This document shows positions 1 to 64,000 of a DNA stretch of 64,000 bases, one piece after another. A program made the translations under genes and the position numbers. The stretch lies in assembly GCA_013359235.1 (NCBI GenBank), contig JABWCE010000006.1, forward strand, positions 1 to 64,000. Reading direction: 5' to 3'. Position 1 is the first letter of the stretch. Every line of letters starts with the position of its first letter. A model generated the notes under the pieces. That model was not told where the DNA came from. It made no database searches and was given only the letters and a program-made list of their open reading frames with translations. The stretch comes from Bacteroidota bacterium. Lineage in GTDB: Bacteria > Bacteroidota > Bacteroidia > NS11-12g > UBA9320.

Positions 1-2
1 AT

Positions 3-286
3 GTAAAGATAGGTTATCGCTAATAATCACACAATGTTTCGGCCTCAAACTAATGCACATTTTATAAAGAAACGTGATGAGTTTTTAGACAGTCTGACGT
101 ACCAGGGCTAATTACAATGGGGAGTTTCAATTCAAATATTTGAGAACAGGAAACTATAAAATATACGTTTATTCAAAAGACAAAACTATGCAAGCACCAT
201 CAGGACAGGTAGCTATAATTAAGGATGTAAAAATTTCAAAACGAAAAGAAACTGTTGAATTAGATACTATAACAATTTACAATTGA
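3..286 (+). pseudogene. Broken 3' part of an unknown gene (two +1 frame breaks)
   Basis: Three consecutive reading frames join into one plausible protein tail. Frame 3 covers 3-20, frame 1 covers 22-108 and frame 2 covers 110-286, ending at TGA 284-286. Dropping T21 and T109 gives about 93 continuous residues, including NNHTMFRPQTNAHF, LDSLTYQG and NYNGEFQFKYLRTG, then YKIYVYSKDKTMQAPSGQ near the C-terminus. Both breaks lie in the same local context (GC-T-AAT). The gene begins before the window, so its identity cannot be established. It ends one base before the next ATG, suggesting it was the upstream member of the same operon. It could be a decaying gene or a pair of sequencing/assembly errors near a contig end; the sequence alone cannot decide. 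Confidence 0.5.
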
Positions 287-287
287 G

Positions 288-764
288 ATGAAAAATATAA
301 TAATACTTATTTTAGCATTAATTATAATCAGTTTTGTGCCTCTTCAAAGCAAAAAAGATGTAAGAGAAAACAATATAAAATCTATTACCGTTACAGAAAC
401 ATCGAATGATAAAACACTTTATGACGAAAAAACGGTATATTATAAAAACGGCGAAACAGCCGAAGAAACACAATACAACAAAGACGGAGCATTAAAATTT
501 AGAATAAAATATATACGTAACAAAGAAGGCAATGTGATAGAACAATTTGAATATGACTCAAAAAACCAACTTGCAGAAAGAAAAGAAATAAAATACAATA
601 ACCTTGATGATAAAACTTTAGAATATGTTTACAACGGAGAATCTAAACTTATAAAAAAAATTGTTTTCAAATATAACAAATACGGTTTAAAAGCCGAAAA
701 GAGTACGTATGATGCCTCCAATAATCTTATTTCGGTTAAAAAATACTTATACGAGTACTATTGA
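288..764 (+). CDS. Secreted hypothetical protein with YD/MORN-like antiparallel repeats
   Basis: This 158-aa protein starts with a hydrophobic signal-like segment (residues 1-20, KNIIILILALIIISFVPL), so it is probably exported. The rest is a string of short tyrosine- and lysine-rich segments of the type KTVYYKNGETAEETQYNKDG, FRIKYIRNKEGNVIEQFEYD and LEYVYNGESKLIKKIVFKYN. Each is a beta-hairpin unit like those of RHS/YD or MORN-repeat-like envelope proteins of Bacteroidota. No catalytic motif is visible. Its stop TGA (762-764) overlaps the TTG start of the downstream VTC gene, so the two are probably translationally coupled and cotranscribed with DUF4956. Function unknown. Confidence 0.75.
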   Translation: MKNIIILILALIIISFVPLQSKKDVRENNIKSITVTETSNDKTLYDEKTVYYKNGETAEETQYNKDGALKFRIKYIRNKEGNVIEQFEYDSKNQLAERKEIKYNNLDDKTLEYVYNGESKLIKKIVFKYNKYGLKAEKSTYDASNNLISVKKYLYEYY

Positions 765-1534
765 AAATTATTGAAGAAATATTAAAGAATTTTGAATCCA
801 TAGAATTAAAAAAAATGGATAAAGTAAAACTACTTAACCGAATTGATAAAAAATATTGTTTTAACATTAACCAACTTGAGGTTATATTAAATTTGATAAA
901 AAATGATTATTTTGTTCTTGAAGTAGAAGGAAAAAAAATAAGCAGGTACAAAACTTTGTATTATGATACACCCAATTTTTTTTTATATAATCTACATCAT
1001 AAAGGCAAGCTAAACAGATATAAAATACGACATAGAACTTATTTAGAAAACAATAAAAGTTTTTTCGAAATAAAATTTAAAAACAATAAATACCGTACTA
1101 TAAAAAAAAGGATAAAAGACTTTGAAAACCCTGAAGAAATAAATGAAAAACGAGAAAATTTTATCATCGAAAAGTCAAAGTTAAATCCTAAAAATTTTAT
1201 TCCTGCATTATGGATAAATTATAGCAGGATTACACTAGTAAACCGCCAAAGTCCGGAAAGATTGACAATTGATATTAATCTTGAATATTTGAAAGGTGAA
1301 AATAAGATAAACCTCAATAAACTAATAATTGCCGAAGTTAAACAAGAAAGTAAGAATAAATCGCCTTTTATCTCTGCAATGAAAAATTTAAACATCAGAG
1401 AAGGTTCGATAAGCAAATATGCTATGGGAATAGCACTTACCACACCCCAAGTAAAGAAAAACAATTTTAAAGAAAAAATAAGAACAATTTTAAAAACAAC
1501 AAATGACAATAAGTATATTTTTACAGGCAATTGA
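761..1534 (+). CDS. VTC-domain polyphosphate polymerase-like protein
   Basis: This 257-aa protein has the charged tunnel motifs of the VTC (vacuolar transporter chaperone) family: RIDKKY at 27-32, YYDT at 67-70, RYKIRHR at 86-92, FEIKFK at 102-107, a later AEVKQ, and SKYAMG near the C-terminus. In yeast Vtc4 this fold polymerises polyphosphate from ATP on the cytosolic side of a membrane; bacterial members are assumed to do similar triphosphate-tunnel chemistry. The start is TTG at 761, which overlaps the preceding stop as TTGA. The next in-frame ATG at 815 would keep all the motifs, so the start is not certain. The 3' end overlaps the DUF4956 gene by 32 bases, a common gene pair in bacteria. 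Confidence 0.85.
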   Translation: MKIIEEILKNFESIELKKMDKVKLLNRIDKKYCFNINQLEVILNLIKNDYFVLEVEGKKISRYKTLYYDTPNFFLYNLHHKGKLNRYKIRHRTYLENNKSFFEIKFKNNKYRTIKKRIKDFENPEEINEKRENFIIEKSKLNPKNFIPALWINYSRITLVNRQSPERLTIDINLEYLKGENKINLNKLIIAEVKQESKNKSPFISAMKNLNIREGSISKYAMGIALTTPQVKKNNFKEKIRTILKTTNDNKYIFTGN

Positions 1535-2153
1535 TATTGATGCCACAAGACAAGGCATAGAAGCACTTCAAAAAATGATTTCAAAAATATCATTCAGGTT
1601 TTTGATAGATATAATTTCAGTTTTTATTTTAATTAGGTTTATATATTTTCCCCAATATCGCAAAAGAGATTTATATTTTACTTATATAATTTTCAATTGC
1701 ATAATTTTTCTAATCTGTTTTTTGCTAAATAAAGTAGAACTAAGTATGGGTGCTGCTTTCGGGCTATTTGCAGTTTTTAGTATGCTCAGATACCGAACCG
1801 AAGATGTAAGCATAAAAGATATGACTTACCTATTTATAGTAATTGCAATGGGGCTAATAGCTTCGGTTGTAAAAATTAAAGGTGCATCAGAAAAATTTGA
1901 ACTTATATTTTTAGCTATCGTAAATTTAGCAGTATTGTTAATTGCATTTTTACTTGAAGGCAAATTGTTGATAAAAACTGAATCTTCGGGTTTGTTGATA
2001 TATGAAAATATTGAATTGATACATAAAGACAAAGCAAATGAAATGCTTGAAGATATAAAAAACCGTACAGGATTAAAAGTACATCGTTTTTCAATACAAA
2101 AAATTGATTTTCTGAAAGATTCAGCAACTCTTAAAATTTATTATTATGAATAG
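1503..2153 (+). CDS. DUF4956 integral membrane protein
   Basis: This 216-aa protein has about five hydrophobic segments (roughly residues 33-49, 57-75, 82-95, 106-122 and 132-150), followed by a soluble C-terminal tail of about 60 residues. The conserved FAVFSMLRYRTED motif at 89-101 identifies DUF4956. The family is regularly encoded next to VTC-domain proteins, as here, where the two genes overlap by 32 bases. The inferred role is a membrane partner of the VTC protein, perhaps in polyphosphate synthesis or translocation. The biochemical function is not established. The soluble tail (from about 155) has an ACT-like alternation of strands and helices, but that is only an impression. Confidence 0.82.
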   Translation: MTISIFLQAIDIDATRQGIEALQKMISKISFRFLIDIISVFILIRFIYFPQYRKRDLYFTYIIFNCIIFLICFLLNKVELSMGAAFGLFAVFSMLRYRTEDVSIKDMTYLFIVIAMGLIASVVKIKGASEKFELIFLAIVNLAVLLIAFLLEGKLLIKTESSGLLIYENIELIHKDKANEMLEDIKNRTGLKVHRFSIQKIDFLKDSATLKIYYYE

Positions 2154-2209
2154 AACAGGCGGTTTAATAGCATTTATGCCTTTTATATTTTTAAAACAGT
2201 AAAACATCT

Positions 2210-2218
2210 TAATTTTGC
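2210..2218 (+). promoter_or_regulatory. Bacteroidota -7 promoter box of rfbC
   Basis: TAATTTTGC is a full match to the Bacteroidota primary-sigma -7 consensus TAnnTTTGY. It lies 16 bases before the ATG at 2235. No convincing -33 TTG element is seen at the expected spacing. Confidence 0.6.
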
Positions 2219-2234
2219 ATTAAAATATTATTTG

Positions 2235-2780
2235 ATGCAGATAAAAAAATTTGAAATTGAAGGTCCTTTATTAATAATACCAACAGTTTACAGCGATAGC
2301 CGAGGTTATTTTTTCGAAAGTTTTTCAAAAAGACTATTTGAATCAAATGGTATAAATTACGATTTTGTACAAGATAATCAAAGCTTATCGGGCAAGGGCA
2401 CTTTAAGAGGTTTGCATTTTCAATCTCCCCCGTTTGCTCAGGGAAAACTTGTTAGAGTTACTTCAGGTTCTGTTATTGATATTATTGTTGACATAAGAAA
2501 ATCATCGCCTACTTATGGCAAAAGCATTTCTATTAATATTTCGGAAAATAACTATTATCAGCTATGGGTACCGCAAGGTTTTGCACATGGTTTTTTGGTA
2601 TTGGAAGACAATACAATTTTTCAATACAAATGCACAGATTATTATAATAAAGAAGCTGAAGGAGGTATTTTGTTTAACGACCCTGACCTAAATTTAAATT
2701 GGGAAATATCCTCTCCTATTATCTCGGATAAAGACCTAAAACTGCCATATTTCAAAGATTTTGTTTCGCCATTTATATAA
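2235..2780 (+). CDS. rfbC: dTDP-4-dehydrorhamnose 3,5-epimerase
   Basis: This 181-aa cupin enzyme of the RmlC/RfbC family epimerises C3 and C5 of dTDP-4-keto-6-deoxyglucose on the route to dTDP-L-rhamnose for surface polysaccharide. Family signatures are DSRGYFFESF (21-30), TLRGLHFQ with the general-base His at 61, KLVRV, WVPQGFAHGF (111-120) and the catalytic Tyr at 131 in FQYKCTDYY. Length is normal for the family. A TTG lies one codon upstream at 2232, but ATG 2235 is the simpler start. A clean -7 box sits just upstream. The usual rfbA/rfbB/rfbD partners are not beside it, so the gene stands alone between DUF4956 and an MscS channel. Confidence 0.93.
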   Translation: MQIKKFEIEGPLLIIPTVYSDSRGYFFESFSKRLFESNGINYDFVQDNQSLSGKGTLRGLHFQSPPFAQGKLVRVTSGSVIDIIVDIRKSSPTYGKSISINISENNYYQLWVPQGFAHGFLVLEDNTIFQYKCTDYYNKEAEGGILFNDPDLNLNWEISSPIISDKDLKLPYFKDFVSPFI

Positions 2781-2791
2781 ATCATCACACA

Positions 2792-3613
2792 ATGAAATCA
2801 AACAATTTTGAAAATTTATTTTACATTTTTGGTATTCTAATTGGTGCTTTTATAATTTCTGAAACCCTTAGGTGGCTTTTGAAACGATATATTAATATAA
2901 ATTCTAAAAAAATAAATGTTGACCCAACAAATTACAATTTTTTAAAAAACGCCGCTTCGTTTATTATTTACTGTATTGCAATTTTTTTCATTATTTACTC
3001 AGTACCCAAGTTTAAAAATATAGGAACAACGCTTTTTGCAAGTGCCGGTATTTTTGCGGCTATCATTGCTCTAGCTTCGCAACAGGCTCTGTCAAACATT
3101 ATAAGCGGAATGTTTATTGTAGCATCAAAACCGTTTAGAGTTGGCGATTATATTGAGGTAGATATAAATTTCAAAGGTACTGTTGAAGATATTACATTAA
3201 GACATACCATTATAAGAGATTTGCAAAATAACAGGATTATTGTACCAAACTCAAAAATTAACAACGAAACAATAGTAAATTATCACCTGAACGATGAAAG
3301 AAAAAAAGAAAAAATAGAGTTTACAATTGACATAAATAATGATGTAGATAAAGCAATAAAAATTATTAAAGATGTAATATCAAACAACTCAATTTATGTT
3401 GAATTAGTAAATAAATATGCACATACCGAAGAAATTGAAATAAAACTCACCAAAATTGAAAATGGAGCAATTATTATAAGATCAATGGTAATTTCGGAAG
3501 ATCCCGAAACGGCATTTCAAATGCACTGCGATATAAATTATGAAATAATCAAAAGATTTAAAACAGAAGGGATTTTGTTTGCTCCACGTGTTGGATTTGT
3601 TAATAATAAATAA
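2792..3613 (+). CDS. MscS-family mechanosensitive channel
   Basis: This 273-aa protein is built like a minimal MscS. TM1 is at about 8-29, TM2 at about 53-71, and the pore-lining TM3 at about 79-108 is rich in Gly/Ala (FASAGIFAAIIALASQQALS). The beta domain has SKPFRVGDYIEV at 112-123 and the RDLQNNRIIVPNSKI loop at about 142-156, followed by a soluble C-terminal alpha/beta domain. Such inner-membrane channels open under hypo-osmotic stress. It starts 11 bases after rfbC and is probably cotranscribed with it, although no functional link is evident. No extra N-terminal sensor domain is present. Confidence 0.9.
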   Translation: MKSNNFENLFYIFGILIGAFIISETLRWLLKRYININSKKINVDPTNYNFLKNAASFIIYCIAIFFIIYSVPKFKNIGTTLFASAGIFAAIIALASQQALSNIISGMFIVASKPFRVGDYIEVDINFKGTVEDITLRHTIIRDLQNNRIIVPNSKINNETIVNYHLNDERKKEKIEFTIDINNDVDKAIKIIKDVISNNSIYVELVNKYAHTEEIEIKLTKIENGAIIIRSMVISEDPETAFQMHCDINYEIIKRFKTEGILFAPRVGFVNNK

Positions 3614-3635
3614 TCTTAATTTTAAGAAATAAATT

Positions 3636-3657
3636 CAATTTTTTTTAAAAAAAATTG
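3636..3657. repeat. Perfect A/T palindrome after the MscS gene
   Basis: A 22-base perfect inverted repeat: CAA, eight T, eight A, TTG. It begins 22 bases after the MscS stop. It could act as a weak AT-only transcription end, but it has no GC stem and may be compositional. Confidence 0.4.
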
Positions 3658-3711
3658 ATATATTTTGAATATTTCTTTAGTATAATTGTATTGAAATTTA
3701 ATTCATTGTTT

Positions 3712-6700
3712 ATGAAAAGTTATAAGTTTTCTTTTTATTCTATCTTAGCCATAATAGTATTATTTCCTTTTGAATCGTTTTCACAGCTCAATGGTAATTA
3801 TACCATAAATCCTCGTACATCAGCAAGCAGTTCTAATTATAGAAATTGGGCTTCGGCAATAAGCGATATGCTTAGTGGAACGCGAAGTGATGGAGGCACT
3901 GCACAAGGATCTGGCATAAGCGGACCTGTAACATTTACGGTGTATGATACTATTTACAACAATACCTATATTGAACTTTCGGCAATAAGTGGTGCTTCGT
4001 ACACAAACCGCATAACTTTTAAATCAGCCGGTGGCGACAGTTCTAAATGTATATTAAAATTTGCCTCATCATCGAGTAGTACTACCGATTATGTACTATT
4101 ACTAAATGGAGCCGATTACATTACATTTCAGGAAATAGGTTTTGAAAGAACTGGTTCTGCTACATATTCTACAGTGGTTCAAATAATGAACGATGCAGAT
4201 AACAACAAGTTTTTAAGATGTTTTTTCAAAGGGTATAAAATGCCGAGTAGTTCAAGTCTTGGCTTTACTTATGGCATAGGGTCATGCATATTTTTTTCGG
4301 GAAATGGCGATAGTACCCAGATAATACAAAACGAAATGCTGTATGGATACAATGGAATTTATTCAGTTCAAGCCTCTACTGCAAATACAATTTCATCTAA
4401 TAATATTGATACAAGCGGATGTTCGGGAATATATATGACTTCACAAACATCATTAAAAATATTAGGCAACCGAATAAGCATGGGCGATTTTGGAACAGGC
4501 AAAGGACATTATGTTTCTTATGGTTTCAGAATTGAAACCTCTCCAAGTCTTATAGCCGCATATAATAAAATTTATATGTTGGCAAAAAACGGACAGGTAG
4601 TTAGAGCAATAGTTTTAGCGAGTATGACAAGTTCTTCTACTACTCCTGCGATGATTTATAACAATTGGGTAGTAAATAGCGGTGGCACAAATGATTGCAC
4701 AGGATTGGCAGTATATGCCAGTAATTATCTTAATTTTTATTACAACAATGTTCTTATAACAAATTCGCTTGCCAATGGAGCGGCATATTATCATTACGCA
4801 ACATACACTAACACTTACATTAGATTACAAAACAACAACCTGATAAACAAAGGAGGAGGTTATGCTTACAATGTACCTGGTACCAATACTGCCGATCTCG
4901 ATTCTGTAAATTACAACAATATTTACACTACAGGTTCTTATATTGGAAACTGGGGTGGTACAAATCACTCAAGTTTTTCAAGTTGGAAATCAAACTCAGG
5001 GAAAGATGCCAATTCAACAAATGTTGACCCTGGATATATAAGTAACAACGATTTACATGTATCAAACATTAGTTTAAACGGCAAAGCACTTTATGATTCA
5101 AGAATTAAAGATGATATTGAAAAAGATACTCGTGATAATTCAACACCTGATATTGGAGCTGACGAGTTTTTCCCGGTTACATTAGATGCAGGAATTGCAA
5201 ATCTTGACAGTCCTATTTTGTTTTGTGCAGGCAAGCAAAATATAATGGTTACATTCCAAAATTACGGACTTGATACAATAAAAAATGTAGAAATAAACTG
5301 GCAAATAAATGGTACTACTCAAACTCCATATAGTTGGAATGGCAAATTAAGCCCTGGTTCTTCTGCTACAAATATAAAATTAGGAACTTACACTTTTTCA
5401 GGAAATACGCCATACCTATTTAAAATTTGGACACAAAAACCTAATAATTCAAACGATGGCAAAAACAGTAACGATACATTAAAAATATCGAGAATGGCAG
5501 CACTTTCTGGTAATTACAATATTGACGACTCAAGTTGGGCAGATTTCAAATCATTTAACGAAGCAATTACTGCAATGACAGACAGAGGAATTTGCGGAGC
5601 AATCAATTTTAAAGTTTACCCTGCTACTTATACCGAACAAATCACTTTAGTTCAACTTCAGGGTATGGGAAGCACAAATCCGGTTACATTTGAAAATGTA
5701 TCAAATGACAGCACAAAAGTAATTGTTACCCATGCTTCAACAACTGCTACCGGCAATAATAACGCAGCATTACAACTGCGTGGGGCTGATTATGTAACTT
5801 TTAAAGGAATAACCTTTGAAAGAACAGGTACAAATACTTATGCACACGTTTTACATATTCTTAATGGTTCTAATAACAATACTTTTTCAAATTGCAGATT
5901 TTTGGGATTGCCTCTTATAGCTGCAAATGCAAATGCAATGAACATTTGGTCTGACCAAACACAAGATAATTACAACAAATTTATTAATAACTATATAAAA
6001 GATGGAAACATGAGTGTTTCATTTGCGGGTGTTTCAACATCACATGAAACCGGAAATGTTTTTGATGGAAATATTATTGAAGGTGCTTATGGCTCAGCAG
6101 TACAAATTTCGTATAATGATAAATTAGATTTTAGTCGTAATATTTTGAATAATGTTACAAATGCAATAGCCGGAAATTACGATGTTCAATTATTAGATTG
6201 CGATAGCAATTTTATTGCAAATGCTAATTATTTTAAAGATAATAATTCTGAAACATCACTTTTAATTACAGGTTGTCATGCTGCTTCAAACAAACCATCT
6301 ATAATTTCAAATAATTTTATTTCAAAATACAGTACAAAAGGCATTTCGATTGATGGAGCCAATAACCTTTACATAGCATTCAACAGCATATATTTTTATG
6401 GACCATCTACAGGCAATTCAGCTATTTTATCATCTACAACTACTTCATCTAATATTACAATTAAAAACAATAATATCTTGGTTGAAAATGGTTATGTTTT
6501 TTACATAAATACACCTTCGCAAATTGCAGAAAGCAATTACAATAACCTGTATTCACGAAGCTCTACATTTGCATACTGGGGTACCACATACAATAATTTA
6601 TCTGACTTGAAAGCAGGTAGCGGAAAAGATGCAAAATCATTTTCAATTGATCCATTTTTTAATTCGTCTATTGATTTGCATATTAAAAATCCTTTGATGA

Positions 6701-8586
6701 AAAACTCCGGAGTAGCCTTTGCTAAAATTAATACAGATTTTGATGGCGATACCCGTGACACAATAAATCCAGATATTGGTGCTGATGAATTTCAACGAGT
6801 TCCAAATGATGCAGGAATGATTAATATAACAGAACCAACAAATGGCAAATGTGTAGCTGCTTATGATGTAGTGGGTGTAATTAAAAATTACGGAAGAGAT
6901 ACTTTGAAAACGTCCACGATTTACTGGTCTGTAAACGGAAATAGTCAAACTCCGGTTTCGTGGAAAGGCTCTCTATTAACAAATCAAACAGATACTTTTA
7001 CCTTAGGAAATTATAATTTTTTAACACTTGTAAACCCTCAGATATTGGTTAAAAGCTCATCACCAAATGGAAATATTGACGAAATAAAATTCAACGATTC
7101 AATTATTGTTTCAAAATCGCTAAGAGCATTGCCTCCAGCTAATGCCGGACCCGATATTGGAATTTGCCCTGGCGATTCAATTTTTATTGGACCGGGAAGC
7201 GGAAGCGGTTACACATACAAATGGACAGATTTGAATAACAATGTTCTTGGAAACACATCATTACTTCTTGTAAAACCAAAAGTTACAACAATGTATATAC
7301 TTGAAGTAACAAGCATAAATTACGGTTGTAAAAAAAGTGATACAATTGAAGTAAAAATTCATACAAATCCCAATGCTGATGCAGGAAAAGATCAAACAAT
7401 TTGCCGTGGGAAAGCTGTAAAAATTGGCGAAAATTCACAGTCAGGTATTAATTACTCATGGAAAAGTTCACCTGCCGGCTTTACTTCATATATTTCAAAC
7501 CCAACAGTGTATCCATATCAAACAACTACATATTTTTTAGAAAAGACAATAAATGCTACCGGATGTATGGATTTAGATACTGTTGTAATAACTGTAAATA
7601 CCCCTCCAACGCCTAAAATTCAAGGGACATCAACATCCTGTTTAGAAAATACATTTGTATATTTTACAACTTATGTAAACAACAATAATTACAAATGGAT
7701 AATTGACGGAGGCACAATTGAAAGCGGACAAAACACAAGTTCTATTTACGCAAAATGGACAAAAACAGGAACAGCTATGCTTAAAGTAATTGAAACAACA
7801 CCCAATAATTGTATTGATAGTGCAATTATGAATATAAATGTTTTTCAAAAGGCAAATGCCGGATTTACCTTTAAAGAAGCATGTTTGGGGAATTATACTG
7901 ATTTTAACAATATAAGCACAGATGCCGATTCGTACAAATGGATGCTTGGTGATGGAAATACAAGCAATGCCAAAAATATTTCACATAAATATCCTTCGGC
8001 AAAAACATATACAGTTACCTTAATAGCCCAAAATACTGACGGATGCAATGATACACTTCAAAGAAATATATATGTTTTTCCAAATCCTCTTGCAAAAATT
8101 GCTTTTACAAAAGGAATTGGAAATTCTATTAATTTTATTGATTCATCAACAATTGATACAGGTAAAATAAATTTTTGGAAATGGTATTTTGGCGATGGAG
8201 ATTCGTCAACAGACAAAAACCCAACACACAATTTCAGTAATATTGGCAAATACAAAGTAAAACTTTGCGTAACAAGTAATAATTTATGCGAAAATTGTGC
8301 TGAAATTTTAATTGATGTTTTAAATCTCAATACTTTTAAACCAAGCAATCAAATAATATATCCTAATCCTTCAATAGGAAACTTCGTTTTGTCAACAGCA
8401 ATACCTGTTAAAGAATCGGAAATTGAAATTTTTGATATTTTGGGAGTTAAATTACAGACACAAGTCAGCCAAGCAACCTCAATCAACACTTATAATGTAA
8501 AATTTAATGCTTCAGATGGAATTTACTGGTTAAAATTTAAACAAAACGGCAAAACAATTGTAGAAAAAATTATTATTAAAAATTGA
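3712..8586 (+). CDS. Giant secreted beta-helix/PKD protein with T9SS type A sorting domain
   Basis: The ATG at 3712 gives 1624 aa starting with a good signal peptide (MKSYKFSFYSILAI... ending FESFSQ). The body holds two tandem copies of a module: a right-handed beta-helix region (about nt 3790-5170 and 5500-6790) ending in DIGADEF, then a CARDB/Ig-like domain with VNGxSQTPxSWxG (about 5180-5490 and 6800-7110). Next come Ig/PKD-type domains starting GPDIGICPGDSI and GKDQTICRGKA, and PKD units with WMLGDGN and WYFGDGDSS (about 7130-8330). The end (from about 8345: IYPNPSIGNF, DILG, DGIYWLKF, KIIIKN) is a type A T9SS sorting domain. It is a predicted cell-surface adhesin or matrix protein. An upstream in-frame start at 3655 would place 19 extra residues before the signal peptide and was rejected. 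Confidence 0.87.
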   Translation: MKSYKFSFYSILAIIVLFPFESFSQLNGNYTINPRTSASSSNYRNWASAISDMLSGTRSDGGTAQGSGISGPVTFTVYDTIYNNTYIELSAISGASYTNRITFKSAGGDSSKCILKFASSSSSTTDYVLLLNGADYITFQEIGFERTGSATYSTVVQIMNDADNNKFLRCFFKGYKMPSSSSLGFTYGIGSCIFFSGNGDSTQIIQNEMLYGYNGIYSVQASTANTISSNNIDTSGCSGIYMTSQTSLKILGNRISMGDFGTGKGHYVSYGFRIETSPSLIAAYNKIYMLAKNGQVVRAIVLASMTSSSTTPAMIYNNWVVNSGGTNDCTGLAVYASNYLNFYYNNVLITNSLANGAAYYHYATYTNTYIRLQNNNLINKGGGYAYNVPGTNTADLDSVNYNNIYTTGSYIGNWGGTNHSSFSSWKSNSGKDANSTNVDPGYISNNDLHVSNISLNGKALYDSRIKDDIEKDTRDNSTPDIGADEFFPVTLDAGIANLDSPILFCAGKQNIMVTFQNYGLDTIKNVEINWQINGTTQTPYSWNGKLSPGSSATNIKLGTYTFSGNTPYLFKIWTQKPNNSNDGKNSNDTLKISRMAALSGNYNIDDSSWADFKSFNEAITAMTDRGICGAINFKVYPATYTEQITLVQLQGMGSTNPVTFENVSNDSTKVIVTHASTTATGNNNAALQLRGADYVTFKGITFERTGTNTYAHVLHILNGSNNNTFSNCRFLGLPLIAANANAMNIWSDQTQDNYNKFINNYIKDGNMSVSFAGVSTSHETGNVFDGNIIEGAYGSAVQISYNDKLDFSRNILNNVTNAIAGNYDVQLLDCDSNFIANANYFKDNNSETSLLITGCHAASNKPSIISNNFISKYSTKGISIDGANNLYIAFNSIYFYGPSTGNSAILSSTTTSSNITIKNNNILVENGYVFYINTPSQIAESNYNNLYSRSSTFAYWGTTYNNLSDLKAGSGKDAKSFSIDPFFNSSIDLHIKNPLMKNSGVAFAKINTDFDGDTRDTINPDIGADEFQRVPNDAGMINITEPTNGKCVAAYDVVGVIKNYGRDTLKTSTIYWSVNGNSQTPVSWKGSLLTNQTDTFTLGNYNFLTLVNPQILVKSSSPNGNIDEIKFNDSIIVSKSLRALPPANAGPDIGICPGDSIFIGPGSGSGYTYKWTDLNNNVLGNTSLLLVKPKVTTMYILEVTSINYGCKKSDTIEVKIHTNPNADAGKDQTICRGKAVKIGENSQSGINYSWKSSPAGFTSYISNPTVYPYQTTTYFLEKTINATGCMDLDTVVITVNTPPTPKIQGTSTSCLENTFVYFTTYVNNNNYKWIIDGGTIESGQNTSSIYAKWTKTGTAMLKVIETTPNNCIDSAIMNINVFQKANAGFTFKEACLGNYTDFNNISTDADSYKWMLGDGNTSNAKNISHKYPSAKTYTVTLIAQNTDGCNDTLQRNIYVFPNPLAKIAFTKGIGNSINFIDSSTIDTGKINFWKWYFGDGDSSTDKNPTHNFSNIGKYKVKLCVTSNNLCENCAEILIDVLNLNTFKPSNQIIYPNPSIGNFVLSTAIPVKESEIEIFDILGVKLQTQVSQATSINTYNVKFNASDGIYWLKFKQNGKTIVEKIIIKN

Positions 8587-8678
8587 TATTTACACAATTT
8601 CACTAAATTGAAGTTGAGTATTATTTTAAGTTTTGCTGATTGACAAATCATACTAAGTGCATTCCCTAAATTTATTAT

Positions 8679-8687
8679 TAATTTTGC
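8679..8687 (+). promoter_or_regulatory. -7 promoter box of the GH16 gene
   Basis: TAATTTTGC matches TAnnTTTGY exactly and ends five bases before ATG 8693. Transcription should start almost at the start codon. This argues against the earlier GTG at 8657 as the translation start. Confidence 0.6.
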
Positions 8688-8692
8688 CCTTT

Positions 8693-9622
8693 ATGTCAAT
8701 AAAAATCAGGGTATTTATTATAATATTTCTAAGTATAATTTCGCACTACTCAATAGCACAAAATGGAAATAAAAACCCTGTAAAAGCTATGTTTTTTCAA
8801 AGGTATTTGCATATTAACAGTTTTATTTTTTCAATAAATTATACTTTAAAAAACAAAATTTTTAAATACTACAAAAATTACAACTCGCCAATAAATAAAA
8901 AAGGATGGAACATAACATTCAGCGACAATTTTGATTCAATAAATACTGAGAAATGGCGACTTGGGCAGCCATGGGGTTACTTTCACCAAAATTCGCTACA
9001 CGAATACTATTCACCTAATCAGGTAAATGCCAAAAACGGTTTTTTATTTCTTAAAGCTTCAAAAATCCCCAAGGCGTTTGAGGTTAAAGATTCTGCAGTA
9101 ACAATACCTTATGCCGTAGGATTGGTTAACTCTGATATTTCGTTTAAACAAAAGTACGGATACTTTGAAATAAGGTGCAAAAATCCGAAAGGTGCTGCTA
9201 CTTGGGCATCGTTTTGGCTTACAGGTGCTACAAGGTGGCCTCCCGAAATTGATATTTTTGAAATGTTTGGAAAAAAAGGCAATAAAAGTATAAACAGACA
9301 AAATTCAACAATTCACTACGGCATAGTAGGCACAAAATCAAGGGGGTCATTAATTAGAAAAATAATGCTCACACACAATACTGATTCTGTTTTTCATGTT
9401 TACGGTTGTAAATGGACAAAAAAAAGCATAACATTTTATACCGATGGCGTTAAAGTGCGAAAACAAAGGTTAAACAAACAACTTCAAAAGCTAATGGATG
9501 ATGAAATGGTAATAATTATTAGTAATGGTTTGCAAGCCGAATATTTAAAATATTTACCTGAAAATTTTTCAAAAAATGAGTTTATAATAGACTGGATAAG
9601 GGTTTATAAAAAAGAAAAATAA
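8693..9622 (+). CDS. Secreted glycoside hydrolase family 16 (beta-glucanase-like)
   Basis: This 309-aa protein begins MSIKIRVFIIIFLSIISHYSIAQ, a typical signal peptide. It carries the GH16 active-site signature EIDIFE at residues 185-190 (nucleophile Glu185, helper Asp187, acid/base Glu190), preceded by GYFEIRCK and WASFWLTG strands typical of the beta-jelly-roll. GH16 enzymes cleave beta-1,3- or beta-1,3/1,4-glucans, agarose or carrageenan; the exact substrate cannot be told from the motif. There is no carbohydrate-binding module and no T9SS tail, so it is likely periplasmic or released. A J-domain gene starts two bases after its stop, suggesting one transcript. Confidence 0.88.
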   Translation: MSIKIRVFIIIFLSIISHYSIAQNGNKNPVKAMFFQRYLHINSFIFSINYTLKNKIFKYYKNYNSPINKKGWNITFSDNFDSINTEKWRLGQPWGYFHQNSLHEYYSPNQVNAKNGFLFLKASKIPKAFEVKDSAVTIPYAVGLVNSDISFKQKYGYFEIRCKNPKGAATWASFWLTGATRWPPEIDIFEMFGKKGNKSINRQNSTIHYGIVGTKSRGSLIRKIMLTHNTDSVFHVYGCKWTKKSITFYTDGVKVRKQRLNKQLQKLMDDEMVIIISNGLQAEYLKYLPENFSKNEFIIDWIRVYKKEK

Positions 9623-9624
9623 TA

Positions 9625-10476
9625 TTGAATAAAACTAATTTTTATAAAATTCTTGAAATAGAAGATTTTTCGGAAATAGATGAAATTAAAAAAGCTTTCA
9701 GAAGGCTTGCTTTAATTTATCACCCCGATATTAATAAATCGCCTCAAGCAAGCGAAAAGTTTAAAATGCTGGTAAAAGCTTATGAAACATTAAAAAACAC
9801 AGAATCAAAGAAAAAATATGACGAATTGCTAAAAAATGGCTTTGATTTTTCTGATATATTTAGTTTAAAAACAAAAAGTGAAACTGAATATGAAAGGAGA
9901 AAAAAACAATATTTTAGAATGAGAAAAGAAAAAGATGAACTTGATGAGGTTGAAAATATTGCTTCTTATGAAAAATCTTTAAGAAATTTTCCTTATTCAT
10001 TTCGTATTGTTTTTTTAATTTTAATAAATTTAAGTGGTATTTTTCTAATACTCGACGATTGGTATAAAAAAGGTAGTTTTATTTTTTTAGGAGCAATAGT
10101 TATTTTTATTACATCAATTGTTTTCTGGAACGAAATTTTTAAACACTACTGGCACAAAAGTGTAAGAATGACCGACACAAACAGTAACAAGCTTTACGAA
10201 AACTACGCATATAGCAATTTTATTAAATTTTTTACAGGTGGAATTTTAATACTCATTTTATTGATAAATGCAAAAAAAATATGGCATTTACACTATTTTG
10301 GTACTGTTGTAGTAGCAGAAAACAACTACGAACACAAAATTTTAATTTATTCATTTAACAAAAATATCTATACAACAAGTTACATAAATTTGCCCGATAA
10401 TTTAAAAGCAAAAGATGAAATTTTGATAAAAATAAGCAGCAAAGAACCCGAAATATGGGAAATAGCAGAAAAATGA
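9625..10476 (+). CDS. Membrane-anchored DnaJ-domain protein
   Basis: This 283-aa protein has an N-terminal J domain (residues 4-66) with the Hsp70-stimulating HPD tripeptide at 33-35 in LALIYHPDINK. A charged linker follows, then three hydrophobic segments (about 126-144, 151-168 and 201-215) and a soluble C-terminal domain (about 220-283). The zinc-finger and client-binding domains of true DnaJ are absent, so it is a type III J-protein expected to recruit DnaK to the membrane. The start must be TTG 9625: the next in-frame ATG lies inside the J domain. It follows the GH16 stop by two bases. The client is unknown. Confidence 0.85.
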   Translation: MNKTNFYKILEIEDFSEIDEIKKAFRRLALIYHPDINKSPQASEKFKMLVKAYETLKNTESKKKYDELLKNGFDFSDIFSLKTKSETEYERRKKQYFRMRKEKDELDEVENIASYEKSLRNFPYSFRIVFLILINLSGIFLILDDWYKKGSFIFLGAIVIFITSIVFWNEIFKHYWHKSVRMTDTNSNKLYENYAYSNFIKFFTGGILILILLINAKKIWHLHYFGTVVVAENNYEHKILIYSFNKNIYTTSYINLPDNLKAKDEILIKISSKEPEIWEIAEK

Positions 10477-10493
10477 AACTTATTAAAAATAAA

Positions 10494-11252
10494 TTACAAC
10501 CCTATAGTTTTACTCAAACCAAAGCCAATTGTGAAGGGTTGTACTATAAAGGGTTCTGATGATTTTTCTCTTAAATTACCTGACAATGTTGATGAAATTC
10601 CACCATACAAATCAATATTAATTTTTTTGGCAATAAATCTACTCAAAACAAAAAATTCACCAAAAAGTATATTGTATGGTTCGGTTTTTACATTAGAATT
10701 ATAATTTCCATTTTTTCTCTGTTCTACATTGCTGAACATTTCATAAGTTAATTTGGGTACAAAATATACATTTGTGTATTTGCTTGTAATTACAAATGTG
10801 GGTTGAATAAATGTTCTGAAACTGCGAGTATCTACATCTAATAACACAACATTATTGTCAATTGAAAAAATATCTGTTCTAAAATAACCTTTTGAATTGC
10901 CCAAACCACCTTGTATTTGAAACTCCATTTTGGGAGATATTTTGTTTTTGTATCCTATACCAATCATTTGTGTAAAAGAATTGTATGTGTTTTTAATAGC
11001 ATTTGCTGTATCACGGTTTAAAGTACTCAATACTCCGTTTAATAACCCTGTAACAAAAATGTGACTGTCTAAGTTGTAAGTACTACTTATTTGAGCCTTT
11101 GTAAAACCAATTGCCCCCGAAATATTAAGACTTTTGCCGTTTGGGTCTGCTACTACCGGATATGTAGGATAATAAATAAAAGTGCACGAGCCTGCAAAAA
11201 ATAACATTAATATAAAGATTGAAATTTTATTTTTTTTCATTTTATTTCTCAT
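10494..11252 (-). CDS. Lipoprotein with outer-membrane barrel-like strands, function unknown
   Basis: This 252-aa protein has a lipoprotein signal: a hydrophobic stretch, then the lipobox AGSC with Cys at 23. The mature part alternates amphipathic strands (for example FQIQGGLGNSKGYF, RTFIQPTFVITSKYTNVYFV and a final PFTIGFGLSKTIGL) and contains many Gly and aromatic residues, like small beta-barrel or beta-sandwich envelope proteins. No family is recognised. It starts two bases after the stop of the upstream gene (11255-11794), so the two form an operon. An internal Met at residue 5 is an alternative start. Its 3' end is 17 bases from the convergent J-protein gene. Confidence 0.7.
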   Translation of the reverse strand: MRNKMKKNKISIFILMLFFAGSCTFIYYPTYPVVADPNGKSLNISGAIGFTKAQISSTYNLDSHIFVTGLLNGVLSTLNRDTANAIKNTYNSFTQMIGIGYKNKISPKMEFQIQGGLGNSKGYFRTDIFSIDNNVVLLDVDTRSFRTFIQPTFVITSKYTNVYFVPKLTYEMFSNVEQRKNGNYNSNVKTEPYNILFGEFFVLSRFIAKKINIDLYGGISSTLSGNLREKSSEPFIVQPFTIGFGLSKTIGL

Positions 11253-11254
11253 AT

Positions 11255-11794
11255 TTATTCTGATTTACCGCCTTCTCCCTTAAAGTGGTCGTCGGTGTTT
11301 TTAAACAAAATATTAAAAGTAGTAAGTGAGCCATAAATACGGGTTATATATTGTTGAATATTCACTTTTTCTTCGTCAGTCAAACCTTTGTGGCTGTTTA
11401 TGTTTTGTTCCAAAACTCTTAATCTGTCGCGAACCATAACAATTTTATGAAAAAAAACTTCAATCGGAATTTCTTTTACTGTTTGGTTTTTATCAGCAGG
11501 TTCTAATATCATCAACCCGCCTTTCCATTTATTGCCAAGCTCAACTTTTTGCTCAGGTTCAATGTATTTTTTTAAAATCCTTAAAAGTGCATCTTCAACT
11601 TCGTCAAATGTTACCATATTGTTTTCTGATTCAATGGCTTCAATTAGTTCAAGGTCGTTATTATTTATAGGAATTTCTTTAAAACCTTGTCCATGAAAAG
11701 CAATTTTATAATACTCAAGCGAAATTTTGGCAAGTATTCCTTCTCCATATAGTTTGTGCCTAAGACGGCTACCTATTCCAAGTGTATTGTTCAT
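11255..11794 (-). CDS. Hypothetical cytoplasmic protein with Tudor/SH3-like N-terminus
   Basis: This 179-aa soluble protein has no signal peptide. Residues 5-50 read GIGSRLRHKLYGEGILAKI followed by a strand with FHGQGFKEIPI. This 'GxxVxHxxxGxG' pattern resembles small SH3/Tudor-like barrels such as those at the C-terminus of UvrD-type helicases. The remainder is mainly helical and charged, with EVEDALLRILKKYI and EEKVNIQQYITRIYGSL. The family is hypothetical; nucleic-acid or protein binding is only an inference from the barrel-like start. It shares an operon with the downstream lipoprotein. A perfect -7 box ends four bases before its ATG. Confidence 0.7.
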   Translation of the reverse strand: MNNTLGIGSRLRHKLYGEGILAKISLEYYKIAFHGQGFKEIPINNNDLELIEAIESENNMVTFDEVEDALLRILKKYIEPEQKVELGNKWKGGLMILEPADKNQTVKEIPIEVFFHKIVMVRDRLRVLEQNINSHKGLTDEEKVNIQQYITRIYGSLTTFNILFKNTDDHFKGEGGKSE

Positions 11795-11798
11795 AATG

Positions 11799-11807
11799 GC
11801 AAATTTA
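11799..11807 (-). promoter_or_regulatory. -7 promoter box of the 11255-11794 gene
   Basis: On the minus strand this reads TAAATTTGC, an exact match to TAnnTTTGY. Only four bases separate it from the ATG at 11794, so the transcript is predicted to have almost no leader. Confidence 0.6.
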
Positions 11808-11840
11808 GTTTAATAAATTTTTTATATTCATAAATATAAC

Positions 11841-11874
11841 AAAAAAAAACTGCCCCGAAAAATCAGGGCAGTTT
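11841..11874 (-). terminator. Rho-independent terminator of the PKD-repeat cargo gene
   Basis: On the minus strand an 8-bp stem (AACTGCCC with GGGCAGTT, at 11848-11855 and 11866-11873) encloses a 10-base loop and is followed by a T-run (the A-run 11841-11849 on the plus strand). It lies about 30 bases after the stop at 11907. Confidence 0.85.
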
Positions 11875-11906
11875 CATCGTCAATAGTGTTTAATATTTGT
11901 TATTAT

Positions 11907-14900
11907 TTATTTTTTTACAACAAGTTTTGATTTGCTGATTATTGCATTGTTGTGTATTATGTTTACAACATAAAACCCATTCTGAATTTTTTCAAGATCC
12001 ATAATGTATGATTTCAAATCAGCGGGAACCTTTTGGCTATAAACTTCAATGCCAACAAGATTTGTAACTTGTATTGTAATATCATTTCTAATACCTGATG
12101 ACCAATCAATTGTTGCCCAATTTGATGCTGGGTTTGGATTAACTTTTACATTGTCTATTACATTATCAGGAGTAACCGCTACAACTATTGAATAATCAAA
12201 TTTACCATCGTAATCAGTTTGCTTTATTCTGTAATAAACAGTTGAGTTTCCAACTTGCTTATCTTCAAATGTGTAATTAGAAATTGTACTTGTATTGCCC
12301 GAACCATCAACTGTACCTAATATTTCAAAATCTAATCTGTTTGTAGATTTCTCAATTGTAAAGTAATCATTGTTTATTTCTGAAGCGGTAGCCCAATTAA
12401 TATTTACACCACCATTTGAATTTTTAACAGCTTTTACTTTAAGCCATGTTACAGGCAATGGCTCTGTTATACAAAAACACATTGGGCTAATACCAATATC
12501 TGATTTGTAATTGCAGTTATATCCATTTGTATTAGAAAGTGATATTTTAAATGAATCAACTTTTGAAGTGAAACTAAAACTAATATCGTTGTTTGATGAG
12601 TTATTGGCACTTGCAACCATTCCTTTATATTTTTTCACAAAACCATCATCAGATATTAAAGTAATATTTGAAGTGTTAAAATCAGCTTCAATTTTTGAAG
12701 ATTGTATCAAGTCGCCCTGATAATATGCTCTTATTTCAATCATTTCATGGTTGTAGTTTTGTGGTTTGTCTAAATCTCTTACCGAAAAAGTTAAATCAGA
12801 AGCTGATCGGTTAAATTTAACAGTTAGATTACCTACAAGTGAAGTTTTTTCGCTCCATTTAATTACAGTATCGCCATTTCTGCTGAAAACTTTACTTGTT
12901 TTGAAATAATCAGAAGAATTTGTTGGTTTTCTAAGTTGAACTGTATTGCCGGTTTCATCTACATAATAGAAGTTTTTCATATCAGTATATAAAGGAACTG
13001 AGGTATAATCAAAATCTACACCAGTACATACAGGCTCATATACTGTAATCGCTTTTGTAGTTGTACAAGTGCATCCGTTTACTGTTGTTACCAAAGTAAT
13101 AGTTTGCGAACCTGCTGTTGGAAATAATATAGTAACTGAATTACCTGAACCTACAATAACTGCATTTCCGGTTGCTGACCAAGTGTATGTAGCACCTTGA
13201 ATATTTGTAGCAGTGTATGTTAATGCTGTATCCATGAAAATTTTGAATGGTGGAATATTAATTTCAGCACATTCGCCATCTGTTATTACAACATTTTTTG
13301 TAAAAGTATTACCACATCCACTAAAACATGAGCCTGAATTAAAAGTAATAGTTTTTGTACCGGTTGTGGTATATTTAACTGAATGAGGACCTAAGCCTGT
13401 GGCTGTTTGAGGAACAGCACCCGAACCAAAATTCCAAGTTAAATTTGAACATGTTTGACATGAATTTCCACTTAATGTACTTGCACTTATACTGAATGAT
13501 TTATTAACACATTCTGTATTTTTTGAATTGATTTTAAAACCATCGCATACTTTTATAACTTTAGTTTTACTTGACGAACAACTTCCTCCGCTTGAAACAG
13601 TTAGAGAAATTGTTTTATCGCCAATTGAAGAATAAACAACTTTAATGGGTCCTGCACCTGTTGCAGTTTGTGGATTTGCACCACTTCCAAAATTCCATGA
13701 ATATGTAAGATTTGAACCAGATGCTGTACCACTTACATACAATGTATCGCCTAAAAGCACAGTAGAATTTGCAATTATTGAAATATTTTCTACACCATTT
13801 ATTTGGATTGTCTTAGTAGCTGTGTTAGAGCAAGATGTAAAATTACAATTTCCAACATTAAGTGATACTGTTTTTGTACCGGTTGTTGAATATGAAACAT
13901 TATGAGGTCCTATTCCTGTAGCAGTAGCAGGAGTAGCACCCGAACCGAAATTCCAGGTGTAAATTGTTCCGCTACCCATATCAGTAGCCACAAAAGACAT
14001 AGATGTGTTTTTGCAAGCAGATGAAGGTCCATTAATAATTGCTTTAGGGCAAACAACAATATTTTTTGTAACTGATGTTGAGCATCCTGTTCCACTGCTT
14101 ACAAGCATTTTAATAGCTTTTGTACCTGTTGCAGAATAAACCACTTTATGAGGACCTGCACCAGTAGCTGTTGCAGGAGTGGCATTAGCTCCAAAATTCC
14201 ATGAGTAAGTTAGGTTTGACCCTGAAGCTGAGCCTGAAACATATAATGTATCCCCTTTTGCTACAGAGTTTTCAGAATTAATTACAGGATTTGAAATATT
14301 GTTAATATTTACTGTTTTTGTAGCAGTACTTGTACAAGATTTCAAATTACAATCTGTAACTGTAAGACTAACTGTTTTTGTACCTCCGGTAGAATATGAA
14401 ACGCTGTGAGGTCCTTTTCCTGTGGCTGTTGCTGGTGTTGCACCATTTCCAAAACTCCAGTTGTATATTGCACTCGATCCCATATCAGTTGCAGAGTATG
14501 AAATTGATACATTTTCACATGCCGTTTCAGGTCCTGAAATAATTGCTTTTGGACATACAGTAATTTCTTCCATAATACTTGCAGAGCAAGTTCCATTGCT
14601 TACAGTCATTTTAACTTCCTTTTTTCCAACGGCAGAATATGTTACATTAAATGGACCTGCTCCGGTTCCGGTTGATGGTGATGAATTGCTCCCAAAAGTC
14701 CAGTTAAATGTATTGCCTGTTCCGCTTGCTGATCCTGAAATTGAAATAGCTTCGCCAACATAAGCTGTTGAAGGTGCGTTAATTACTAAATTTGATGGAC
14801 TTGCAATTACAGTTACAGTAAATGAAAGTGAAGATGAACTTGTGCAACCAGTATAAGAATTATAGCTATATGCACTATAAGTATGTGTACCTGCTGTTGA

Positions 14901-15434
14901 TTCAGAAAGTGTTATTGAATTTCCTGAACCAAGATAAGTGGAACCTTTATACCACTTAACAACAGAACTGCAAGCTGGGGTTGCAGATAAAGTAAATGAT
15001 TGATTTGCACATTTTGACAAAGTTGTACAACTGGATGTTGGCTTATCGGGCAAAGCATTTACCTTAAAGCACAAAGTGTTGGTTTTGCACCAGTAAGAGT
15101 AACCTTGGGCACGAACTTTTGCATAAACTGAGTACGTTCCTGGGGTTTGCAAAATAATTTCCTGTGAACTTGTAGTGTTTACAGATGATTGATAAATTAA
15201 TGTACTGCCAGAATAAACGTAAGTGATGCGTTCTAAAACGCATCCGCTTTTTAAGCAGTTAGTACCGCTAAAGGTAAATACAGCAGTATCACCTTTACAA
15301 ACACTTGAGGGACCGGCTATGGTCCCAACAGATGTAATTCCACATTCTTGACATGCGAGTACTTTATTATTGCTGATAGAAATCAAAAAAAATGCAATAA
15401 AAAAAGTAAATAGTAGTGTAGTATTTTTTCTCAT
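11907..15434 (-). CDS. PKD-repeat secreted protein with T9SS type A sorting domain
   Basis: From ATG 15434 this is 1175 aa with a signal peptide (MRKNTTLLFTFFIAFFLISI). An N-terminal Cys-rich Ig-like section (C-x2-C and GPSSVCKGD) is followed by six PKD units of about 84 residues. Each carries W-x-FG then P-x-TATG-x-GP and a GTK-x-V-x-L strand. The units alternate between two subtypes, giving an ABAB pattern with a period near 500 bases (about nt 13390-14700). A Cys-rich domain and a FN3-like strand set (INWATASEINNDYFTIEKS) follow. The C-terminus (VNPNPASNWATIDW ... SKLVVKK) is a type A sorting domain. It is a predicted surface-anchored or released adhesin. An in-frame TTG at 15464 lies before the signal peptide and was not used. 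Confidence 0.87.
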   Translation of the reverse strand: MRKNTTLLFTFFIAFFLISISNNKVLACQECGITSVGTIAGPSSVCKGDTAVFTFSGTNCLKSGCVLERITYVYSGSTLIYQSSVNTTSSQEIILQTPGTYSVYAKVRAQGYSYWCKTNTLCFKVNALPDKPTSSCTTLSKCANQSFTLSATPACSSVVKWYKGSTYLGSGNSITLSESTAGTHTYSAYSYNSYTGCTSSSSLSFTVTVIASPSNLVINAPSTAYVGEAISISGSASGTGNTFNWTFGSNSSPSTGTGAGPFNVTYSAVGKKEVKMTVSNGTCSASIMEEITVCPKAIISGPETACENVSISYSATDMGSSAIYNWSFGNGATPATATGKGPHSVSYSTGGTKTVSLTVTDCNLKSCTSTATKTVNINNISNPVINSENSVAKGDTLYVSGSASGSNLTYSWNFGANATPATATGAGPHKVVYSATGTKAIKMLVSSGTGCSTSVTKNIVVCPKAIINGPSSACKNTSMSFVATDMGSGTIYTWNFGSGATPATATGIGPHNVSYSTTGTKTVSLNVGNCNFTSCSNTATKTIQINGVENISIIANSTVLLGDTLYVSGTASGSNLTYSWNFGSGANPQTATGAGPIKVVYSSIGDKTISLTVSSGGSCSSSKTKVIKVCDGFKINSKNTECVNKSFSISASTLSGNSCQTCSNLTWNFGSGAVPQTATGLGPHSVKYTTTGTKTITFNSGSCFSGCGNTFTKNVVITDGECAEINIPPFKIFMDTALTYTATNIQGATYTWSATGNAVIVGSGNSVTILFPTAGSQTITLVTTVNGCTCTTTKAITVYEPVCTGVDFDYTSVPLYTDMKNFYYVDETGNTVQLRKPTNSSDYFKTSKVFSRNGDTVIKWSEKTSLVGNLTVKFNRSASDLTFSVRDLDKPQNYNHEMIEIRAYYQGDLIQSSKIEADFNTSNITLISDDGFVKKYKGMVASANNSSNNDISFSFTSKVDSFKISLSNTNGYNCNYKSDIGISPMCFCITEPLPVTWLKVKAVKNSNGGVNINWATASEINNDYFTIEKSTNRLDFEILGTVDGSGNTSTISNYTFEDKQVGNSTVYYRIKQTDYDGKFDYSIVVAVTPDNVIDNVKVNPNPASNWATIDWSSGIRNDITIQVTNLVGIEVYSQKVPADLKSYIMDLEKIQNGFYVVNIIHNNAIISKSKLVVKK

Positions 15435-15745
15435 AATCGTAAGCATTAAAATTTGATGAAGCACTTACAATATCCGTTCCATAAACATTTAATTTTAGAA
15501 AATGTATTTTTAAATAATTGATTTTAAGCGTATTTATTTTTCATGAGATTCTATATTTTAGTATATTTCATTTTTGTTTATCTCTCAAAATTCATTCTTA
15601 ATTCTAATTTTGGGAATACAATATCATATTTTTTATCATAAAATTAAAAAAAGACATAGTTAATTGAAAGTTATTAACATATATTAAAAAAAATAAATTA
15701 AATTATTTGTTTTTAAACTTTTAATTTGCATAACAATTATTGATT
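15435..15745. other. Divergent intergenic region between two T9SS cargo genes
   Basis: This 311-base, very AT-rich stretch separates the divergent genes 11907-15434 and 15746-19210. It must hold both promoters. I find no exact TAnnTTTGY box at good spacing; the nearest plus-strand candidate is TTAATTTGC around 15720. No gene, repeat or stable hairpin is visible. Confidence 0.6.
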
Positions 15746-18700
15746 ATGAAAGTAAAATTAATCATTATTTCGATTCTGTTATTTACAAGTAAGAGCTTTG
15801 CAACGCAATGGTTTGTAAATGTTAATTTTGGTGATGACAACAACGATGGTCTTTCTATTGTAGTCGGGCCTGGGAATGTTGGACCTAAGAAAAGTATCGC
15901 AGCAGCATATTTTGCTGCATCACCAAATGATACAATTTATATATCTGAAGGGATATATGAAGAGTTTCTCATTCTAAACAAAACTATGGTTTTAAGAGGG
16001 AACAATTGGGGCATAGACCCTGTTAAACAAGCCCGAAATGCTGAAACTGTAATTGTACCACCCGGTACATTTATTGGTACTGGAATTTCTGGAAATTCTG
16101 CAATTGAAATTCAATCTTGTTGTATAGAAATTGACGGTATTTGTGTAAGCGGTAACAACCCTAATAACCTTATTTCGTCAACAAAATATGACCAACAATT
16201 CGAAATTGGTTATTGCATCGCTGCACAAGGTATGTATTCTGATTTGAAACTAAATAATTTGATACTCAGAAATTTCTATCATTCGGGCATTGCCTTTAGC
16301 AGTGGTGTTTTTTCATCAGGAAAAAATTTACTTAAAAACTCTCTGATAACTTGCGGAGAAAACAACTCAGTTGGAGTTTCAATTTTAGATAACTTTTATT
16401 CGGATATTTTTAATGTAAAAATTGATTCTACGGGAACCGGTATATTGATTAACAACTTTTCTGATAAAACCAATAACAATATTTATTGTTCTCAAACCAT
16501 TATAAAAGCTGAAAACAAGGGCGTTCAAGTTACTAATTTCTCTTCAAATACAGATAATTGGATTTTTGAATATTTGGGTGTGTTGCAATTTGACACAAAT
16601 ATTTCTTTTAATGCATTTGAGTTTTTAGATAATAGCTCAAAATGCACTTTTGATATTAATAATTCTGTGGTAAGCCAATCAAACAAGGCATTTTTAATAA
16701 ATAACTGTACTAATGATTTTATAATAAAATTTACTGATAACTCAATTTTTAATTCAAACATTGGATATTTGTTTTACCAACCTATTATAGCTCCGGCTGT
16801 ATCATATAATATTACTAATACAAAACTGCAAACAATTGACAGCGTAGCTTTTTTAGCATATTCTGAGGGTGGATTGCTTACATTAAAACTTACAGATAAT
16901 AAAATTTTACAGGGGAAACACGGAGTATTTTCAATTGGCAATTCATTAATTGACCCTGGAAATACAGTTTTTTCGAACTTAGATGGTTATTACTTTTATT
17001 TAGATTCTAGTCTTAATGGCGAAATTCCAACTTGGAATATTGATGCTTCAAATTGTTCGTTTAATGGCACTTTGGGTAATTTGTTAACCGGTAAAGAAGC
17101 ATTTAGAACCGAAGATAGAATTAGACATTTTATGGACAAAAGTATTTTGGGTTGGGTAAACATTAAAAATACATGCCTTTTTGTTACAGGTAACGATGGA
17201 AATATTTTTGTAAACCGTGCATATAACAAAGCGAGCAATAATTGGAATATTTTTATTGATAGTTTTACTAATAACGAAGAATTATATATTAAAAAACCTA
17301 TTCATTTTTTTACACACCGCGATGCCGGAATAAGCAAAATTACTATGGACGACATTTCTGCAACATTGTACCTGCATGGCAGATTTAGCTTAAGCGAAGG
17401 TTTGGTTTTGAATACTGGTATTATTGAAACCACAAATTCTGATACACTAATTTGTTATAGAAATAATTTTAGTTCTGTACTTAGCAAAGGCAATATTAAT
17501 AGTTATGTAAATGGACCTTTATACATAAGATATGTAAACTTGCCTTACAATTACAATATTGCAGATACAATTCCAATTGGTGTAGGAAATGATTACAGAC
17601 CATTTTACATCTTTTTCAAATGGCAATCGGTAAATGCGTACTCTGATTTTGGTTTTAAAGTTTTGAAAGGTTTGGCGCCAATTAGCAACATTCCTTCGGG
17701 CATAACACACATTTCGACGATGAAATACTGGGAAATAACAGACCCCTTAAATTCAGGAAGTTTTATGACTGATAGTGTTGGTTTAACTTACAGCACTACG
17801 GCAATTAATGATTTGGTTAATGACCCAAAAAATTTAAGAGTTATTTATAATAAAGCATCAATTACAACCGATATTGGCGGCAAAGGTGACTTTGTTTCTA
17901 ATGGCAGGATCATAAGCTCAAGTTCGGGTACAGGTTTTGGTATTTACACAGTAGGAAATGCTAAAGGTGGTAATAATATTTTAAACCCATATTATCCAGT
18001 TGGACTCATAAGTACAAAAGGAAATTGCATAAACGACAGCATTATAATTTCTGCCGAAAATTCGAGGTCTGACAGTGCTATTAACAATTGGGAATGGAAA
18101 ATAAATGGACCTTCGATTGTTCCTACTCCTGACAATTCAATGAAAATAATTAAAAAATTTCCTGTAATTGGAAAATATACAATTTCACTCGTTGTAAAAA
18201 ATAAATTTGGGCTTACTGATACCGTTTATGAAGATATAAATATTCTACCCAAGCCACAATTGCAATACAATGCCACACAACCTTGCTATCCAAAAACTAT
18301 TCAGCTAAATAATACATCAATAATTCCTCCTTCTACTTTAATTAGCCAATCAGAATGGAAAATTGACACAAGTTTATATACAGGCGTTATTTATAATTAC
18401 AACCCAACAACTTCGGGTATTCATAAAGCTTTGCTCAAAACCACATTAAATAATGGTTGCTGGGATACTTTGACAATCTATATTAATTCACCATTAAAAC
18501 CGGTATTAAAACTTGCCCCAAGTGGCGATACTTCCATTTGCAATGGAGATAGTATTTTAGCAAAAATTACAAAATCAAAAGGTGTAATAATTTGGAATGA
18601 TGGCAATAATTATGATTCAATAAAAATTAAAAATAATTTTTCTGTTAAAGGCACACTTTATTCTTCGCCACAATGCTTTGTTTCTGATAGTATAAAAGTT

Positions 18701-19210
18701 AATGTAATTCCTGTTCCAGTTGTTGACGCAGGCAACGACTATACAGTTCTACCAGGTAAATTCGTAAAATTACAAGCTACATCAAACGGAATGGTAGAAT
18801 GGATACCCGATACATGGTTAGACGATGCTACAATTTTAACCCCCACTGCCCGACCTCTTGCTACTACAAAATACATTGTAAGAGCATACAATATTGAAGG
18901 TTGTGAGGCTTATGATTCAATGACATTGAAAGTAAATTCTGAAAATATTTCACCGATACCTAATTTATTAACACCGAATGGTGATGGAGAAAATGATAAA
19001 TGGGTTTTGAGCAATATTTCAGACCCCGAAAACTGTAGAGTTAAAGTATTTACACGCGAAGGTCTTATGGTTTACTCATCAGAATCATATCAAAACGATT
19101 GGGGAGGTACCAGAAATGACAAAGACTTGCCTGACGGATATTACATTTTTATAATAGAACATAAAATTACTAACGAAGTTTTCACAGGTATTCTAAACAT
19201 AATAAAATAA
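15746..19210 (+). CDS. Giant secreted protein with T9SS type B (gliding-associated) C-terminal domain
   Basis: This 1154-aa protein starts with signal peptide MKVKLIIISILLFTSKSFA. The N-terminal half looks like a DUF1565/beta-helix repeat: FVNVNFGDDNNDG, GPKKSIAAAYFAA and DTIYISEGIYEE, then many short N-rich beta rungs. The middle has long beta sandwiches and a PKD-like unit (about nt 18030-18240), then two Ig-like domains. The last ~80 residues, from LLTPNGDGENDKWVLSN through KVFTREGLMVYSS and NDWGGTRN to the end, are a CHU_C/type B sorting domain, which directs T9SS export and surface retention with SprF-type partners. The next gene, a PorP/SprF homologue, starts four bases after the stop. 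A TTG at 15740 adds two residues; the ATG is preferred. Confidence 0.87.
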   Translation: MKVKLIIISILLFTSKSFATQWFVNVNFGDDNNDGLSIVVGPGNVGPKKSIAAAYFAASPNDTIYISEGIYEEFLILNKTMVLRGNNWGIDPVKQARNAETVIVPPGTFIGTGISGNSAIEIQSCCIEIDGICVSGNNPNNLISSTKYDQQFEIGYCIAAQGMYSDLKLNNLILRNFYHSGIAFSSGVFSSGKNLLKNSLITCGENNSVGVSILDNFYSDIFNVKIDSTGTGILINNFSDKTNNNIYCSQTIIKAENKGVQVTNFSSNTDNWIFEYLGVLQFDTNISFNAFEFLDNSSKCTFDINNSVVSQSNKAFLINNCTNDFIIKFTDNSIFNSNIGYLFYQPIIAPAVSYNITNTKLQTIDSVAFLAYSEGGLLTLKLTDNKILQGKHGVFSIGNSLIDPGNTVFSNLDGYYFYLDSSLNGEIPTWNIDASNCSFNGTLGNLLTGKEAFRTEDRIRHFMDKSILGWVNIKNTCLFVTGNDGNIFVNRAYNKASNNWNIFIDSFTNNEELYIKKPIHFFTHRDAGISKITMDDISATLYLHGRFSLSEGLVLNTGIIETTNSDTLICYRNNFSSVLSKGNINSYVNGPLYIRYVNLPYNYNIADTIPIGVGNDYRPFYIFFKWQSVNAYSDFGFKVLKGLAPISNIPSGITHISTMKYWEITDPLNSGSFMTDSVGLTYSTTAINDLVNDPKNLRVIYNKASITTDIGGKGDFVSNGRIISSSSGTGFGIYTVGNAKGGNNILNPYYPVGLISTKGNCINDSIIISAENSRSDSAINNWEWKINGPSIVPTPDNSMKIIKKFPVIGKYTISLVVKNKFGLTDTVYEDINILPKPQLQYNATQPCYPKTIQLNNTSIIPPSTLISQSEWKIDTSLYTGVIYNYNPTTSGIHKALLKTTLNNGCWDTLTIYINSPLKPVLKLAPSGDTSICNGDSILAKITKSKGVIIWNDGNNYDSIKIKNNFSVKGTLYSSPQCFVSDSIKVNVIPVPVVDAGNDYTVLPGKFVKLQATSNGMVEWIPDTWLDDATILTPTARPLATTKYIVRAYNIEGCEAYDSMTLKVNSENISPIPNLLTPNGDGENDKWVLSNISDPENCRVKVFTREGLMVYSSESYQNDWGGTRNDKDLPDGYYIFIIEHKITNEVFTGILNIIK

Positions 19211-19214
19211 AACA

Positions 19215-20582
19215 ATGAGAAATTTAGTTAAAATAATATTAATATTTAGTGTTTTCTTTTCAAATAAAGCTTTTTCACAACAAAATCCTTTATTTGGGTT
19301 CACTCCATTTTTCCTTAATGTTTCAAACCCGTCAGTTTCAAAAACAGTAAATCCATTAAATATTACTCTTGCAGGAAGGAAATACTGGACAGGCATAAAC
19401 GGAAGCCCAGAAGCCATGATAGGTTCATTTACATTGTCGCCCGAATCGCACAAATCAGCTTTTGGAGGGTTTTTCTGGCAAGAAAAAGCACCATTTATCA
19501 AAAAAAGTACTTTGGGGCTTAATTATGCATACAGTTTGAAAGATGCAGGCGAAGAAAACAACTTGAGGTTGGGCTTAGGGCTTGATTTTTCATCTATATC
19601 TACAAATACTTCAGAGGTTTTGCCAAATGATTATAACGACCCTTTTTACACTTCACTATTTGGAAACTACAAATCAACAGTTGATTTAAGAACAGGATTG
19701 AGTTTTGTAAATTCAAAAGTAGATATTGGCATTGCTTTGCAAAATATTTTAAACAGCAAAAATAATATGGGCGAAGCATTAAGTGGAAGTATGGAATTTA
19801 AAAATCGTTTTTCAGTAAATGGCTATTTAAAATATTATATTTCAAATACCGAAGATTTTAAAATTGCACCACTTATTTACTGGCAAGCTCAAAAATCAAT
19901 GCCATTTAGAATTGATATAAATTTATTAGCCGAAAAAACCGGTAAACTCTGGGGCGGATTAATGCTAAGACCAGGTTCATCATTTTCAGTTTCAGCCGGA
20001 GTATGGGCTTTGCAAGATGTGAAAGTTGGCTACCTGTATGAAAAAGCATTTTTAAAATCAATGTCAAGCAAAGGAAATTCACATGAAATTTTGATAACTT
20101 ATACTCCCAACTTAAAATCGAAAAAAAATGAGGAAACAAAGCCTGAAATAAAAGAAAAAACAGAACCAAAAATGCCAAAAGTTGTAAGAGTAAGAGATAC
20201 TTTGGTTGTAATTAAAGAAGTAAGAATAAAAGAAAAGGAAGAACCAAAAAAGGAAATAGAAGAAAGAGAACCTCATAAAACAGAACCTGATTTTACAAAA
20301 CCCAATGACACTAAAAAAACTGCTCCAAAACCAACTGAAAAAATTGAAACAGATAAAAGATTTTATGCAGTAGCAGGGGCTTTCAGCATGGAAACAAATG
20401 CAAATAATTATGTTGCAAAACTCAACAAATTAGGTTACGAAGCTTTTGTTGTAAAAGACAATGTAAAAAATCAATTTAATGTAGCAATCGGCAAATTTTC
20501 AACACGTGAAGAAGCTCGAAGCTACATTGCCGAGCATGGAAATTCTGAATTTATATTTTGGGTAAAAGAAATTTTGCCTTAG
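19215..20582 (+). CDS. PorP/SprF-family T9SS membrane protein fused to a SPOR domain
   Basis: This 455-aa protein has a signal peptide (1-22). An outer-membrane barrel region (about 23-300) shows the PorP/SprF features: FSQQNPLFGFTPFFLNVSNPS at the start, later KSAFGGFFWQ and the terminal strand DVKVGYLYEKAF. A Lys/Glu/Pro-rich linker (about 300-379) then leads to a C-terminal SPOR domain (about 380-455, KRFYAVAGAFSMETNAN ... FWVKEILP). PorP/SprF proteins help T9SS handle type B cargo; SPOR domains bind peptidoglycan glycan strands stripped of peptides. The fusion would tie a cargo-specific barrel to the cell wall. It follows the type B cargo gene by four bases, like other cargo/sprF pairs. 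Confidence 0.85.
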   Translation: MRNLVKIILIFSVFFSNKAFSQQNPLFGFTPFFLNVSNPSVSKTVNPLNITLAGRKYWTGINGSPEAMIGSFTLSPESHKSAFGGFFWQEKAPFIKKSTLGLNYAYSLKDAGEENNLRLGLGLDFSSISTNTSEVLPNDYNDPFYTSLFGNYKSTVDLRTGLSFVNSKVDIGIALQNILNSKNNMGEALSGSMEFKNRFSVNGYLKYYISNTEDFKIAPLIYWQAQKSMPFRIDINLLAEKTGKLWGGLMLRPGSSFSVSAGVWALQDVKVGYLYEKAFLKSMSSKGNSHEILITYTPNLKSKKNEETKPEIKEKTEPKMPKVVRVRDTLVVIKEVRIKEKEEPKKEIEEREPHKTEPDFTKPNDTKKTAPKPTEKIETDKRFYAVAGAFSMETNANNYVAKLNKLGYEAFVVKDNVKNQFNVAIGKFSTREEARSYIAEHGNSEFIFWVKEILP

Positions 20583-20610
20583 AATTCTATTTAGTTTTTA
20601 TTTGTTAAAT

Positions 20611-20640
20611 GCCCATAAAAGTATCTTTGGGCTTTAAATA
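20611..20640 (+). terminator. Possible weak terminator after the SprF-SPOR gene
   Basis: GCCCA (20611-20615) pairs with TGGGC (20628-20632) across a 12-base loop; AAA and TTT can extend the stem beyond a mismatch. It is followed by TTTAAATATT rather than a proper U-run, so termination would be weak. Confidence 0.4.
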
Positions 20641-20666
20641 TTATAAAGTAATATTGTTCATTTTAA

Positions 20667-20675
20667 TAAATTTGC
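20667..20675 (+). promoter_or_regulatory. -7 promoter box of the cystathionine gene
   Basis: TAAATTTGC matches TAnnTTTGY exactly and ends three bases before ATG 20679, predicting a leaderless or nearly leaderless transcript. This also leaves no room for a SAM riboswitch after the predicted start site. Confidence 0.6.
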
Positions 20676-20678
20676 AAA

Positions 20679-21824
20679 ATGAAATTTGCAACCAAATTAA
20701 TACATGCCGGTGTTCATGCCGACCCTGAAACAGGTGCAATAATGACACCTATTTATCAAACCTCCACTTATGCACAAAAAGCACCTGGCATTCATAAAGG
20801 ATTTGAATATTCAAGAACTCATAACCCTACTCGTACAGCACTACAAAACAATCTTGCTGCATTGGAAAACGGAAATTGGGCATTATGCTTTAGCAGTGGA
20901 ATGGGAGCAATTGATGCTGTTACAAAATTGATGAAACCTGGCGACGAAGTAATTGCAAGCAACGACTTATATGGCGGAACTTACAGGATATTTACAAAAA
21001 TTTTTGAAAACTACAATATCAAATTTCATTTTACAGATTTAAGCAATGTACATAATCTAAAAAATTTGATAAATCCAAATGTAAAATTAGTTTGGATAGA
21101 AACACCTACAAATCCAATGTTAAACATAATAAACATTGAAGCTATAACTAAAATTTGTAAAGAGAACAATATTATTTCTGCAGTTGACAATACTTTTGCT
21201 TCGCCATATTTGCAAAATCCACTTAATCTTGGAGCAGATATAGTAATGCACAGTGTTACTAAATACATAAACGGACACTCTGATGTTGTAATGGGTGCAC
21301 TAATTGGCAACAACATACAATTACACGAAAAACTTGCATTTATACAAAACTCATGCGGTGCGGTGCCGGGTCCTCAAGATTGTTTCCTTGTTTTAAGAGG
21401 GATAAAAACACTTCATGTGAGAATGGAAAGACATTGCCAAAATGGAAAAAAAATTGCAGAATTTTTATCTAAAAATAATAAAGTAGATAAAGTTTATTGG
21501 CCCGGTTTTACAAATCACAACAACCATGAAATTGCAAAAGTACAGATGAAAGACTTTGGTGGAATGCTTTCGTTCACATTAAAAAATGATTCAATCGAAA
21601 ATGCACATAAATTTCTTTCAGCAACAAAATTATTTACCTTAGCCGAATCGCTAGGTGGCGTAGAATCACTTTGTGGTCATCCGGCAACAATGACACACGC
21701 ATCAATACCACGTGAAGAAAGAATTAAATCAGGCTTGCTTGATTCATTAATAAGACTAAGTGTAGGAATTGAAGATATTGATGATTTGATAAACGACCTA
21801 AATCAAGCATTGGAAAAATGTTAA
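20679..21824 (+). CDS. Cystathionine gamma-synthase/gamma-lyase (PLP-dependent)
   Basis: This 381-aa member of the Cys/Met-metabolism PLP enzyme family has the PLP-binding lysine at 195 in HSVTKYINGHSD. Other family marks are YSRTHNPTR (44-52), SSGMGAI (72-78), TPTNP (152-156) and the C-terminal SLGGVESLCGHPATMTH segment. Such enzymes make cystathionine from O-acyl-homoserine and cysteine (MetB) or cleave cystathionine to cysteine (Mgl/MccB); the family members are not separable by eye, so no symbol is given. The protein is cytoplasmic. The downstream PrsW gene overlaps its 3' end by seven bases and TIGR02757 follows, so the three form one overlapping operon. Confidence 0.9.
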   Translation: MKFATKLIHAGVHADPETGAIMTPIYQTSTYAQKAPGIHKGFEYSRTHNPTRTALQNNLAALENGNWALCFSSGMGAIDAVTKLMKPGDEVIASNDLYGGTYRIFTKIFENYNIKFHFTDLSNVHNLKNLINPNVKLVWIETPTNPMLNIINIEAITKICKENNIISAVDNTFASPYLQNPLNLGADIVMHSVTKYINGHSDVVMGALIGNNIQLHEKLAFIQNSCGAVPGPQDCFLVLRGIKTLHVRMERHCQNGKKIAEFLSKNNKVDKVYWPGFTNHNNHEIAKVQMKDFGGMLSFTLKNDSIENAHKFLSATKLFTLAESLGGVESLCGHPATMTHASIPREERIKSGLLDSLIRLSVGIEDIDDLINDLNQALEKC

Positions 21825-22486
21825 TATCACTTGCAATTGCCGCAGCACCTGTAGTTTTTATATTGTTTTGGTTTTATCATAAAGATAAATTTCAAAAAGA
21901 ACCACTTAAAATGCTATTATACGCATTTATTGCAGGTTGTTTTAGTATTATTCCGGCAATTGTTTTAGAAACGTTGTGGGATAGTTGGAAATTAGACAGC
22001 CGCAGTAATATATCTATGGCATTTTATGCCTTTATAGTTGTTGGGTTTAGCGAAGAAATCAGCAAATATTACTTCGTAAGAGGTATTATTATAAAATCTT
22101 ATGTTGACGAACCTTACGATGGAATTTTGTATAGCGTAACCGTTTCGCTTGGCTTTGCTTTTGTAGAAAATATATTTTATGTTTTTGAAAGTGGTAACCA
22201 TGTTGGAATTTTGCGTGCATTTACTGCTGTTCCGGCACATTCTACATTTGCTGCAGTAATGGGGTATTACCTAAGTAAAGCAAAGTTTGAAGGAAATGTT
22301 TTTGCTAATACAGTTAAAGCAATATTTGGGGCTGTAATTCTACATGGGGCTTATGATTATTTTCTATTTATCAAAAATTTTCCATTAATTAAAATAGGTG
22401 CATTTGTATCATTATTAATAGGTGTGCTAATAACAAGATATGCTATAAAAATACATAACAACAATTCGCCTTTCAAACATTTATGA
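21818..22486 (+). CDS. prsW: PrsW-family intramembrane metalloprotease
   Basis: This 222-aa protein is almost entirely membrane-embedded, with about seven hydrophobic segments. It carries the PrsW metal/active-site motifs: EExxK (Glu79, Glu80, Lys83 in GFSEEISKYY), FVEN (Glu117, Asn118), AVPAHS (His141) and LHGAYD (His176). In Bacillus, PrsW cleaves an anti-sigma factor at site 1. No sigma or anti-sigma gene is adjacent here, so the substrate is unknown. It is embedded in a tight operon, overlapping the cystathionine gene by seven bases and TIGR02757 by four. Confidence in the family is high; the role is inferred only from homology. Confidence 0.88.
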   Translation: MLISLAIAAAPVVFILFWFYHKDKFQKEPLKMLLYAFIAGCFSIIPAIVLETLWDSWKLDSRSNISMAFYAFIVVGFSEEISKYYFVRGIIIKSYVDEPYDGILYSVTVSLGFAFVENIFYVFESGNHVGILRAFTAVPAHSTFAAVMGYYLSKAKFEGNVFANTVKAIFGAVILHGAYDYFLFIKNFPLIKIGAFVSLLIGVLITRYAIKIHNNNSPFKHL

Positions 22487-23259
22487 ATTATGAAAAATTA
22501 AAGGATTTGCTTGACAGCAAAGTGTTATTATACAACAATAAAAATTTTATAGAAAATGACCCCATTAGTATTCCACACCGCTTTTCAAAAAATTCAGATA
22601 TAGAAATTGCAGGTTTTTTTGCGGCTATTTTAGCATGGGGTAACAGAAAAACTATAATAAACAACTGCAATCGCTTGATGCAACTTATGGATTTTACACC
22701 TTATGATTTTATTGTTAATCATTCTGAAATTGACTTGAAAAAATTTGATAAATTCGTTCACCGTACTTTTAATAGTACCGATTTATTGTTTTTTATTGAA
22801 GTTTTTAAAAGAGTTTATAAAAAAAAACAATCTTTAGAAACATTGTTTTTACCCGAAAACACAATAGTAAACATTAAAACAGGATTAATAAGTTTTCATA
22901 ATTTTTGTTTTGATTTTGACTTTGCACCACAAAGAACAAAAAAACATATTTCAACACCTTTAAAAAATTCGGCATGTAAAAGATTAAATATGTACTTGAG
23001 GTGGATGGTTAGAAATGATAATAACGGCGTTGATTTTGGAATTTGGAAAAAAATAAAACCTTCGCAACTCGTATGCCCGCTTGATGTTCATGTAATTCGA
23101 ACATCTAATTCGCTAAGTTTATTAAATTCTGAAAAAGGAAACTGGCAAAATGCTGAAAAACTTACCGAAAATTTAAAACTATTTGATGCAAACGACCCTG
23201 TAAAATACGATTTTGCACTTTTTGGAATGGGAATTGAAAACAAATTAAAATCTCATTAG
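22483..23259 (+). CDS. TIGR02757 (DUF2400) family protein
   Basis: This 258-aa soluble protein matches the TIGR02757/DUF2400 pattern by its conserved blocks: DPISIPHRF, AGFFAAILAWGNRKTII, RLNMYLRWMVRNDNNGVDFGIW, CPLDVHVIRTSNSL and PVKYDFALFGMG. The family is distantly like helix-hairpin-helix DNA glycosylases of the EndoIII type, which suggests nucleic-acid processing, but no activity has been established that I know of. It starts inside the prsW stop (ATGA overlap at 22483-22486), so it is translationally coupled to it. It is the last gene of the operon; kdsB has its own promoter. Confidence 0.85.
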   Translation: MNYEKLKDLLDSKVLLYNNKNFIENDPISIPHRFSKNSDIEIAGFFAAILAWGNRKTIINNCNRLMQLMDFTPYDFIVNHSEIDLKKFDKFVHRTFNSTDLLFFIEVFKRVYKKKQSLETLFLPENTIVNIKTGLISFHNFCFDFDFAPQRTKKHISTPLKNSACKRLNMYLRWMVRNDNNGVDFGIWKKIKPSQLVCPLDVHVIRTSNSLSLLNSEKGNWQNAEKLTENLKLFDANDPVKYDFALFGMGIENKLKSH

Positions 23260-23291
23260 CTAATTCTAAAACTGAATTGGGGTTAAAAGAA

Positions 23292-23300
23292 TAAATTTGC
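23292..23300 (+). promoter_or_regulatory. -7 promoter box of kdsB
   Basis: TAAATTTGC, an exact TAnnTTTGY match, ends eight bases before ATG 23309 in the short gap after the TIGR02757 gene. Confidence 0.6.
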
Positions 23301-23308
23301 ATTAAAAA

Positions 23309-24046
23309 ATGAAAAGTGTAGCAATAATTCCTGCAAGGTATAACTCTTCGCGATTTCCAGGCAAGCCATTAGCCACAATTGGCGGAGTGTCTATGGTTAG
23401 GCGTGTTTATGAAATAGTTTCGTCAGTGGGGCTTGATTTTGTTGCAGTAGCAACTGATGATTCAAGAATTTACGATCATGTGAAATCGTGGGGAGGCGAA
23501 GTAATTATGACTTCTGAAAATTGTATAAACGGAACAGAAAGAGTAGCCGAAGCAATAACACACCTTAGTTTTGACCCTGAATTTGTTTTAAACATACAAG
23601 GGGACGAACCTTTTATTAAGCCACAACAAATTATGCAAGTAGCCAATGCTCTTAAAGACCCAGGCACAGGAATAAGTACTTTGAAGAAAAAAATTGAAAA
23701 TGAAGAAGAATTCAACAATCAGAATGTTGTAAAAGTTGTAACAGATACTGATGATTTTGCTTTGTATTTCAGCCGAAGTCCTATTCCGTTCATTAGAGAT
23801 AAAAGCTCTTCAATAAGCAGTTTTCATGCCTTTTATAAGCATTTGGGAGTTTATGGATTTAAAAAAAATATATTGATGGATATTGTTAGATTGCCGGAAT
23901 CAATTCTTCAAAAAATTGAAAATCTTGAACAATTATGTTGGCTCGAAAACGGTTACCTGATAAAAGTTCTTGAAACTGATTTTCAAAGCTTAGCCGTTGA
24001 TGTTCCCGAAGATTTGGCAAAAGCCGAAAAATATTTAAAAAACTAA
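23309..24046 (+). CDS. kdsB: 3-deoxy-manno-octulosonate cytidylyltransferase
   Basis: This 245-aa cytoplasmic enzyme activates Kdo with CTP to CMP-Kdo for lipid A-core assembly. The nucleotide-binding motif PARYNSSRFPGKP lies at 8-20, and QGDEPF at 97-102 carries the Mg-binding Asp. Later blocks SRSPIPF, HLGVYGF, LEQLCWLENG and the C-terminal DVPEDLAKAE are typical. The length is normal. It implies a Kdo-containing LPS in this Gram-negative. Its TAA stop overlaps the TAG stop of the convergent GT2 gene within CTAA at 24043-24046. Confidence 0.94.
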   Translation: MKSVAIIPARYNSSRFPGKPLATIGGVSMVRRVYEIVSSVGLDFVAVATDDSRIYDHVKSWGGEVIMTSENCINGTERVAEAITHLSFDPEFVLNIQGDEPFIKPQQIMQVANALKDPGTGISTLKKKIENEEEFNNQNVVKVVTDTDDFALYFSRSPIPFIRDKSSSISSFHAFYKHLGVYGFKKNILMDIVRLPESILQKIENLEQLCWLENGYLIKVLETDFQSLAVDVPEDLAKAEKYLKN

Positions 24047-24771
24047 TCCCATTTTTTGAACCAGCTATTCACTTTTAGCTGTATTACACCCCAAAATGCT
24101 TCTTTTATTATACCCTTGCTCATTTTGCTTTCGCCTGCAGATCGGTCAGTAAAAATTATAGGAATTTCTACAAGTTTAAAACCGTATTTTATGGCTGTAA
24201 ATTTCATTTCAATTTGAAAAGCGTAACCTTTAAATTTAATTTTTTCAAGGTTTATTTTTTGTAACACCTTTCTACTGTAGCAAACAAAACCTGCAGTAGT
24301 ATCCATTACTTTCATTCCGGTAATAATTCTTACATACATACTGGCAAAATAGCTCAGCAATACTCTGCCCATAGGCCAATTTACCACATTTACCAGGTTA
24401 TTTACATACCGTGAACCAACTGCAAGATCAGCCCCTTGCTCAGAGCAGGTTTTTTGAAGTCTAATCAAATCATCGGGATTATGACTAAAATCGCAATCCA
24501 TTTCACATATAAAATCGTAATTTCTTTCAAGACACCATTTAAATCCGGCAATATAAGCAGTACCAAGCCCCGATTTTTCGCTTCTTTCAATTAAATGCAG
24601 CTTGTCTGAAAATTTTTCTTGATATTTTTTTACAACATTTGCAGTACCATCGGGCGAACCATCGTCAATCACAAGCAATTCAAAAGCTAAAGGCAATGAA
24701 AACACCTTTTCTATCATTCGACTGATATTTTCAATCTCATTATAGGTAGGTATTATTACAATATTTTTCAA
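24043..24771 (-). CDS. Polyprenol-phosphate mannosyltransferase-like GT2
   Basis: This 242-aa family 2 glycosyltransferase resembles dolichyl-phosphate mannose synthase (DPM1). It has the N-terminal IIPTYNEIENI, the nucleotide-binding VIDDGSPDGT (34-43), SGLGTAYIAGF, and the metal-binding DxD in CEMDCDFSHNPDD (Asp92, Asp94). The C-terminal GYAFQIEMKF and IFTDRSAGESKMS motifs are those of DPM1-type enzymes. There is no C-terminal membrane anchor. It would transfer mannose (or another hexose) from a nucleotide sugar to a polyprenyl phosphate at the inner membrane. It is 11 bases downstream of the transaldolase gene on the same strand and probably in its transcript. Confidence 0.9.
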   Translation of the reverse strand: MKNIVIIPTYNEIENISRMIEKVFSLPLAFELLVIDDGSPDGTANVVKKYQEKFSDKLHLIERSEKSGLGTAYIAGFKWCLERNYDFICEMDCDFSHNPDDLIRLQKTCSEQGADLAVGSRYVNNLVNVVNWPMGRVLLSYFASMYVRIITGMKVMDTTAGFVCYSRKVLQKINLEKIKFKGYAFQIEMKFTAIKYGFKLVEIPIIFTDRSAGESKMSKGIIKEAFWGVIQLKVNSWFKKWD

Positions 24772-24782
24772 TATTTATTATT

Positions 24783-25439
24783 TTAGCCGTTGGCTTTTTT
24801 ATGGTCTGAAAGAAATTGGGCAAGCCCAATATCAGTAAGCGGATGTTTTAATAAACCTAAAATAGCAGGTAACGGACAAGTAACAATATCAGCACCGGCT
24901 TCGGCACATTTTACAATATGAAGCGAATTTCTAACACTTGCTGCAAGAATTTCTGTTTTAAAATTTTGAACAGCATAAATCGTAGCAATTTGTTGTATAA
25001 GTTCTATTCCGTCCCAGTTTGTATCATCTATTCTACCAATAAATGGTGATAAAAATGTTGCACCTGCTTTGGCGGCTAATATTGCCTGACCTGCCGAAAA
25101 CACAAGTGTACAATTTGTTCTTATACCCTTTTCAGAAAAATACTTTATTGCTTTAATGCCATCTTTTATTAAGGGTATTTTTACTACTATTTTATTATCA
25201 ATTGATGCAAGTTCTTCTCCTTCTTTTATCATCCCATTAAAATCTGTAGAAATAACTTCGGCACTTACATTATCGCCAACAATATTACAAATGGCTTTGT
25301 AGTGATTTTTTATATTTTTTTCGCCTGTAATGCCTTCTTTTGCCATAAGCGAAGGGTTTGTAGTTACACCATCTAATACGCCCAAATCATGGGCTTCGTT
25401 AATTTGGTCAAGATTTGCAGTATCAATAAAAAACTTCAT
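24783..25439 (-). CDS. fsa: Fructose-6-phosphate aldolase/short transaldolase
   Basis: This 218-aa TIM-barrel enzyme belongs to the FSA/TalC-type transaldolase group. It begins MKFFIDTANLDQI, has DGVTTNPSLM at about 23-32, and carries the Schiff-base Lys87 in VVKIPL. TNCTLVFSAGQA, FLSPFIGRIDD and ILAASVRN follow. Members either transfer dihydroxyacetone (transaldolase) or split fructose-6-phosphate; the two are hard to tell apart without the Tyr/Phe specificity position. A -7 box (25464-25472) lies upstream. The GT2 gene follows 11 bases later. Confidence 0.88.
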   Translation of the reverse strand: MKFFIDTANLDQINEAHDLGVLDGVTTNPSLMAKEGITGEKNIKNHYKAICNIVGDNVSAEVISTDFNGMIKEGEELASIDNKIVVKIPLIKDGIKAIKYFSEKGIRTNCTLVFSAGQAILAAKAGATFLSPFIGRIDDTNWDGIELIQQIATIYAVQNFKTEILAASVRNSLHIVKCAEAGADIVTCPLPAILGLLKHPLTDIGLAQFLSDHKKANG

Positions 25440-25463
25440 ATTTTTATATTTTCAATAATTATC

Positions 25464-25472
25464 GCAAAGTTA
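25464..25472 (-). promoter_or_regulatory. -7 promoter box of fsa
   Basis: On the minus strand TAACTTTGC is an exact match to TAnnTTTGY. It ends 24 bases before the fsa ATG at 25439. Confidence 0.55.
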
Positions 25473-25526
25473 TGTATTTTAAATTTCAGATAAAGGTTGT
25501 AATGAAATTGTTTAAAAAAAATAGTT

Positions 25527-26411
25527 TTAAGCATTAAAAAATCTACCTACAACTCCAAGAGGTAATTCAAAACCATGCTTACTCTTAAGAATGAGTTCGC
25601 CTGATTCAATATTTTTTAAATTATTAAAATTACTTTCGATTAAGTTTTTTATAATTATGCTGCTAAAGCCCAAAGAGTAAGAATTTAGCACAAAAAAATT
25701 ATTCTCTTTAGTTAAAATTTTACTTAAGGTACCAAGCAAATTATCAATCATATCTTCGAGTTTCCATCTTTCACCTTTTGCACCTATGCCATAGGCAGGC
25801 GGATCTAATACAATACCATTATATAAATTTCCGCGATTTGATTCGCGTTCGGCAAATTTCATGGCATCTTCTATTACCCATCTAATGTTTGACAAACCCG
25901 ATAATTTTTGGTTTTCGTTTGCTTTGTTTATTACTTGTTTTACAGAATCTACATGTGTTACATCTGCTCCTGCTGCTTTTGCTGCAAGACTTGCACCTCC
26001 TGTATATGCAAACAAGTTAAGTATTTTTGGAGCGTTAACTTTTTGGCTTATTATTTTTGTTTTTGAATAAATAAAATCCCAATTTTCGGCTTGTTCTGGA
26101 AAAATTCCCACGTGCTTGAACGATGTAAGATTTAGCTTAAACGTCAAAATGGTTTCGTCCAATTTGTATTTTAATTCCCAAGGTTCTTTAAAATTTGAAT
26201 TTTTAAACCAATTGCCACTATGACTGCCCTTTTGCACAAACATTGCATCGGTTTGCTTTTTCCAATCATTTTCAGATAATGATTTTTTCCAAATTGCTTG
26301 TGGTTCGGGTCTTCGCAAAGTATATTTTCCGAATTTCTCAAGTTTTTCAAAATTCCCGCTATCAATAAGTTGGTAATCTTTCCAATTTTTTGGAGTAAAA
26401 GTTATGATCAT
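25527..26411 (-). CDS. RlmI-like class I SAM-dependent methyltransferase
   Basis: This 294-aa protein has a small N-terminal beta domain followed by a Rossmann methyltransferase domain. Motif I reads LNLFAYTGGAS (from residue 131) and motif IV is LDPPAYG (202-208). The 'FAYTG' and 'DPPxxG' pair is typical of the RlmI/RlmK and PF10672 group, which methylates 23S rRNA or related RNA bases. It lacks an obvious PUA domain of full-length RlmI, so the exact substrate is uncertain. It starts 12 bases downstream of the exonuclease gene and shares its direction. Confidence 0.85.
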   Translation of the reverse strand: MIITFTPKNWKDYQLIDSGNFEKLEKFGKYTLRRPEPQAIWKKSLSENDWKKQTDAMFVQKGSHSGNWFKNSNFKEPWELKYKLDETILTFKLNLTSFKHVGIFPEQAENWDFIYSKTKIISQKVNAPKILNLFAYTGGASLAAKAAGADVTHVDSVKQVINKANENQKLSGLSNIRWVIEDAMKFAERESNRGNLYNGIVLDPPAYGIGAKGERWKLEDMIDNLLGTLSKILTKENNFFVLNSYSLGFSSIIIKNLIESNFNNLKNIESGELILKSKHGFELPLGVVGRFFNA

Positions 26412-26423
26412 TTATTTAATTTT

Positions 26424-27146
26424 TTAGTTCAGCAAAACAATATCTTCGTCTTTAAAAATATCAAATCCACCCATTTTAAGCAAAATTCTGGAAAGTGTAA
26501 TTACATCTTTTTCGCAATATCTTTTTATTCTCTCCAAGCCTTCAGGTTCGTTATAATACACATCATAAACCATGCTGCCATCTATGTCGTCTTTTGATGA
26601 TGAAATACCAAAAACTGTAGAGAGTAAATCAAGTGAGGTGAAACTTTTAAAATCGCCAAATTTCCAAAGTTCCATTGTATCAATATGTGCTACCTCCCAA
26701 GGCTTTTTGCCCGCCAAATCAAGCACTGATGGCAATGGTAATTCATTTATAAGTATTCTTCGGGCTATAAACGGAAAATCAAATTCTTTACCATTGTGTG
26801 CACAAAGCAATTTGCCTGTATCAGAAAAATATTTGTTTAAAAGGGATGAAAATTCAGTAAGAAGTTTTTTTTCGTTTTCCCCAAAATATGATTTTACCCT
26901 AAAACTCCATTGATTTCCTGTTTTATTTAAAAATCCTGTAGAAATACAAATAATTTTACCAAACTCGGCATATATACCTGCTTTATTGTACAATTCATCA
27001 GGAGTTTCGTTGTTTTTAGAAATTGATGATGATTTTTTTGTCCAAAGTTCTTTCCATTTATCATCAAGTTCATCAAATTTTGCAACCTGAGGTACTGTTT
27101 CAATATCAATAAAAAGTACTTTGTCTATATTTATAAAATTGAGCAT
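26424..27146 (-). CDS. PolB-like predicted 3'-5' exonuclease
   Basis: From ATG 27146 this is 240 aa of DEDD-type ribonuclease-H-like fold. Exo I is LFIDIET (Asp14, Glu16), Exo II is CAHNGKEFDFPFI, and Exo III is YCEKDVITLSRI. This matches the 'predicted 3'-5' exonuclease related to PolB' family (PF10108-like) of Bacteroidota. It probably trims DNA or RNA in the cytoplasm using two metal ions. A TTG at 27185 would add 13 residues and abut the previous stop; the ATG keeps the usual family start just before the first catalytic strand. No polymerase domain is present. Confidence 0.85.
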   Translation of the reverse strand: MLNFINIDKVLFIDIETVPQVAKFDELDDKWKELWTKKSSSISKNNETPDELYNKAGIYAEFGKIICISTGFLNKTGNQWSFRVKSYFGENEKKLLTEFSSLLNKYFSDTGKLLCAHNGKEFDFPFIARRILINELPLPSVLDLAGKKPWEVAHIDTMELWKFGDFKSFTSLDLLSTVFGISSSKDDIDGSMVYDVYYNEPEGLERIKRYCEKDVITLSRILLKMGGFDIFKDEDIVLLN

Positions 27147-27185
27147 AATTAAATAATTCAATAACCTTTCAACTCCACAAGCCAA

Positions 27186-27941
27186 CTACCAATTACCACC
27201 TGCTCCACCCCCACCCGATGAACCACCACCAAAGCCACCACTCCAACCTCCGCCACCACCTGAGCCACCAAATCCTCCCCACATAGTTGACGGTCCCATA
27301 AAACCTCTCCCACCGTATGTATATGATCCTGGCCCTGAATTTCTCGAAAAAATTATTAAAAGTATCACAACTATTAATATAATCAACCAAACAGACATTT
27401 TTTTCTTAGGTTCTTTCTCTTCGTTTTTATATTCGCCTTTTGACCTGGCAATTATCTGGTCTATAGCATCATTTATCCCTTTTCCATACTTTTTTTCTTT
27501 AAATGATGGAGCCATTACATCTCTAATGATACTTCCTGCTGCACCATCGGGTAAAAAACCTTCGGCTCCTTTTCCTGTAGTTATCCAAATTTTGCGTTTG
27601 GCAGGGTCGTCATTTTCATAAGCAACTAGTATCAAAATGCCATTGTCTTTTGATGCTGTGCCAATTCCCCATGTGTTGTATATTTTCAAGCCTACATCAA
27701 AAGGTTCTTCGCCATTTATGGTCTCTAAAATTACAACTACCAAATCTGTAGAAGTGCTATCCCAATATCTCTGTAATTTTATATTGAGGTATCGTTCTTC
27801 TTCATTGCTCAAAAGATTTGCATAATCATTAATATACCGTGTACTTCCTTCGGGTTTTGCTGGTACATCAAATGCCCGAAGCACTAATGTATTAAAAAGC
27901 AGAACTAAAAATATATAGATTTTAACCGAAAGTGATTTCAT
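27186..27941 (-). CDS. TPM-domain protein with Gly-rich C-terminus (YgcG type)
   Basis: This 251-aa protein has a signal peptide (1-23), an exported TPM domain (about 30-170, with INDYANLLSNEEERYLN, VVVILETING, NGILILVAY and RKIWITTGKGAEGFLPD), a transmembrane helix (about 182-200), and a tail of about 48 residues made largely of Gly, Ser and Trp ending GGGGAGGNW. TPM domains occur in envelope proteins such as plant TLP18.3 and bacterial YgcG; a role in membrane-protein quality control or phosphatase activity has been proposed. It overlaps the upstream TPM gene by 20 bases, and LemA comes before that. Confidence 0.87.
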   Translation of the reverse strand: MKSLSVKIYIFLVLLFNTLVLRAFDVPAKPEGSTRYINDYANLLSNEEERYLNIKLQRYWDSTSTDLVVVILETINGEEPFDVGLKIYNTWGIGTASKDNGILILVAYENDDPAKRKIWITTGKGAEGFLPDGAAGSIIRDVMAPSFKEKKYGKGINDAIDQIIARSKGEYKNEEKEPKKKMSVWLIILIVVILLIIFSRNSGPGSYTYGGRGFMGPSTMWGGFGGSGGGGGWSGGFGGGSSGGGGAGGNW

Positions 27942-28353
27942 CAGGTAATTCGTTTGTATCGTTGTCAGATTTCGGAAAATGTTCTTTAAGTTTTTTACCT
28001 GCTTCGCAAAGCCCTTCTATAATTCCATCGGCAATTTTGCCATTTGTAAATGATGTTTTCATAATTTGCAATGTAGAGTTCCAAAAATTGTCATCCACTT
28101 TTTCATTTATTCCTTTATCACCAAAAATTGCAAGTTTTTTATCGAGCAACGAAACGTAAATAATTACACCATTTCTTAGGTCGGTTTCATTCATTTTAAA
28201 ATCAGAAAATAGATTTTTTGCTTTTAGCAAAGGATCTGTTTTGCAATATTTGTCAATATGCACTCTTATTTCGCCCGATGTGCCACTTTCGGCATCAGCA
28301 ATAGCTTTTATGATTTTTTTTTCATCTTCTTCAGAAAAAGGACGGTTCATCAT
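27922..28353 (-). CDS. TPM-domain protein without membrane anchor
   Basis: This 143-aa protein contains a single TPM domain (SEEDEKKIIKAIADAESGTSGEIRVHI at the start, then NGVIIYVSLLDKKLAIFGDKGI and VDDNFWNSTL). Unlike its downstream neighbour it has no signal peptide or transmembrane helix, so it is probably cytoplasmic or peripheral. Its ATG directly abuts the TAG stop of lemA, and its 3' end overlaps the larger TPM gene by 20 bases. The three genes are almost certainly translated from one message and may form one complex. Confidence 0.85.
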   Translation of the reverse strand: MMNRPFSEEDEKKIIKAIADAESGTSGEIRVHIDKYCKTDPLLKAKNLFSDFKMNETDLRNGVIIYVSLLDKKLAIFGDKGINEKVDDNFWNSTLQIMKTSFTNGKIADGIIEGLCEAGKKLKEHFPKSDNDTNELPDEITFG

Positions 28354-28941
28354 CTAAAATTCAACTTTAGGTGCTTTTTCGGCTCCTTCATCAGCTTTGA
28401 AATATGGTTTTGATTTGAACCCAAGAATACTTGCAAATATCACTGCCGGAAACCTTTGACATGCGTTATTGTACAATTTTACAACTTCATTAAAATTATC
28501 TCGAGCAACGGCAATGCGGTTTTCAGTTCCTGCAAGTTCGTCTTGAAGTTTTAAGAAATTTTGGTCTGCTTTTAAATTGGGATAATTTTCTACAACTGCC
28601 AGCAAACGACTTAAAGCACTATTTACATTACCCATTTGTGCATTAATTTTTGCAATTGTTGCTTCATCAAGGTTGTCGGCTGTTACATTTATACTTGTAG
28701 CTTTTGCTCTTGCTTCAACTACTGCCTGAAGTGTACTTTTTTCAAAATCAGCATAACCTTTTACAGTCTTTACCAGATTAGGGATAAGGTCTAATCTACG
28801 TTGATACTGAGATTGAACATCAGCCCATTTGTTGTCAACTTCGTTTCTTTTACTTACTAAATTGTTGTATGTATTACATCCTCCCACAAACAATATAGAT
28901 AAAATAACTAATACCAGTACAATGATTGTTGATCGTTTCAT
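28354..28941 (-). CDS. lemA: LemA family protein
   Basis: This 195-aa protein has an N-terminal hydrophobic segment ending in a lipobox-like FVGGC (Cys22), followed by a long helical-bundle LemA domain. The diagnostic blocks are YNNLVSKRNEVDNKWADVQ, RRLDLIPNLVKTVKGYA, and later FNEVVKLYNNACQRFPA. LemA proteins are membrane-attached four-helix bundles commonly encoded next to TPM proteins, as here; their function is not settled. It is the first gene of the lemA-TPM-TPM operon and is divergent from hisS, with 137 bases between them. Confidence 0.92.
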   Translation of the reverse strand: MKRSTIIVLVLVILSILFVGGCNTYNNLVSKRNEVDNKWADVQSQYQRRLDLIPNLVKTVKGYADFEKSTLQAVVEARAKATSINVTADNLDEATIAKINAQMGNVNSALSRLLAVVENYPNLKADQNFLKLQDELAGTENRIAVARDNFNEVVKLYNNACQRFPAVIFASILGFKSKPYFKADEGAEKAPKVEF

Positions 28942-29041
28942 ATTATTAATTTTTTTTTACAAAGGAAATTAAAAACAATAATAATTTTTAAAATTATTTG
29001 CTAAAAGTTATAAATTTTCTATTCAAACAAGAGTTTGTAAT

Positions 29042-29050
29042 TAACTTTGC
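29042..29050 (+). promoter_or_regulatory. -7 promoter box of hisS
   Basis: TAACTTTGC is an exact TAnnTTTGY match lying 28 bases before ATG 29079, in the lemA-hisS divergent region. Confidence 0.55.
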
Positions 29051-29078
29051 CAACTGAAAACTGAAATATTTAAAATTA

Positions 29079-30440
29079 ATGAAATTTTCAAACGCCAAAG
29101 GGACAAGAGATTTTCCACCCGAAACACTTGTAAAAAGAAAGTACATTTTAAATATTATTGAATCAGTTTTTAAAAAATTCGGATTTATGCCCCTTGAAAC
29201 TCCGGCTTTAGAACAGCTTGAAACTTTAACAGGAAAATATGGTAATGAAGGTGACAAATTACTTTTTAAAGTTATAAACTCAGGCGATTTTGCTGCAAAA
29301 GTTGATGATGAAACATGGAAGAATAAACAATCGGAAAAAATTTTACGATTTATTTGTGAAAAGGGATTGCGATACGATTTGACTGTGCCCCTTGCCAGAT
29401 TTGTGGCAAGCAACAGAAATGAAATAGTTTTTCCATTCAAAAGATACCAAATGCAGCCTGTGTGGCGGGCTGACCGCCCACAACGTGGCAGGTACCGCGA
29501 ATTTTGGCAATGTGATATTGATACTTTAGGAACTAATTGCCTTATGAACGAAGCTGAAATTATTTCGATGGCTGTTGAAATTTTTAAAACGCTTAATCTT
29601 AATGTTACAATATTTATAAATAATCGAAAAATATTGGAAGCAATTGCAGAAAAATATCAAATTTTATCAGAGTTTACAAGGTTTACAAACATTATTGACA
29701 AGTTGGATAAAAACGATTTTGAGAGTTTGAAATTAGATTTTGAAAGTTTAGGATTATCAAATCAACAAATTGAGGAATTGAAGAAGATATTAAAAAAATA
29801 TACCTTTGATACAAATGGAATAAATCAATTAAAAGATATTTTTTTAACAAACCCCAAAGCTATAGCCGGATGTAATGAATTTTATGAAATTTATTCATAT
29901 CTCGAAAAATCAGAATTAAATGAAAAAGCCGTAATGATAGACCTCTCGCTTGCTCGAGGACTTGATTACTACACAGGTTGCATTTTTGAAATAAAGAGCA
30001 ATGAAGAAACAATTGGAAGTATTGCGGGAGGCGGAAGGTATGATAATTTAACCGAAGTTTTTGGCTTGAAAGATGTTTCAGGAGTAGGTGTTTCATTTGG
30101 TATTGACAGGATTTACGATATTATGGAAAAATTAAAATTGCTAAATCATATTAGAACTTCAGATGTTAAAGTTTTGCTATGTCATTTTGATAAAAACGGA
30201 CAAATTTATAACTTCCAAAAAGCTGCTGAGCTAAGAAACAACGGTATTTCTGCCGAAGTATATCCTGATATTAAAAAAATTAACAAGCAATTTGAATATG
30301 CAGAAAAAAAGGAGATTGACTTTGTAATTATAACAGGTGAAGAAGAGATAAATACGGGAGTATTAACATTAAAAAATTTAAAGCATAGAACTCAGGAAAA
30401 ACTTTCGTTTGAAAATGTTATTGAAAGGTTGAATTTTTAA
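29079..30440 (+). CDS. hisS: Histidyl-tRNA synthetase
   Basis: This 453-aa class II synthetase charges tRNA-His. It starts with KGTRDFPPETLVKRKYI (the GTRD start typical of HisRS). Motif 2 is around RADRPQRGRYREFWQCDID, with LRYDLTVPLARFVA before it. The histidine-specific motifs are ARGLDYYTG and the glycine-rich SIAGGGRYDNL, with GVSFGIDRI as motif 3. The last ~90 residues form the anticodon-binding alpha/beta domain (VKVLLCHFDKNG onward). It is followed after 15 bases by an RluA-family gene that appears to lack a normal start codon. Confidence 0.95.
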   Translation: MKFSNAKGTRDFPPETLVKRKYILNIIESVFKKFGFMPLETPALEQLETLTGKYGNEGDKLLFKVINSGDFAAKVDDETWKNKQSEKILRFICEKGLRYDLTVPLARFVASNRNEIVFPFKRYQMQPVWRADRPQRGRYREFWQCDIDTLGTNCLMNEAEIISMAVEIFKTLNLNVTIFINNRKILEAIAEKYQILSEFTRFTNIIDKLDKNDFESLKLDFESLGLSNQQIEELKKILKKYTFDTNGINQLKDIFLTNPKAIAGCNEFYEIYSYLEKSELNEKAVMIDLSLARGLDYYTGCIFEIKSNEETIGSIAGGGRYDNLTEVFGLKDVSGVGVSFGIDRIYDIMEKLKLLNHIRTSDVKVLLCHFDKNGQIYNFQKAAELRNNGISAEVYPDIKKINKQFEYAEKKEIDFVIITGEEEINTGVLTLKNLKHRTQEKLSFENVIERLNF

Positions 30441-30455
30441 TAAAAAATAAACATC

Positions 30456-31181
30456 ATTAAAAAAGAATATTATAAGATAGCCGAATTAATAATTGCTGAA
30501 GATGAAAATATTCTTGCATTGAACAAACCTGCATTTTTATCAACCCTTGACGAACGCGAAACTGAAAGAATATCACTTTTAAGACTTGCAAAAAGTTACA
30601 ATACCGATTTACAGGTTTGTCACCGTCTTGATAAAGAAACATCTGGGATAATTTTATTTTCAAAAAACAATGAAATTTATAGAGAAATAAGCATACTTTT
30701 TGAACATAGAAAAATTTCGAAAGTTTATCATGCAATTTGCCAGGGCAATCACAATTTTAAAAACTTTGAAATAAATAAGCCTTTAAGTACAAATTCAAAA
30801 GGTTTTTCGAAAATTGATTTTGGAGGAGGAAAAGAATCTCTAAGTATAATTAATACTTTAAAAGTTTACAAGCATTTTACTTTATTAGAATGTAAACCAA
30901 TAACAGGCAGACTACATCAATTAAGGGTACATCTCAAATCGGTAAATGCACCAATATCTGCCGATGAAAGGTATGGTGCCGAAATGCCTTTGCTTTCATC
31001 ATTTAAGCGAAAATTCAAATTAGGCAAATTTGAGGATGAAAAACCTATAATAAATAGAGTAGCACTACATGCTTTTAGTTTAAACTTTGAATTGTGCGGT
31101 AAAAAATATTGTTTAGAGGCACCATATCCAAAAGATTTTAAAACATTTTGCACATTACTTGAAAAATATGACCAAATTTGA
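30456..31181 (+). CDS. RluA-family pseudouridine synthase, apparent non-AUG start
   Basis: This protein converts uridine to pseudouridine in rRNA or tRNA. The active-site motif is CHRLDKETSGI, with the catalytic Asp, and GRLHQLRVHL follows later. The first normal start codon in frame is TTG 30519, but the family's first strand (LIIAEDENILALNKPAF) is encoded upstream of it. Between the in-frame TAA at 30441-30443 and TTG 30519 there is no ATG, GTG or TTG. The likely start is ATT 30456 (241 aa) or ATC 30453 (242 aa), preceded by an A-rich stretch like other leaders here. There is no S4 domain, as in short RluA-type proteins. It sits 15 bases after hisS. The product is firm; the start is not. 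Confidence 0.8.
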   Translation: MKKEYYKIAELIIAEDENILALNKPAFLSTLDERETERISLLRLAKSYNTDLQVCHRLDKETSGIILFSKNNEIYREISILFEHRKISKVYHAICQGNHNFKNFEINKPLSTNSKGFSKIDFGGGKESLSIINTLKVYKHFTLLECKPITGRLHQLRVHLKSVNAPISADERYGAEMPLLSSFKRKFKLGKFEDEKPIINRVALHAFSLNFELCGKKYCLEAPYPKDFKTFCTLLEKYDQI

Positions 31182-31185
31182 TTAT

Positions 31186-31959
31186 TTAAAATCTTACTAC
31201 AAAATTTTCTTTTGTAATTCTATCTCCCAAAAACACTATTCCAAAAAAATATAAATCTAAAGTAAGATTTACCAAATGATGTGATTTTATTGTTCTCCAT
31301 GCTTTTTGCATATCTGCCGACCAGTTTATGTCATCAAAAACAAAAATTGCATTGGGTGATGCTTTTTGCAGACAAATTTCAAAGTAATTAATTGTGGGCT
31401 GATAATGGTGATTGCCATCAAAAAAAACTAAATCTATTTCAGTAATTTTATCAATCAAGGGTTTAATCGTATCATCAAAATTACCTTGAATAATTTCGGT
31501 ATTTGTAGCATTTAATTTTTTCAAGTTTGAGAAAGCAATTTCGGCAATACTTTTATTCCCTTCGAGTGTAAATAGTTTAGATTTTGGTTCAATAGCTTTT
31601 GAAATGTACAAAGTACTTAAACCAAGCGAAGTGCCAATTTCTATTGATGTTTTCGGATTTTTCCATTTTACTATTCTGTAAAGTAATCGGCAGTATTTTT
31701 TGTTTTTGGCAGCATTTAAGGCTATTTGCGAAATAGGTTTTTCTATAATTTTATTTTTTCCAAAATCATATCCTTTTACAATATTCTTGTTTTTTTTTAA
31801 TTCTTTTCTCAAAAGTTCTATTTCACAAAAAACAGCTTCGTTTATATCATTGTAAATTACATTTTTCACAAAGTTGAAAACATAAGGAGAATGAATACCG
31901 TGAAGGTTTTTGCTTTTAAATAAATATATTAAATATCTACAAAAAATATCAAAATTCAA
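31186..31959 (-). CDS. Class I SAM-dependent O-methyltransferase-like protein
   Basis: This 257-aa soluble protein has a Rossmann methyltransferase core. Motif I reads SIEIGTSLGLSTLYIS (105-120), followed by acidic KLFTLEGNKSIAEIA, then DLVFFDGNHHYQPTINYF and FVFDDINWSADM. The DGxHxY...DD pattern resembles the O-methyltransferase and TylF/class-3 families that use a metal-bound catechol or sugar substrate. The N-terminal ~85 residues, including LHGIHSPYVFNFV, are shared by a Bacteroidota-specific group of unknown substrate. It is 12 bases downstream of the DedA gene and convergent with the pseudouridine synthase, with four bases between them. Confidence 0.83.
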   Translation of the reverse strand: MNFDIFCRYLIYLFKSKNLHGIHSPYVFNFVKNVIYNDINEAVFCEIELLRKELKKNKNIVKGYDFGKNKIIEKPISQIALNAAKNKKYCRLLYRIVKWKNPKTSIEIGTSLGLSTLYISKAIEPKSKLFTLEGNKSIAEIAFSNLKKLNATNTEIIQGNFDDTIKPLIDKITEIDLVFFDGNHHYQPTINYFEICLQKASPNAIFVFDDINWSADMQKAWRTIKSHHLVNLTLDLYFFGIVFLGDRITKENFVVRF

Positions 31960-31971
31960 AACCTGTAATTT

Positions 31972-32616
31972 TTATTTGCTCTGTTGAGTTTTTGAAGATT
32001 TTTTCTCTCTAAGGTAAGTTCTAAAAACCGGGATTGCAGTAACAATAATCATAAAAATAACTACAAGCCCAAGATGATCTTTTAAATTTGGAATTGCTTT
32101 GGCAAGATAATAGGCACTAAGTGTCATAGCCGAAGTCCATAAAATTGAGCCAACAATTGTATAAGTCAAAAACTTTTTATAATCAAACATTATAACCCCA
32201 CTTAAAATTGGAGCGAAGGTGCGGATTATAGGTAAAAAACGCCCCATAATTAAGGCTTTTCCACCATATTTGTTGTAAAAGGTTCGGGTTATTAAAATAT
32301 ATCTTTTTTTAAAAAGCAAAGAATCATCGCGTGTGAATAGTTTAGGACCCACTTTTTTCCCAAAATAATATCCTGTAATATTGCCTGAGACGGCAGCAAT
32401 ATTAAGTAATATCATCAAAGTCCAAATATCAACTTTCAAAGCTTCTGTGCTGCATAAAATACCAGCAGTAAATAGCAATGAATCGCCCGGCAGAAAAAAA
32501 CCCACAAACAATCCGGTTTCAGCAAATACAATGAAAATAAGTAAGCCCAATCCGCCAATTTTTATTAGATTTTCGGGTACAAATAATTTTGGGATGAGTT
32601 CTATGTATTCCTGCAT
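31972..32616 (-). CDS. DedA-family inner-membrane protein
   Basis: This 214-aa integral membrane protein has the SNARE-associated/DedA signature: ETGLFVGFFLPGDSLLFTAG (33-52) in the first re-entrant segment and MGRFLPIIRTFAPILSGV in the second. About five hydrophobic helices and a basic C-terminal tail (REKKSSKTQQ) complete it. DedA proteins act as phospholipid (undecaprenyl phosphate or PE) flippases or proton-dependent transporters. It leads a two-gene unit with the methyltransferase downstream, without a visible functional link. Confidence 0.9.
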   Translation of the reverse strand: MQEYIELIPKLFVPENLIKIGGLGLLIFIVFAETGLFVGFFLPGDSLLFTAGILCSTEALKVDIWTLMILLNIAAVSGNITGYYFGKKVGPKLFTRDDSLLFKKRYILITRTFYNKYGGKALIMGRFLPIIRTFAPILSGVIMFDYKKFLTYTIVGSILWTSAMTLSAYYLAKAIPNLKDHLGLVVIFMIIVTAIPVFRTYLREKKSSKTQQSK

Positions 32617-32651
32617 TTTTTGATTTTGCTAAAATAATGAATATTTAATTC

Positions 32652-32694
32652 TAAAAAATAAATAAAAAATGAAAGGACGTTTCACAACGTCCTT
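32652..32694 (-). terminator. Rho-independent terminator of the 1616-aa type B cargo gene
   Basis: AAGGACGT (32673-32680) pairs with ACGTCCTT (32687-32694) over a six-base loop. On the minus strand it is followed by a T-rich run (TCATTTTTTATTT). It lies about 75 bases after the stop at 32768. Confidence 0.8.
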
Positions 32695-32767
32695 ACAAAA
32701 AATTCTAATGCCTATGAAAAAAATTTTATAAAAAACTATTACTCGTGCAATACCTATTTTTAATTTT

Positions 32768-35700
32768 CTATAATAAACTTATATTGCCTTCAATTGAATA
32801 TGAGTGGTTGTCGGCACCCATTGCTTTAATTTTGTAAATATATACACCCGACTGTGCCTTAACGCCTCTGTAATACCCATCCCATTCTTCGTCAATATTA
32901 TTGGTTTCAAATACTATTTCGCCCCATCTGTTGTAAATTCTGAAAGAGAAATTACGCCCTTTTAAATCTGTGAAATTTTCTACAAATATTGATTTTACCC
33001 CAATTTTTTCGTTTATACCATCACCATTAGGTGTAAAAGCGTTTGCAATTAACAATGTTGAAGGTGAAATAACACACGAAACATTTGAAAAACTCGTGTC
33101 CTGCAAATCTGAAGAAACTGCCATTATTCTATAACAATACGCTCCATGAATATTTTCAATGGTTTGATTGTGGTAGTATATGCTGTCTAAATTAGAACTT
33201 GTATATACTGATGAAAAATTACCATTTTTCTTTATTTGAAGGGTATAATCTTTCACACCATTTTTCCATGATTTATATGTATTCCAGTAAGCCTGGGTAA
33301 AATAGCTTGATGATGTGGTATTGATTACAATATTTTTTCCAATACCGCCTGCAATGCTTCTGTTTCCACATTTATCAGTTTCTACTATTGAATATATATA
33401 ATTCAAATTGTTTGTATTTACATCGTAATCTCTGTAATAATTTTCAAACAACTCGAAGTTTTCAATTTTGCTTGTTTCTACACAAATTCTACTTAATAAA
33501 TAATTGTTAAAATTGCTGTTTTTTGATGCTTCCCATTTTACAGATATTGAGTTATCTTCATTTACTGAAACATTTTTTATATCGGTATATTTTGGAGGAA
33601 ATTGAAAAACTGGAATACTTTGTGACAAATTGCTTCTTGAAATTAAATTGCCGTTTACAGCTTCAATGTAGTAAAAATATGTACGATTACACAATCCTGA
33701 ATCAGTATAAGTAAATTGGTTTGAATTTAAAGTTGCAATTTCTGTAAAATTAATTTCATCAGAAGTTTTTCGGTATAAAACATATTTGTCTGTATTATTC
33801 CAGCCTATATATGGAGTCCAATTTATTACAGAAACAAAAGATTTATTATTTTCAACTTTTAAGTAAATTGTACAATGTTTAGCTCCAATGCCACTTTCAT
33901 AGCCGCATATATCAGTAATTCTGTAATCAAAACAAACAGATGTATCTTTTGCAATCGGATTAGAATAAACAAATGTTTGCATTTCTTTACTTGTAGTATT
34001 ATAAACCTTCAAGCCGGTGTTTTCATTATATAAATTAGCCGATAAAAATCTTTGATATGTAATAGGTAAAGTATTTACAGAAACTGAATTATTATTGTTT
34101 ACACTAACAAAACTCAATTGGCCCGAAGGAATATCTTCGGGATTGGGAACATTTATAACTTTTGAAACAGTATTAAAACATTGGTTTTGGTCATAAACTG
34201 TAAGTTCAACAATATTAGCACCTGCATTTGAAAAAACATGATTAATAGATTTGGAGTTGTAAATTGTAGAATTGCCATAACTCTTTACTTCCCAATTGTA
34301 TTTAGTTAATAAAAAATCACTTTTTGAAGTATTATAAAAAGTAATTAGCTTTTGCTTGCAGATAGAATCAAAACTTACAAAATTGGCAACCGGGTTGGGG
34401 TTTACAAGTATTTTTACTTGCATACTATCTACACAAAAGTTAGTATTTTCAACTACTTGCGAAATGTAAAAATTTCCATTAGAGTTAAAATTTACAATTT
34501 TTTCATTAATTGGATTTCTGCTCGAATCTTTTTTATAAAAATTAGATTTTGTAACTGCAATAGCATTGTCAGTTAAGGTAATGGTTTCATCTTGACAAAT
34601 TATTGAATCGCTTACAGAAAATGTTGCCCATGAAGTTTGTTTTACAATAATTGGAGTAGGGCTTACATACTCTGCTTTGCAACCTAACGAATCAACAGCA
34701 TAAAGTATTGGAATATGTTCTTCTTTCAAATTGCTGCGATTTTCTATATTATATTTATGAATACCTATGGTTGTATCAAGCATTGAGCCATCATCATAAC
34801 TTAGGTAATGAGTAAATACATCTTCGCTTTTATCAATAAAAGTTACATTAAGTGGCTCGCAACCTATATTATTTTGCATTTCGAATTTTGGAACAGGTCC
34901 TACAACTTTTATATAATCTTTTTTAATAAGAGTATCACTACAGCCTTCGTTGCTTTTTGCAATTAACGAAACCATATATCCGTGTTTTATTCCTGTATTA
35001 TTTCTATAAATATTAGCTACAAAAGTATCGGTTGTAATAACTTTATTATTATCCCCAAAATTCCAAATTAACGAATCTGCATAGCTCGATTTTGAATTGA
35101 ACTGTGCATAAACAGGTGAACATTTCATCACTGTTTCAATTGCTTTGAAATTTGATTTCACAACTATTGATTTAATGTTTTTGTAAACAGTGTCAAAACA
35201 CATATTAAATTTTGAAGCAATAAGACCAACTCTGTTTACATTGTCAATATTGTATTTAATATTGATTGAACTGTTAAGTAAATTATCATTTGTTATTGCA
35301 TCTTTTGATAGTATCCAGTTTATTGAAGTAGGCAAAAGATATGAGCGATCGTTTAAATTAATTATTTGATTCGGGCAAACAACATCATCAGATATAGAAA
35401 AATCAGCTTTTACTCCAACATAAACAGGCTTTGAGGTGAGCCACTGTTTGCACCCGCTGCTGTTTGTTACTTCCAGATATATGTAATATTCGCCAGTTTT
35501 GTTAAATGTAATTTCCGGATTTCTGGCAGACTTATCAGAAATTGAAACATTTTCACTGTTTGAGGTTGTCCAGTTATATTTTATTTCGTTGTCGGGATTA
35601 TTGTAATGAAAATTTTCATTTATTTTTACAATAGGCTTCACCGTAAGTGGTGTGCATCCATTAAAAGTATCAAGTTTCATCTCTGCACCAATTCCATTCA

Positions 35701-37618
35701 CTTTAATCAAATCATTATTTACAATACTATCTCTACAGCCATTGTATATTTGGTGTACCATTTTAAAATCATATTCACCCGGATTATTAAGAGAAATATT
35801 TAAAGATGGAATTTCAGAATAAATTTCAGTATTATCAATTCTGTTTTTTAAATACCAAAAATAACGAAATTTTGCCCTTGAAGGCTCAGAAGTACCAATA
35901 GTAATAAGTTTTTCGTTTTTGCAAATAACCGGATTTTCAATTTTAAAATTGATTTTGGGAATAACAATTTCTATAACATTTATATTTTCTATTGAATCAA
36001 TACATCCAATGCCATTATCTGCTATCATTTTTACCGTGTAAAATCCGGTATCGTGGTATGAAAACGTAGGACTTTTTGAATTTGAAAAACCAAGTATTGA
36101 TTTTTTATCTTTATCATAAAAAGTCCATTTGAAACCATCTGTTACTTTATATGAACTTGGAGGTGTGTTTTGTGAAAAATTAATAATTTGGTCAACACAA
36201 CCAACCTTTGGTATAGCATCAAATGATGGCTTTATAGGTGTATTTCTTATAAATTTATTTTTTCTGAATGTATCAGTACATCCGTTTGAATGGCGTGTAA
36301 TAAGCATTACATCAAATTCGCCTTGTTGTTTTATTTTTATTGAGTCGTTAATTAAATTCGAAATTCTGATAACTTTTCCATTATCAAAATACATCCACTG
36401 GTAAATCATTTTACCAGGCTCATAAACCTTTGATTTATTTTTAAAATGAACCGTGTGAGGCATCATACAATGGTAATAATCATCGGAGGTAAACTCTGAT
36501 TTTACACCTTTTACTCTTAAATAATTATGTAAATTTTTTGAAATTTCACAACCATTGTAATTGTAAACCACCGTTAAATCGTATTTTCCAAGATTATCGT
36601 ATCTTGCCTTAAAAGTATAATTATCAGGATTTAATTTAACTGAAGCACCATTAGCATACCAAGTAAAAACACCAGGAACAGTTTTATCCTTATTTTCAAT
36701 TGTTACTACTCTTCCCTTACAAATTGTAGAATCAGAAAATTTTAAAGTCATTGAATCTATATGACCAAATGCAAGATAATCAATTTTATTTTTGGTGTGA
36801 GTACATCCTTTATCTGTAATTACCTGAAACGAAACAGAATATTTTCCTGAATATTTATATACAATAGTATCTGGTTCAACTACTGACTGTGACATAGGAA
36901 AACCACCGGGAGTTAACCATTTGTATGAAATTATTTTGTTATCATTACTTGTAATTATTGGACTAAAATTAACTTTTTTGCTTACACACCCCGAAGTATT
37001 ATCAGCAACAAAATCTATATTAACATTCTTATAAATAATTGCAGTAGAATCAAACTCTTTGATAGCTCTGCATCCATTATTATCTTCAACAACCATTGAT
37101 ATACGTTTTACTCCTGTGGTACTGAAATTGTGAGTTTGCTTTGCCAAAGCATTGTAATAATTTGTTCCATCAATAACCCAACTTCGTTTTACCGAATTTT
37201 TTGTTAAATCAAAATAGGTTACTGTATCAGTGCCATAACAAAGTTTTTTTCTCGAAATACTAAATTGTGGTTCAGGTTTGGGAAAAACCTCTAAAAATTC
37301 ATTTTTGAAAATATTGCAAACTTTTCCGTTAGCATATTTAATTTTAACATTTACGTTAATTTTACCTGAATTTTGAATGTAAGCATAAAAAGTATCATAT
37401 CCCTGCTGGATTCCTTTCCCTACTTCCCAATAAAATTTTGAACCTGCTGGCGCATTATTTACCACAAGTTTAAAAAGTGCTGGTTGGCAAAGACCTGTTT
37501 CTTTTGCTATAAGATTTTCATTAAAATCACATTGTGCCTTTGCAAAAAAAGTTAAATTGAATAATAACAAGCCAAGAATGGCTCTCTTTGAAAATTGTGT
37601 CGTAATCAGGTACAGCAT
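32768..37618 (-). CDS. Giant PKD/FN3 secreted protein with T9SS type B C-terminal domain
   Basis: From ATG 37618 this is 1616 aa with signal peptide MLYLITTQFSKRAILGLLLF ending FAKAQ. It is an array of about a dozen PKD/Ig-like units, recognisable by repeated 'G-C-x-P-L/V-x-V-x-F' starts (GCVSKKVNFSP, GCVDQIINFSQ, GCEPLNVTFID, KCSPVYAQFNS) and W-x-F/Y cores. FN3-like domains follow in the last third (SVINWTPYIGWNN, SVSVKWEASKNSNF-type). The end, ANAFTPNGDGINEKIGV through RIYNRWGEIVFETN and EEWDGYYRG, is a type B sorting domain. It is a predicted cell-surface T9SS product. A purine-rich GGAGAAAA stretch precedes the ATG. A longer reading frame from 37672 adds residues before the signal peptide and was not used. 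Confidence 0.87.
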   Translation of the reverse strand: MLYLITTQFSKRAILGLLLFNLTFFAKAQCDFNENLIAKETGLCQPALFKLVVNNAPAGSKFYWEVGKGIQQGYDTFYAYIQNSGKINVNVKIKYANGKVCNIFKNEFLEVFPKPEPQFSISRKKLCYGTDTVTYFDLTKNSVKRSWVIDGTNYYNALAKQTHNFSTTGVKRISMVVEDNNGCRAIKEFDSTAIIYKNVNIDFVADNTSGCVSKKVNFSPIITSNDNKIISYKWLTPGGFPMSQSVVEPDTIVYKYSGKYSVSFQVITDKGCTHTKNKIDYLAFGHIDSMTLKFSDSTICKGRVVTIENKDKTVPGVFTWYANGASVKLNPDNYTFKARYDNLGKYDLTVVYNYNGCEISKNLHNYLRVKGVKSEFTSDDYYHCMMPHTVHFKNKSKVYEPGKMIYQWMYFDNGKVIRISNLINDSIKIKQQGEFDVMLITRHSNGCTDTFRKNKFIRNTPIKPSFDAIPKVGCVDQIINFSQNTPPSSYKVTDGFKWTFYDKDKKSILGFSNSKSPTFSYHDTGFYTVKMIADNGIGCIDSIENINVIEIVIPKINFKIENPVICKNEKLITIGTSEPSRAKFRYFWYLKNRIDNTEIYSEIPSLNISLNNPGEYDFKMVHQIYNGCRDSIVNNDLIKVNGIGAEMKLDTFNGCTPLTVKPIVKINENFHYNNPDNEIKYNWTTSNSENVSISDKSARNPEITFNKTGEYYIYLEVTNSSGCKQWLTSKPVYVGVKADFSISDDVVCPNQIINLNDRSYLLPTSINWILSKDAITNDNLLNSSINIKYNIDNVNRVGLIASKFNMCFDTVYKNIKSIVVKSNFKAIETVMKCSPVYAQFNSKSSYADSLIWNFGDNNKVITTDTFVANIYRNNTGIKHGYMVSLIAKSNEGCSDTLIKKDYIKVVGPVPKFEMQNNIGCEPLNVTFIDKSEDVFTHYLSYDDGSMLDTTIGIHKYNIENRSNLKEEHIPILYAVDSLGCKAEYVSPTPIIVKQTSWATFSVSDSIICQDETITLTDNAIAVTKSNFYKKDSSRNPINEKIVNFNSNGNFYISQVVENTNFCVDSMQVKILVNPNPVANFVSFDSICKQKLITFYNTSKSDFLLTKYNWEVKSYGNSTIYNSKSINHVFSNAGANIVELTVYDQNQCFNTVSKVINVPNPEDIPSGQLSFVSVNNNNSVSVNTLPITYQRFLSANLYNENTGLKVYNTTSKEMQTFVYSNPIAKDTSVCFDYRITDICGYESGIGAKHCTIYLKVENNKSFVSVINWTPYIGWNNTDKYVLYRKTSDEINFTEIATLNSNQFTYTDSGLCNRTYFYYIEAVNGNLISRSNLSQSIPVFQFPPKYTDIKNVSVNEDNSISVKWEASKNSNFNNYLLSRICVETSKIENFELFENYYRDYDVNTNNLNYIYSIVETDKCGNRSIAGGIGKNIVINTTSSSYFTQAYWNTYKSWKNGVKDYTLQIKKNGNFSSVYTSSNLDSIYYHNQTIENIHGAYCYRIMAVSSDLQDTSFSNVSCVISPSTLLIANAFTPNGDGINEKIGVKSIFVENFTDLKGRNFSFRIYNRWGEIVFETNNIDEEWDGYYRGVKAQSGVYIYKIKAMGADNHSYSIEGNISLL

Positions 37619-37715
37619 AATATTTTTCTCCTTTCCCTCGTTATGCCTTGATTTTATTGGTATCAGGCACAAAATTTTAATTTAAATTGTCAATAAAAAA
37701 TTAAAATTCGAGGTG

Positions 37716-37724
37716 ACAAATATA
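37716..37724 (-). promoter_or_regulatory. -7 promoter box of the giant type B cargo gene
   Basis: On the minus strand TATATTTGT is an exact TAnnTTTGY match. It is about 97 bases upstream of ATG 37618, so this gene would have a longer leader than most others here. Confidence 0.45.
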
Positions 37725-37869
37725 CAAAATTTTTGATATTCCAAATATTTTTTTTAAAAATTTTCCACTTTTTTTATACAAAATCACTAAAATAGACAAG
37801 TAAATTTTTCTCTAATTTGATTTGATTATATTAATTAATTTTACAGCCAAAATATTTATAAGAAAAATT

Positions 37870-38571
37870 ATGAAAACAAAATTTATAATTAGCTTGATGA
37901 TGTTTGCAATTACAGCATTTGCAATTATTTCGTGCAATAAACAATCGGGCGATAATTCTAAAAAACTTTTAGAAAGGGCTTTAAAATACAAAGATTTCGC
38001 CACTGCTGCCTTTGCATACAATAAGTTATTGATAAAAGATACGTCAAACATTGAATACAAAGATTCATTAGCTCGAATTTATATTCGTTCGGGTAATTAC
38101 GAAGGCGGAGCAATGCTTGCAGAGCAAGTACTTTCAAAAAATAAATCAGAAAAAAAACTGATGGAACTCTTAGGCGTAGCTTACGAACAATTGAATAACA
38201 CAGAAAAATCTATTTCAATTTTTAATTCTCTTTATAAAACCACATCAGATCCTGTGTATTTATATAAAATAGCTGCCATGTATTTTGATAATACAATGTT
38301 TGAAAAAGCTGACAGTATAGCCGATTATATGATTAAAAATGCTGATACAAGTAAAATTATTAATATTAATTTGCCAAACGGTCAATCTCAAACTGTTCCT
38401 ATACTTGCTGCTTGTTATAATATGAAAGGTGCAATTTATGCTGAGGGTAAAAGCGATTTAAATAATGCGATAATTTATTTTAATAAAGCTTTGAAAATTT
38501 CGCCCGATTTTCAATATCCAAATATGTATCTTGAAAGAATTGCAAGATATGTTCAGCAAGGAGGAAAGTAA
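37870..38571 (+). CDS. TPR-repeat lipoprotein
   Basis: From ATG 37870 this is 233 aa. The N-terminal signal ends in a lipobox-like AIISC, so the protein is probably an anchored lipoprotein. The mature part consists of helical tetratricopeptide-like repeats: LLERALKYKDFATAAFAYNK, ARIYIRSGNYEGGAMLAEQ, LGVAYEQLNNTEKSISIFN, YKIAAMYFDNTMFEKADS and DLNNAIIYFNKALKISPDF. TPR lipoproteins in Bacteroidota often scaffold envelope complexes, but no partner is identified. It is convergent with the barrel gene of the redox operon, with three bases between the stops. An in-frame upstream start at 37822 would place the signal peptide 16 residues in and was rejected. Confidence 0.82.
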   Translation: MKTKFIISLMMFAITAFAIISCNKQSGDNSKKLLERALKYKDFATAAFAYNKLLIKDTSNIEYKDSLARIYIRSGNYEGGAMLAEQVLSKNKSEKKLMELLGVAYEQLNNTEKSISIFNSLYKTTSDPVYLYKIAAMYFDNTMFEKADSIADYMIKNADTSKIININLPNGQSQTVPILAACYNMKGAIYAEGKSDLNNAIIYFNKALKISPDFQYPNMYLERIARYVQQGGK

Positions 38572-38574
38572 CGA

Positions 38575-39591
38575 TTACTCATTATCTTCATTCAAAAAAA
38601 AACGATACGAAAAACCAGTTGAAATATGAAACTGCGAGGCTATTTGTGTTTTAGTTACATATTGGTAAATCGGAATTTCTGACAGGACAAAAACTACAAC
38701 TTTTCCTTTTAAAGTGTAATTGAGTTGCGGAACTATGTATATTTTTTTACTGCCTGTAGCAAACGGGTCGTAATTTGGATAATCATAAAGTAATACATTT
38801 TCATTAATTTTCATTTTTTCAATCCTTTCATATTTTACTTGTGCAGTAATTCCCAATGTTTTATACAATGTTTTGCTTGCAAATAATCCTGCCGAGAAAT
38901 AATCACCTTGTTTTTCTCCCAACTGGTTCCATCCCTTTTTAATATATGTAACATTAGCAAATGTTTTAAATTTTTTAAATTCTTTCATAAAAAAACCGTA
39001 CAACAATATATCGTGAGATCCCGAACTTGGTTGTACTGCAAGTGGCATAGTTACATAATACTTTTCGCCCGAAAATGGTTCTGTTTTTGAAAAAGAATCA
39101 TTGTATTTTCCTAATGGAATTTTAATACCCAAACCAATAGTAGCTTCGGTTCTTAAATTTTTCTTCTTTTTATTGTAAATGTCGTATCGCGGAAAAATAA
39201 TTAAATCACCAATACCATTTGATTTTATAATTTCATTGGTTTTATTCACACTATCATACAATCCCACTTGTTTTTTATTTAAAAAATAACCAAAATCAAA
39301 TGAAATAGTAAACTTATCGCTCAATCCATATCCTATTCTATTAAAAATGTAATCACTTTCAAAATGATCTAAAAAATCTTTGGCTGGTTTTGTACCCGTT
39401 AAAAATTTTTTTGTACTTATATGCTGATAGTTAACATTTACTTCAAATTGATTTTCTTGTAATACGCCTTGCGATGCACCCCCAGCCAACGGGCTTCCAC
39501 TTCCACCAGCACAGCACTGCGAATTTGCCGTTTTTATAAACAAAATACTTGTAAAAGTAAAAACTATTGTGGCTTTGAAAATTACAGACAC
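38575..39591 (-). CDS. Outer-membrane beta-barrel protein with N-terminal Cys-Cys/Gly motif
   Basis: This 338-aa protein has a signal peptide ending ...IKTANSQ (about residue 25). It is directly followed by a striking CCAGGSGSPLAGGASQG segment (26 onward) that would lie at the mature N-terminus. The rest alternates amphipathic strands, with LRTEATIGLGIKIPLG, HDILLYGFFMKEF, IYIVPQLNYTLKGKV and a terminal HISTGFSYRFFL, like a 10-14-stranded outer-membrane barrel. Vicinal cysteines with flexible glycines suggest metal or disulfide chemistry; that is inference. It is the last gene of a three-gene operon after two thioredoxin-fold proteins, only six bases behind the second. No characterised family is recognised. 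Confidence 0.78.
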   Translation of the reverse strand: MSVIFKATIVFTFTSILFIKTANSQCCAGGSGSPLAGGASQGVLQENQFEVNVNYQHISTKKFLTGTKPAKDFLDHFESDYIFNRIGYGLSDKFTISFDFGYFLNKKQVGLYDSVNKTNEIIKSNGIGDLIIFPRYDIYNKKKKNLRTEATIGLGIKIPLGKYNDSFSKTEPFSGEKYYVTMPLAVQPSSGSHDILLYGFFMKEFKKFKTFANVTYIKKGWNQLGEKQGDYFSAGLFASKTLYKTLGITAQVKYERIEKMKINENVLLYDYPNYDPFATGSKKIYIVPQLNYTLKGKVVVFVLSEIPIYQYVTKTQIASQFHISTGFSYRFFLNEDNE

Positions 39592-39597
39592 TTTTTT

Positions 39598-40380
39598 TTA
39601 ATTATTAATAATTATTTTGAGTGTTTTATTAACTTTTTCATTGAATATTTTAAGAAAATAAACGCCATCGTTTAAATTTTCAGTACAAATTTCTAATGAA
39701 TTTTCACCTGAATTAAAATATTTGTTTTCTTCAATTTTTTGAATTTCCGAACCAACAATGTTCAAAACGCTAATATTAAGTTTTTCGGGATTTTTTAAAT
39801 TAAAATTTAAAGTAAGTTTTTCGTTTGATGGGTTGGGTAAAATTTCTGTTTTGTAAATAAAATCATCAATTTCTTTTAGGTTTAATGTAGCAGCAATGGC
39901 AGCATTCAATGAATTTTGCAGTTTAGTAATATTTGAAATATTTGAATTATTTTCATTAAAAAAAACATCATGTCCTTTCCCCGCAATTATTACAACTTTG
40001 GGCATTCCGTTTGTACCATAATCAGTCATTTTTATTGCTGAATTTGAAAATTTTATAGTATTTGGCATACCATTGTTATCTGTCCAGCTAATAATTGATG
40101 GGCAAGCTGTATTTGCATAATCATCTGCTACAAACATTACAATTTTGCCCGGATAAATTGTATCATAACTTTTCACAACATTGTAAGTTGTTTTTGATGG
40201 TCCAATACAACTGCTGCATGGCATTACCCAATCAATAACTACAACTTTTCCCGAATCGAGGTTTTTAAACAAATCATGAGTTTTTCCACTACAATCATTA
40301 CAAGTAAAATTTACAGCTTTTTGAGCATTTGCAATTGAAAAGCAAAGTAATAAAATGGTGAAAATTATATTTTTTTTCAT
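39598..40380 (-). CDS. Secreted thioredoxin-fold protein with T9SS type A sorting domain (copy 2)
   Basis: This 260-aa protein has a signal peptide (1-19) and a thioredoxin-like domain with the redox motif CSSC (Cys55, Cys58) in VVIDWVMPCSSCIGPSK. A second pair lies near the mature N-terminus (CNDC, Cys27 and Cys30), and a further Cys93 is in NTACPSIISW. A cis-Pro strand (GMPKVVII) follows. The last ~75 residues (ILPNPSNEKLTLNF, LNIVGSEIQ, DGVYFLKIF) are a type A T9SS sorting domain. It is therefore a predicted surface or secreted disulfide/redox protein. It is a close paralogue of the next gene upstream (40389-41162), from which it is separated by eight bases. Confidence 0.82.
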   Translation of the reverse strand: MKKNIIFTILLLCFSIANAQKAVNFTCNDCSGKTHDLFKNLDSGKVVVIDWVMPCSSCIGPSKTTYNVVKSYDTIYPGKIVMFVADDYANTACPSIISWTDNNGMPNTIKFSNSAIKMTDYGTNGMPKVVIIAGKGHDVFFNENNSNISNITKLQNSLNAAIAATLNLKEIDDFIYKTEILPNPSNEKLTLNFNLKNPEKLNISVLNIVGSEIQKIEENKYFNSGENSLEICTENLNDGVYFLKIFNEKVNKTLKIIINN

Positions 40381-40388
40381 ATAAAATC

Positions 40389-41162
40389 TTAATTATTAAT
40401 GTTTAATTTTAAAGTTATAAAAGTTTTATTGTTAAATATATTCAGAAAATAAATACCATTGTTAAATTCATCAGTATTCAAATCAATTTTTGACTTATTT
40501 TCATGTATTTTCAATGTTTTTTCGGCAATGTTTTTGCCTGAAATATCAGTAATTTTTATTATAAAAGTTTCAGGTTTTAAGATATTAAAATTTAGATAAT
40601 GCTTTTTTTCTACGAAGTTTTCTGTTAAAAATATTTGCTTATTTTGTTTTTCAAATCTTTTTATTGATGCCTTACCCGAAAGTGCATCATTAAATGCATT
40701 TTTAAGTTTTTGAATATTCCCGGCTTCAAAATCTACTTCGTTAAAATATACATAATGTGATTTGTTCCCAATAATTACAACTTTGGGCATTCCTGGCAAA
40801 CCATAATCTTCCATAATTATTGATGTATCAGAGAATTTTTTAGTTTTTATCATCCCGTAATTATTTGTCCAACTTACTATTGATTGGCAATCGGTATCAG
40901 CCCTGTCATCGCAAACGTACATTCTTATTTTATCAGGAAAAGAATCAGAATAACTTTGAATAATGTTGTAAACAGTTTTTGAGGGGTCTATACATGAGCC
41001 ACAAGGCATTACCCAATCTAATACAATTATATAACCCGAATCGAGTTCGTTAAATAAATTGTGCTTATTTCCATCACAATCATTACATACAAAATTGGTT
41101 GCAAACTGTGAAAAAGAAAAATTGCACATAAAAACAAAAGCAAACAGAATATATTTTCTCAT
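40389..41162 (-). CDS. Secreted thioredoxin-fold protein with T9SS type A sorting domain (copy 1)
   Basis: This 257-aa protein has the same build as its downstream neighbour. A signal peptide (1-18) is followed by CNDC (Cys26, Cys29), the active-site-like CGSC (Cys54, Cys57) in IVLDWVMPCGSCIDPSK, extra cysteines at 84 and 92, and a GMPKVVII cis-Pro strand. The T9SS tail ends with NGIYLFNIF-like strands (actual: FNNGIYFLNIFNN). With its paralogue it forms a tandem pair that clearly arose by duplication and then diverged. The CxxC replaces the CPxC/CGPC of ordinary thioredoxin or TlpA. A -7 box lies upstream. Role unknown; surface thiol chemistry or metal handling is a guess. Confidence 0.82.
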   Translation of the reverse strand: MRKYILFAFVFMCNFSFSQFATNFVCNDCDGNKHNLFNELDSGYIIVLDWVMPCGSCIDPSKTVYNIIQSYSDSFPDKIRMYVCDDRADTDCQSIVSWTNNYGMIKTKKFSDTSIIMEDYGLPGMPKVVIIGNKSHYVYFNEVDFEAGNIQKLKNAFNDALSGKASIKRFEKQNKQIFLTENFVEKKHYLNFNILKPETFIIKITDISGKNIAEKTLKIHENKSKIDLNTDEFNNGIYFLNIFNNKTFITLKLNINN

Positions 41163-41175
41163 TTAAAATATTCTC

Positions 41176-41184
41176 ACAAATTTA
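41176..41184 (-). promoter_or_regulatory. -7 promoter box of the redox operon
   Basis: On the minus strand TAAATTTGT is an exact TAnnTTTGY match, 13 bases before ATG 41162. It would drive both thioredoxin-fold genes and the barrel gene. Confidence 0.55.
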
Positions 41185-41257
41185 GTGTAAATACATAGCA
41201 TAAATTATATTTTTTAACAAAAATTCTTTAAAATTGAAGTTATAAAATTTAATAAAA

Positions 41258-42304
41258 ATGAAATATCCAAAAAAGGTAACAATAGGCGATATTACTGTGA
41301 GAGACGGATTTCAGCACGAAGAAAATTATATACCTGCCGAAGCAAAACTATGGCTAAGCGAACAACTTATACTTGCAGGTTTTAAACATATAGAAGTTAC
41401 AAATTTGGGTAATCCTGTGGGAATGCCTCAATTTAAAGATGCTGATATTTTAATGAAAAATCTCAGAATAAGTAAACTCATCGAACATTTGATAAATGAA
41501 GTGTCTATTACAGCGGTAACTATTAGAGAAAAAGCCATAGAAAGAGCAATAGAAAACAAAAAAGAAGGTTTTGGTCCTGATAGAATTTTGTTGATGGTTT
41601 CAACTAGCGAATCACATCATTACAAAAATTCAGGTTTAAATATTGACGATTATTGGAAAATGGCTGAAAAATATATAAAACTTGCACATAATGCAGGTAT
41701 AAAAGTAAACGGAACTGTAAGTACAATTTGGGGATGCCCAATTGAAGGACCTACTGAAATGACAAAAGCAGTAGATTTTGCTCAAAGATGGTTTGATATA
41801 GGAGCAGACGATGTTGAACATGCCGACCATGATGGCTCTGCTTCGCCAGACAGAATTTATAAGTATTTTTCAATGCTATTAGATAAATTTCAAAATCCTA
41901 AAAAACACATTGTACATCTGCATACAACACGTGGTTGGGGCTTGGCAAATGTACTATCTGCTTTGCAAGCCGGTATGACTAATTTCGAAGCTACAATGGG
42001 TGGAATTGGTGGGCAACCAGCTAATTTTGTTAGCGGTGTACCTGTAAAAGGAACAGGAAAATACTATTACAGCGACCCAAGCATTACAGGTTTGGTTTGT
42101 ACTGAGGATTTGGTTGTAATGCTTGACGAAATGGGAATTGAAACGAATCTGGATATTGATAAAATTCTTGAAATTGGTTCGATGACAGAGCGTATTGTAG
42201 GAAGACGTTTGCGTTCGGAATGTATAAAAACAGGAAGAATTCCCAAAAACCTTAAAAATCCTATAGAAAAAATAGAAATACCGAGCAGACCTAAAATTAT
42301 CTAA
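41258..42304 (+). CDS. HMGL-like (pyruvate carboxyltransferase superfamily) protein
   Basis: This 348-aa TIM-barrel protein belongs to the DRE-TIM/HMGL-like superfamily. Its N-terminal signature is GDITVRDGFQHEE with the paired Arg15 and Asp16, and the metal-binding HLH is at His220/His222 in HIVHLHTTRGWG. A Gly-rich MGGIGGQP loop follows. Superfamily members include HMG-CoA lyase, isopropylmalate, homocitrate and citramalate synthases; the 'GGIGGQP' loop differs from the canonical 'GGCPYAPG' lyase loop. The substrate is not identified. The 3' end shares CTAA with the convergent HMG-CoA lyase gene. A related enzyme being encoded opposite may reflect a shared pathway or ancient duplication. 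Confidence 0.8.
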   Translation: MKYPKKVTIGDITVRDGFQHEENYIPAEAKLWLSEQLILAGFKHIEVTNLGNPVGMPQFKDADILMKNLRISKLIEHLINEVSITAVTIREKAIERAIENKKEGFGPDRILLMVSTSESHHYKNSGLNIDDYWKMAEKYIKLAHNAGIKVNGTVSTIWGCPIEGPTEMTKAVDFAQRWFDIGADDVEHADHDGSASPDRIYKYFSMLLDKFQNPKKHIVHLHTTRGWGLANVLSALQAGMTNFEATMGGIGGQPANFVSGVPVKGTGKYYYSDPSITGLVCTEDLVVMLDEMGIETNLDIDKILEIGSMTERIVGRRLRSECIKTGRIPKNLKNPIEKIEIPSRPKII

Positions 42305-43146
42305 TTAAAAATTTCATTTGCCATTTTTATAGAATCATTAAGTTTACTAATGTTTAAACCGGTTTTTATTCCTTTTTTTTCTATAAAATCAACCATAAGT
42401 TCAGTAGGCATATTTCCAACAAGATTATCAGATGCCATAGGACAACCTCCAAAACCTTTCAAAGCCCCGTCAAATCTGAGACACCCGCTATCTATTGCCG
42501 CTTGTAATTTTTCCTGCCAATTGTAATCGTGTGAATGAAAATGGCATCCAAAATTTAATTTAGGAAATTCTTCTCTTATAGTTTTTATAACTGTACTAAT
42601 TGTTGCAGGGTTTGACATGCCTGCTGTATCTGATAATGAAAAATAATTTGCTCCTTCATCTTGCAATTTTTTTATCCATTGTAATACAATATCTTCATTC
42701 CACAAATCGCCATAAGGATTTCCAAAACACATTGAAATATAGGCTATAAATTTTTTATTTTTCATTGCACATCGGTTAATAATATTTCTTACAGTACCAA
42801 GCGAATCTCTCATCGTTGAATTAGTGTTTTTTAATTGAAAAGTTTCAGAAACCGAAAATGGAAAACCCAAATATGTTACATTTTCAAATTCTGAGGCATC
42901 AATTGCACCACGCATATTTGCAACTATAACCGATAATTTTGTACTGCTGTGATTTAGTTTTTTGAGTACCAAAGCTGTATCAGCCATCTGAGGAATTAAT
43001 TTTGGGCTAACAAAACTGCCACAATCAAGCGTATCAAAGCCAACCTCTAACAAAGAATTAAGATATTTTATTTTTTTTGAAGTATCAATAAAATGTTTCA
43101 AACCCTGCATTGCATCCCTCGGACACTCAATAATTTTAACTTCCAT
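42301..43146 (-). CDS. Hydroxymethylglutaryl-CoA lyase
   Basis: This 281-aa protein has the HMG-CoA lyase build. The N-terminal ECPRDAMQ (7-14, catalytic Arg10 and Asp11) replaces the usual DVGPRDGLQ. The metal-binding HFHSH lies at 202-206, and the flexible catalytic loop GFGGCPMASDNLVGNMPTE contains the reactive Cys235. It should split HMG-CoA into acetoacetate and acetyl-CoA, as in leucine breakdown, in the cytoplasm. The other genes of leucine degradation are not in this window. Length is slightly short but normal. Its stop TAG overlaps the TAA stop of the convergent HMGL-like gene. Confidence 0.87.
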   Translation of the reverse strand: MEVKIIECPRDAMQGLKHFIDTSKKIKYLNSLLEVGFDTLDCGSFVSPKLIPQMADTALVLKKLNHSSTKLSVIVANMRGAIDASEFENVTYLGFPFSVSETFQLKNTNSTMRDSLGTVRNIINRCAMKNKKFIAYISMCFGNPYGDLWNEDIVLQWIKKLQDEGANYFSLSDTAGMSNPATISTVIKTIREEFPKLNFGCHFHSHDYNWQEKLQAAIDSGCLRFDGALKGFGGCPMASDNLVGNMPTELMVDFIEKKGIKTGLNISKLNDSIKMANEIFN

Positions 43147-43220
43147 AAATTTCTTTTGATAATGTGTTCAAAATTATCAATTTTGCAGTTGATAAAAGAA
43201 AAGTTTAAAAAAAATATACA

Positions 43221-45269
43221 ATGCCACAAAACGAAAACAACCTTGAGGTATCGAAAAACAATGAGGATATGGTTGTAAACACATCAGAAATGGAAAATGA
43301 ACAAAATTTATCCATTGAATCTACTTTGTCCGAAAACAGTGAAAATTCGGATTCAACAAGTCAATCCACACAAAAAAACGTTCAAGAGCCTAAAAAGTCA
43401 AAGCAAAAAATTAAAGCTGAAGAAAATATTTTACCCATAAACGAGCCTACCACCCAAACCAAATCAGAATTTGCAAATAACGAAGTTAGCGATGATGAAG
43501 ATGAAGATGAAGAAAGTAAAATGATTGACGAAGAGGAATCATTAAATATTGATTACTCATCGTACACAAAAGCACAATTGCTAAACGAAGCCGTAAAAGC
43601 TTCTACTCTGCTTGCCCCAAGAGAAGCAATAAAAAAAATACAAAATATTAGAACATTTCTTGAATCTATATTAAAAGACGAAAGAAACGAACAACTTCAC
43701 GCTTTTATAAACGAAGGCAATGATGAAGAAGCATTCGAATACAAAGACGACGGTACAAAACAAAAATTTTATGAAGCATACAATCTTGCACAAGAAGCAA
43801 GGGCAGAAGAAAAGAAGAGAATTGAAAACGAAAAATTAAAAAATCTAAATGCCAAAAATGCAATAATTGATAGAATAAAAGAACTTACAGAAATTGATGA
43901 AACCACAAGCAGTATTGAAGAAATAAAAAAATTGCAAAACGAATGGAAAGCCATAAGAGTTGTACCTAAACAAAATCTTCAGGAACTTTACGATCGTTAT
44001 CATTTTTATCTTGATAAATTTTACGACAATCTTGCAATAAACCGCGAACTCAAAGAAGTTGACCGCTTAAAAAATCGCGATATAAAAATTGACCTATGGA
44101 AAAAAGTTGTTGATTTGAAAGACGAGCTATCTCTTAAAAAATCATTTATACTACTTGCCAAATACAAGGAAGAATTTAAAAATACAGGACCCGTTCCCAA
44201 AGAATTAAATGAAGAGATATGGGAAAAGTTTAAAAATGCCTGTGACGATATTTATAAGCAAAAAAAAGAACAATTTGATAAAATTCAGGAAAAACGTCTT
44301 GAAAACTTAAAACTTAAAGAAGTTTTGGTTGAAAAAGCCAGATATTACGCCAACTACATTCCATCAAAAGCAAGCGAATGGAAAACAAATTACGAAGAAC
44401 TTAACAAATTGATGGATGAATGGAAAACAATAGGTCAAGTTGTTAAATCCCAAAGCGAAAACATCTGGAACAATTTCAAAGAACAATTTAACACTTTTGC
44501 CAAAAACAGAAATGAATATTACAAAAAAATAAACAATGAACGAAAAAACATCATAGCAATTAAGGAAGATTTGTGCAAAAGAGCCGAAGAAATAATGCAC
44601 AGTGATGCTTTTGAAGAAACCGCAAAAGAATTTATCAAACTTCAAGATGAATGGAAAAAAAGCGGGCACTTGGCTATGGCAAAATCAAATGAACTTTGGA
44701 CAAGATTCAGGGCTGCATGTGATGTGTTTTTCAACAAAAGGCAATTACAATTTGATGAAAACAAAAATAAGGAAACAGAAAATCTAACTATAAAAAAAGC
44801 TATTATTAAAGAAATTGAAACCTTGCTAAACAATGATAATATTGAAGAAATATTTGTTAAACTCAAAGAAATTCAAGAAAGATGGAATAATACAGGTTTT
44901 GTACCGGTAAAATTTAAAAAGAAAATCAATGATCGATTCCATAATGCTGTGGATTCGGTATATAAAAAATTTCATAAGAATCATGAAAATTACAAACAAG
45001 CACACCTAAACGAACATTACAGAGATATAGCATCAAGACCCGATGGTATTAAAAAATTAGGTGACGAAGAAAGGCGAATAAAAGATAAAATTACTGCATT
45101 AAAATACGAAATTTCTACTCTCGAAAACAATATTGGTTTTTTTGGTCGTACCAAAAATGCCGAAAAACTAAAAATTGAATTTGAAGAAAAAATAATAAAA
45201 GTGAAAGAACATATTGAAAAACTGACTAAAGAACTTCAAGCACTCAGAACTGCCAAAAACAAAGCATAA
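43221..45269 (+). CDS. DUF349-repeat protein
   Basis: This 682-aa cytoplasmic protein has a low-complexity acidic N-terminus (about 1-110, with runs of Ser/Glu/Asp and SDDEDEDEES). Five DUF349 helical repeats follow, marked by LQNEWKAIRVVP, YKEEFKNTGPVP, MDEWKTIGQV, LQDEWKKSGHL and IQERWNNTGFVP. A coiled-coil C-terminus (LKYEISTLENNIGFFGRTK onward) completes it. DUF349 proteins are common in Bacteroidota and Actinobacteria, with no established biochemical role that I can point to. The strong acidic tail and coiled coils suggest a scaffold or ribosome/nucleic-acid associated function only by inference. It stands alone, divergent from HMG-CoA lyase. Confidence 0.87.
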   Translation: MPQNENNLEVSKNNEDMVVNTSEMENEQNLSIESTLSENSENSDSTSQSTQKNVQEPKKSKQKIKAEENILPINEPTTQTKSEFANNEVSDDEDEDEESKMIDEEESLNIDYSSYTKAQLLNEAVKASTLLAPREAIKKIQNIRTFLESILKDERNEQLHAFINEGNDEEAFEYKDDGTKQKFYEAYNLAQEARAEEKKRIENEKLKNLNAKNAIIDRIKELTEIDETTSSIEEIKKLQNEWKAIRVVPKQNLQELYDRYHFYLDKFYDNLAINRELKEVDRLKNRDIKIDLWKKVVDLKDELSLKKSFILLAKYKEEFKNTGPVPKELNEEIWEKFKNACDDIYKQKKEQFDKIQEKRLENLKLKEVLVEKARYYANYIPSKASEWKTNYEELNKLMDEWKTIGQVVKSQSENIWNNFKEQFNTFAKNRNEYYKKINNERKNIIAIKEDLCKRAEEIMHSDAFEETAKEFIKLQDEWKKSGHLAMAKSNELWTRFRAACDVFFNKRQLQFDENKNKETENLTIKKAIIKEIETLLNNDNIEEIFVKLKEIQERWNNTGFVPVKFKKKINDRFHNAVDSVYKKFHKNHENYKQAHLNEHYRDIASRPDGIKKLGDEERRIKDKITALKYEISTLENNIGFFGRTKNAEKLKIEFEEKIIKVKEHIEKLTKELQALRTAKNKA

Positions 45270-45371
45270 TTGCATTAATAACATCAATTTGCCATTTTCA
45301 TAGAAATTTTGAGAATATCGTTTTTTTATACCCTGTCAAAAACTATTTTCGCAACTTATTAATAAAAAACA

Positions 45372-46703
45372 ATGGGAGTTTTAACAATGGTAGGCCAGGT
45401 AATATTAGCACTGGCTATTTTAATCACACTTCACGAATTAGGACATTTTGCAGCCGCAAGAATTCTTGGAATTAGAGTTGAAAAATTTTACCTATTTTTT
45501 GATGCATGGGGATTGAAATTATTCAGTTTTAAAAAAGGCGATACCGAATATGGCATAGGCTGGCTTCCTTTGGGAGGCTATGTAAAAATAGCCGGAATGA
45601 TTGATGAATCATTAGATACCGAACAAATTAAAAAACCCGCAGAACCTTGGGAATTTAGAAGTAAGCCAGCTTGGCAAAGATTAATTGTAATGTTGGGAGG
45701 TGTTACTGTAAATGCAATTCTTGGTATTTTCATTATGTCAATGTTACTTTTTGGCTATGGCGATGAATACTTGCCAAACAAAAACCTAAAATACGGCATA
45801 CATGCTTTGCCACTTGGAAAAAAAATTGGTTTTATGGACGGTGACAAAATCATAAGTATTAATGGGAAAAAAGTAGAGAAATTTAAAGAAGCTCTCAATC
45901 CTGAAATTATACTAAAAGATAAAACAACATACATTGTTCTTAGGGGAAACGAACAAATAACTATAGAAACACCGCCTAACTTTGCAGACTTATACACAAA
46001 ACTCGGAAAAGATAGCGGATTTATTGCCGAACGCGTAAAATTTAAGCTTGGAGAAATAAGCCCAAATTCACCTGCTAAAAAATCAGGCTTACAAAAAGGT
46101 GACTTCATCATAAAAATTAATGATAAAAACATAAACTATTTTAATGAATTTAAAGAATCAATAAAATCAAACTCAAACCTAAAGTTTACTATTGTTAGAG
46201 GTATTGATACTTTTGTAAAAGAAATTGCAATAGGCAAAGAACCTGTATTAGGTTTTATGCCGGATTTATATGAATACAACGAATGGACAATGAAAGAAAA
46301 ATACTCATTTTTCGGTTCATTTCCCGAAGGATACAAGCGGTCGAAAGATTTAATAAAAACACAACTTATTGCATTCGGAAAAATGTTTAAAGGGCAAATG
46401 GATCCCCGAAAATCTCTGGCAGGACCTATTCAAATTGGTCAACTTTTTGGCGATACCTGGCATTGGGAACGCTTTTGGAGCCTAACGGCAATGATTTCAA
46501 TAGTACTGGCATTTATGAACCTATTGCCAATACCTGCATTAGATGGCGGCCATGTTTTCTTTCTATTAATAGAAATGATAATTAGAAGACCATTACCCGA
46601 AAAATTTATGTATGTTATGCAGATTATAGGAATGGTAATTTTATTTGCATTGATGATATTTATTTTTGGAAATGATATTTTTCAGGCTTGGTTTAGCAAA
46701 TGA
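45372..46703 (+). CDS. rseP: RseP site-2 protease
   Basis: This 443-aa intramembrane zinc metalloprotease has the HExxH motif at the start (His21, Glu22, His25 in LHELGHFAAAR). The conserved WLPLGGYVKIAGM strand follows. Two PDZ-type stretches (around GKKIGFMDGDKIISINGKKV and SGLQKGDFIIKINDKN) and the C-terminal LLPIPALDGGHVFF third ligand motif (about residues 384-397) complete it. RseP cleaves anti-sigma factors and signal-peptide remnants within the inner membrane. Its 3' end overlaps hscB by four bases. The region before it contains no clear -7 box (a one-mismatch TATTTTCGC occurs about 30 bases upstream). Confidence 0.93.
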   Translation: MGVLTMVGQVILALAILITLHELGHFAAARILGIRVEKFYLFFDAWGLKLFSFKKGDTEYGIGWLPLGGYVKIAGMIDESLDTEQIKKPAEPWEFRSKPAWQRLIVMLGGVTVNAILGIFIMSMLLFGYGDEYLPNKNLKYGIHALPLGKKIGFMDGDKIISINGKKVEKFKEALNPEIILKDKTTYIVLRGNEQITIETPPNFADLYTKLGKDSGFIAERVKFKLGEISPNSPAKKSGLQKGDFIIKINDKNINYFNEFKESIKSNSNLKFTIVRGIDTFVKEIAIGKEPVLGFMPDLYEYNEWTMKEKYSFFGSFPEGYKRSKDLIKTQLIAFGKMFKGQMDPRKSLAGPIQIGQLFGDTWHWERFWSLTAMISIVLAFMNLLPIPALDGGHVFFLLIEMIIRRPLPEKFMYVMQIIGMVILFALMIFIFGNDIFQAWFSK

Positions 46704-47218
46704 TAAATTATTTTGATTTTTATGAAATACCTCTAAAATTTAATATTGACGAAAAATCTTTAAAAGTTAAATTTTATAAAATAGCAAAAGAAAATCATCC
46801 TGATTTTTTTATAAATGACGAAAACCGATACAGGCAGGCACTTTCAATATCAGCAACAAACAACGAAGCATATAAATGTCTCTCAGATTTTTACTTGAGG
46901 GCAGCTTATATTTTAAAACTGTCAGATTTGATTTTTGACGAAAAATTTTCAAGCGATTTTTTAATGGATATGATGGAAATAAATGAAGCAGTTGAAGATT
47001 TAACCATTGATAACGACTATGAAAAACTCAAAAATTTAACAAGTGAAATTGATAAATTAAACGAAAACAATTTCACAGAACTAAGCAGTTTAACCGGTAT
47101 AGCCGATAACGCAGAAAAACCTGATGAAAAGTTGCTAAAACAAATAAATGAAACGCTTCAAAAACATAAATATATTTTGCGATTAAAAGAAACTTTAGCT
47201 AATATTGCACCCCATTAA
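46700..47218 (+). CDS. hscB: Fe-S assembly co-chaperone HscB
   Basis: This 172-aa J-type co-chaperone has an N-terminal J domain with HPD at 33-35 (KENHPDFF) and a C-terminal helical domain (about 85-170) with the HscB-like blocks SDFYLRAAYILKL, FLMDMMEINEAVEDL and KHKYILRLKETL. HscB hands the IscU scaffold to HscA during iron-sulfur cluster delivery. No isc or suf genes are adjacent. Instead it overlaps rseP by four bases, a pairing with no obvious functional logic. The tRNA-Leu gene starts 14 bases after the stop. Confidence 0.87.
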   Translation: MINYFDFYEIPLKFNIDEKSLKVKFYKIAKENHPDFFINDENRYRQALSISATNNEAYKCLSDFYLRAAYILKLSDLIFDEKFSSDFLMDMMEINEAVEDLTIDNDYEKLKNLTSEIDKLNENNFTELSSLTGIADNAEKPDEKLLKQINETLQKHKYILRLKETLANIAPH

Positions 47219-47232
47219 AGTTCATTGTAAAT

Positions 47233-47316
47233 GCCCGGGTGGCGGAATTGGTAGACGCGCTGGTCTCAAACACCAGTGAGGTTAAACTCGTACCGGTTCG
47301 ACCCCGGTCCCGGGCA
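47233..47316 (+). tRNA. tRNA-Leu (anticodon CAA)
   Basis: An 84-base gene with a full cloverleaf. The acceptor stem GCCCGGG (47233-47239) pairs with CCCGGGC (47309-47315), with discriminator A at 47316. The anticodon arm is CTGGT-CTCAAAC-ACCAG, giving anticodon CAA (reads UUG). There is a long variable arm, as expected for Leu, and a TTCGA T-loop. CCA is not encoded. It lies just after hscB and may be cotranscribed with rseP-hscB. Confidence 0.96.
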
Positions 47317-47361
47317 CTTTTATAAAACTTTGCTCTTTTATAAATTTTTCGATTTTCACCC

Positions 47362-47370
47362 TATTTTTGT
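47362..47370 (+). promoter_or_regulatory. -7 promoter box of the 47379 gene
   Basis: TATTTTTGT matches TAnnTTTGY exactly and ends eight bases before ATG 47379. The in-frame TTG at 47367 falls inside this box, so it is unlikely to be the start. Confidence 0.55.
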
Positions 47371-47378
47371 ACCATTCT

Positions 47379-48071
47379 ATGATTAAAAAAATCTTAATAT
47401 TATTACCCATGATGTATGTATTTACAGCATACTCTCAACGTGAACATCACACAGGTATTACGGTTGGGTTTGGCATTACAAATTCTGTAACAGCAGATAT
47501 TGTAAAAAACTTTAAATTTCTAAAAAATGAAAAACTTCATATTGGTGCCGGTGCAAGAGCAGGTATAATTTTCACTTCGAATGATGTAAATTTTACAACC
47601 GCACCTGCAAAACATGCAAAAAAAAACTCTGAAATTGATACCTTATTGGTTACTAAACCATGGTCTATACCTGTAAATGTTAATTTTAACATTTGCTATT
47701 TTTTCAATAATAGGGTTTGTGCAGGTTTTAATATTGATTTGGCGGGTTTTACTTTTGGCAGTAAAAAAAACTCAAAGTTTTTCCCAAGTTCAAAAATGCA
47801 AGAAGCCGAAGGCAAACGAACAGTATTAACAGAACAAAATTCAAAACCAATGATTAACAATTTCAATATGATTGGCAATTACCGCAAAGGGACAACTTTA
47901 AACGAGTTTTTTGCTAGATACCAAATTCACGAAAGGTTTAGTGTTAAAGCAAGTTATACTATTATCACTTCAGAGTTTATTTCAGAAAAAAGAATAGGAT
48001 ATAATAGCAATTATCGTTTCAGAAACACATCATCACAAATTTCAATTGGGTTGAGATATCATTTTATTTGA
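47379..48071 (+). CDS. Small outer-membrane beta-barrel protein, unknown function
   Basis: This 230-aa protein has signal peptide MIKKILILLPMMYVFTAYSQ. The mature protein is a string of amphipathic strands (TGITVGFGITNSV, LHIGAGARAGIIFTS, VNVNFNICYFFNNRVCAGFNI, FSVKASYTIITSEFIS) ending SQISIGLRYHFI, with a terminal aromatic residue two from the end, as in outer-membrane barrels. No specific family is recognised. It lies directly downstream of tRNA-Leu and is not part of an operon. Confidence 0.72.
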   Translation: MIKKILILLPMMYVFTAYSQREHHTGITVGFGITNSVTADIVKNFKFLKNEKLHIGAGARAGIIFTSNDVNFTTAPAKHAKKNSEIDTLLVTKPWSIPVNVNFNICYFFNNRVCAGFNIDLAGFTFGSKKNSKFFPSSKMQEAEGKRTVLTEQNSKPMINNFNMIGNYRKGTTLNEFFARYQIHERFSVKASYTIITSEFISEKRIGYNSNYRFRNTSSQISIGLRYHFI

Positions 48072-48115
48072 TTTTTTTTTAAAAAATATCAAAAGCACAA
48101 TTTAAAAATTTTTAT

Positions 48116-48158
48116 AAAAAAAATGGGAGAATTATTCCACCAAAATAATTCTCCCATT
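48116..48158 (-). terminator. Strong 15-bp hairpin terminator of the 48176-49363 gene
   Basis: A perfect 15-bp stem (48122-48136 with 48144-48158, containing GGGAGAATTATT) encloses a seven-base loop. On the minus strand it is followed by eight T residues (48116-48123). It begins 17 bases after the stop at 48176. The plus-strand gene ending at 48071 could also use it, although no T-run follows on that strand. Confidence 0.85.
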
Positions 48159-48175
48159 CATAATGTTTTATAAAT

Positions 48176-49363
48176 TTAATTAAAACTTAATTTAATGGTA
48201 GAAAACAAATTTGTACCATCAAAAAGTTGCAAGAAATAAATTCCTTTATTGTTAGTTTTGTTTTGATATGAAGCATTTCCGGCTGCAAAGTCAAAAGTTC
48301 CAGCATCTACTACTCTTCCTGCCATATCAACAATATTAAAATTCAATTGGTTTATACTTTTATCACCAATTTGAATCACAAACGAATTATCAGAAGACGG
48401 ATTGGGATATACAATTGCATTGCTTTTCTTTTCTACATTATTTACAGAAGAAGTAAATGGAAGTCTGTCTATATGTACATCGTAATATTCAACAGAAGAG
48501 GTTGAAAACGTACTATCTTTATATCTACTCACACATAATGGCTGCAATTCACCTGCTCTGTAAAATTGATAATAAAATCTATCGGCATGTTGCCCTTGTT
48601 TAATCCCAAAAGCCGAAAGCAAAGGTGCAGGTGCTGGTGTGCCGTAAAGAAATAGGCTATCAGTTTGAACAAAATATGTTTTAACTAAAAGTACAGGAAT
48701 AAAATTAGTTGCTTTGCCAATTTTGTTTTTAACTTTCATTTTACCCCATCCCACTACTTCATCATTTCTTACAACATTTGTACGTCTTTTGCCGGGTGCA
48801 TTATTAAGGGCGTAGGCTTGTACTGTAAGTCCAAAATCAGTGCTATATGTATAACTTGAAGACCATTTGCTTCCCATAGTTGCAGGCAATTTCAAATCGG
48901 TGTTTAATGATGAATATTGAATGTTTTGACCATAAAAAATTAATGAATCTGATGGACCACCTGTAATAAGACCTATCCCAAAACCTTGGCGGTTTAATGT
49001 TTCACCAAAATACACAGCCCCATCATTGTTCAATGTTCCTACCATAGCTACTTTGTAATACAAAACGCTATTAATTACATTTTTTATACTGTCACTAAAA
49101 GTAGCACTGGGAAATCCGCTATAAGTTCCCGTTCTCTTATAGTACGAATACGTTGTGTTTGTATCAAATTTTAAGGTTGTTAAATCCCACGTTTGGTCTA
49201 TTCCGGGAATAATGTTAGGTTTATTAGCTGATGTGTCAATACGAATTGCAGTCTCAGTAATTGCTTTCCATGAGTTGTAATCATCTTTTTTTAAAGTAAT
49301 TTGTGCTGCACAACTCAACGAAACCAGCACAAAAAAACTTACAAGTAATTTTTTTAAGTCCAT
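48176..49363 (-). CDS. Secreted protein with T9SS type A sorting domain
   Basis: This 395-aa protein has a signal peptide/lipobox-like start (MDLKKLLVSFFVLVSLSCAAQ). A beta-rich body of about 300 residues contains IPGIDQTWDLTTL, GTYSGFPSATFSDS, DFGLTVQAYALNN and VSRYKDSTF. The last ~80 residues (NAIVYPNPSSDNSFVI, VDMAGRVVD, NNKGIYFLQLFDG, STIKLSFN) are a type A sorting domain. The middle part resembles many Bacteroidota T9SS cargo proteins of unknown role; no enzyme motif is visible. It has a -7-like TAAATTTG about 30 bases upstream and a strong terminator downstream, so it is a single-gene unit. Confidence 0.83.
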   Translation of the reverse strand: MDLKKLLVSFFVLVSLSCAAQITLKKDDYNSWKAITETAIRIDTSANKPNIIPGIDQTWDLTTLKFDTNTTYSYYKRTGTYSGFPSATFSDSIKNVINSVLYYKVAMVGTLNNDGAVYFGETLNRQGFGIGLITGGPSDSLIFYGQNIQYSSLNTDLKLPATMGSKWSSSYTYSTDFGLTVQAYALNNAPGKRRTNVVRNDEVVGWGKMKVKNKIGKATNFIPVLLVKTYFVQTDSLFLYGTPAPAPLLSAFGIKQGQHADRFYYQFYRAGELQPLCVSRYKDSTFSTSSVEYYDVHIDRLPFTSSVNNVEKKSNAIVYPNPSSDNSFVIQIGDKSINQLNFNIVDMAGRVVDAGTFDFAAGNASYQNKTNNKGIYFLQLFDGTNLFSTIKLSFN

Positions 49364-49392
49364 AATATTAATATTTTTAAGTTTGAAAGCCT

Positions 49393-49400
49393 CAAATTTA
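49393..49400 (-). promoter_or_regulatory. Likely -7 promoter box of the 48176-49363 gene
   Basis: On the minus strand TAAATTTG matches the core TAnnTTTG, but the next base is A, not a pyrimidine. It lies 29 bases before ATG 49363. Confidence 0.4.
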
Positions 49401-49464
49401 TATTTTTAAAAGATATTAAAAAAAAATTATCTTGAAATTTTCATACTTAAACTGAAAAATCAAT

Positions 49465-50157
49465 TCAATTTTTTCTCATTAAAAATTTTAAGACATTACA
49501 TGCGTACAAAGCAGCGGTTTCGGTTCGTAGCCTATAATTACCAAGTGAAACCGGAACAAAATTCTTTCTAAGGGCATTTTTTATTTCATTTTCAGTAAAA
49601 TCGCCTTCGGGTCCTATTAAAACATCAATGTTTATTTTGGTTAAATCAGGATTGAAATTTAATTTCTCATCAGATGCACAATGTGCAATATATCCATTTT
49701 CGTTCATTTCTATGTAATTATTAAAACTTACAGGTTCAAAAATTTGAGGCAGCCAAAATCTATTGCTTTGTTTTATGGCTGAAATTGCTATTTTTTCAAG
49801 CCTTTTAATATTTAAAGTTTTTCTTTCGCTTTTCTCACAAATAATAAATTGAATTGATTTTAACCCTATTTCTACTGCTTTTTCGAGCATCCATTCAATG
49901 CGTTCGGCATTTTTGGTTGGAGCTACAGCAAGTGCAAATTTTTCATTATTTTCAAAAAAAATGCTCTCAAAAATTTTAATTTTCACATTATTTTTCGAAA
50001 TTTCTTCAATTTTTCCGATATATAAATGACCTTTGCCATCAGTAATGTTTATACTATCTCCTATTGATTTTCTAAGTACTTTTGCACAATGCCTGTATTC
50101 ATCATTTTCTAAAAAAATAAAATTTTCTTGCTTTTTAACAGAATAAAATAATTCCAT
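49465..50157 (-). CDS. rsmE: 16S rRNA m3U1498 methyltransferase
   Basis: This 230-aa SPOUT-class methyltransferase has an N-terminal PUA-like domain (HCAKVLRKSIGDSINITDGKG) and a knotted SAM-binding domain with PTKNAERIEWMLEKAVEIG, LIGPEGDFTENEI and the C-terminal knot motif SLGNYRLRTETAAL. RsmE methylates U1498 of 16S rRNA. The ATG at 50157 is preferred, although an in-frame TTG at 50166 overlaps the murF stop. It follows murF directly and is cotranscribed with it. Length is typical. Confidence 0.93.
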   Translation of the reverse strand: MELFYSVKKQENFIFLENDEYRHCAKVLRKSIGDSINITDGKGHLYIGKIEEISKNNVKIKIFESIFFENNEKFALAVAPTKNAERIEWMLEKAVEIGLKSIQFIICEKSERKTLNIKRLEKIAISAIKQSNRFWLPQIFEPVSFNNYIEMNENGYIAHCASDEKLNFNPDLTKINIDVLIGPEGDFTENEIKNALRKNFVPVSLGNYRLRTETAALYACNVLKFLMRKN

Positions 50158-50162
50158 ATATC

Positions 50163-51464
50163 TCAAGAATTATAGTTTATAATGCCATTTAGTGTGTTTT
50201 CCATTGCCATTCCTCTGCTCCCTTTAATAAATATTGCAGTATTATCAAGGTTTTCATTTTTTAATAATAAATTTATTTCTTCTGCATTTTTGTAACATTC
50301 ATCACCTTCTGTTTTTGCTTGTTTGCAAAAATGTAAGCCTGCCACCACAAGTTTGTTGAATCCTAAAGATTTAGCAAGTTTATATATATTTTTATGTTCA
50401 TCATCGGCAAAGTTGCCCATTTCAAACATATCACCAAGTATTGCTATTTTGTTGGGATAATTTATTCTTGCAAAATTTTCTAAGGCTTTTTCCATACTGC
50501 TTGGGTTGGCATTGTATGCATCCAAAAAAACTAATGTACTACCTGATTTTATAATTTGCGAACGTTTATTTTGAGGTTTATAATATTCTATTCCGCATTT
50601 AATATTTTCGGTAGTTACTCCTGCAATATGAGCAACTGCAATGGCTGCCATAATATTTTCGAAGTTGTAAAACCCGGTAAGATTGCTCTTTATTTGAAAT
50701 CCATTAAATTCAAAAACAATTTCCGGTAAATCTTGAATCAAGTTATAAAACAGATTGGCGTTTTTATCTTTTGCCGAATACCAATATACATTTTTCAATT
50801 TTTTTGCCATATTGCAAAGGCATTCATCATCAAGGTTTACAAATGCAACTCCATTTTTAAGCATCAAAAAATTATAAAGTTCACCCTCTGCCTTTGCCAC
50901 ACCTTCAATGCTTTTAAAACCTTCTAAATGTTCTTTACCAATATTTGTAATCAAACCCCAATCGGGTTCGGAAATATTGCACAACTCTTCTATATCGCCT
51001 GCTTTGTTTGCACCAAGTTCAATTATTGCAATTTGTGTATCAAAATCTATTGATAACAAAGTGAGCGGAACACCTATATGATTGTTTAGATTTCCTTTGG
51101 TACAAGTTGTTTTAAATTGCTTTGAAAAAACACTGTACATTAGCTCTTTTGTAGTGGTTTTGCCATTACTACCCCCTATTGCTATAACTTTACAATTGAG
51201 TTTATGACGATGATAATTTGCAAGTTTTTGTAAGGTTTCTAATACATTTTTAACATAAATGATATTGTTGTTTTCATAATTTTTATTATCAGTAATTGCA
51301 TATTTTGCACCATTTTCAATTGCTGTTTTAACAAATTCGTTTCCATCAAAATTTTCACCTTTCAAAGCAAAAAAAACACAATCTTTTTCAATTTTACGTG
51401 TATCGGTACAAATCTTAAATTTGCTTTCAACAAGTTTTTGATAAATAATTTCTAATTGAAACAT
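50163..51464 (-). CDS. murF: UDP-MurNAc-tripeptide D-Ala-D-Ala ligase
   Basis: This 433-aa Mur ligase adds D-Ala-D-Ala in peptidoglycan precursor synthesis. It has the three-domain order of MurF: an N-terminal UDP-binding domain, a central ATPase domain with the P-loop IGGSNGKTTTKE (about 96-107) and NLNNHIGVPLTLL then ELGANKAGDIEEL, and a C-terminal domain with DAYNANPSSMEKAL and ILGDMFEMG. An exact -7 box ends six bases before the ATG. It is outside any dcw cluster, as is usual for some Bacteroidota murF copies, and pairs with rsmE. Confidence 0.94.
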   Translation of the reverse strand: MFQLEIIYQKLVESKFKICTDTRKIEKDCVFFALKGENFDGNEFVKTAIENGAKYAITDNKNYENNNIIYVKNVLETLQKLANYHRHKLNCKVIAIGGSNGKTTTKELMYSVFSKQFKTTCTKGNLNNHIGVPLTLLSIDFDTQIAIIELGANKAGDIEELCNISEPDWGLITNIGKEHLEGFKSIEGVAKAEGELYNFLMLKNGVAFVNLDDECLCNMAKKLKNVYWYSAKDKNANLFYNLIQDLPEIVFEFNGFQIKSNLTGFYNFENIMAAIAVAHIAGVTTENIKCGIEYYKPQNKRSQIIKSGSTLVFLDAYNANPSSMEKALENFARINYPNKIAILGDMFEMGNFADDEHKNIYKLAKSLGFNKLVVAGLHFCKQAKTEGDECYKNAEEINLLLKNENLDNTAIFIKGSRGMAMENTLNGIINYNS

Positions 51465-51470
51465 TTGAGG

Positions 51471-51479
51471 GCAAACATA
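51471..51479 (-). promoter_or_regulatory. -7 promoter box of murF
   Basis: On the minus strand TATGTTTGC is an exact TAnnTTTGY match. It ends six bases before ATG 51464, predicting a near-leaderless murF-rsmE transcript. Confidence 0.6.
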
Positions 51480-51632
51480 AAAATAAAATTACTGATTTTG
51501 TAAAACTATTAACCAAATCAACAATATTTATAACAACCTTGCATAGCAACGTTTTAGCAAATTTTAATATGATTAGAAATCAAAACTTAAGGTTTTAAAA
51601 TTTTTATGATAAAAAAATTATAATTTCACGGC

Positions 51633-54600
51633 ATGAAGAAATATTTATTAACTGTAAGTATTATGTTTTTGATGCAAAGCTATATTTTTTCTCAAAATAC
51701 TGATGTTTACACTGCCTTATCAGCATATCAAAGTGAAGACAACAAATTGTACTGGAAAAACCGAAAACCTTATAGTGATTATTGGCAGCAAGATGTATCG
51801 TATAAAATAAAGGCTAAACTTAATGATAGCACTGAAATTATTAGTGCAAACGAAGTTTTGCTTTATGCAAATAATTCGCCCGATACAATAAAAAGGCTCT
51901 TTTTCAGATTAATTCAAAATGCATTTCAACCAAATAGCTACAAAGACAAAATGGACAGAGGCGGAAAGGTTTTTAATAAGTTTGGTAAATACGAATCACA
52001 AAAACTTGGTACCAAAATTTTAAATCTAAAAATTGATAACTCTGAAACTCCATTTATTATTGACAATACACTAATGATTGTAGAACTAATAAAGCCGCTT
52101 TTGCCGGGTAAAACTCTAAAAATTGAAATTGATTTTAAAACATATTTTGACCAAGGCACAATGCGGCGAAGAATGAAAAAATTTACTCATAATAATTTTA
52201 AGCATTTTGATGGAGTACACTGGTACCCAAGGCTTGCTGTATATGACCGTAAATTCAAATGGGTTACAGACCATCACCTCGGCAAAGAATTTTATGGAGA
52301 TTTTGGAATTTACAATGTAGAACTTGAACTGCCAAATAATTACATCTGCGAAGCTTCGGGAGTTTTATTAAATAATGATGAGGTTTATAAAAACGGCTTG
52401 AGAGAGAAAATTGATATCAGCAATTTTAAAACACCATCAAAACAAATTTCAATACCTGTAAAACCTGACGGCACATACAAAAAATGGATTTGGATGGCAA
52501 ATAACGTTCATGATTTTGCATTTACTGCCGACCCAACATATCGTATAGGCGAAACAGAATGGAAAGGAATAAAATGTATTGCTATTGTTCAGGAAGAAAA
52601 TGCTTGGGCATGGCAACCCACAGCAAAATTTATAGCAAATGTAGTTAAAGTTTATTCAGAAGATTTTGGAATGTACGAATACCCAAAAATAGTAGCAGCC
52701 GATGCCCGAGACGGTATGGAATATCCAATGATTACGCTTGATGGAGGAAACTGGCCTGGTCACAAATACGTTATTGCACATGAAATTGGGCATAACTGGT
52801 TTTTCGGTATGGTTGGCAATAATGAAACTTACAGAGCCGCTTTGGACGAAGGATTTACACAATTTCTTACAACTTGGAGTATTAAAAAAATTTCGGGTTT
52901 TGAAAGCAACCCCAATCCTTATGACTGGGCTTATGTTTATTCAGGATACCTTAATCATGCAATAAATGAAAATACCGCAAGGCTCAATATTCACTCCGAC
53001 CATTTTAAATCAGCCGAAAGACATGGAGGCGGCTACAGCCAGGTGTATTACAAAACCGCTACTATGCTATATAATTTGCAATATGTACTGGGTGATAAAC
53101 TTTTTCTTAATGCAATGAAATATTATTTTGAAAAATGGAAATTTTGCCACCCATACGAAGAAGATTTTAGAAATGCAATTATTGATTTTACCAAAACCGA
53201 TTTGAATTGGTTTTTTGATAGTTGGCTCACAACTACACAAACTATTGACTATAAAGTGAAATCTGTTTCGAAAGTAATAAACTCAAAAAATGATTATATG
53301 GTTAGAATAAAGCGAAAAGGCGATTTGCACATGCCTTTGGACATAACTGTAATTGACAAAAAAAACAACCGCTTACATTATCATATTCCAAACAATTACT
53401 TCACTAAGGATTTGGGCAATGCCATAGTTAACCACCGTTGGATATCGTGGGACATGATGAACAGATATGACCATTTATGGGTTCAATCGCAACATGGTAT
53501 CAAAAATGTAATAATTGATACAAGTGGCAGGCTTGCTGATATCAATAGGCTAAACAACAGTTTGAAAACCCCTTACTCATTTAAGCTAGAAAAATTACAA
53601 GCCGAAAGTTCTTCATTTTTCAAATATCAAAATTATTGGAGACCCGATATTTGGTATAATAGTACTGATGGTTTAAAATTAGGATTTAACTTTTCGGGAA
53701 ATTATTACAACTTCAAACATATATATAGTGCAACCTTTTGGTTTAACAGCGGCATTTTGAAGAAAAATACCAACCTCCAAAATGATGCATTTCCTTTTAA
53801 TTTTTCTTTAAATTATAAAAACAGAATTGGCAAACTGCTCGATTTTACTGCAAGAACAAAATATCTTGATGCTTTCAGATTATTTGAAACTAGTATTGAA
53901 AAAACAATCAAAACAAGTAAAATTAACTTTAGCTATAAAATTTTTGAATTTGGATTGTTAGGTTTATTTAAAAAATATGATAACGAAGCATTAAGTTCCG
54001 AATATATGTTTTATCCATCATTTTTAAGTTACAAACGCAATTCAACAATAAATTTTAATTATCAAGTTCCGGTAAAATACAGGTTGGGCAATAGCACAAT
54101 TAACATTTCGGCAAGAAATAATTCATTTTTCAGCAAATCTAAATTTTCAAGCATTTCAGCCAGAATTTTAAACAATAATTCAATAGGAAAAAAATTAAAC
54201 CTTCGCAGCAGTATCTTTTGCCAGTTAATGGATGGCAATGTTCCACAAGAAAGTATGTTGTTTGCTGCCGGTGCAAATAATGAAGATTTAACTGAAAGTA
54301 AATTCACCCGTTCAATAGGCATAATACCTGCCGAAATGGTAGGATTTGGTGAAAAAACAGGTCAATATAAATTTCATGCAGCAGGTGGTTTAAATTTGAG
54401 AGGATTTGCGGGCTATATGGCATCAAATGCTTCAAAAAATGATACTTTTTACATTTATTACGGGAATAAGGGAATTTCGGCAAATTTTGAACTTGAATTT
54501 GGTAAATTAATTAATTTGCCCAAAGCAAAAATTTTGAAAAACTTAAAATTAAATCCTTACTTGTTTGCCGATGGTGGAATTATTGGAAGAAACCATAAAT

Positions 54601-54779
54601 ATTCAGGTTTTAGGGCTGATGCCGGAATAGGAACAACATTGAATATTGATTTCGGAAAATTTGATAATATAAAACCATTAACTCTACGATTTGATTTCCC
54701 ATTATTTTTAAATAGAGTTGAACCCGGAGGACAATTTCTAAAACTCAGGTTTTTATTTGGCATAAACAGAGCTTTTTAA
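51633..54779 (+). CDS. M1-family metallopeptidase with C-terminal beta-barrel-like region
   Basis: This 1048-aa protein has a signal peptide (1-20). An aminopeptidase-N-like domain follows (about 50-560): GMEYP substrate loop at 361-365, zinc motif HEIGH (His383, Glu384, His387) and the distal ligand Glu406 in ALDEGFTQF, giving HExxH-18-E. The remaining ~450 residues are not a usual M1 tail. They read as repeated aromatic amphipathic strands (FNFSLNYKNRIGKLLDFTARTK-type) ending with AAGGLNLRGFAGY and a terminal LKLRFLFGINRAF, resembling an Omp85/surface-antigen barrel. It is therefore predicted to be an exported peptidase tied to an outer-membrane barrel. The downstream lolD-like gene starts 20 bases later. 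Confidence 0.85.
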   Translation: MKKYLLTVSIMFLMQSYIFSQNTDVYTALSAYQSEDNKLYWKNRKPYSDYWQQDVSYKIKAKLNDSTEIISANEVLLYANNSPDTIKRLFFRLIQNAFQPNSYKDKMDRGGKVFNKFGKYESQKLGTKILNLKIDNSETPFIIDNTLMIVELIKPLLPGKTLKIEIDFKTYFDQGTMRRRMKKFTHNNFKHFDGVHWYPRLAVYDRKFKWVTDHHLGKEFYGDFGIYNVELELPNNYICEASGVLLNNDEVYKNGLREKIDISNFKTPSKQISIPVKPDGTYKKWIWMANNVHDFAFTADPTYRIGETEWKGIKCIAIVQEENAWAWQPTAKFIANVVKVYSEDFGMYEYPKIVAADARDGMEYPMITLDGGNWPGHKYVIAHEIGHNWFFGMVGNNETYRAALDEGFTQFLTTWSIKKISGFESNPNPYDWAYVYSGYLNHAINENTARLNIHSDHFKSAERHGGGYSQVYYKTATMLYNLQYVLGDKLFLNAMKYYFEKWKFCHPYEEDFRNAIIDFTKTDLNWFFDSWLTTTQTIDYKVKSVSKVINSKNDYMVRIKRKGDLHMPLDITVIDKKNNRLHYHIPNNYFTKDLGNAIVNHRWISWDMMNRYDHLWVQSQHGIKNVIIDTSGRLADINRLNNSLKTPYSFKLEKLQAESSSFFKYQNYWRPDIWYNSTDGLKLGFNFSGNYYNFKHIYSATFWFNSGILKKNTNLQNDAFPFNFSLNYKNRIGKLLDFTARTKYLDAFRLFETSIEKTIKTSKINFSYKIFEFGLLGLFKKYDNEALSSEYMFYPSFLSYKRNSTINFNYQVPVKYRLGNSTINISARNNSFFSKSKFSSISARILNNNSIGKKLNLRSSIFCQLMDGNVPQESMLFAAGANNEDLTESKFTRSIGIIPAEMVGFGEKTGQYKFHAAGGLNLRGFAGYMASNASKNDTFYIYYGNKGISANFELEFGKLINLPKAKILKNLKLNPYLFADGGIIGRNHKYSGFRADAGIGTTLNIDFGKFDNIKPLTLRFDFPLFLNRVEPGGQFLKLRFLFGINRAF

Positions 54780-54799
54780 TATTTTTTATAATTTATAAA

Positions 54800-55456
54800 G
54801 TGGCAATAATTGAAGCAATTGAGTTAAAAAAAAACTTTGGAAAGGTTGAAGTTCTCAAAGGAATAAATTTAAGTATTTGCAAAGGCGAAATTGTAGCAAT
54901 TACAGGTGCTTCGGGAGCCGGCAAAACAACATTATTGCAGGTTTTAGGGACTCTCGAAAATGCTAATAGCGGTAAAATTATATTCAACAATGTAGATTTA
55001 AGCAATTTTAGCCGTAAGAAAATAGCTGATTTCAGAAATAAAAACATAGGTTTTATTTTTCAGTTTCATCATCTTTTACCCGAATTTACAGCTTTAGAAA
55101 ATATTTGTATTCCTGCTTTTATCGGTAAAAAAAATAAAAAAGCAACAGAAGAAAAAGCAATGAATTTACTCAATTTGTTAGGTTTGTCGCACAGAGTAAA
55201 CCACAAACCATCAGAACTATCGGGGGGCGAGCAGCAACGAGTAGCTGTTGCCCGTTCATTAATAAACGACCCCGAAATAATATTAGCTGACGAACCAACA
55301 GGAAATCTCGACTCAAAAAATGCCGTAGAGTTGAACAAACTGTTTATTGAACTCAGGCACAAACTCGGTCAAACGTTTATTATTGCTACTCATAACGAAG
55401 ATTTAGCAAATTCTGCTGATAGAATTATTCATTTGGTTGATGGTAAAATTGTGTAA
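54800..55456 (+). CDS. LolD-like ABC transporter ATP-binding protein
   Basis: This 218-aa ABC ATPase has Walker [10 protein letters not shown] (36-44), signature LSGGEQQ (140-146), Walker B ILADEPTG (161-168) and a H-loop IIATHNED. The pattern of conserved residues fits the MacB/LolD/FtsE group that powers lipoprotein release or peptide export with FtsX-like permeases. No lolC/lolE or macB-type permease is adjacent; the partner must be elsewhere. The start is GTG 54800, the only in-frame start before Walker A that keeps the first strand. It is 20 bases after the M1-peptidase gene and probably in its transcript. The specific symbol is withheld because lolD versus macB cannot be settled. Confidence 0.88.
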
Positions 55457-55496
55457 AAAAATAAAACAGATATTAAATTAATTTTTAATAATAATT

Positions 55497-56411
55497 ATGC
55501 TTAATGCTATAAAACACAAATGTTCACTTGCACTTTTAATAATTATATTTATATTTATTTGTTGCAAAACAACTTTTACCAATAATGAAAGCATTTTGGG
55601 TTACAATTTTGGAAAACCTGATAAAACAACGGTTTTGCCTGATACATTGCATGAAATTTCGGGGATTACAAATATTGATTCTACAACATTTGCTTGCATA
55701 CAAGACGAAAACGGAATTATTTTCTTTTATGATGTAAAAAAAAACTATATAAAACGACAATTAAAATTCAATATTGATGGAGACTACGAAGGTATAACAC
55801 GTGTTGGCAATAACATGTATATTTTAAGAAGTGATGGAACTTTATTTGAAATTTTAAATTTTAATTCGAATAATTTTAGTTTAAATTCATATTCAACAGG
55901 CATACCTGCAAACAACAACGAAGGGCTTTGTTATGATGAAGCCAACAAACGATTGTTAATAGCTTGCAAAAGCAAAGTCGGGAATGGACATGATTTTAAA
56001 GACAAAAGAGCAATTTTTGGTTTTGATTTAAAAACAAAACGACTAACATCAATACCTGTATTTGATTTTGACCTACAAAAAATCAAAGACTTTGCAACTA
56101 AAAACAACATTAAAATCACTTCAAAAAAACATAAAAAGAAAGCTAAACATAAAACAGAACCTGATATAAAGTTTAAACCATCTGCAATTTGTATTCACCC
56201 ATTGTCAAACAATCTATATCTACTATCAGCTACCGATTATTTGCTTTTTATTTTTGATATGAAAGGCAATATTCAACATATTGAAAAACTAAACCCTGCA
56301 TTATTCAACAAAGCCGAAGGAATAACCTTTTATGAAAATGGGGATTTGTTAATAACAAATGAAGGACAAAATAAAAAACCAACCGTTTTATTATTTAAGT
56401 ATAGAAAATAA
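55497..56411 (+). CDS. SdiA-regulated-domain-like beta-propeller lipoprotein
   Basis: This 304-aa protein has a signal ending in FICCK (Cys22/23, lipobox-like). The mature part matches the SdiA-regulated/YjiK-type propeller: TLHEISGITNIDSTTFACIQDENG, DYEGITRVGNNMYILRSDGTLFEI, NNNEGLCYDEANKRLLIACKSK, SAICIHPLSNNLYLLSATDYLLFI and KAEGITFYENGDLLITNEGQ. These NHL-like blades are characteristic. A Lys-rich insert (KKHKKKAKHK, about residues 207-216) interrupts blades. The molecular role is not known. It follows the LolD-like gene by 40 bases. Confidence 0.82.
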   Translation: MLNAIKHKCSLALLIIIFIFICCKTTFTNNESILGYNFGKPDKTTVLPDTLHEISGITNIDSTTFACIQDENGIIFFYDVKKNYIKRQLKFNIDGDYEGITRVGNNMYILRSDGTLFEILNFNSNNFSLNSYSTGIPANNNEGLCYDEANKRLLIACKSKVGNGHDFKDKRAIFGFDLKTKRLTSIPVFDFDLQKIKDFATKNNIKITSKKHKKKAKHKTEPDIKFKPSAICIHPLSNNLYLLSATDYLLFIFDMKGNIQHIEKLNPALFNKAEGITFYENGDLLITNEGQNKKPTVLLFKYRK

Positions 56412-56417
56412 ATTATT

Positions 56418-56443
56418 TTTCCAAAGTTTTAAAACTTTGGAAA
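56418..56443. repeat. Perfect 26-base palindrome between convergent genes
   Basis: TTTCCAAAGTTTT is followed immediately by its reverse complement AAAACTTTGGAAA, a perfect 26-base inverted repeat just after the stop of the SdiA-regulated-like gene and before the stop of the universal stress protein gene. With no loop base it would form a cruciform or hairpin and may end transcription from both sides. It also resembles interspersed palindromes common in Bacteroidota genomes. Confidence 0.65.
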
Positions 56444-56492
56444 GGGTGGAAAACTATATTTTTATCGTCAAATTGCTGGTAAATTTTATATT

Positions 56493-57395
56493 TTAATAAA
56501 AACCATCAGTTCCTTCATATTTAAAACCTGTTTCTTTTGGATGAATACACATAACTGGGACTCTTTTAACTCTATTTACAATGTGTTGGGCTTCTGAGCC
56601 AAAAATGTATTCGGTAAATCCTTTTTCCTGATGAGTCATTATTAAAATCAAGTCTGCACTTATTTCGTCAGCGTATTTCAATGTATCATCGCCCAATCTA
56701 CCAGGGTATTCTTTATTGCCCAATTCGTAAATCAAGCATTTTACATTGTTTTGTTCTAAAATATTTTTTACCTGATAAATTGTGGCTTTAATTCTGTTTC
56801 TCAAAAATTCATCATCTTCAACCTCGCAAATAATGTGAACTTCTGAATTGTATTTTTTGGCAATATGAATAGCCCAAGTTACTTTTTGTTTAGATTCAAT
56901 TGTTTGGTCAATTGGTAAAATTATTTTTTCATACTTTCCTTTTTTGGGAAACTCATTTACAATTATTACAGGCACATCAGCATAACTCATAACCCTAGAC
57001 GATGTACTGCCCACAATATGTTCAATACCTTCGGCTCCATTTGTTCCCATAATTATACAATCGCAATTCATTTTTTCCGATACTTCTACAATTGCCTTGT
57101 AAACTTTGCCTGTATAAACAAAATAATCAATCTTCAACTTAGGATATTTTGATAAAATCTTCGTTTTGAGTTCTTCAAGTTTAAGTTCTACACCGGTTTT
57201 AATCATATCATTTTTGTAATTTTGATTAGAACCAAATAAACTCGACAAATAACTTTCTTCAATAATATGAAGCATTACAATGTCATTTTTAAATACGTGT
57301 GCGTGATCGGCTGCATGCATTAATGCATTTTCTGAAGTAATCGAAAAATCAATGGGTACAATAATTGCCCTGTTGTTTTGAATTAATCTGTCCAT
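56493..57395 (-). CDS. Universal stress protein, two Usp domains
   Basis: This 300-aa cytoplasmic protein has two tandem UspA domains (about 10-145 and 155-290). The first begins AIIVPIDFSITSENALMHAADHA and has CIIMGTNGAEGIEHIVGSTSS near its end. The spacing from the GTNG pair to GS is eight residues rather than the nine of the usual ATP-binding consensus. The second domain has LIMTHQEKGFTEYIFGSEA, where the first glycines of the ATP loop are gone. So at most one half is likely to bind ATP. A clear -7 box lies upstream. Tandem Usp proteins are common stress proteins in Bacteroidota. Confidence 0.9.
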   Translation of the reverse strand: MDRLIQNNRAIIVPIDFSITSENALMHAADHAHVFKNDIVMLHIIEESYLSSLFGSNQNYKNDMIKTGVELKLEELKTKILSKYPKLKIDYFVYTGKVYKAIVEVSEKMNCDCIIMGTNGAEGIEHIVGSTSSRVMSYADVPVIIVNEFPKKGKYEKIILPIDQTIESKQKVTWAIHIAKKYNSEVHIICEVEDDEFLRNRIKATIYQVKNILEQNNVKCLIYELGNKEYPGRLGDDTLKYADEISADLILIMTHQEKGFTEYIFGSEAQHIVNRVKRVPVMCIHPKETGFKYEGTDGFY

Positions 57396-57411
57396 TTTTC
57401 TTAATTTTTTT

Positions 57412-57420
57412 GCAAAATTA
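57412..57420 (-). promoter_or_regulatory. -7 promoter box of the universal stress gene
   Basis: On the minus strand TAATTTTGC is an exact TAnnTTTGY match ending 16 bases before ATG 57395. Confidence 0.55.
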
Positions 57421-57456
57421 ATTCAATTAAATTGATTAAAATTTTATTTTTTTTAG

Positions 57457-58554
57457 TTAATTATTTTTAAATAAGTTTTTTACAATTTCTGTCAATTTAT
57501 ATTCTTCATTTTCCCAAATCAAGTTCTTTGATGCTTCTTCAGCACCTATTTTCAATTGTTCATAAAGTTTTTGGTCAGATAATAATAGCTCAATTGTTTT
57601 TGCAATTGTGCTTAAATTATTTTCAATAATTAGCCCAAATTTATATTCTTCATTTAATGAAACATACTCTGGAAAACCAGATATTAACTGAGGAATTTGT
57701 GCTTGCAAATAATCAAATGTTTTGTTTGAAAGTGAATAGTAATAACTCAAACTACAATTTTCGAGCATATTAAACCCGAGCCAGGCATTATTAGTTATCA
57801 ATTGTAAACTATGGGGATTTAATTTGCCCAAAAACTCAACTTTTTCTTCTACTTTTAGTTTTTTTGCAAGTTTTCTCAAATTGTTGTTCAAGTCACCATC
57901 TCCGGCTATTTTCACTTTAATATCAATATTTTCAACAGCTTGGATAAGTTTTTCAATACATCTTCCTTTGTTTAAAGCACCCTGATAGATTATATATTTT
58001 TCATGAATTTCACTTTTTGATTTTTCCTTTTTCAAAGGCACATTTCTTATTACATAAAATTTGTGATTATATAATTTTTCGTAATATTTTGCTATTGACT
58101 GTGAAACGGTAATTCTCAAATCAGAATTATTGATTATGAGCTTTTCAATGAATTTCCAAATGTTTTTCACCAAATATCTGTTTTCCAGTTCGGGCACTTC
58201 CGAAAATAATTCATGTGAATCATAAATTAATTTACTATTTGCAATTTTGCAATAAAAATATGCTGATAGAGCAGTATCGGCATCTACTGAATATGCTGCT
58301 TGAGGTTTTGATTTTAACAAGAATAGAAAATGTCTGATATTTAATTCTAAATAAAATAGAGGTCCTTTTACGAATAACAAATTATGGCGAATTTGCTTAT
58401 AACTTTCAAAATTCAATTGGCTTGAATTTTGCAATTTTCTACCAGCAATTTCAATCTCAAAACCGCAATTATAAAGGGTTTGACATATTCTATACATTCT
58501 TTGGTCTGTAGTAATATCGTTGCTAACAAGTATAGAAATTTTATTTTTTTTCAT
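57457..58554 (-). CDS. Glycosyltransferase, GT4-like
   Basis: This 365-aa protein has the GT-B fold of family 4 transferases. The N-terminal Rossmann domain begins ISILVSNDITTDQRMYRICQTL. The C-terminal domain has YQGALNKGRCIEKLIQA, VKIAGDGDLNNNL, VEFLGKLN and the sugar-nucleotide-binding FDYLQAQIPQLISGFPEY segment, with an E-x7-E-like stretch weak. IYDSHELFSEVPELE in the middle is common to GT4 surface-glycan enzymes of Bacteroidota. Donor and acceptor are unknown. It overlaps the 3' end of recQ by 14 bases, so the two are cotranscribed. Confidence 0.87.
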   Translation of the reverse strand: MKKNKISILVSNDITTDQRMYRICQTLYNCGFEIEIAGRKLQNSSQLNFESYKQIRHNLLFVKGPLFYLELNIRHFLFLLKSKPQAAYSVDADTALSAYFYCKIANSKLIYDSHELFSEVPELENRYLVKNIWKFIEKLIINNSDLRITVSQSIAKYYEKLYNHKFYVIRNVPLKKEKSKSEIHEKYIIYQGALNKGRCIEKLIQAVENIDIKVKIAGDGDLNNNLRKLAKKLKVEEKVEFLGKLNPHSLQLITNNAWLGFNMLENCSLSYYYSLSNKTFDYLQAQIPQLISGFPEYVSLNEEYKFGLIIENNLSTIAKTIELLLSDQKLYEQLKIGAEEASKNLIWENEEYKLTEIVKNLFKNN

Positions 58555-60421
58555 TCCAACTATAAAGTCCTTCTGTATTTTTTATAATTACACCCGTATC
58601 AATTAATTCTCTGAAAATTTCAAGTTTATTTTTTTCGCCTCCAAGAATATCATTTATTTCTTTAAGAGTTTTAAAATTTTTGGTTAATGCTGTTTCCAAC
58701 ATTTTTTTTATATCATGGCTTTTAGTTGTAGTAGCTATGCAAATATCACATACATTGCATTTTTCGGGATTTTCTTCATTAAAATATTTGGCTATAAATT
58801 GCTGTCTGCAAATTTTTGCATTACAATATGAACTAATAGCTTCAAATCTATCGAATGATTGTTTCTTTAAAAACTCCCATCTTGCCTTGTTAAAAGGTAT
58901 AGAATTTGGACGCAAAATTAAAAATGTTATTGTTGGTTTATCGTTTTGAGGGATGTATTCTATTAGCTTTATGTTTGATAGTAATTCAAGTGCTTTAATA
59001 ACTTTATCTTTTGATGTTTTAAGGTTTCGTGCAATTTCAAATTCCGAAATTTGAATATAATTATCAAAAATACCTCCATACATTCTTAACAATGTTTTGA
59101 TAAAAATTTCGAAATTTGGGTTTTTCAGATAAAACTTATATAATTCAAGGTTATCAACGGATATTTTCAATTTTGGTTGATTGCTAAATGCTTCCGACAT
59201 TTTTATAATTTCTTCGGTTTCAAGCATTTTTAAAGCTGTATAAACCTCAGAAATTTTGAAATTAAAATTTCTAGAGAATTTTTCAATATCAAGAAAGAAA
59301 GTTTCATTTTGACCGGTGCCATAAGGTATTTGCAAAAAATTACACAGTGCTATGAATATAGTTTCGAGCTTTTTTTTATCAAAAAAACGAGTTTCAATTC
59401 TCACCTTAGAGTTTTCAATATCAGGTTTATTAAAAAAAAGAATACAATTGCTTAAAAAACCATCTCTTCCGGCTCTGCCGCTTTCCTGATAATACGCCTC
59501 AAGGCTTTCGGGAATTTCAAAATGAATTATAAAACGCACATCATTTTTATCAATACCCATACCAAAAGCATTAGTGCAAACCATAATGCGATTATAACCG
59601 CTTTGCCATTCTTGCCTATTGAGTTCACGTAATTCTATTGGCATACCGGCATGGTAAATTCCTGAGTTTATATTGTTTTTATTTAAAAATTGGTTTAGCT
59701 CGGCTGCTTGGTTACGGCTCCGTACATATACCAAACCGCATCCTTCTAATTTTTTTGCAAGCTCAAGTACTTTTTCTCTTTTATTTTCAATATTTATTGT
59801 TGTATAAATAAGATTTTTTCTAAGTATTGGTTGCTTTATAATTTTATAATCGGGCAAAAATTCGAGATATTTTACAATATCTTGCTGAACCGCTTTAGTT
59901 GCAGTAGCAGTAAGAGCAATACACGGAATGTTTTCTAAAATATGACGTAGTTCTGATATTTGCAGGTAATCGGGTCTGAAATCATGCCCCCATTGTGAAA
60001 TACAATGAGCTTCGTCAACCACCAACAATTTTATTTCAGATTGTACAACAATTTCTTTAAACCTTTCAGATTTTATTCTTTCGGGCGATGAATACACAAA
60101 GTTGTATTTGCCGTTTTTAATATTTTTATATTCAATTTCGAGTTCTTTTCTTGATAAACCCGAATGAATGCAAATAGCTTTAATATTGATTTTTTTTAAG
60201 TTTTCAACCTGATCGGTCATCAGAGCAATTAAGGGAGAAATAACAAGAGTTACATCGCCAAAAATAATTCCTGGTATTTGAAAACACAATGACTTTCCGC
60301 TGCCTGTGGCAAGCATTGCAAGTGTATCTTTTTTGCTTAATATTTCATTTATTATTTCTTCTTGACTTTGCCTGAAACTATCGTAATTCCAATATTTTTT
60401 TAAAACTTCAAGAGGGGTCAC
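58541..60421 (-). CDS. recQ: ATP-dependent DNA helicase RecQ
   Basis: This 626-aa SF2 helicase has Walker A TGSGKS (39-44, Lys43), DEAH (136-139) in VVDEAHCISQWGHDFRPDY, and motif VI with ESGRAGRDG. The RQC zinc site has four cysteines in CNAKICRQQF and CNVCDIC. It unwinds DNA 3' to 5' during recombination and repair. The C-terminus is short and shows no clear HRDC domain. The start is GTG 60421, with the family's usual opening (LEVLKKYWNYDSFRQSQ) just after it. It heads a unit with the GT4 gene. Confidence 0.93.
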   Translation of the reverse strand: MTPLEVLKKYWNYDSFRQSQEEIINEILSKKDTLAMLATGSGKSLCFQIPGIIFGDVTLVISPLIALMTDQVENLKKINIKAICIHSGLSRKELEIEYKNIKNGKYNFVYSSPERIKSERFKEIVVQSEIKLLVVDEAHCISQWGHDFRPDYLQISELRHILENIPCIALTATATKAVQQDIVKYLEFLPDYKIIKQPILRKNLIYTTINIENKREKVLELAKKLEGCGLVYVRSRNQAAELNQFLNKNNINSGIYHAGMPIELRELNRQEWQSGYNRIMVCTNAFGMGIDKNDVRFIIHFEIPESLEAYYQESGRAGRDGFLSNCILFFNKPDIENSKVRIETRFFDKKKLETIFIALCNFLQIPYGTGQNETFFLDIEKFSRNFNFKISEVYTALKMLETEEIIKMSEAFSNQPKLKISVDNLELYKFYLKNPNFEIFIKTLLRMYGGIFDNYIQISEFEIARNLKTSKDKVIKALELLSNIKLIEYIPQNDKPTITFLILRPNSIPFNKARWEFLKKQSFDRFEAISSYCNAKICRQQFIAKYFNEENPEKCNVCDICIATTTKSHDIKKMLETALTKNFKTLKEINDILGGEKNKLEIFRELIDTGVIIKNTEGLYSWNEKK

Positions 60422-60486
60422 AGAAATAAAATTTTCAGTGCAATTTATTATTTTTTTAAAGAATTGGTATTAATGCTAAATTAAAA

Positions 60487-63400
60487 TTATTGGAGAAGCA
60501 AAACTGAACCTGAAATTTTATACCATTTTTTATCCTCAGAGCTTTTGAAATGTATAAAATACACGTAATTGTCTTGTGCCATTGGTTTTCCGTGGTACAT
60601 TCCATCCCATCCTTCAGTTATGTCATTAGTTTCAAAAACTACTTCGCCCCACCGATTATAAATTTTTAGTGTATAATTTTCGCAATTAATAAAAGATGGC
60701 AAATATTTATCGTTTAACCCATCACCATTAGGCGAAAACGAGTTTGGAATGTACCAATAGCTTTTGCAATCGTCATTTATTTCAAATTCATCATTTCCTG
60801 TACATCCATCAGCATTTGTTACAGATACTTTATATATGGTTTGTTTATCGGCAAATATTTTTTGAGTTGTTTCGCCACCCGGGAACCATAAATATGTGCA
60901 TCCTGTATTTTGGGCATCAAGCATTAAATTGATGTTTCCACAAAGAGAGGTATCTTTTCCGAGAAAAACTTCGGGGCTGTAAGATAAAAATACATTTATT
61001 GTATCGCTTACAGTTTTACATTTATTTTTTATCTCAACCCAATATTTTCCAGGGTTGCTTAAGGTATTTGAATTTGTAGAATTGTTATCATTCCAAAGAT
61101 ATTTTTCATCGTTTGCTGTTTTGCCAATATTAATAGTTACAGGTTTTACAACATCGCAAAATTTCAAATCGCTACCGAGATTTACTTGAGGATCTGAAAT
61201 TAAAGAATAAGTTACCGAATCAGTAACCGTTCCGCATAAATTTGTAATTGAAGCTGTGATTTTTTCTGGTTTCGATGCTATGTATGAAGTACCGTCACTT
61301 CCATCATGCCACTTATACACAACCGAAGGATCGGTTTGTAAAATATTTATTGATTTTGAAATGCTGTTACAAAAAACAGTATCATTCCCGAGTTCTAATT
61401 TTAGTGGTAGTTTTTGAGTGAATATTATGGTATCGCTAACTTCTTTACAAATGTTTTTAATAATAGCCCAATATTTTCCGGAATTTGTAATATTTTGATT
61501 ATTTGATGTATTGGATGTATTCCACAAATAAGTTTCGTCATTAGATGTTTTGCCAATTATTATGTTTTTATTCAACATACCGCAATAAACAGTATCGTTT
61601 CCGAGATTTATTACAGGAGTAAAAATATTTTTGATATTTATAGAATCTAAAGCCGTTCCGCATTTGTTTTTGACTGATATACCTAAAACCCCTGCTGATT
61701 TGAATGTAAATGTATCTTTTATACCAAAACCATTATTATTCAAAACATCATACCAGAAATAAATTTCATCATTATCGGGTTTCCCAACTTTAAATTTCAA
61801 AGATATATTGTCGCAAATAATTGTGTCGTTGCCAAGATTTACAGAAGGGGTAAGAAGTTTTGAAACCTTTATTTCGGTAGAATCAATTCCACAATAATTA
61901 CTTATTTTTAGTTTATAATTACCTGATTTATTAATAAAAGTACTAAAAGTTGTATCGCCTGTACTCCATTTATAAATTGTTCCAAAGCCAAATGTATCGG
62001 CAGTTGCAAGCCAATATATGCTATCACAAAAAATGCTGTCGTTAAAGTTTATAATATCCGGTATTTTCAAAAATTTAACATCTGTAGAATCTGTAATACT
62101 ACCGCAATAAGTTGTAGAAATATTTACCTTATACAAACCGGGCTTAGTAACTTTAATTAGTTGTGATGTGTCATTGGTATTCCAAAGGTACTTGCAATCA
62201 ATACTGTCATTAAGTGCATCAAGAAAAATTCCTGCACTGTTGTTGCAAAGCAATGAATCGTCTGGCAATTTAGGTTTTGGAGAATGTTTTAGGTAAAATC
62301 TAATTGTATCGCTTACTGTATCACAACCATAAGTAGCACGTACCCAGTATAAACCTGTGTCTGTAACGATAAGGTTTTTTTTCTTAGAACCATCACTCCA
62401 AAGATAATCTGCACCTCTGTTTTTTGCATCAAGCACTTCATATACATTATCGCATTCAATTATATTATCTTTAAATTCAATTGGCTCAGTGTATAGTGTA
62501 TCTCTAAATCGTGAAATAAAGCCTGAATATGCAAAACCGGTACTACTTTTTCCTTTCTCGTGATAAACACCTTTTGTTGTTGGGTAATCGTCAGACAGTG
62601 TTACTCCGCCATATAAAATGCTGCTCATACAACTTATTTTTTTCACTTTTAGTGAAGTTGGATATTCCCAGTAAGAACCTCCAAAATATGTTCCATACAA
62701 TTGCTTGCTCCCATCATAACTGAGCTTAGAAATAGCCAAGTTTGTTGCCCATCCGCTTTTTGCATGATTTGTGGTTTGTAATGCATCTGTTGTTACAGGA
62801 TAATTTTGTGATTTGGTAACACCTCCTATAATAGCTTCGTCTTTTACGTTTGCTGCTATTCTAATATTTGAATTCCACCAATATCCAGCCCATAAAAAAT
62901 CGTCTCCACTTCCTCCAAGATAAGTACTGAAATAAATGTTAGTTCCGGCTTTATTCATTTTTACAATTACATGGTCATATCCGCCTTTTGAAGTAGGTTG
63001 AACAACTCCGGTAGTTGTATAAAAATCGCCTGAATTTGAATATCCTGCAATATAAAGTTCATCATTGCTGTTTACATACAAACCTTCAAAATAATCTAAA
63101 TTGCTTCCGCCCATCATTTTGCTCCACAATAATTTTTTACCATCGTATTGTATTTTGGCAACCCAGCCATCCATAGCATCAGAATTAGTGTATTTAAATG
63201 GTCCTTTGGCTCCGGTTGTAAGTGGAAAATTGGAATTTGATGTAGAGCCTACAAGGTAAACATCTTCATTTGCATTTAAGCTCAAGTCGGTAGATATGTC
63301 ATTACCTGTTCCGCCAAAAAAAGTAGAATATATGAGTTTAGAACCATCAGCACTCATTCTTGTTAAAAAACCATCGTAAGAGCCGCCTGCATAGGTATTT

Positions 63401-64000
63401 TGCAAACATCCTGTTGTAACAGGAAAATCATTTGCATTTGTTTGACCGGTAAATAAAACATCGCCATTTGCAGCTACTGCCATACTTTGAATTACATTCC
63501 ACGATGTATTAGCTTTGCCAAAATATGTAGAAAATATAAGGGTTTTAAAATCTTTTGAAATTTTGGTAATAAAGCCTCGGTAACCTGCACCCCCGTTTTT
63601 ATCATAAGCATTTGATGTTATAGGAAAATCGGCAGACATTGTCAAACCTGAAATAACAGGCTGTTCTTGCTGATTTACTGCAATTGACAAGGTATATTCC
63701 CAACTAGAACCTCCAATATAAGTAAAAAGAAGTAACGAATCAGCATTAAGTGACATTTTTGCAATAAATCCTTCGTAATTAGTAGTACTTCCCATAGAGG
63801 TATCATAAGTTCCCACTTTTGTAGGGAAACTTTCTGATGTCATTCCGGTTACATATACATTGTTGTCTTTGTCAATGTCCATATCAAGAACATAAGTCCA
63901 GCCCCAAGTGCTTGTACCTACATTTTTACCATAAAAATAAGAACTCCAGTCAAGCATCAATGGGTCTATTACAAGTGTGGCATTGGGTTGTATATTTTCT
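60487..64000 (-). CDS. SBBP-repeat/Ig giant protein with T9SS type B domain, 5' end outside window
   Basis: The reading frame is open to the right edge: 1170 residues are visible, and codons upstream of the TTG at 63960 continue in frame (NATLVIDP then LMLDWSSY). This is the usual junction between a DUF7948-like N-terminal domain and SBBP repeats, so the true start lies beyond 64000. About seven SBBP-type repeats follow (GGSSWEYTLSIAVN, DFPITSNAYD, GFITKIS, STYFGK and so on, to about nt 62500). Then come Ig-like domains with LGNDTIIC, LGNDTVYC, LGNDTVFC, LGSDLKFC and LGKDTSLC repeats. The end, NSFSPNGDGLNDKYLPS through YNRWGEVVFETND and EGWDGMYHG, is a type B sorting domain. It is a predicted surface protein. 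Confidence 0.87.
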   Translation of the reverse strand, partial: ENIQPNATLVIDPLMLDWSSYFYGKNVGTSTWGWTYVLDMDIDKDNNVYVTGMTSESFPTKVGTYDTSMGSTTNYEGFIAKMSLNADSLLLFTYIGGSSWEYTLSIAVNQQEQPVISGLTMSADFPITSNAYDKNGGAGYRGFITKISKDFKTLIFSTYFGKANTSWNVIQSMAVAANGDVLFTGQTNANDFPVTTGCLQNTYAGGSYDGFLTRMSADGSKLIYSTFFGGTGNDISTDLSLNANEDVYLVGSTSNSNFPLTTGAKGPFKYTNSDAMDGWVAKIQYDGKKLLWSKMMGGSNLDYFEGLYVNSNDELYIAGYSNSGDFYTTTGVVQPTSKGGYDHVIVKMNKAGTNIYFSTYLGGSGDDFLWAGYWWNSNIRIAANVKDEAIIGGVTKSQNYPVTTDALQTTNHAKSGWATNLAISKLSYDGSKQLYGTYFGGSYWEYPTSLKVKKISCMSSILYGGVTLSDDYPTTKGVYHEKGKSSTGFAYSGFISRFRDTLYTEPIEFKDNIIECDNVYEVLDAKNRGADYLWSDGSKKKNLIVTDTGLYWVRATYGCDTVSDTIRFYLKHSPKPKLPDDSLLCNNSAGIFLDALNDSIDCKYLWNTNDTSQLIKVTKPGLYKVNISTTYCGSITDSTDVKFLKIPDIINFNDSIFCDSIYWLATADTFGFGTIYKWSTGDTTFSTFINKSGNYKLKISNYCGIDSTEIKVSKLLTPSVNLGNDTIICDNISLKFKVGKPDNDEIYFWYDVLNNNGFGIKDTFTFKSAGVLGISVKNKCGTALDSINIKNIFTPVINLGNDTVYCGMLNKNIIIGKTSNDETYLWNTSNTSNNQNITNSGKYWAIIKNICKEVSDTIIFTQKLPLKLELGNDTVFCNSISKSINILQTDPSVVYKWHDGSDGTSYIASKPEKITASITNLCGTVTDSVTYSLISDPQVNLGSDLKFCDVVKPVTINIGKTANDEKYLWNDNNSTNSNTLSNPGKYWVEIKNKCKTVSDTINVFLSYSPEVFLGKDTSLCGNINLMLDAQNTGCTYLWFPGGETTQKIFADKQTIYKVSVTNADGCTGNDEFEINDDCKSYWYIPNSFSPNGDGLNDKYLPSFINCENYTLKIYNRWGEVVFETNDITEGWDGMYHGKPMAQDNYVYFIHFKSSEDKKWYKISGSVLLLQ

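Follow-up and report, generated by a model that had tools for sequence, protein, structure and literature searches.

What do three tightly packed genes of a Bacteroidota bacterium, two encoding thioredoxin-like proteins with a secretion tail and one a predicted outer-membrane beta-barrel, do at the cell surface? The genes lie on the minus strand of the window, the whole stretch of 64,000 nucleotides analysed here (assembly GCA_013359235.1, contig JABWCE010000006.1, positions 1 to 64,000). A preliminary description had proposed a tight three-gene cluster behind an exact -7 box. The open reading frames bear out the cluster: the genes stand head to tail, with 8 bases between TrxA and TrxB and 6 bases between TrxB and the barrel gene, whose start codon is a GTG at 39591. 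The features are as follows.

41177-41184, minus strand: TAAATTTG, a possible Bacteroidota -7 promoter element (exact match to TAnnTTTG).
40389..41162, minus strand: TrxA, a thioredoxin-fold (TlpA/ResA-like) protein of 257 aa with MPCGSC and a type IX secretion system (T9SS) type A tail (open reading frame; PF18962; thioredoxin profile match).
39598..40380, minus strand: TrxB, a TrxA paralogue of 260 aa with MPCSSC and a T9SS type A tail (open reading frame; PF18962; identity to TrxA).
38575..39591, minus strand: predicted outer-membrane beta-barrel of 338 aa, GTG start, predicted mature start Gln-Cys-Cys-Ala-Gly-Gly (open reading frame; 12 predicted strands; Cys-Cys invariant in relatives).
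39484..39519, minus strand: QCCAGGSGSPLA, the codons for the predicted mature barrel start, with Cys-Cys and a Gly-rich segment ahead of strand 1 (sequence; invariant Q25 C26 C27).

The box is exact as described, but the window contains 115 copies of the pattern TANNTTTG where shuffles predict 132, so it is no commoner there than chance. TAAATTTG alone is therefore weak evidence for a promoter and was dropped from the argument; inspection by eye showed no -33 element. Elsewhere in the window, two HMG-CoA-lyase-like genes (function judged by eye) occupy 41258-42304 and 42301-43146 on opposite strands with overlapping ends. A large secreted Cys-containing protein, whose C-terminus resembles the gliding-motility/T9SS type B kind (by eye), is encoded at 32768-37618, two genes from the operon, and also stands beside the operon in L001/G396.

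Both thioredoxin-like proteins possess a signal peptide, as judged by eye, together with CNDC and MPC(S/G)SC. As the preliminary description had read them, they carry, on the strength of profile matches, a T9SS type A sorting signal, from which a surface location is predicted: PF18962 matched TrxB with E 3.2e-12 and TrxA with 2e-7 (47 and 31.6 bits against a curated cut-off of 27), TIGR04183 scored above cut-off in both, and PF18962 was matched by 21 of 22 thioredoxin-family members. When the sorting tail was included in the query, the thioredoxin search drew in many unrelated T9SS tails, and only full-length matches were therefore used. Alignment of the 22 thioredoxin-family proteins revealed an invariant CxxC (C55, C58) and an invariant cis-Pro loop (G125-M126-P127), with C30 and C93 each more than 90% conserved. 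The CxxxC of SCO copper chaperones was not found, the invariant columns of the alignment being CxxC. A search of PDB sequences with the family profile gave DsbE-like 3gl3 as the best match (E 1.4e-5), followed by 2l5o (6.9e-5), with the thioredoxin region covered, and also matched ResA 4nmu. The proposed thioredoxin fold is thus upheld, and by their sequences TrxA and TrxB belong to the TlpA/ResA-like group. Modelling of the N-terminal domain of the thioredoxin-like protein reached a pLDDT of only about 50, and the best Foldseek rows concerned the sorting domain rather than the thioredoxin part; this structure prediction was set aside for its low confidence.

Behind a signal peptide (by eye), the barrel starts ...ANSQCCAGGSGSPLAGG. 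Q25, C26 and C27 are invariant across the six barrels aligned, as expected from the earlier emphasis on vicinal cysteines at the predicted mature start, and the mature window barrel contains no other Cys. The Gln-Cys-Cys start, with the cleavage site placed by eye, accords with the rule that signal peptidase I of Bacteroidetes exposes a Gln (PMC5837995). Cysteine conservation as first proposed was otherwise mixed: the Cys-Cys and CxxC pairs stood, but the CNDC pair did not, since its first Cys is kept in 10/13 barrel-linked members and missing in 3/13, and only the second is conserved. An AlphaFold model of the barrel has 12 strands at a mean pLDDT of 52; like that of the thioredoxin-like protein, it was built from only five to seven sequences and is weak. 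Its closest folds were near tied at this pLDDT (NalP, Z 9.5; FapF, Z 9.2; the COG4313 channel 4rl8, Z 9.1), and PF13557 reached 14.9 bits against a gathering cut-off of 22 (E 0.029). We therefore treat COG4313 as a structural analogy and not as the family of this protein. The barrel profile matched nothing among PDB sequences up to E 1, and tblastn of the barrel against plasmids gave no match.

To what extent do the genes belong together? A T9SS-tailed thioredoxin gene lies directly upstream of the barrel in all 11 close-barrel loci, a count that includes the window and treats L001 and G396, which are one contig, as a single locus. Searching genome contigs with TrxB recovered four loci, in all of which the barrel gene directly follows, and searching the phylum and the order with the barrel profile gave strong matches in G168, G396, G397, G399, G400, G405 and G456, all paired, so the pairing was recovered from both the thioredoxin and the barrel side. 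The paired barrels span families, with identity to the window barrel down to 39%. Homologues scattered without synteny did not appear, and synteny together with cysteine conservation in distant relatives places the arrangement well beyond chance: the thioredoxin-barrel pair is a real conserved module, as the preliminary description had anticipated for one system. In most relatives a single thioredoxin gene fills this position. TrxA and TrxB are diverged paralogues, as first described (44% identity in a pairwise comparison), but the duplication does not extend beyond the genus of the window: no genome other than the window's own and G396 had tandem thioredoxins, and the tree unites the TrxA/TrxB-type tandem copies with modest support (81/78), which fits duplication within the genus. 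Another genome from the same genus has only a thioredoxin gene remnant with three stops, and no barrel (L149, G398:C6:60457-60774); the genes on either side are those that enclose the operon in G397, which indicates an apparent loss.

The neighbourhoods of the close relatives point towards metals. Barrels of L002, L003, L004 and G456 (4/11 loci) end in a CPM(H/K)...CxxCGM motif, and the Pfam family HMBD scored over cut-off in both barrels tested (L003, E 2.5e-11; G456, E 2.2e-5). In G405, a gene for a secreted HMA-domain protein precedes the thioredoxin gene by 17 bases, and a CusA/CusB pair stands immediately downstream of the barrel gene, convergent with it, in G456. In G399 and G400, CusA is found within about 5 kb with an HYC_CC_PP-type gene beside it, the family being confirmed in G400. 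Across the order, a CusA-like gene occurred within 6 kb of 5/13 thioredoxin loci against 0.19 expected. This count was made on hand-merged loci; a single genome accounts for three of the five and a single genus for two, and the gene at G456:C4 falls short of the family cut-off, so the probability calculated for the count is too small. CusA is a frequent gene in this set, being present in 57/108 genomes. A sister thioredoxin clade with 100/100 support adjoins T9SS-tailed multicopper oxidases (CueO-like) and HYC_CC_PP. This combination of thioredoxin and T9SS-tailed multicopper oxidase was present at seven loci (six by Pfam, one by NCBIfam), including L146, which is exceptional in having the oxidase neighbour but a tree position in the barrel-linked clade; HYC_CC_PP was found at several of the seven. 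The clusters of T9SS-tailed thioredoxin-like and multicopper oxidase genes at L143, L144, L145, L147, L148, L146 and L100, mostly with HYC_CC_PP and sometimes with CusA nearby, possibly represent a separate surface copper oxidation system.

Nearly all of the weaker matches to the barrel profile likewise have Cys at the predicted mature start and a body almost free of it (72 Cys in 22,351 residues, 0.3%). At least two Cys fall within one eight-residue stretch near the start in 54/73 of these barrels, a count in which a few lie inside the signal peptide; the GCVAIR group has one Cys. The partners of these distant Cys-barrels are thioredoxin-like lipoproteins, PKD-like lipoproteins with CC, DUF3179 proteins and MbnH/MbnP. 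Some are found in mer loci (G519, G582 and G534, with MerA/MerT-like genes) and one in an ars locus (G628, with ArsC/ArsM). At L155, L157 and L160/L173, a CC-barrel stands among mercury-resistance genes (MerA, MerT-like; part of L157 is masked), accompanied at L155 and L160 by a PKD-like lipoprotein bearing CC. At L153:5568-8214, a CGC-barrel and a CxxC lipoprotein are part of an arsenic group (ArsC-like, arsenite methyltransferase). Nine loci (L084, L086, L087, L089, L092, L093, L094, L159 and L161) combine a Cys-barrel with a DUF3179-like gene, assigned by Pfam at L084 only. At L095 and L096, a barrel with a CDACGCSASGG start adjoins an MbnH-like di-heme gene and an MbnP-like one, the families having been tested at L095 alone. 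Selenoprotein families with UxxC/T include DUF3179 (PMC9312934); according to a review, resistance to mercury or arsenic involves most selenoproteins of a metal/substrate transport group (PMC13188914), to which DUF3179 may belong. The mercury link is sporadic, because only G534 among 30 MerTP loci shows a Cys-barrel within about 1.5 kb on each side, the G519 and G582 mer loci having come from the barrel-side search; a role for the Cys-barrel as a general component of mer operons was ruled out for the loci shown (1/30). We raise tentatively, as a doubtful but possible reading, that these proteins are outer-membrane channels plugged by an N-terminal thiolate segment (QCC, QCxC, QxCC, CDACGC) and make up a wide superfamily, so far undescribed, among Bacteroidota and their relatives. 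Every clade would then have a particular Cys-bearing partner (surface redoxin, thioredoxin-like lipoprotein, PKD-like lipoprotein, DUF3179 or MbnH), and the clades would serve different soft metals (Cu, Hg, As). If so, the superfamily would fill a gap in metal resistance systems at the outer membrane.

Since the relatives recur beside copper, mercury or arsenic genes, we favour metal handling, and at a probability of about one half we regard the operon as an undescribed outer-membrane handling module for a thiophilic metal, most likely copper, a reading drawn from the gene neighbourhoods of its relatives. Where the preliminary description had left a choice between an extracytoplasmic relay and metal handling, that context argues for the metal half over a pure redox relay. 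In Pput2725 (COG4313), the first 14 or so residues, ahead of strand 1, act as a plug that closes the lumen on its periplasmic side (PMC4493636); by analogy, the short N-terminal segment of the barrel would fold into the lumen from that side, and the Cys-Cys pair would sit there, its vicinal thiols acting as a metal-binding gate. Metal would probably exit through the barrel, entry being less likely. The surface redoxin would keep the thiols of the barrel or of other surface proteins reduced; alternatively, its CxxC could take Cu(I), making it a surface copper chaperone or reductase, and the replacement of the barrel by a T9SS-tailed CueO-like multicopper oxidase in the sister loci fits a Cu(I)/Cu(II) role at the surface. 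The direction of transport, the identity of the metal and contact between redoxin and barrel are all inferred. The thiols of redoxin and barrel may be out of each other's reach, as the T9SS tail indicates the surface and the barrel N-terminus is thought to be periplasmic. Against a metal role count the operon of the window itself, which has no metal gene beside it (by eye; none was found in the sister genome either), its barrel, in which a Pfam scan found no HMBD (PF19335), the frequency of CusA in these genomes, the incomplete independence of the loci, the rarity of Cys-barrels beside MerTP, and the poor barrel model, whose fold matches are split evenly between COG4313 and autotransporters.

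The invariant CxxC and cis-Pro, the DsbE/ResA-like profile matches and the invariant Cys-Cys of the partner barrel would also suit a metal-free surface disulfide relay, in which the redoxin would act on disulfides of surface proteins, the barrel among them, by reduction or isomerisation, with the barrel Cys-Cys as its redox substrate. Thioredoxin-like genes adjoin more distant Cys-barrels too, and HBP35 is a precedent for an active T9SS-exported thioredoxin (PMC2907840). We nevertheless consider such a relay unlikely, given that the relatives have HMBD, HMA, CusAB, HYC_CC_PP and multicopper oxidases as neighbours, and given the pairing of other Cys-barrels with non-thioredoxin partners (DUF3179, PKD-like lipoproteins). 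Acquisition of copper or another metal, with the barrel importing the metal or a complex and the redoxin freeing it reductively from a ligand outside the cell, would agree with the treatment of COG4313 proteins as uptake channels (PMC4493636) and with the distant CDACGC barrels that adjoin MbnP/MbnH, proteins tied to copper-binding methanobactins (PMC3621798); however, the nearest metal genes of the close family belong to efflux and detoxification (CusA/CusB, CueO-like oxidases), which makes import distinctly unlikely. It is highly improbable that the barrel is an ordinary COG4313/MetA-type channel for hydrophobic molecules with a mere structural disulfide. The weak PF13557 match, the 12 modelled strands and the structural match to 4rl8 speak for such a channel, but the PF13557 score is under its cut-off, the invariant Cys opens the mature chain of an otherwise Cys-poor barrel, and the metal context recurs in relatives. 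Outer-membrane steps in the handling of copper and other soft metals are poorly understood; if the thiophilic-metal module is real, the redoxin and the Cys-Cys-tipped barrel would constitute the Bacteroidota's own outer-membrane metal route, and the Cys-Cys pair with which this small barrel opens would offer a simple, testable gate.

In the open-licence literature searched, we found no described T9SS thioredoxin/copper system and none with the same layout, in line with the preliminary description, which knew of no characterised counterpart. The thioredoxin fold, CxxC and cis-Pro loop of TrxA and TrxB are shared with TlpA/ResA/DsbE-like oxidoreductases, which are periplasmic or membrane-bound; TrxA and TrxB differ from these in the T9SS tail, the MPCxxC motif and two further conserved Cys. 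A T9SS-exported surface thioredoxin is by itself not new: HBP35 of Porphyromonas gingivalis carries a T9SS C-terminal domain, is located on the cell surface and shows thioredoxin activity, for which CxxC is needed (PMC2907840). Combining the same two elements as TrxA and TrxB, it is the nearest precedent for the exported thioredoxin, but HBP35 binds hemin, and our profile matched the HBP35-related 5y1a weakly and at profile residues 209-257, the sorting domain, only (E 0.071). PcoA/PcoB is the nearest functional analogue, combining a barrel that has a metal-binding N-terminal segment with a secreted redox protein in one operon. PcoB is a 12-strand outer-membrane barrel with a long, disordered, His/Met-rich metal-binding N-terminus, well studied and with its mechanism still open (PMC12509749). 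The Pco partner is a multicopper oxidase, whereas the operon here has a thioredoxin-like one, and the N-terminus of the window barrel is short and Cys/Gly-rich, with no CopB/PcoB match up to E 1 in the Pfam scan. COG4313/Phenol_MetA_deg channels resemble the barrel model in their 12 strands and in the N-terminal segment before strand 1; the barrel described here is set apart from them by its score under the Pfam cut-off, its N-terminal Cys-Cys and the metal-linked gene context of its relatives.
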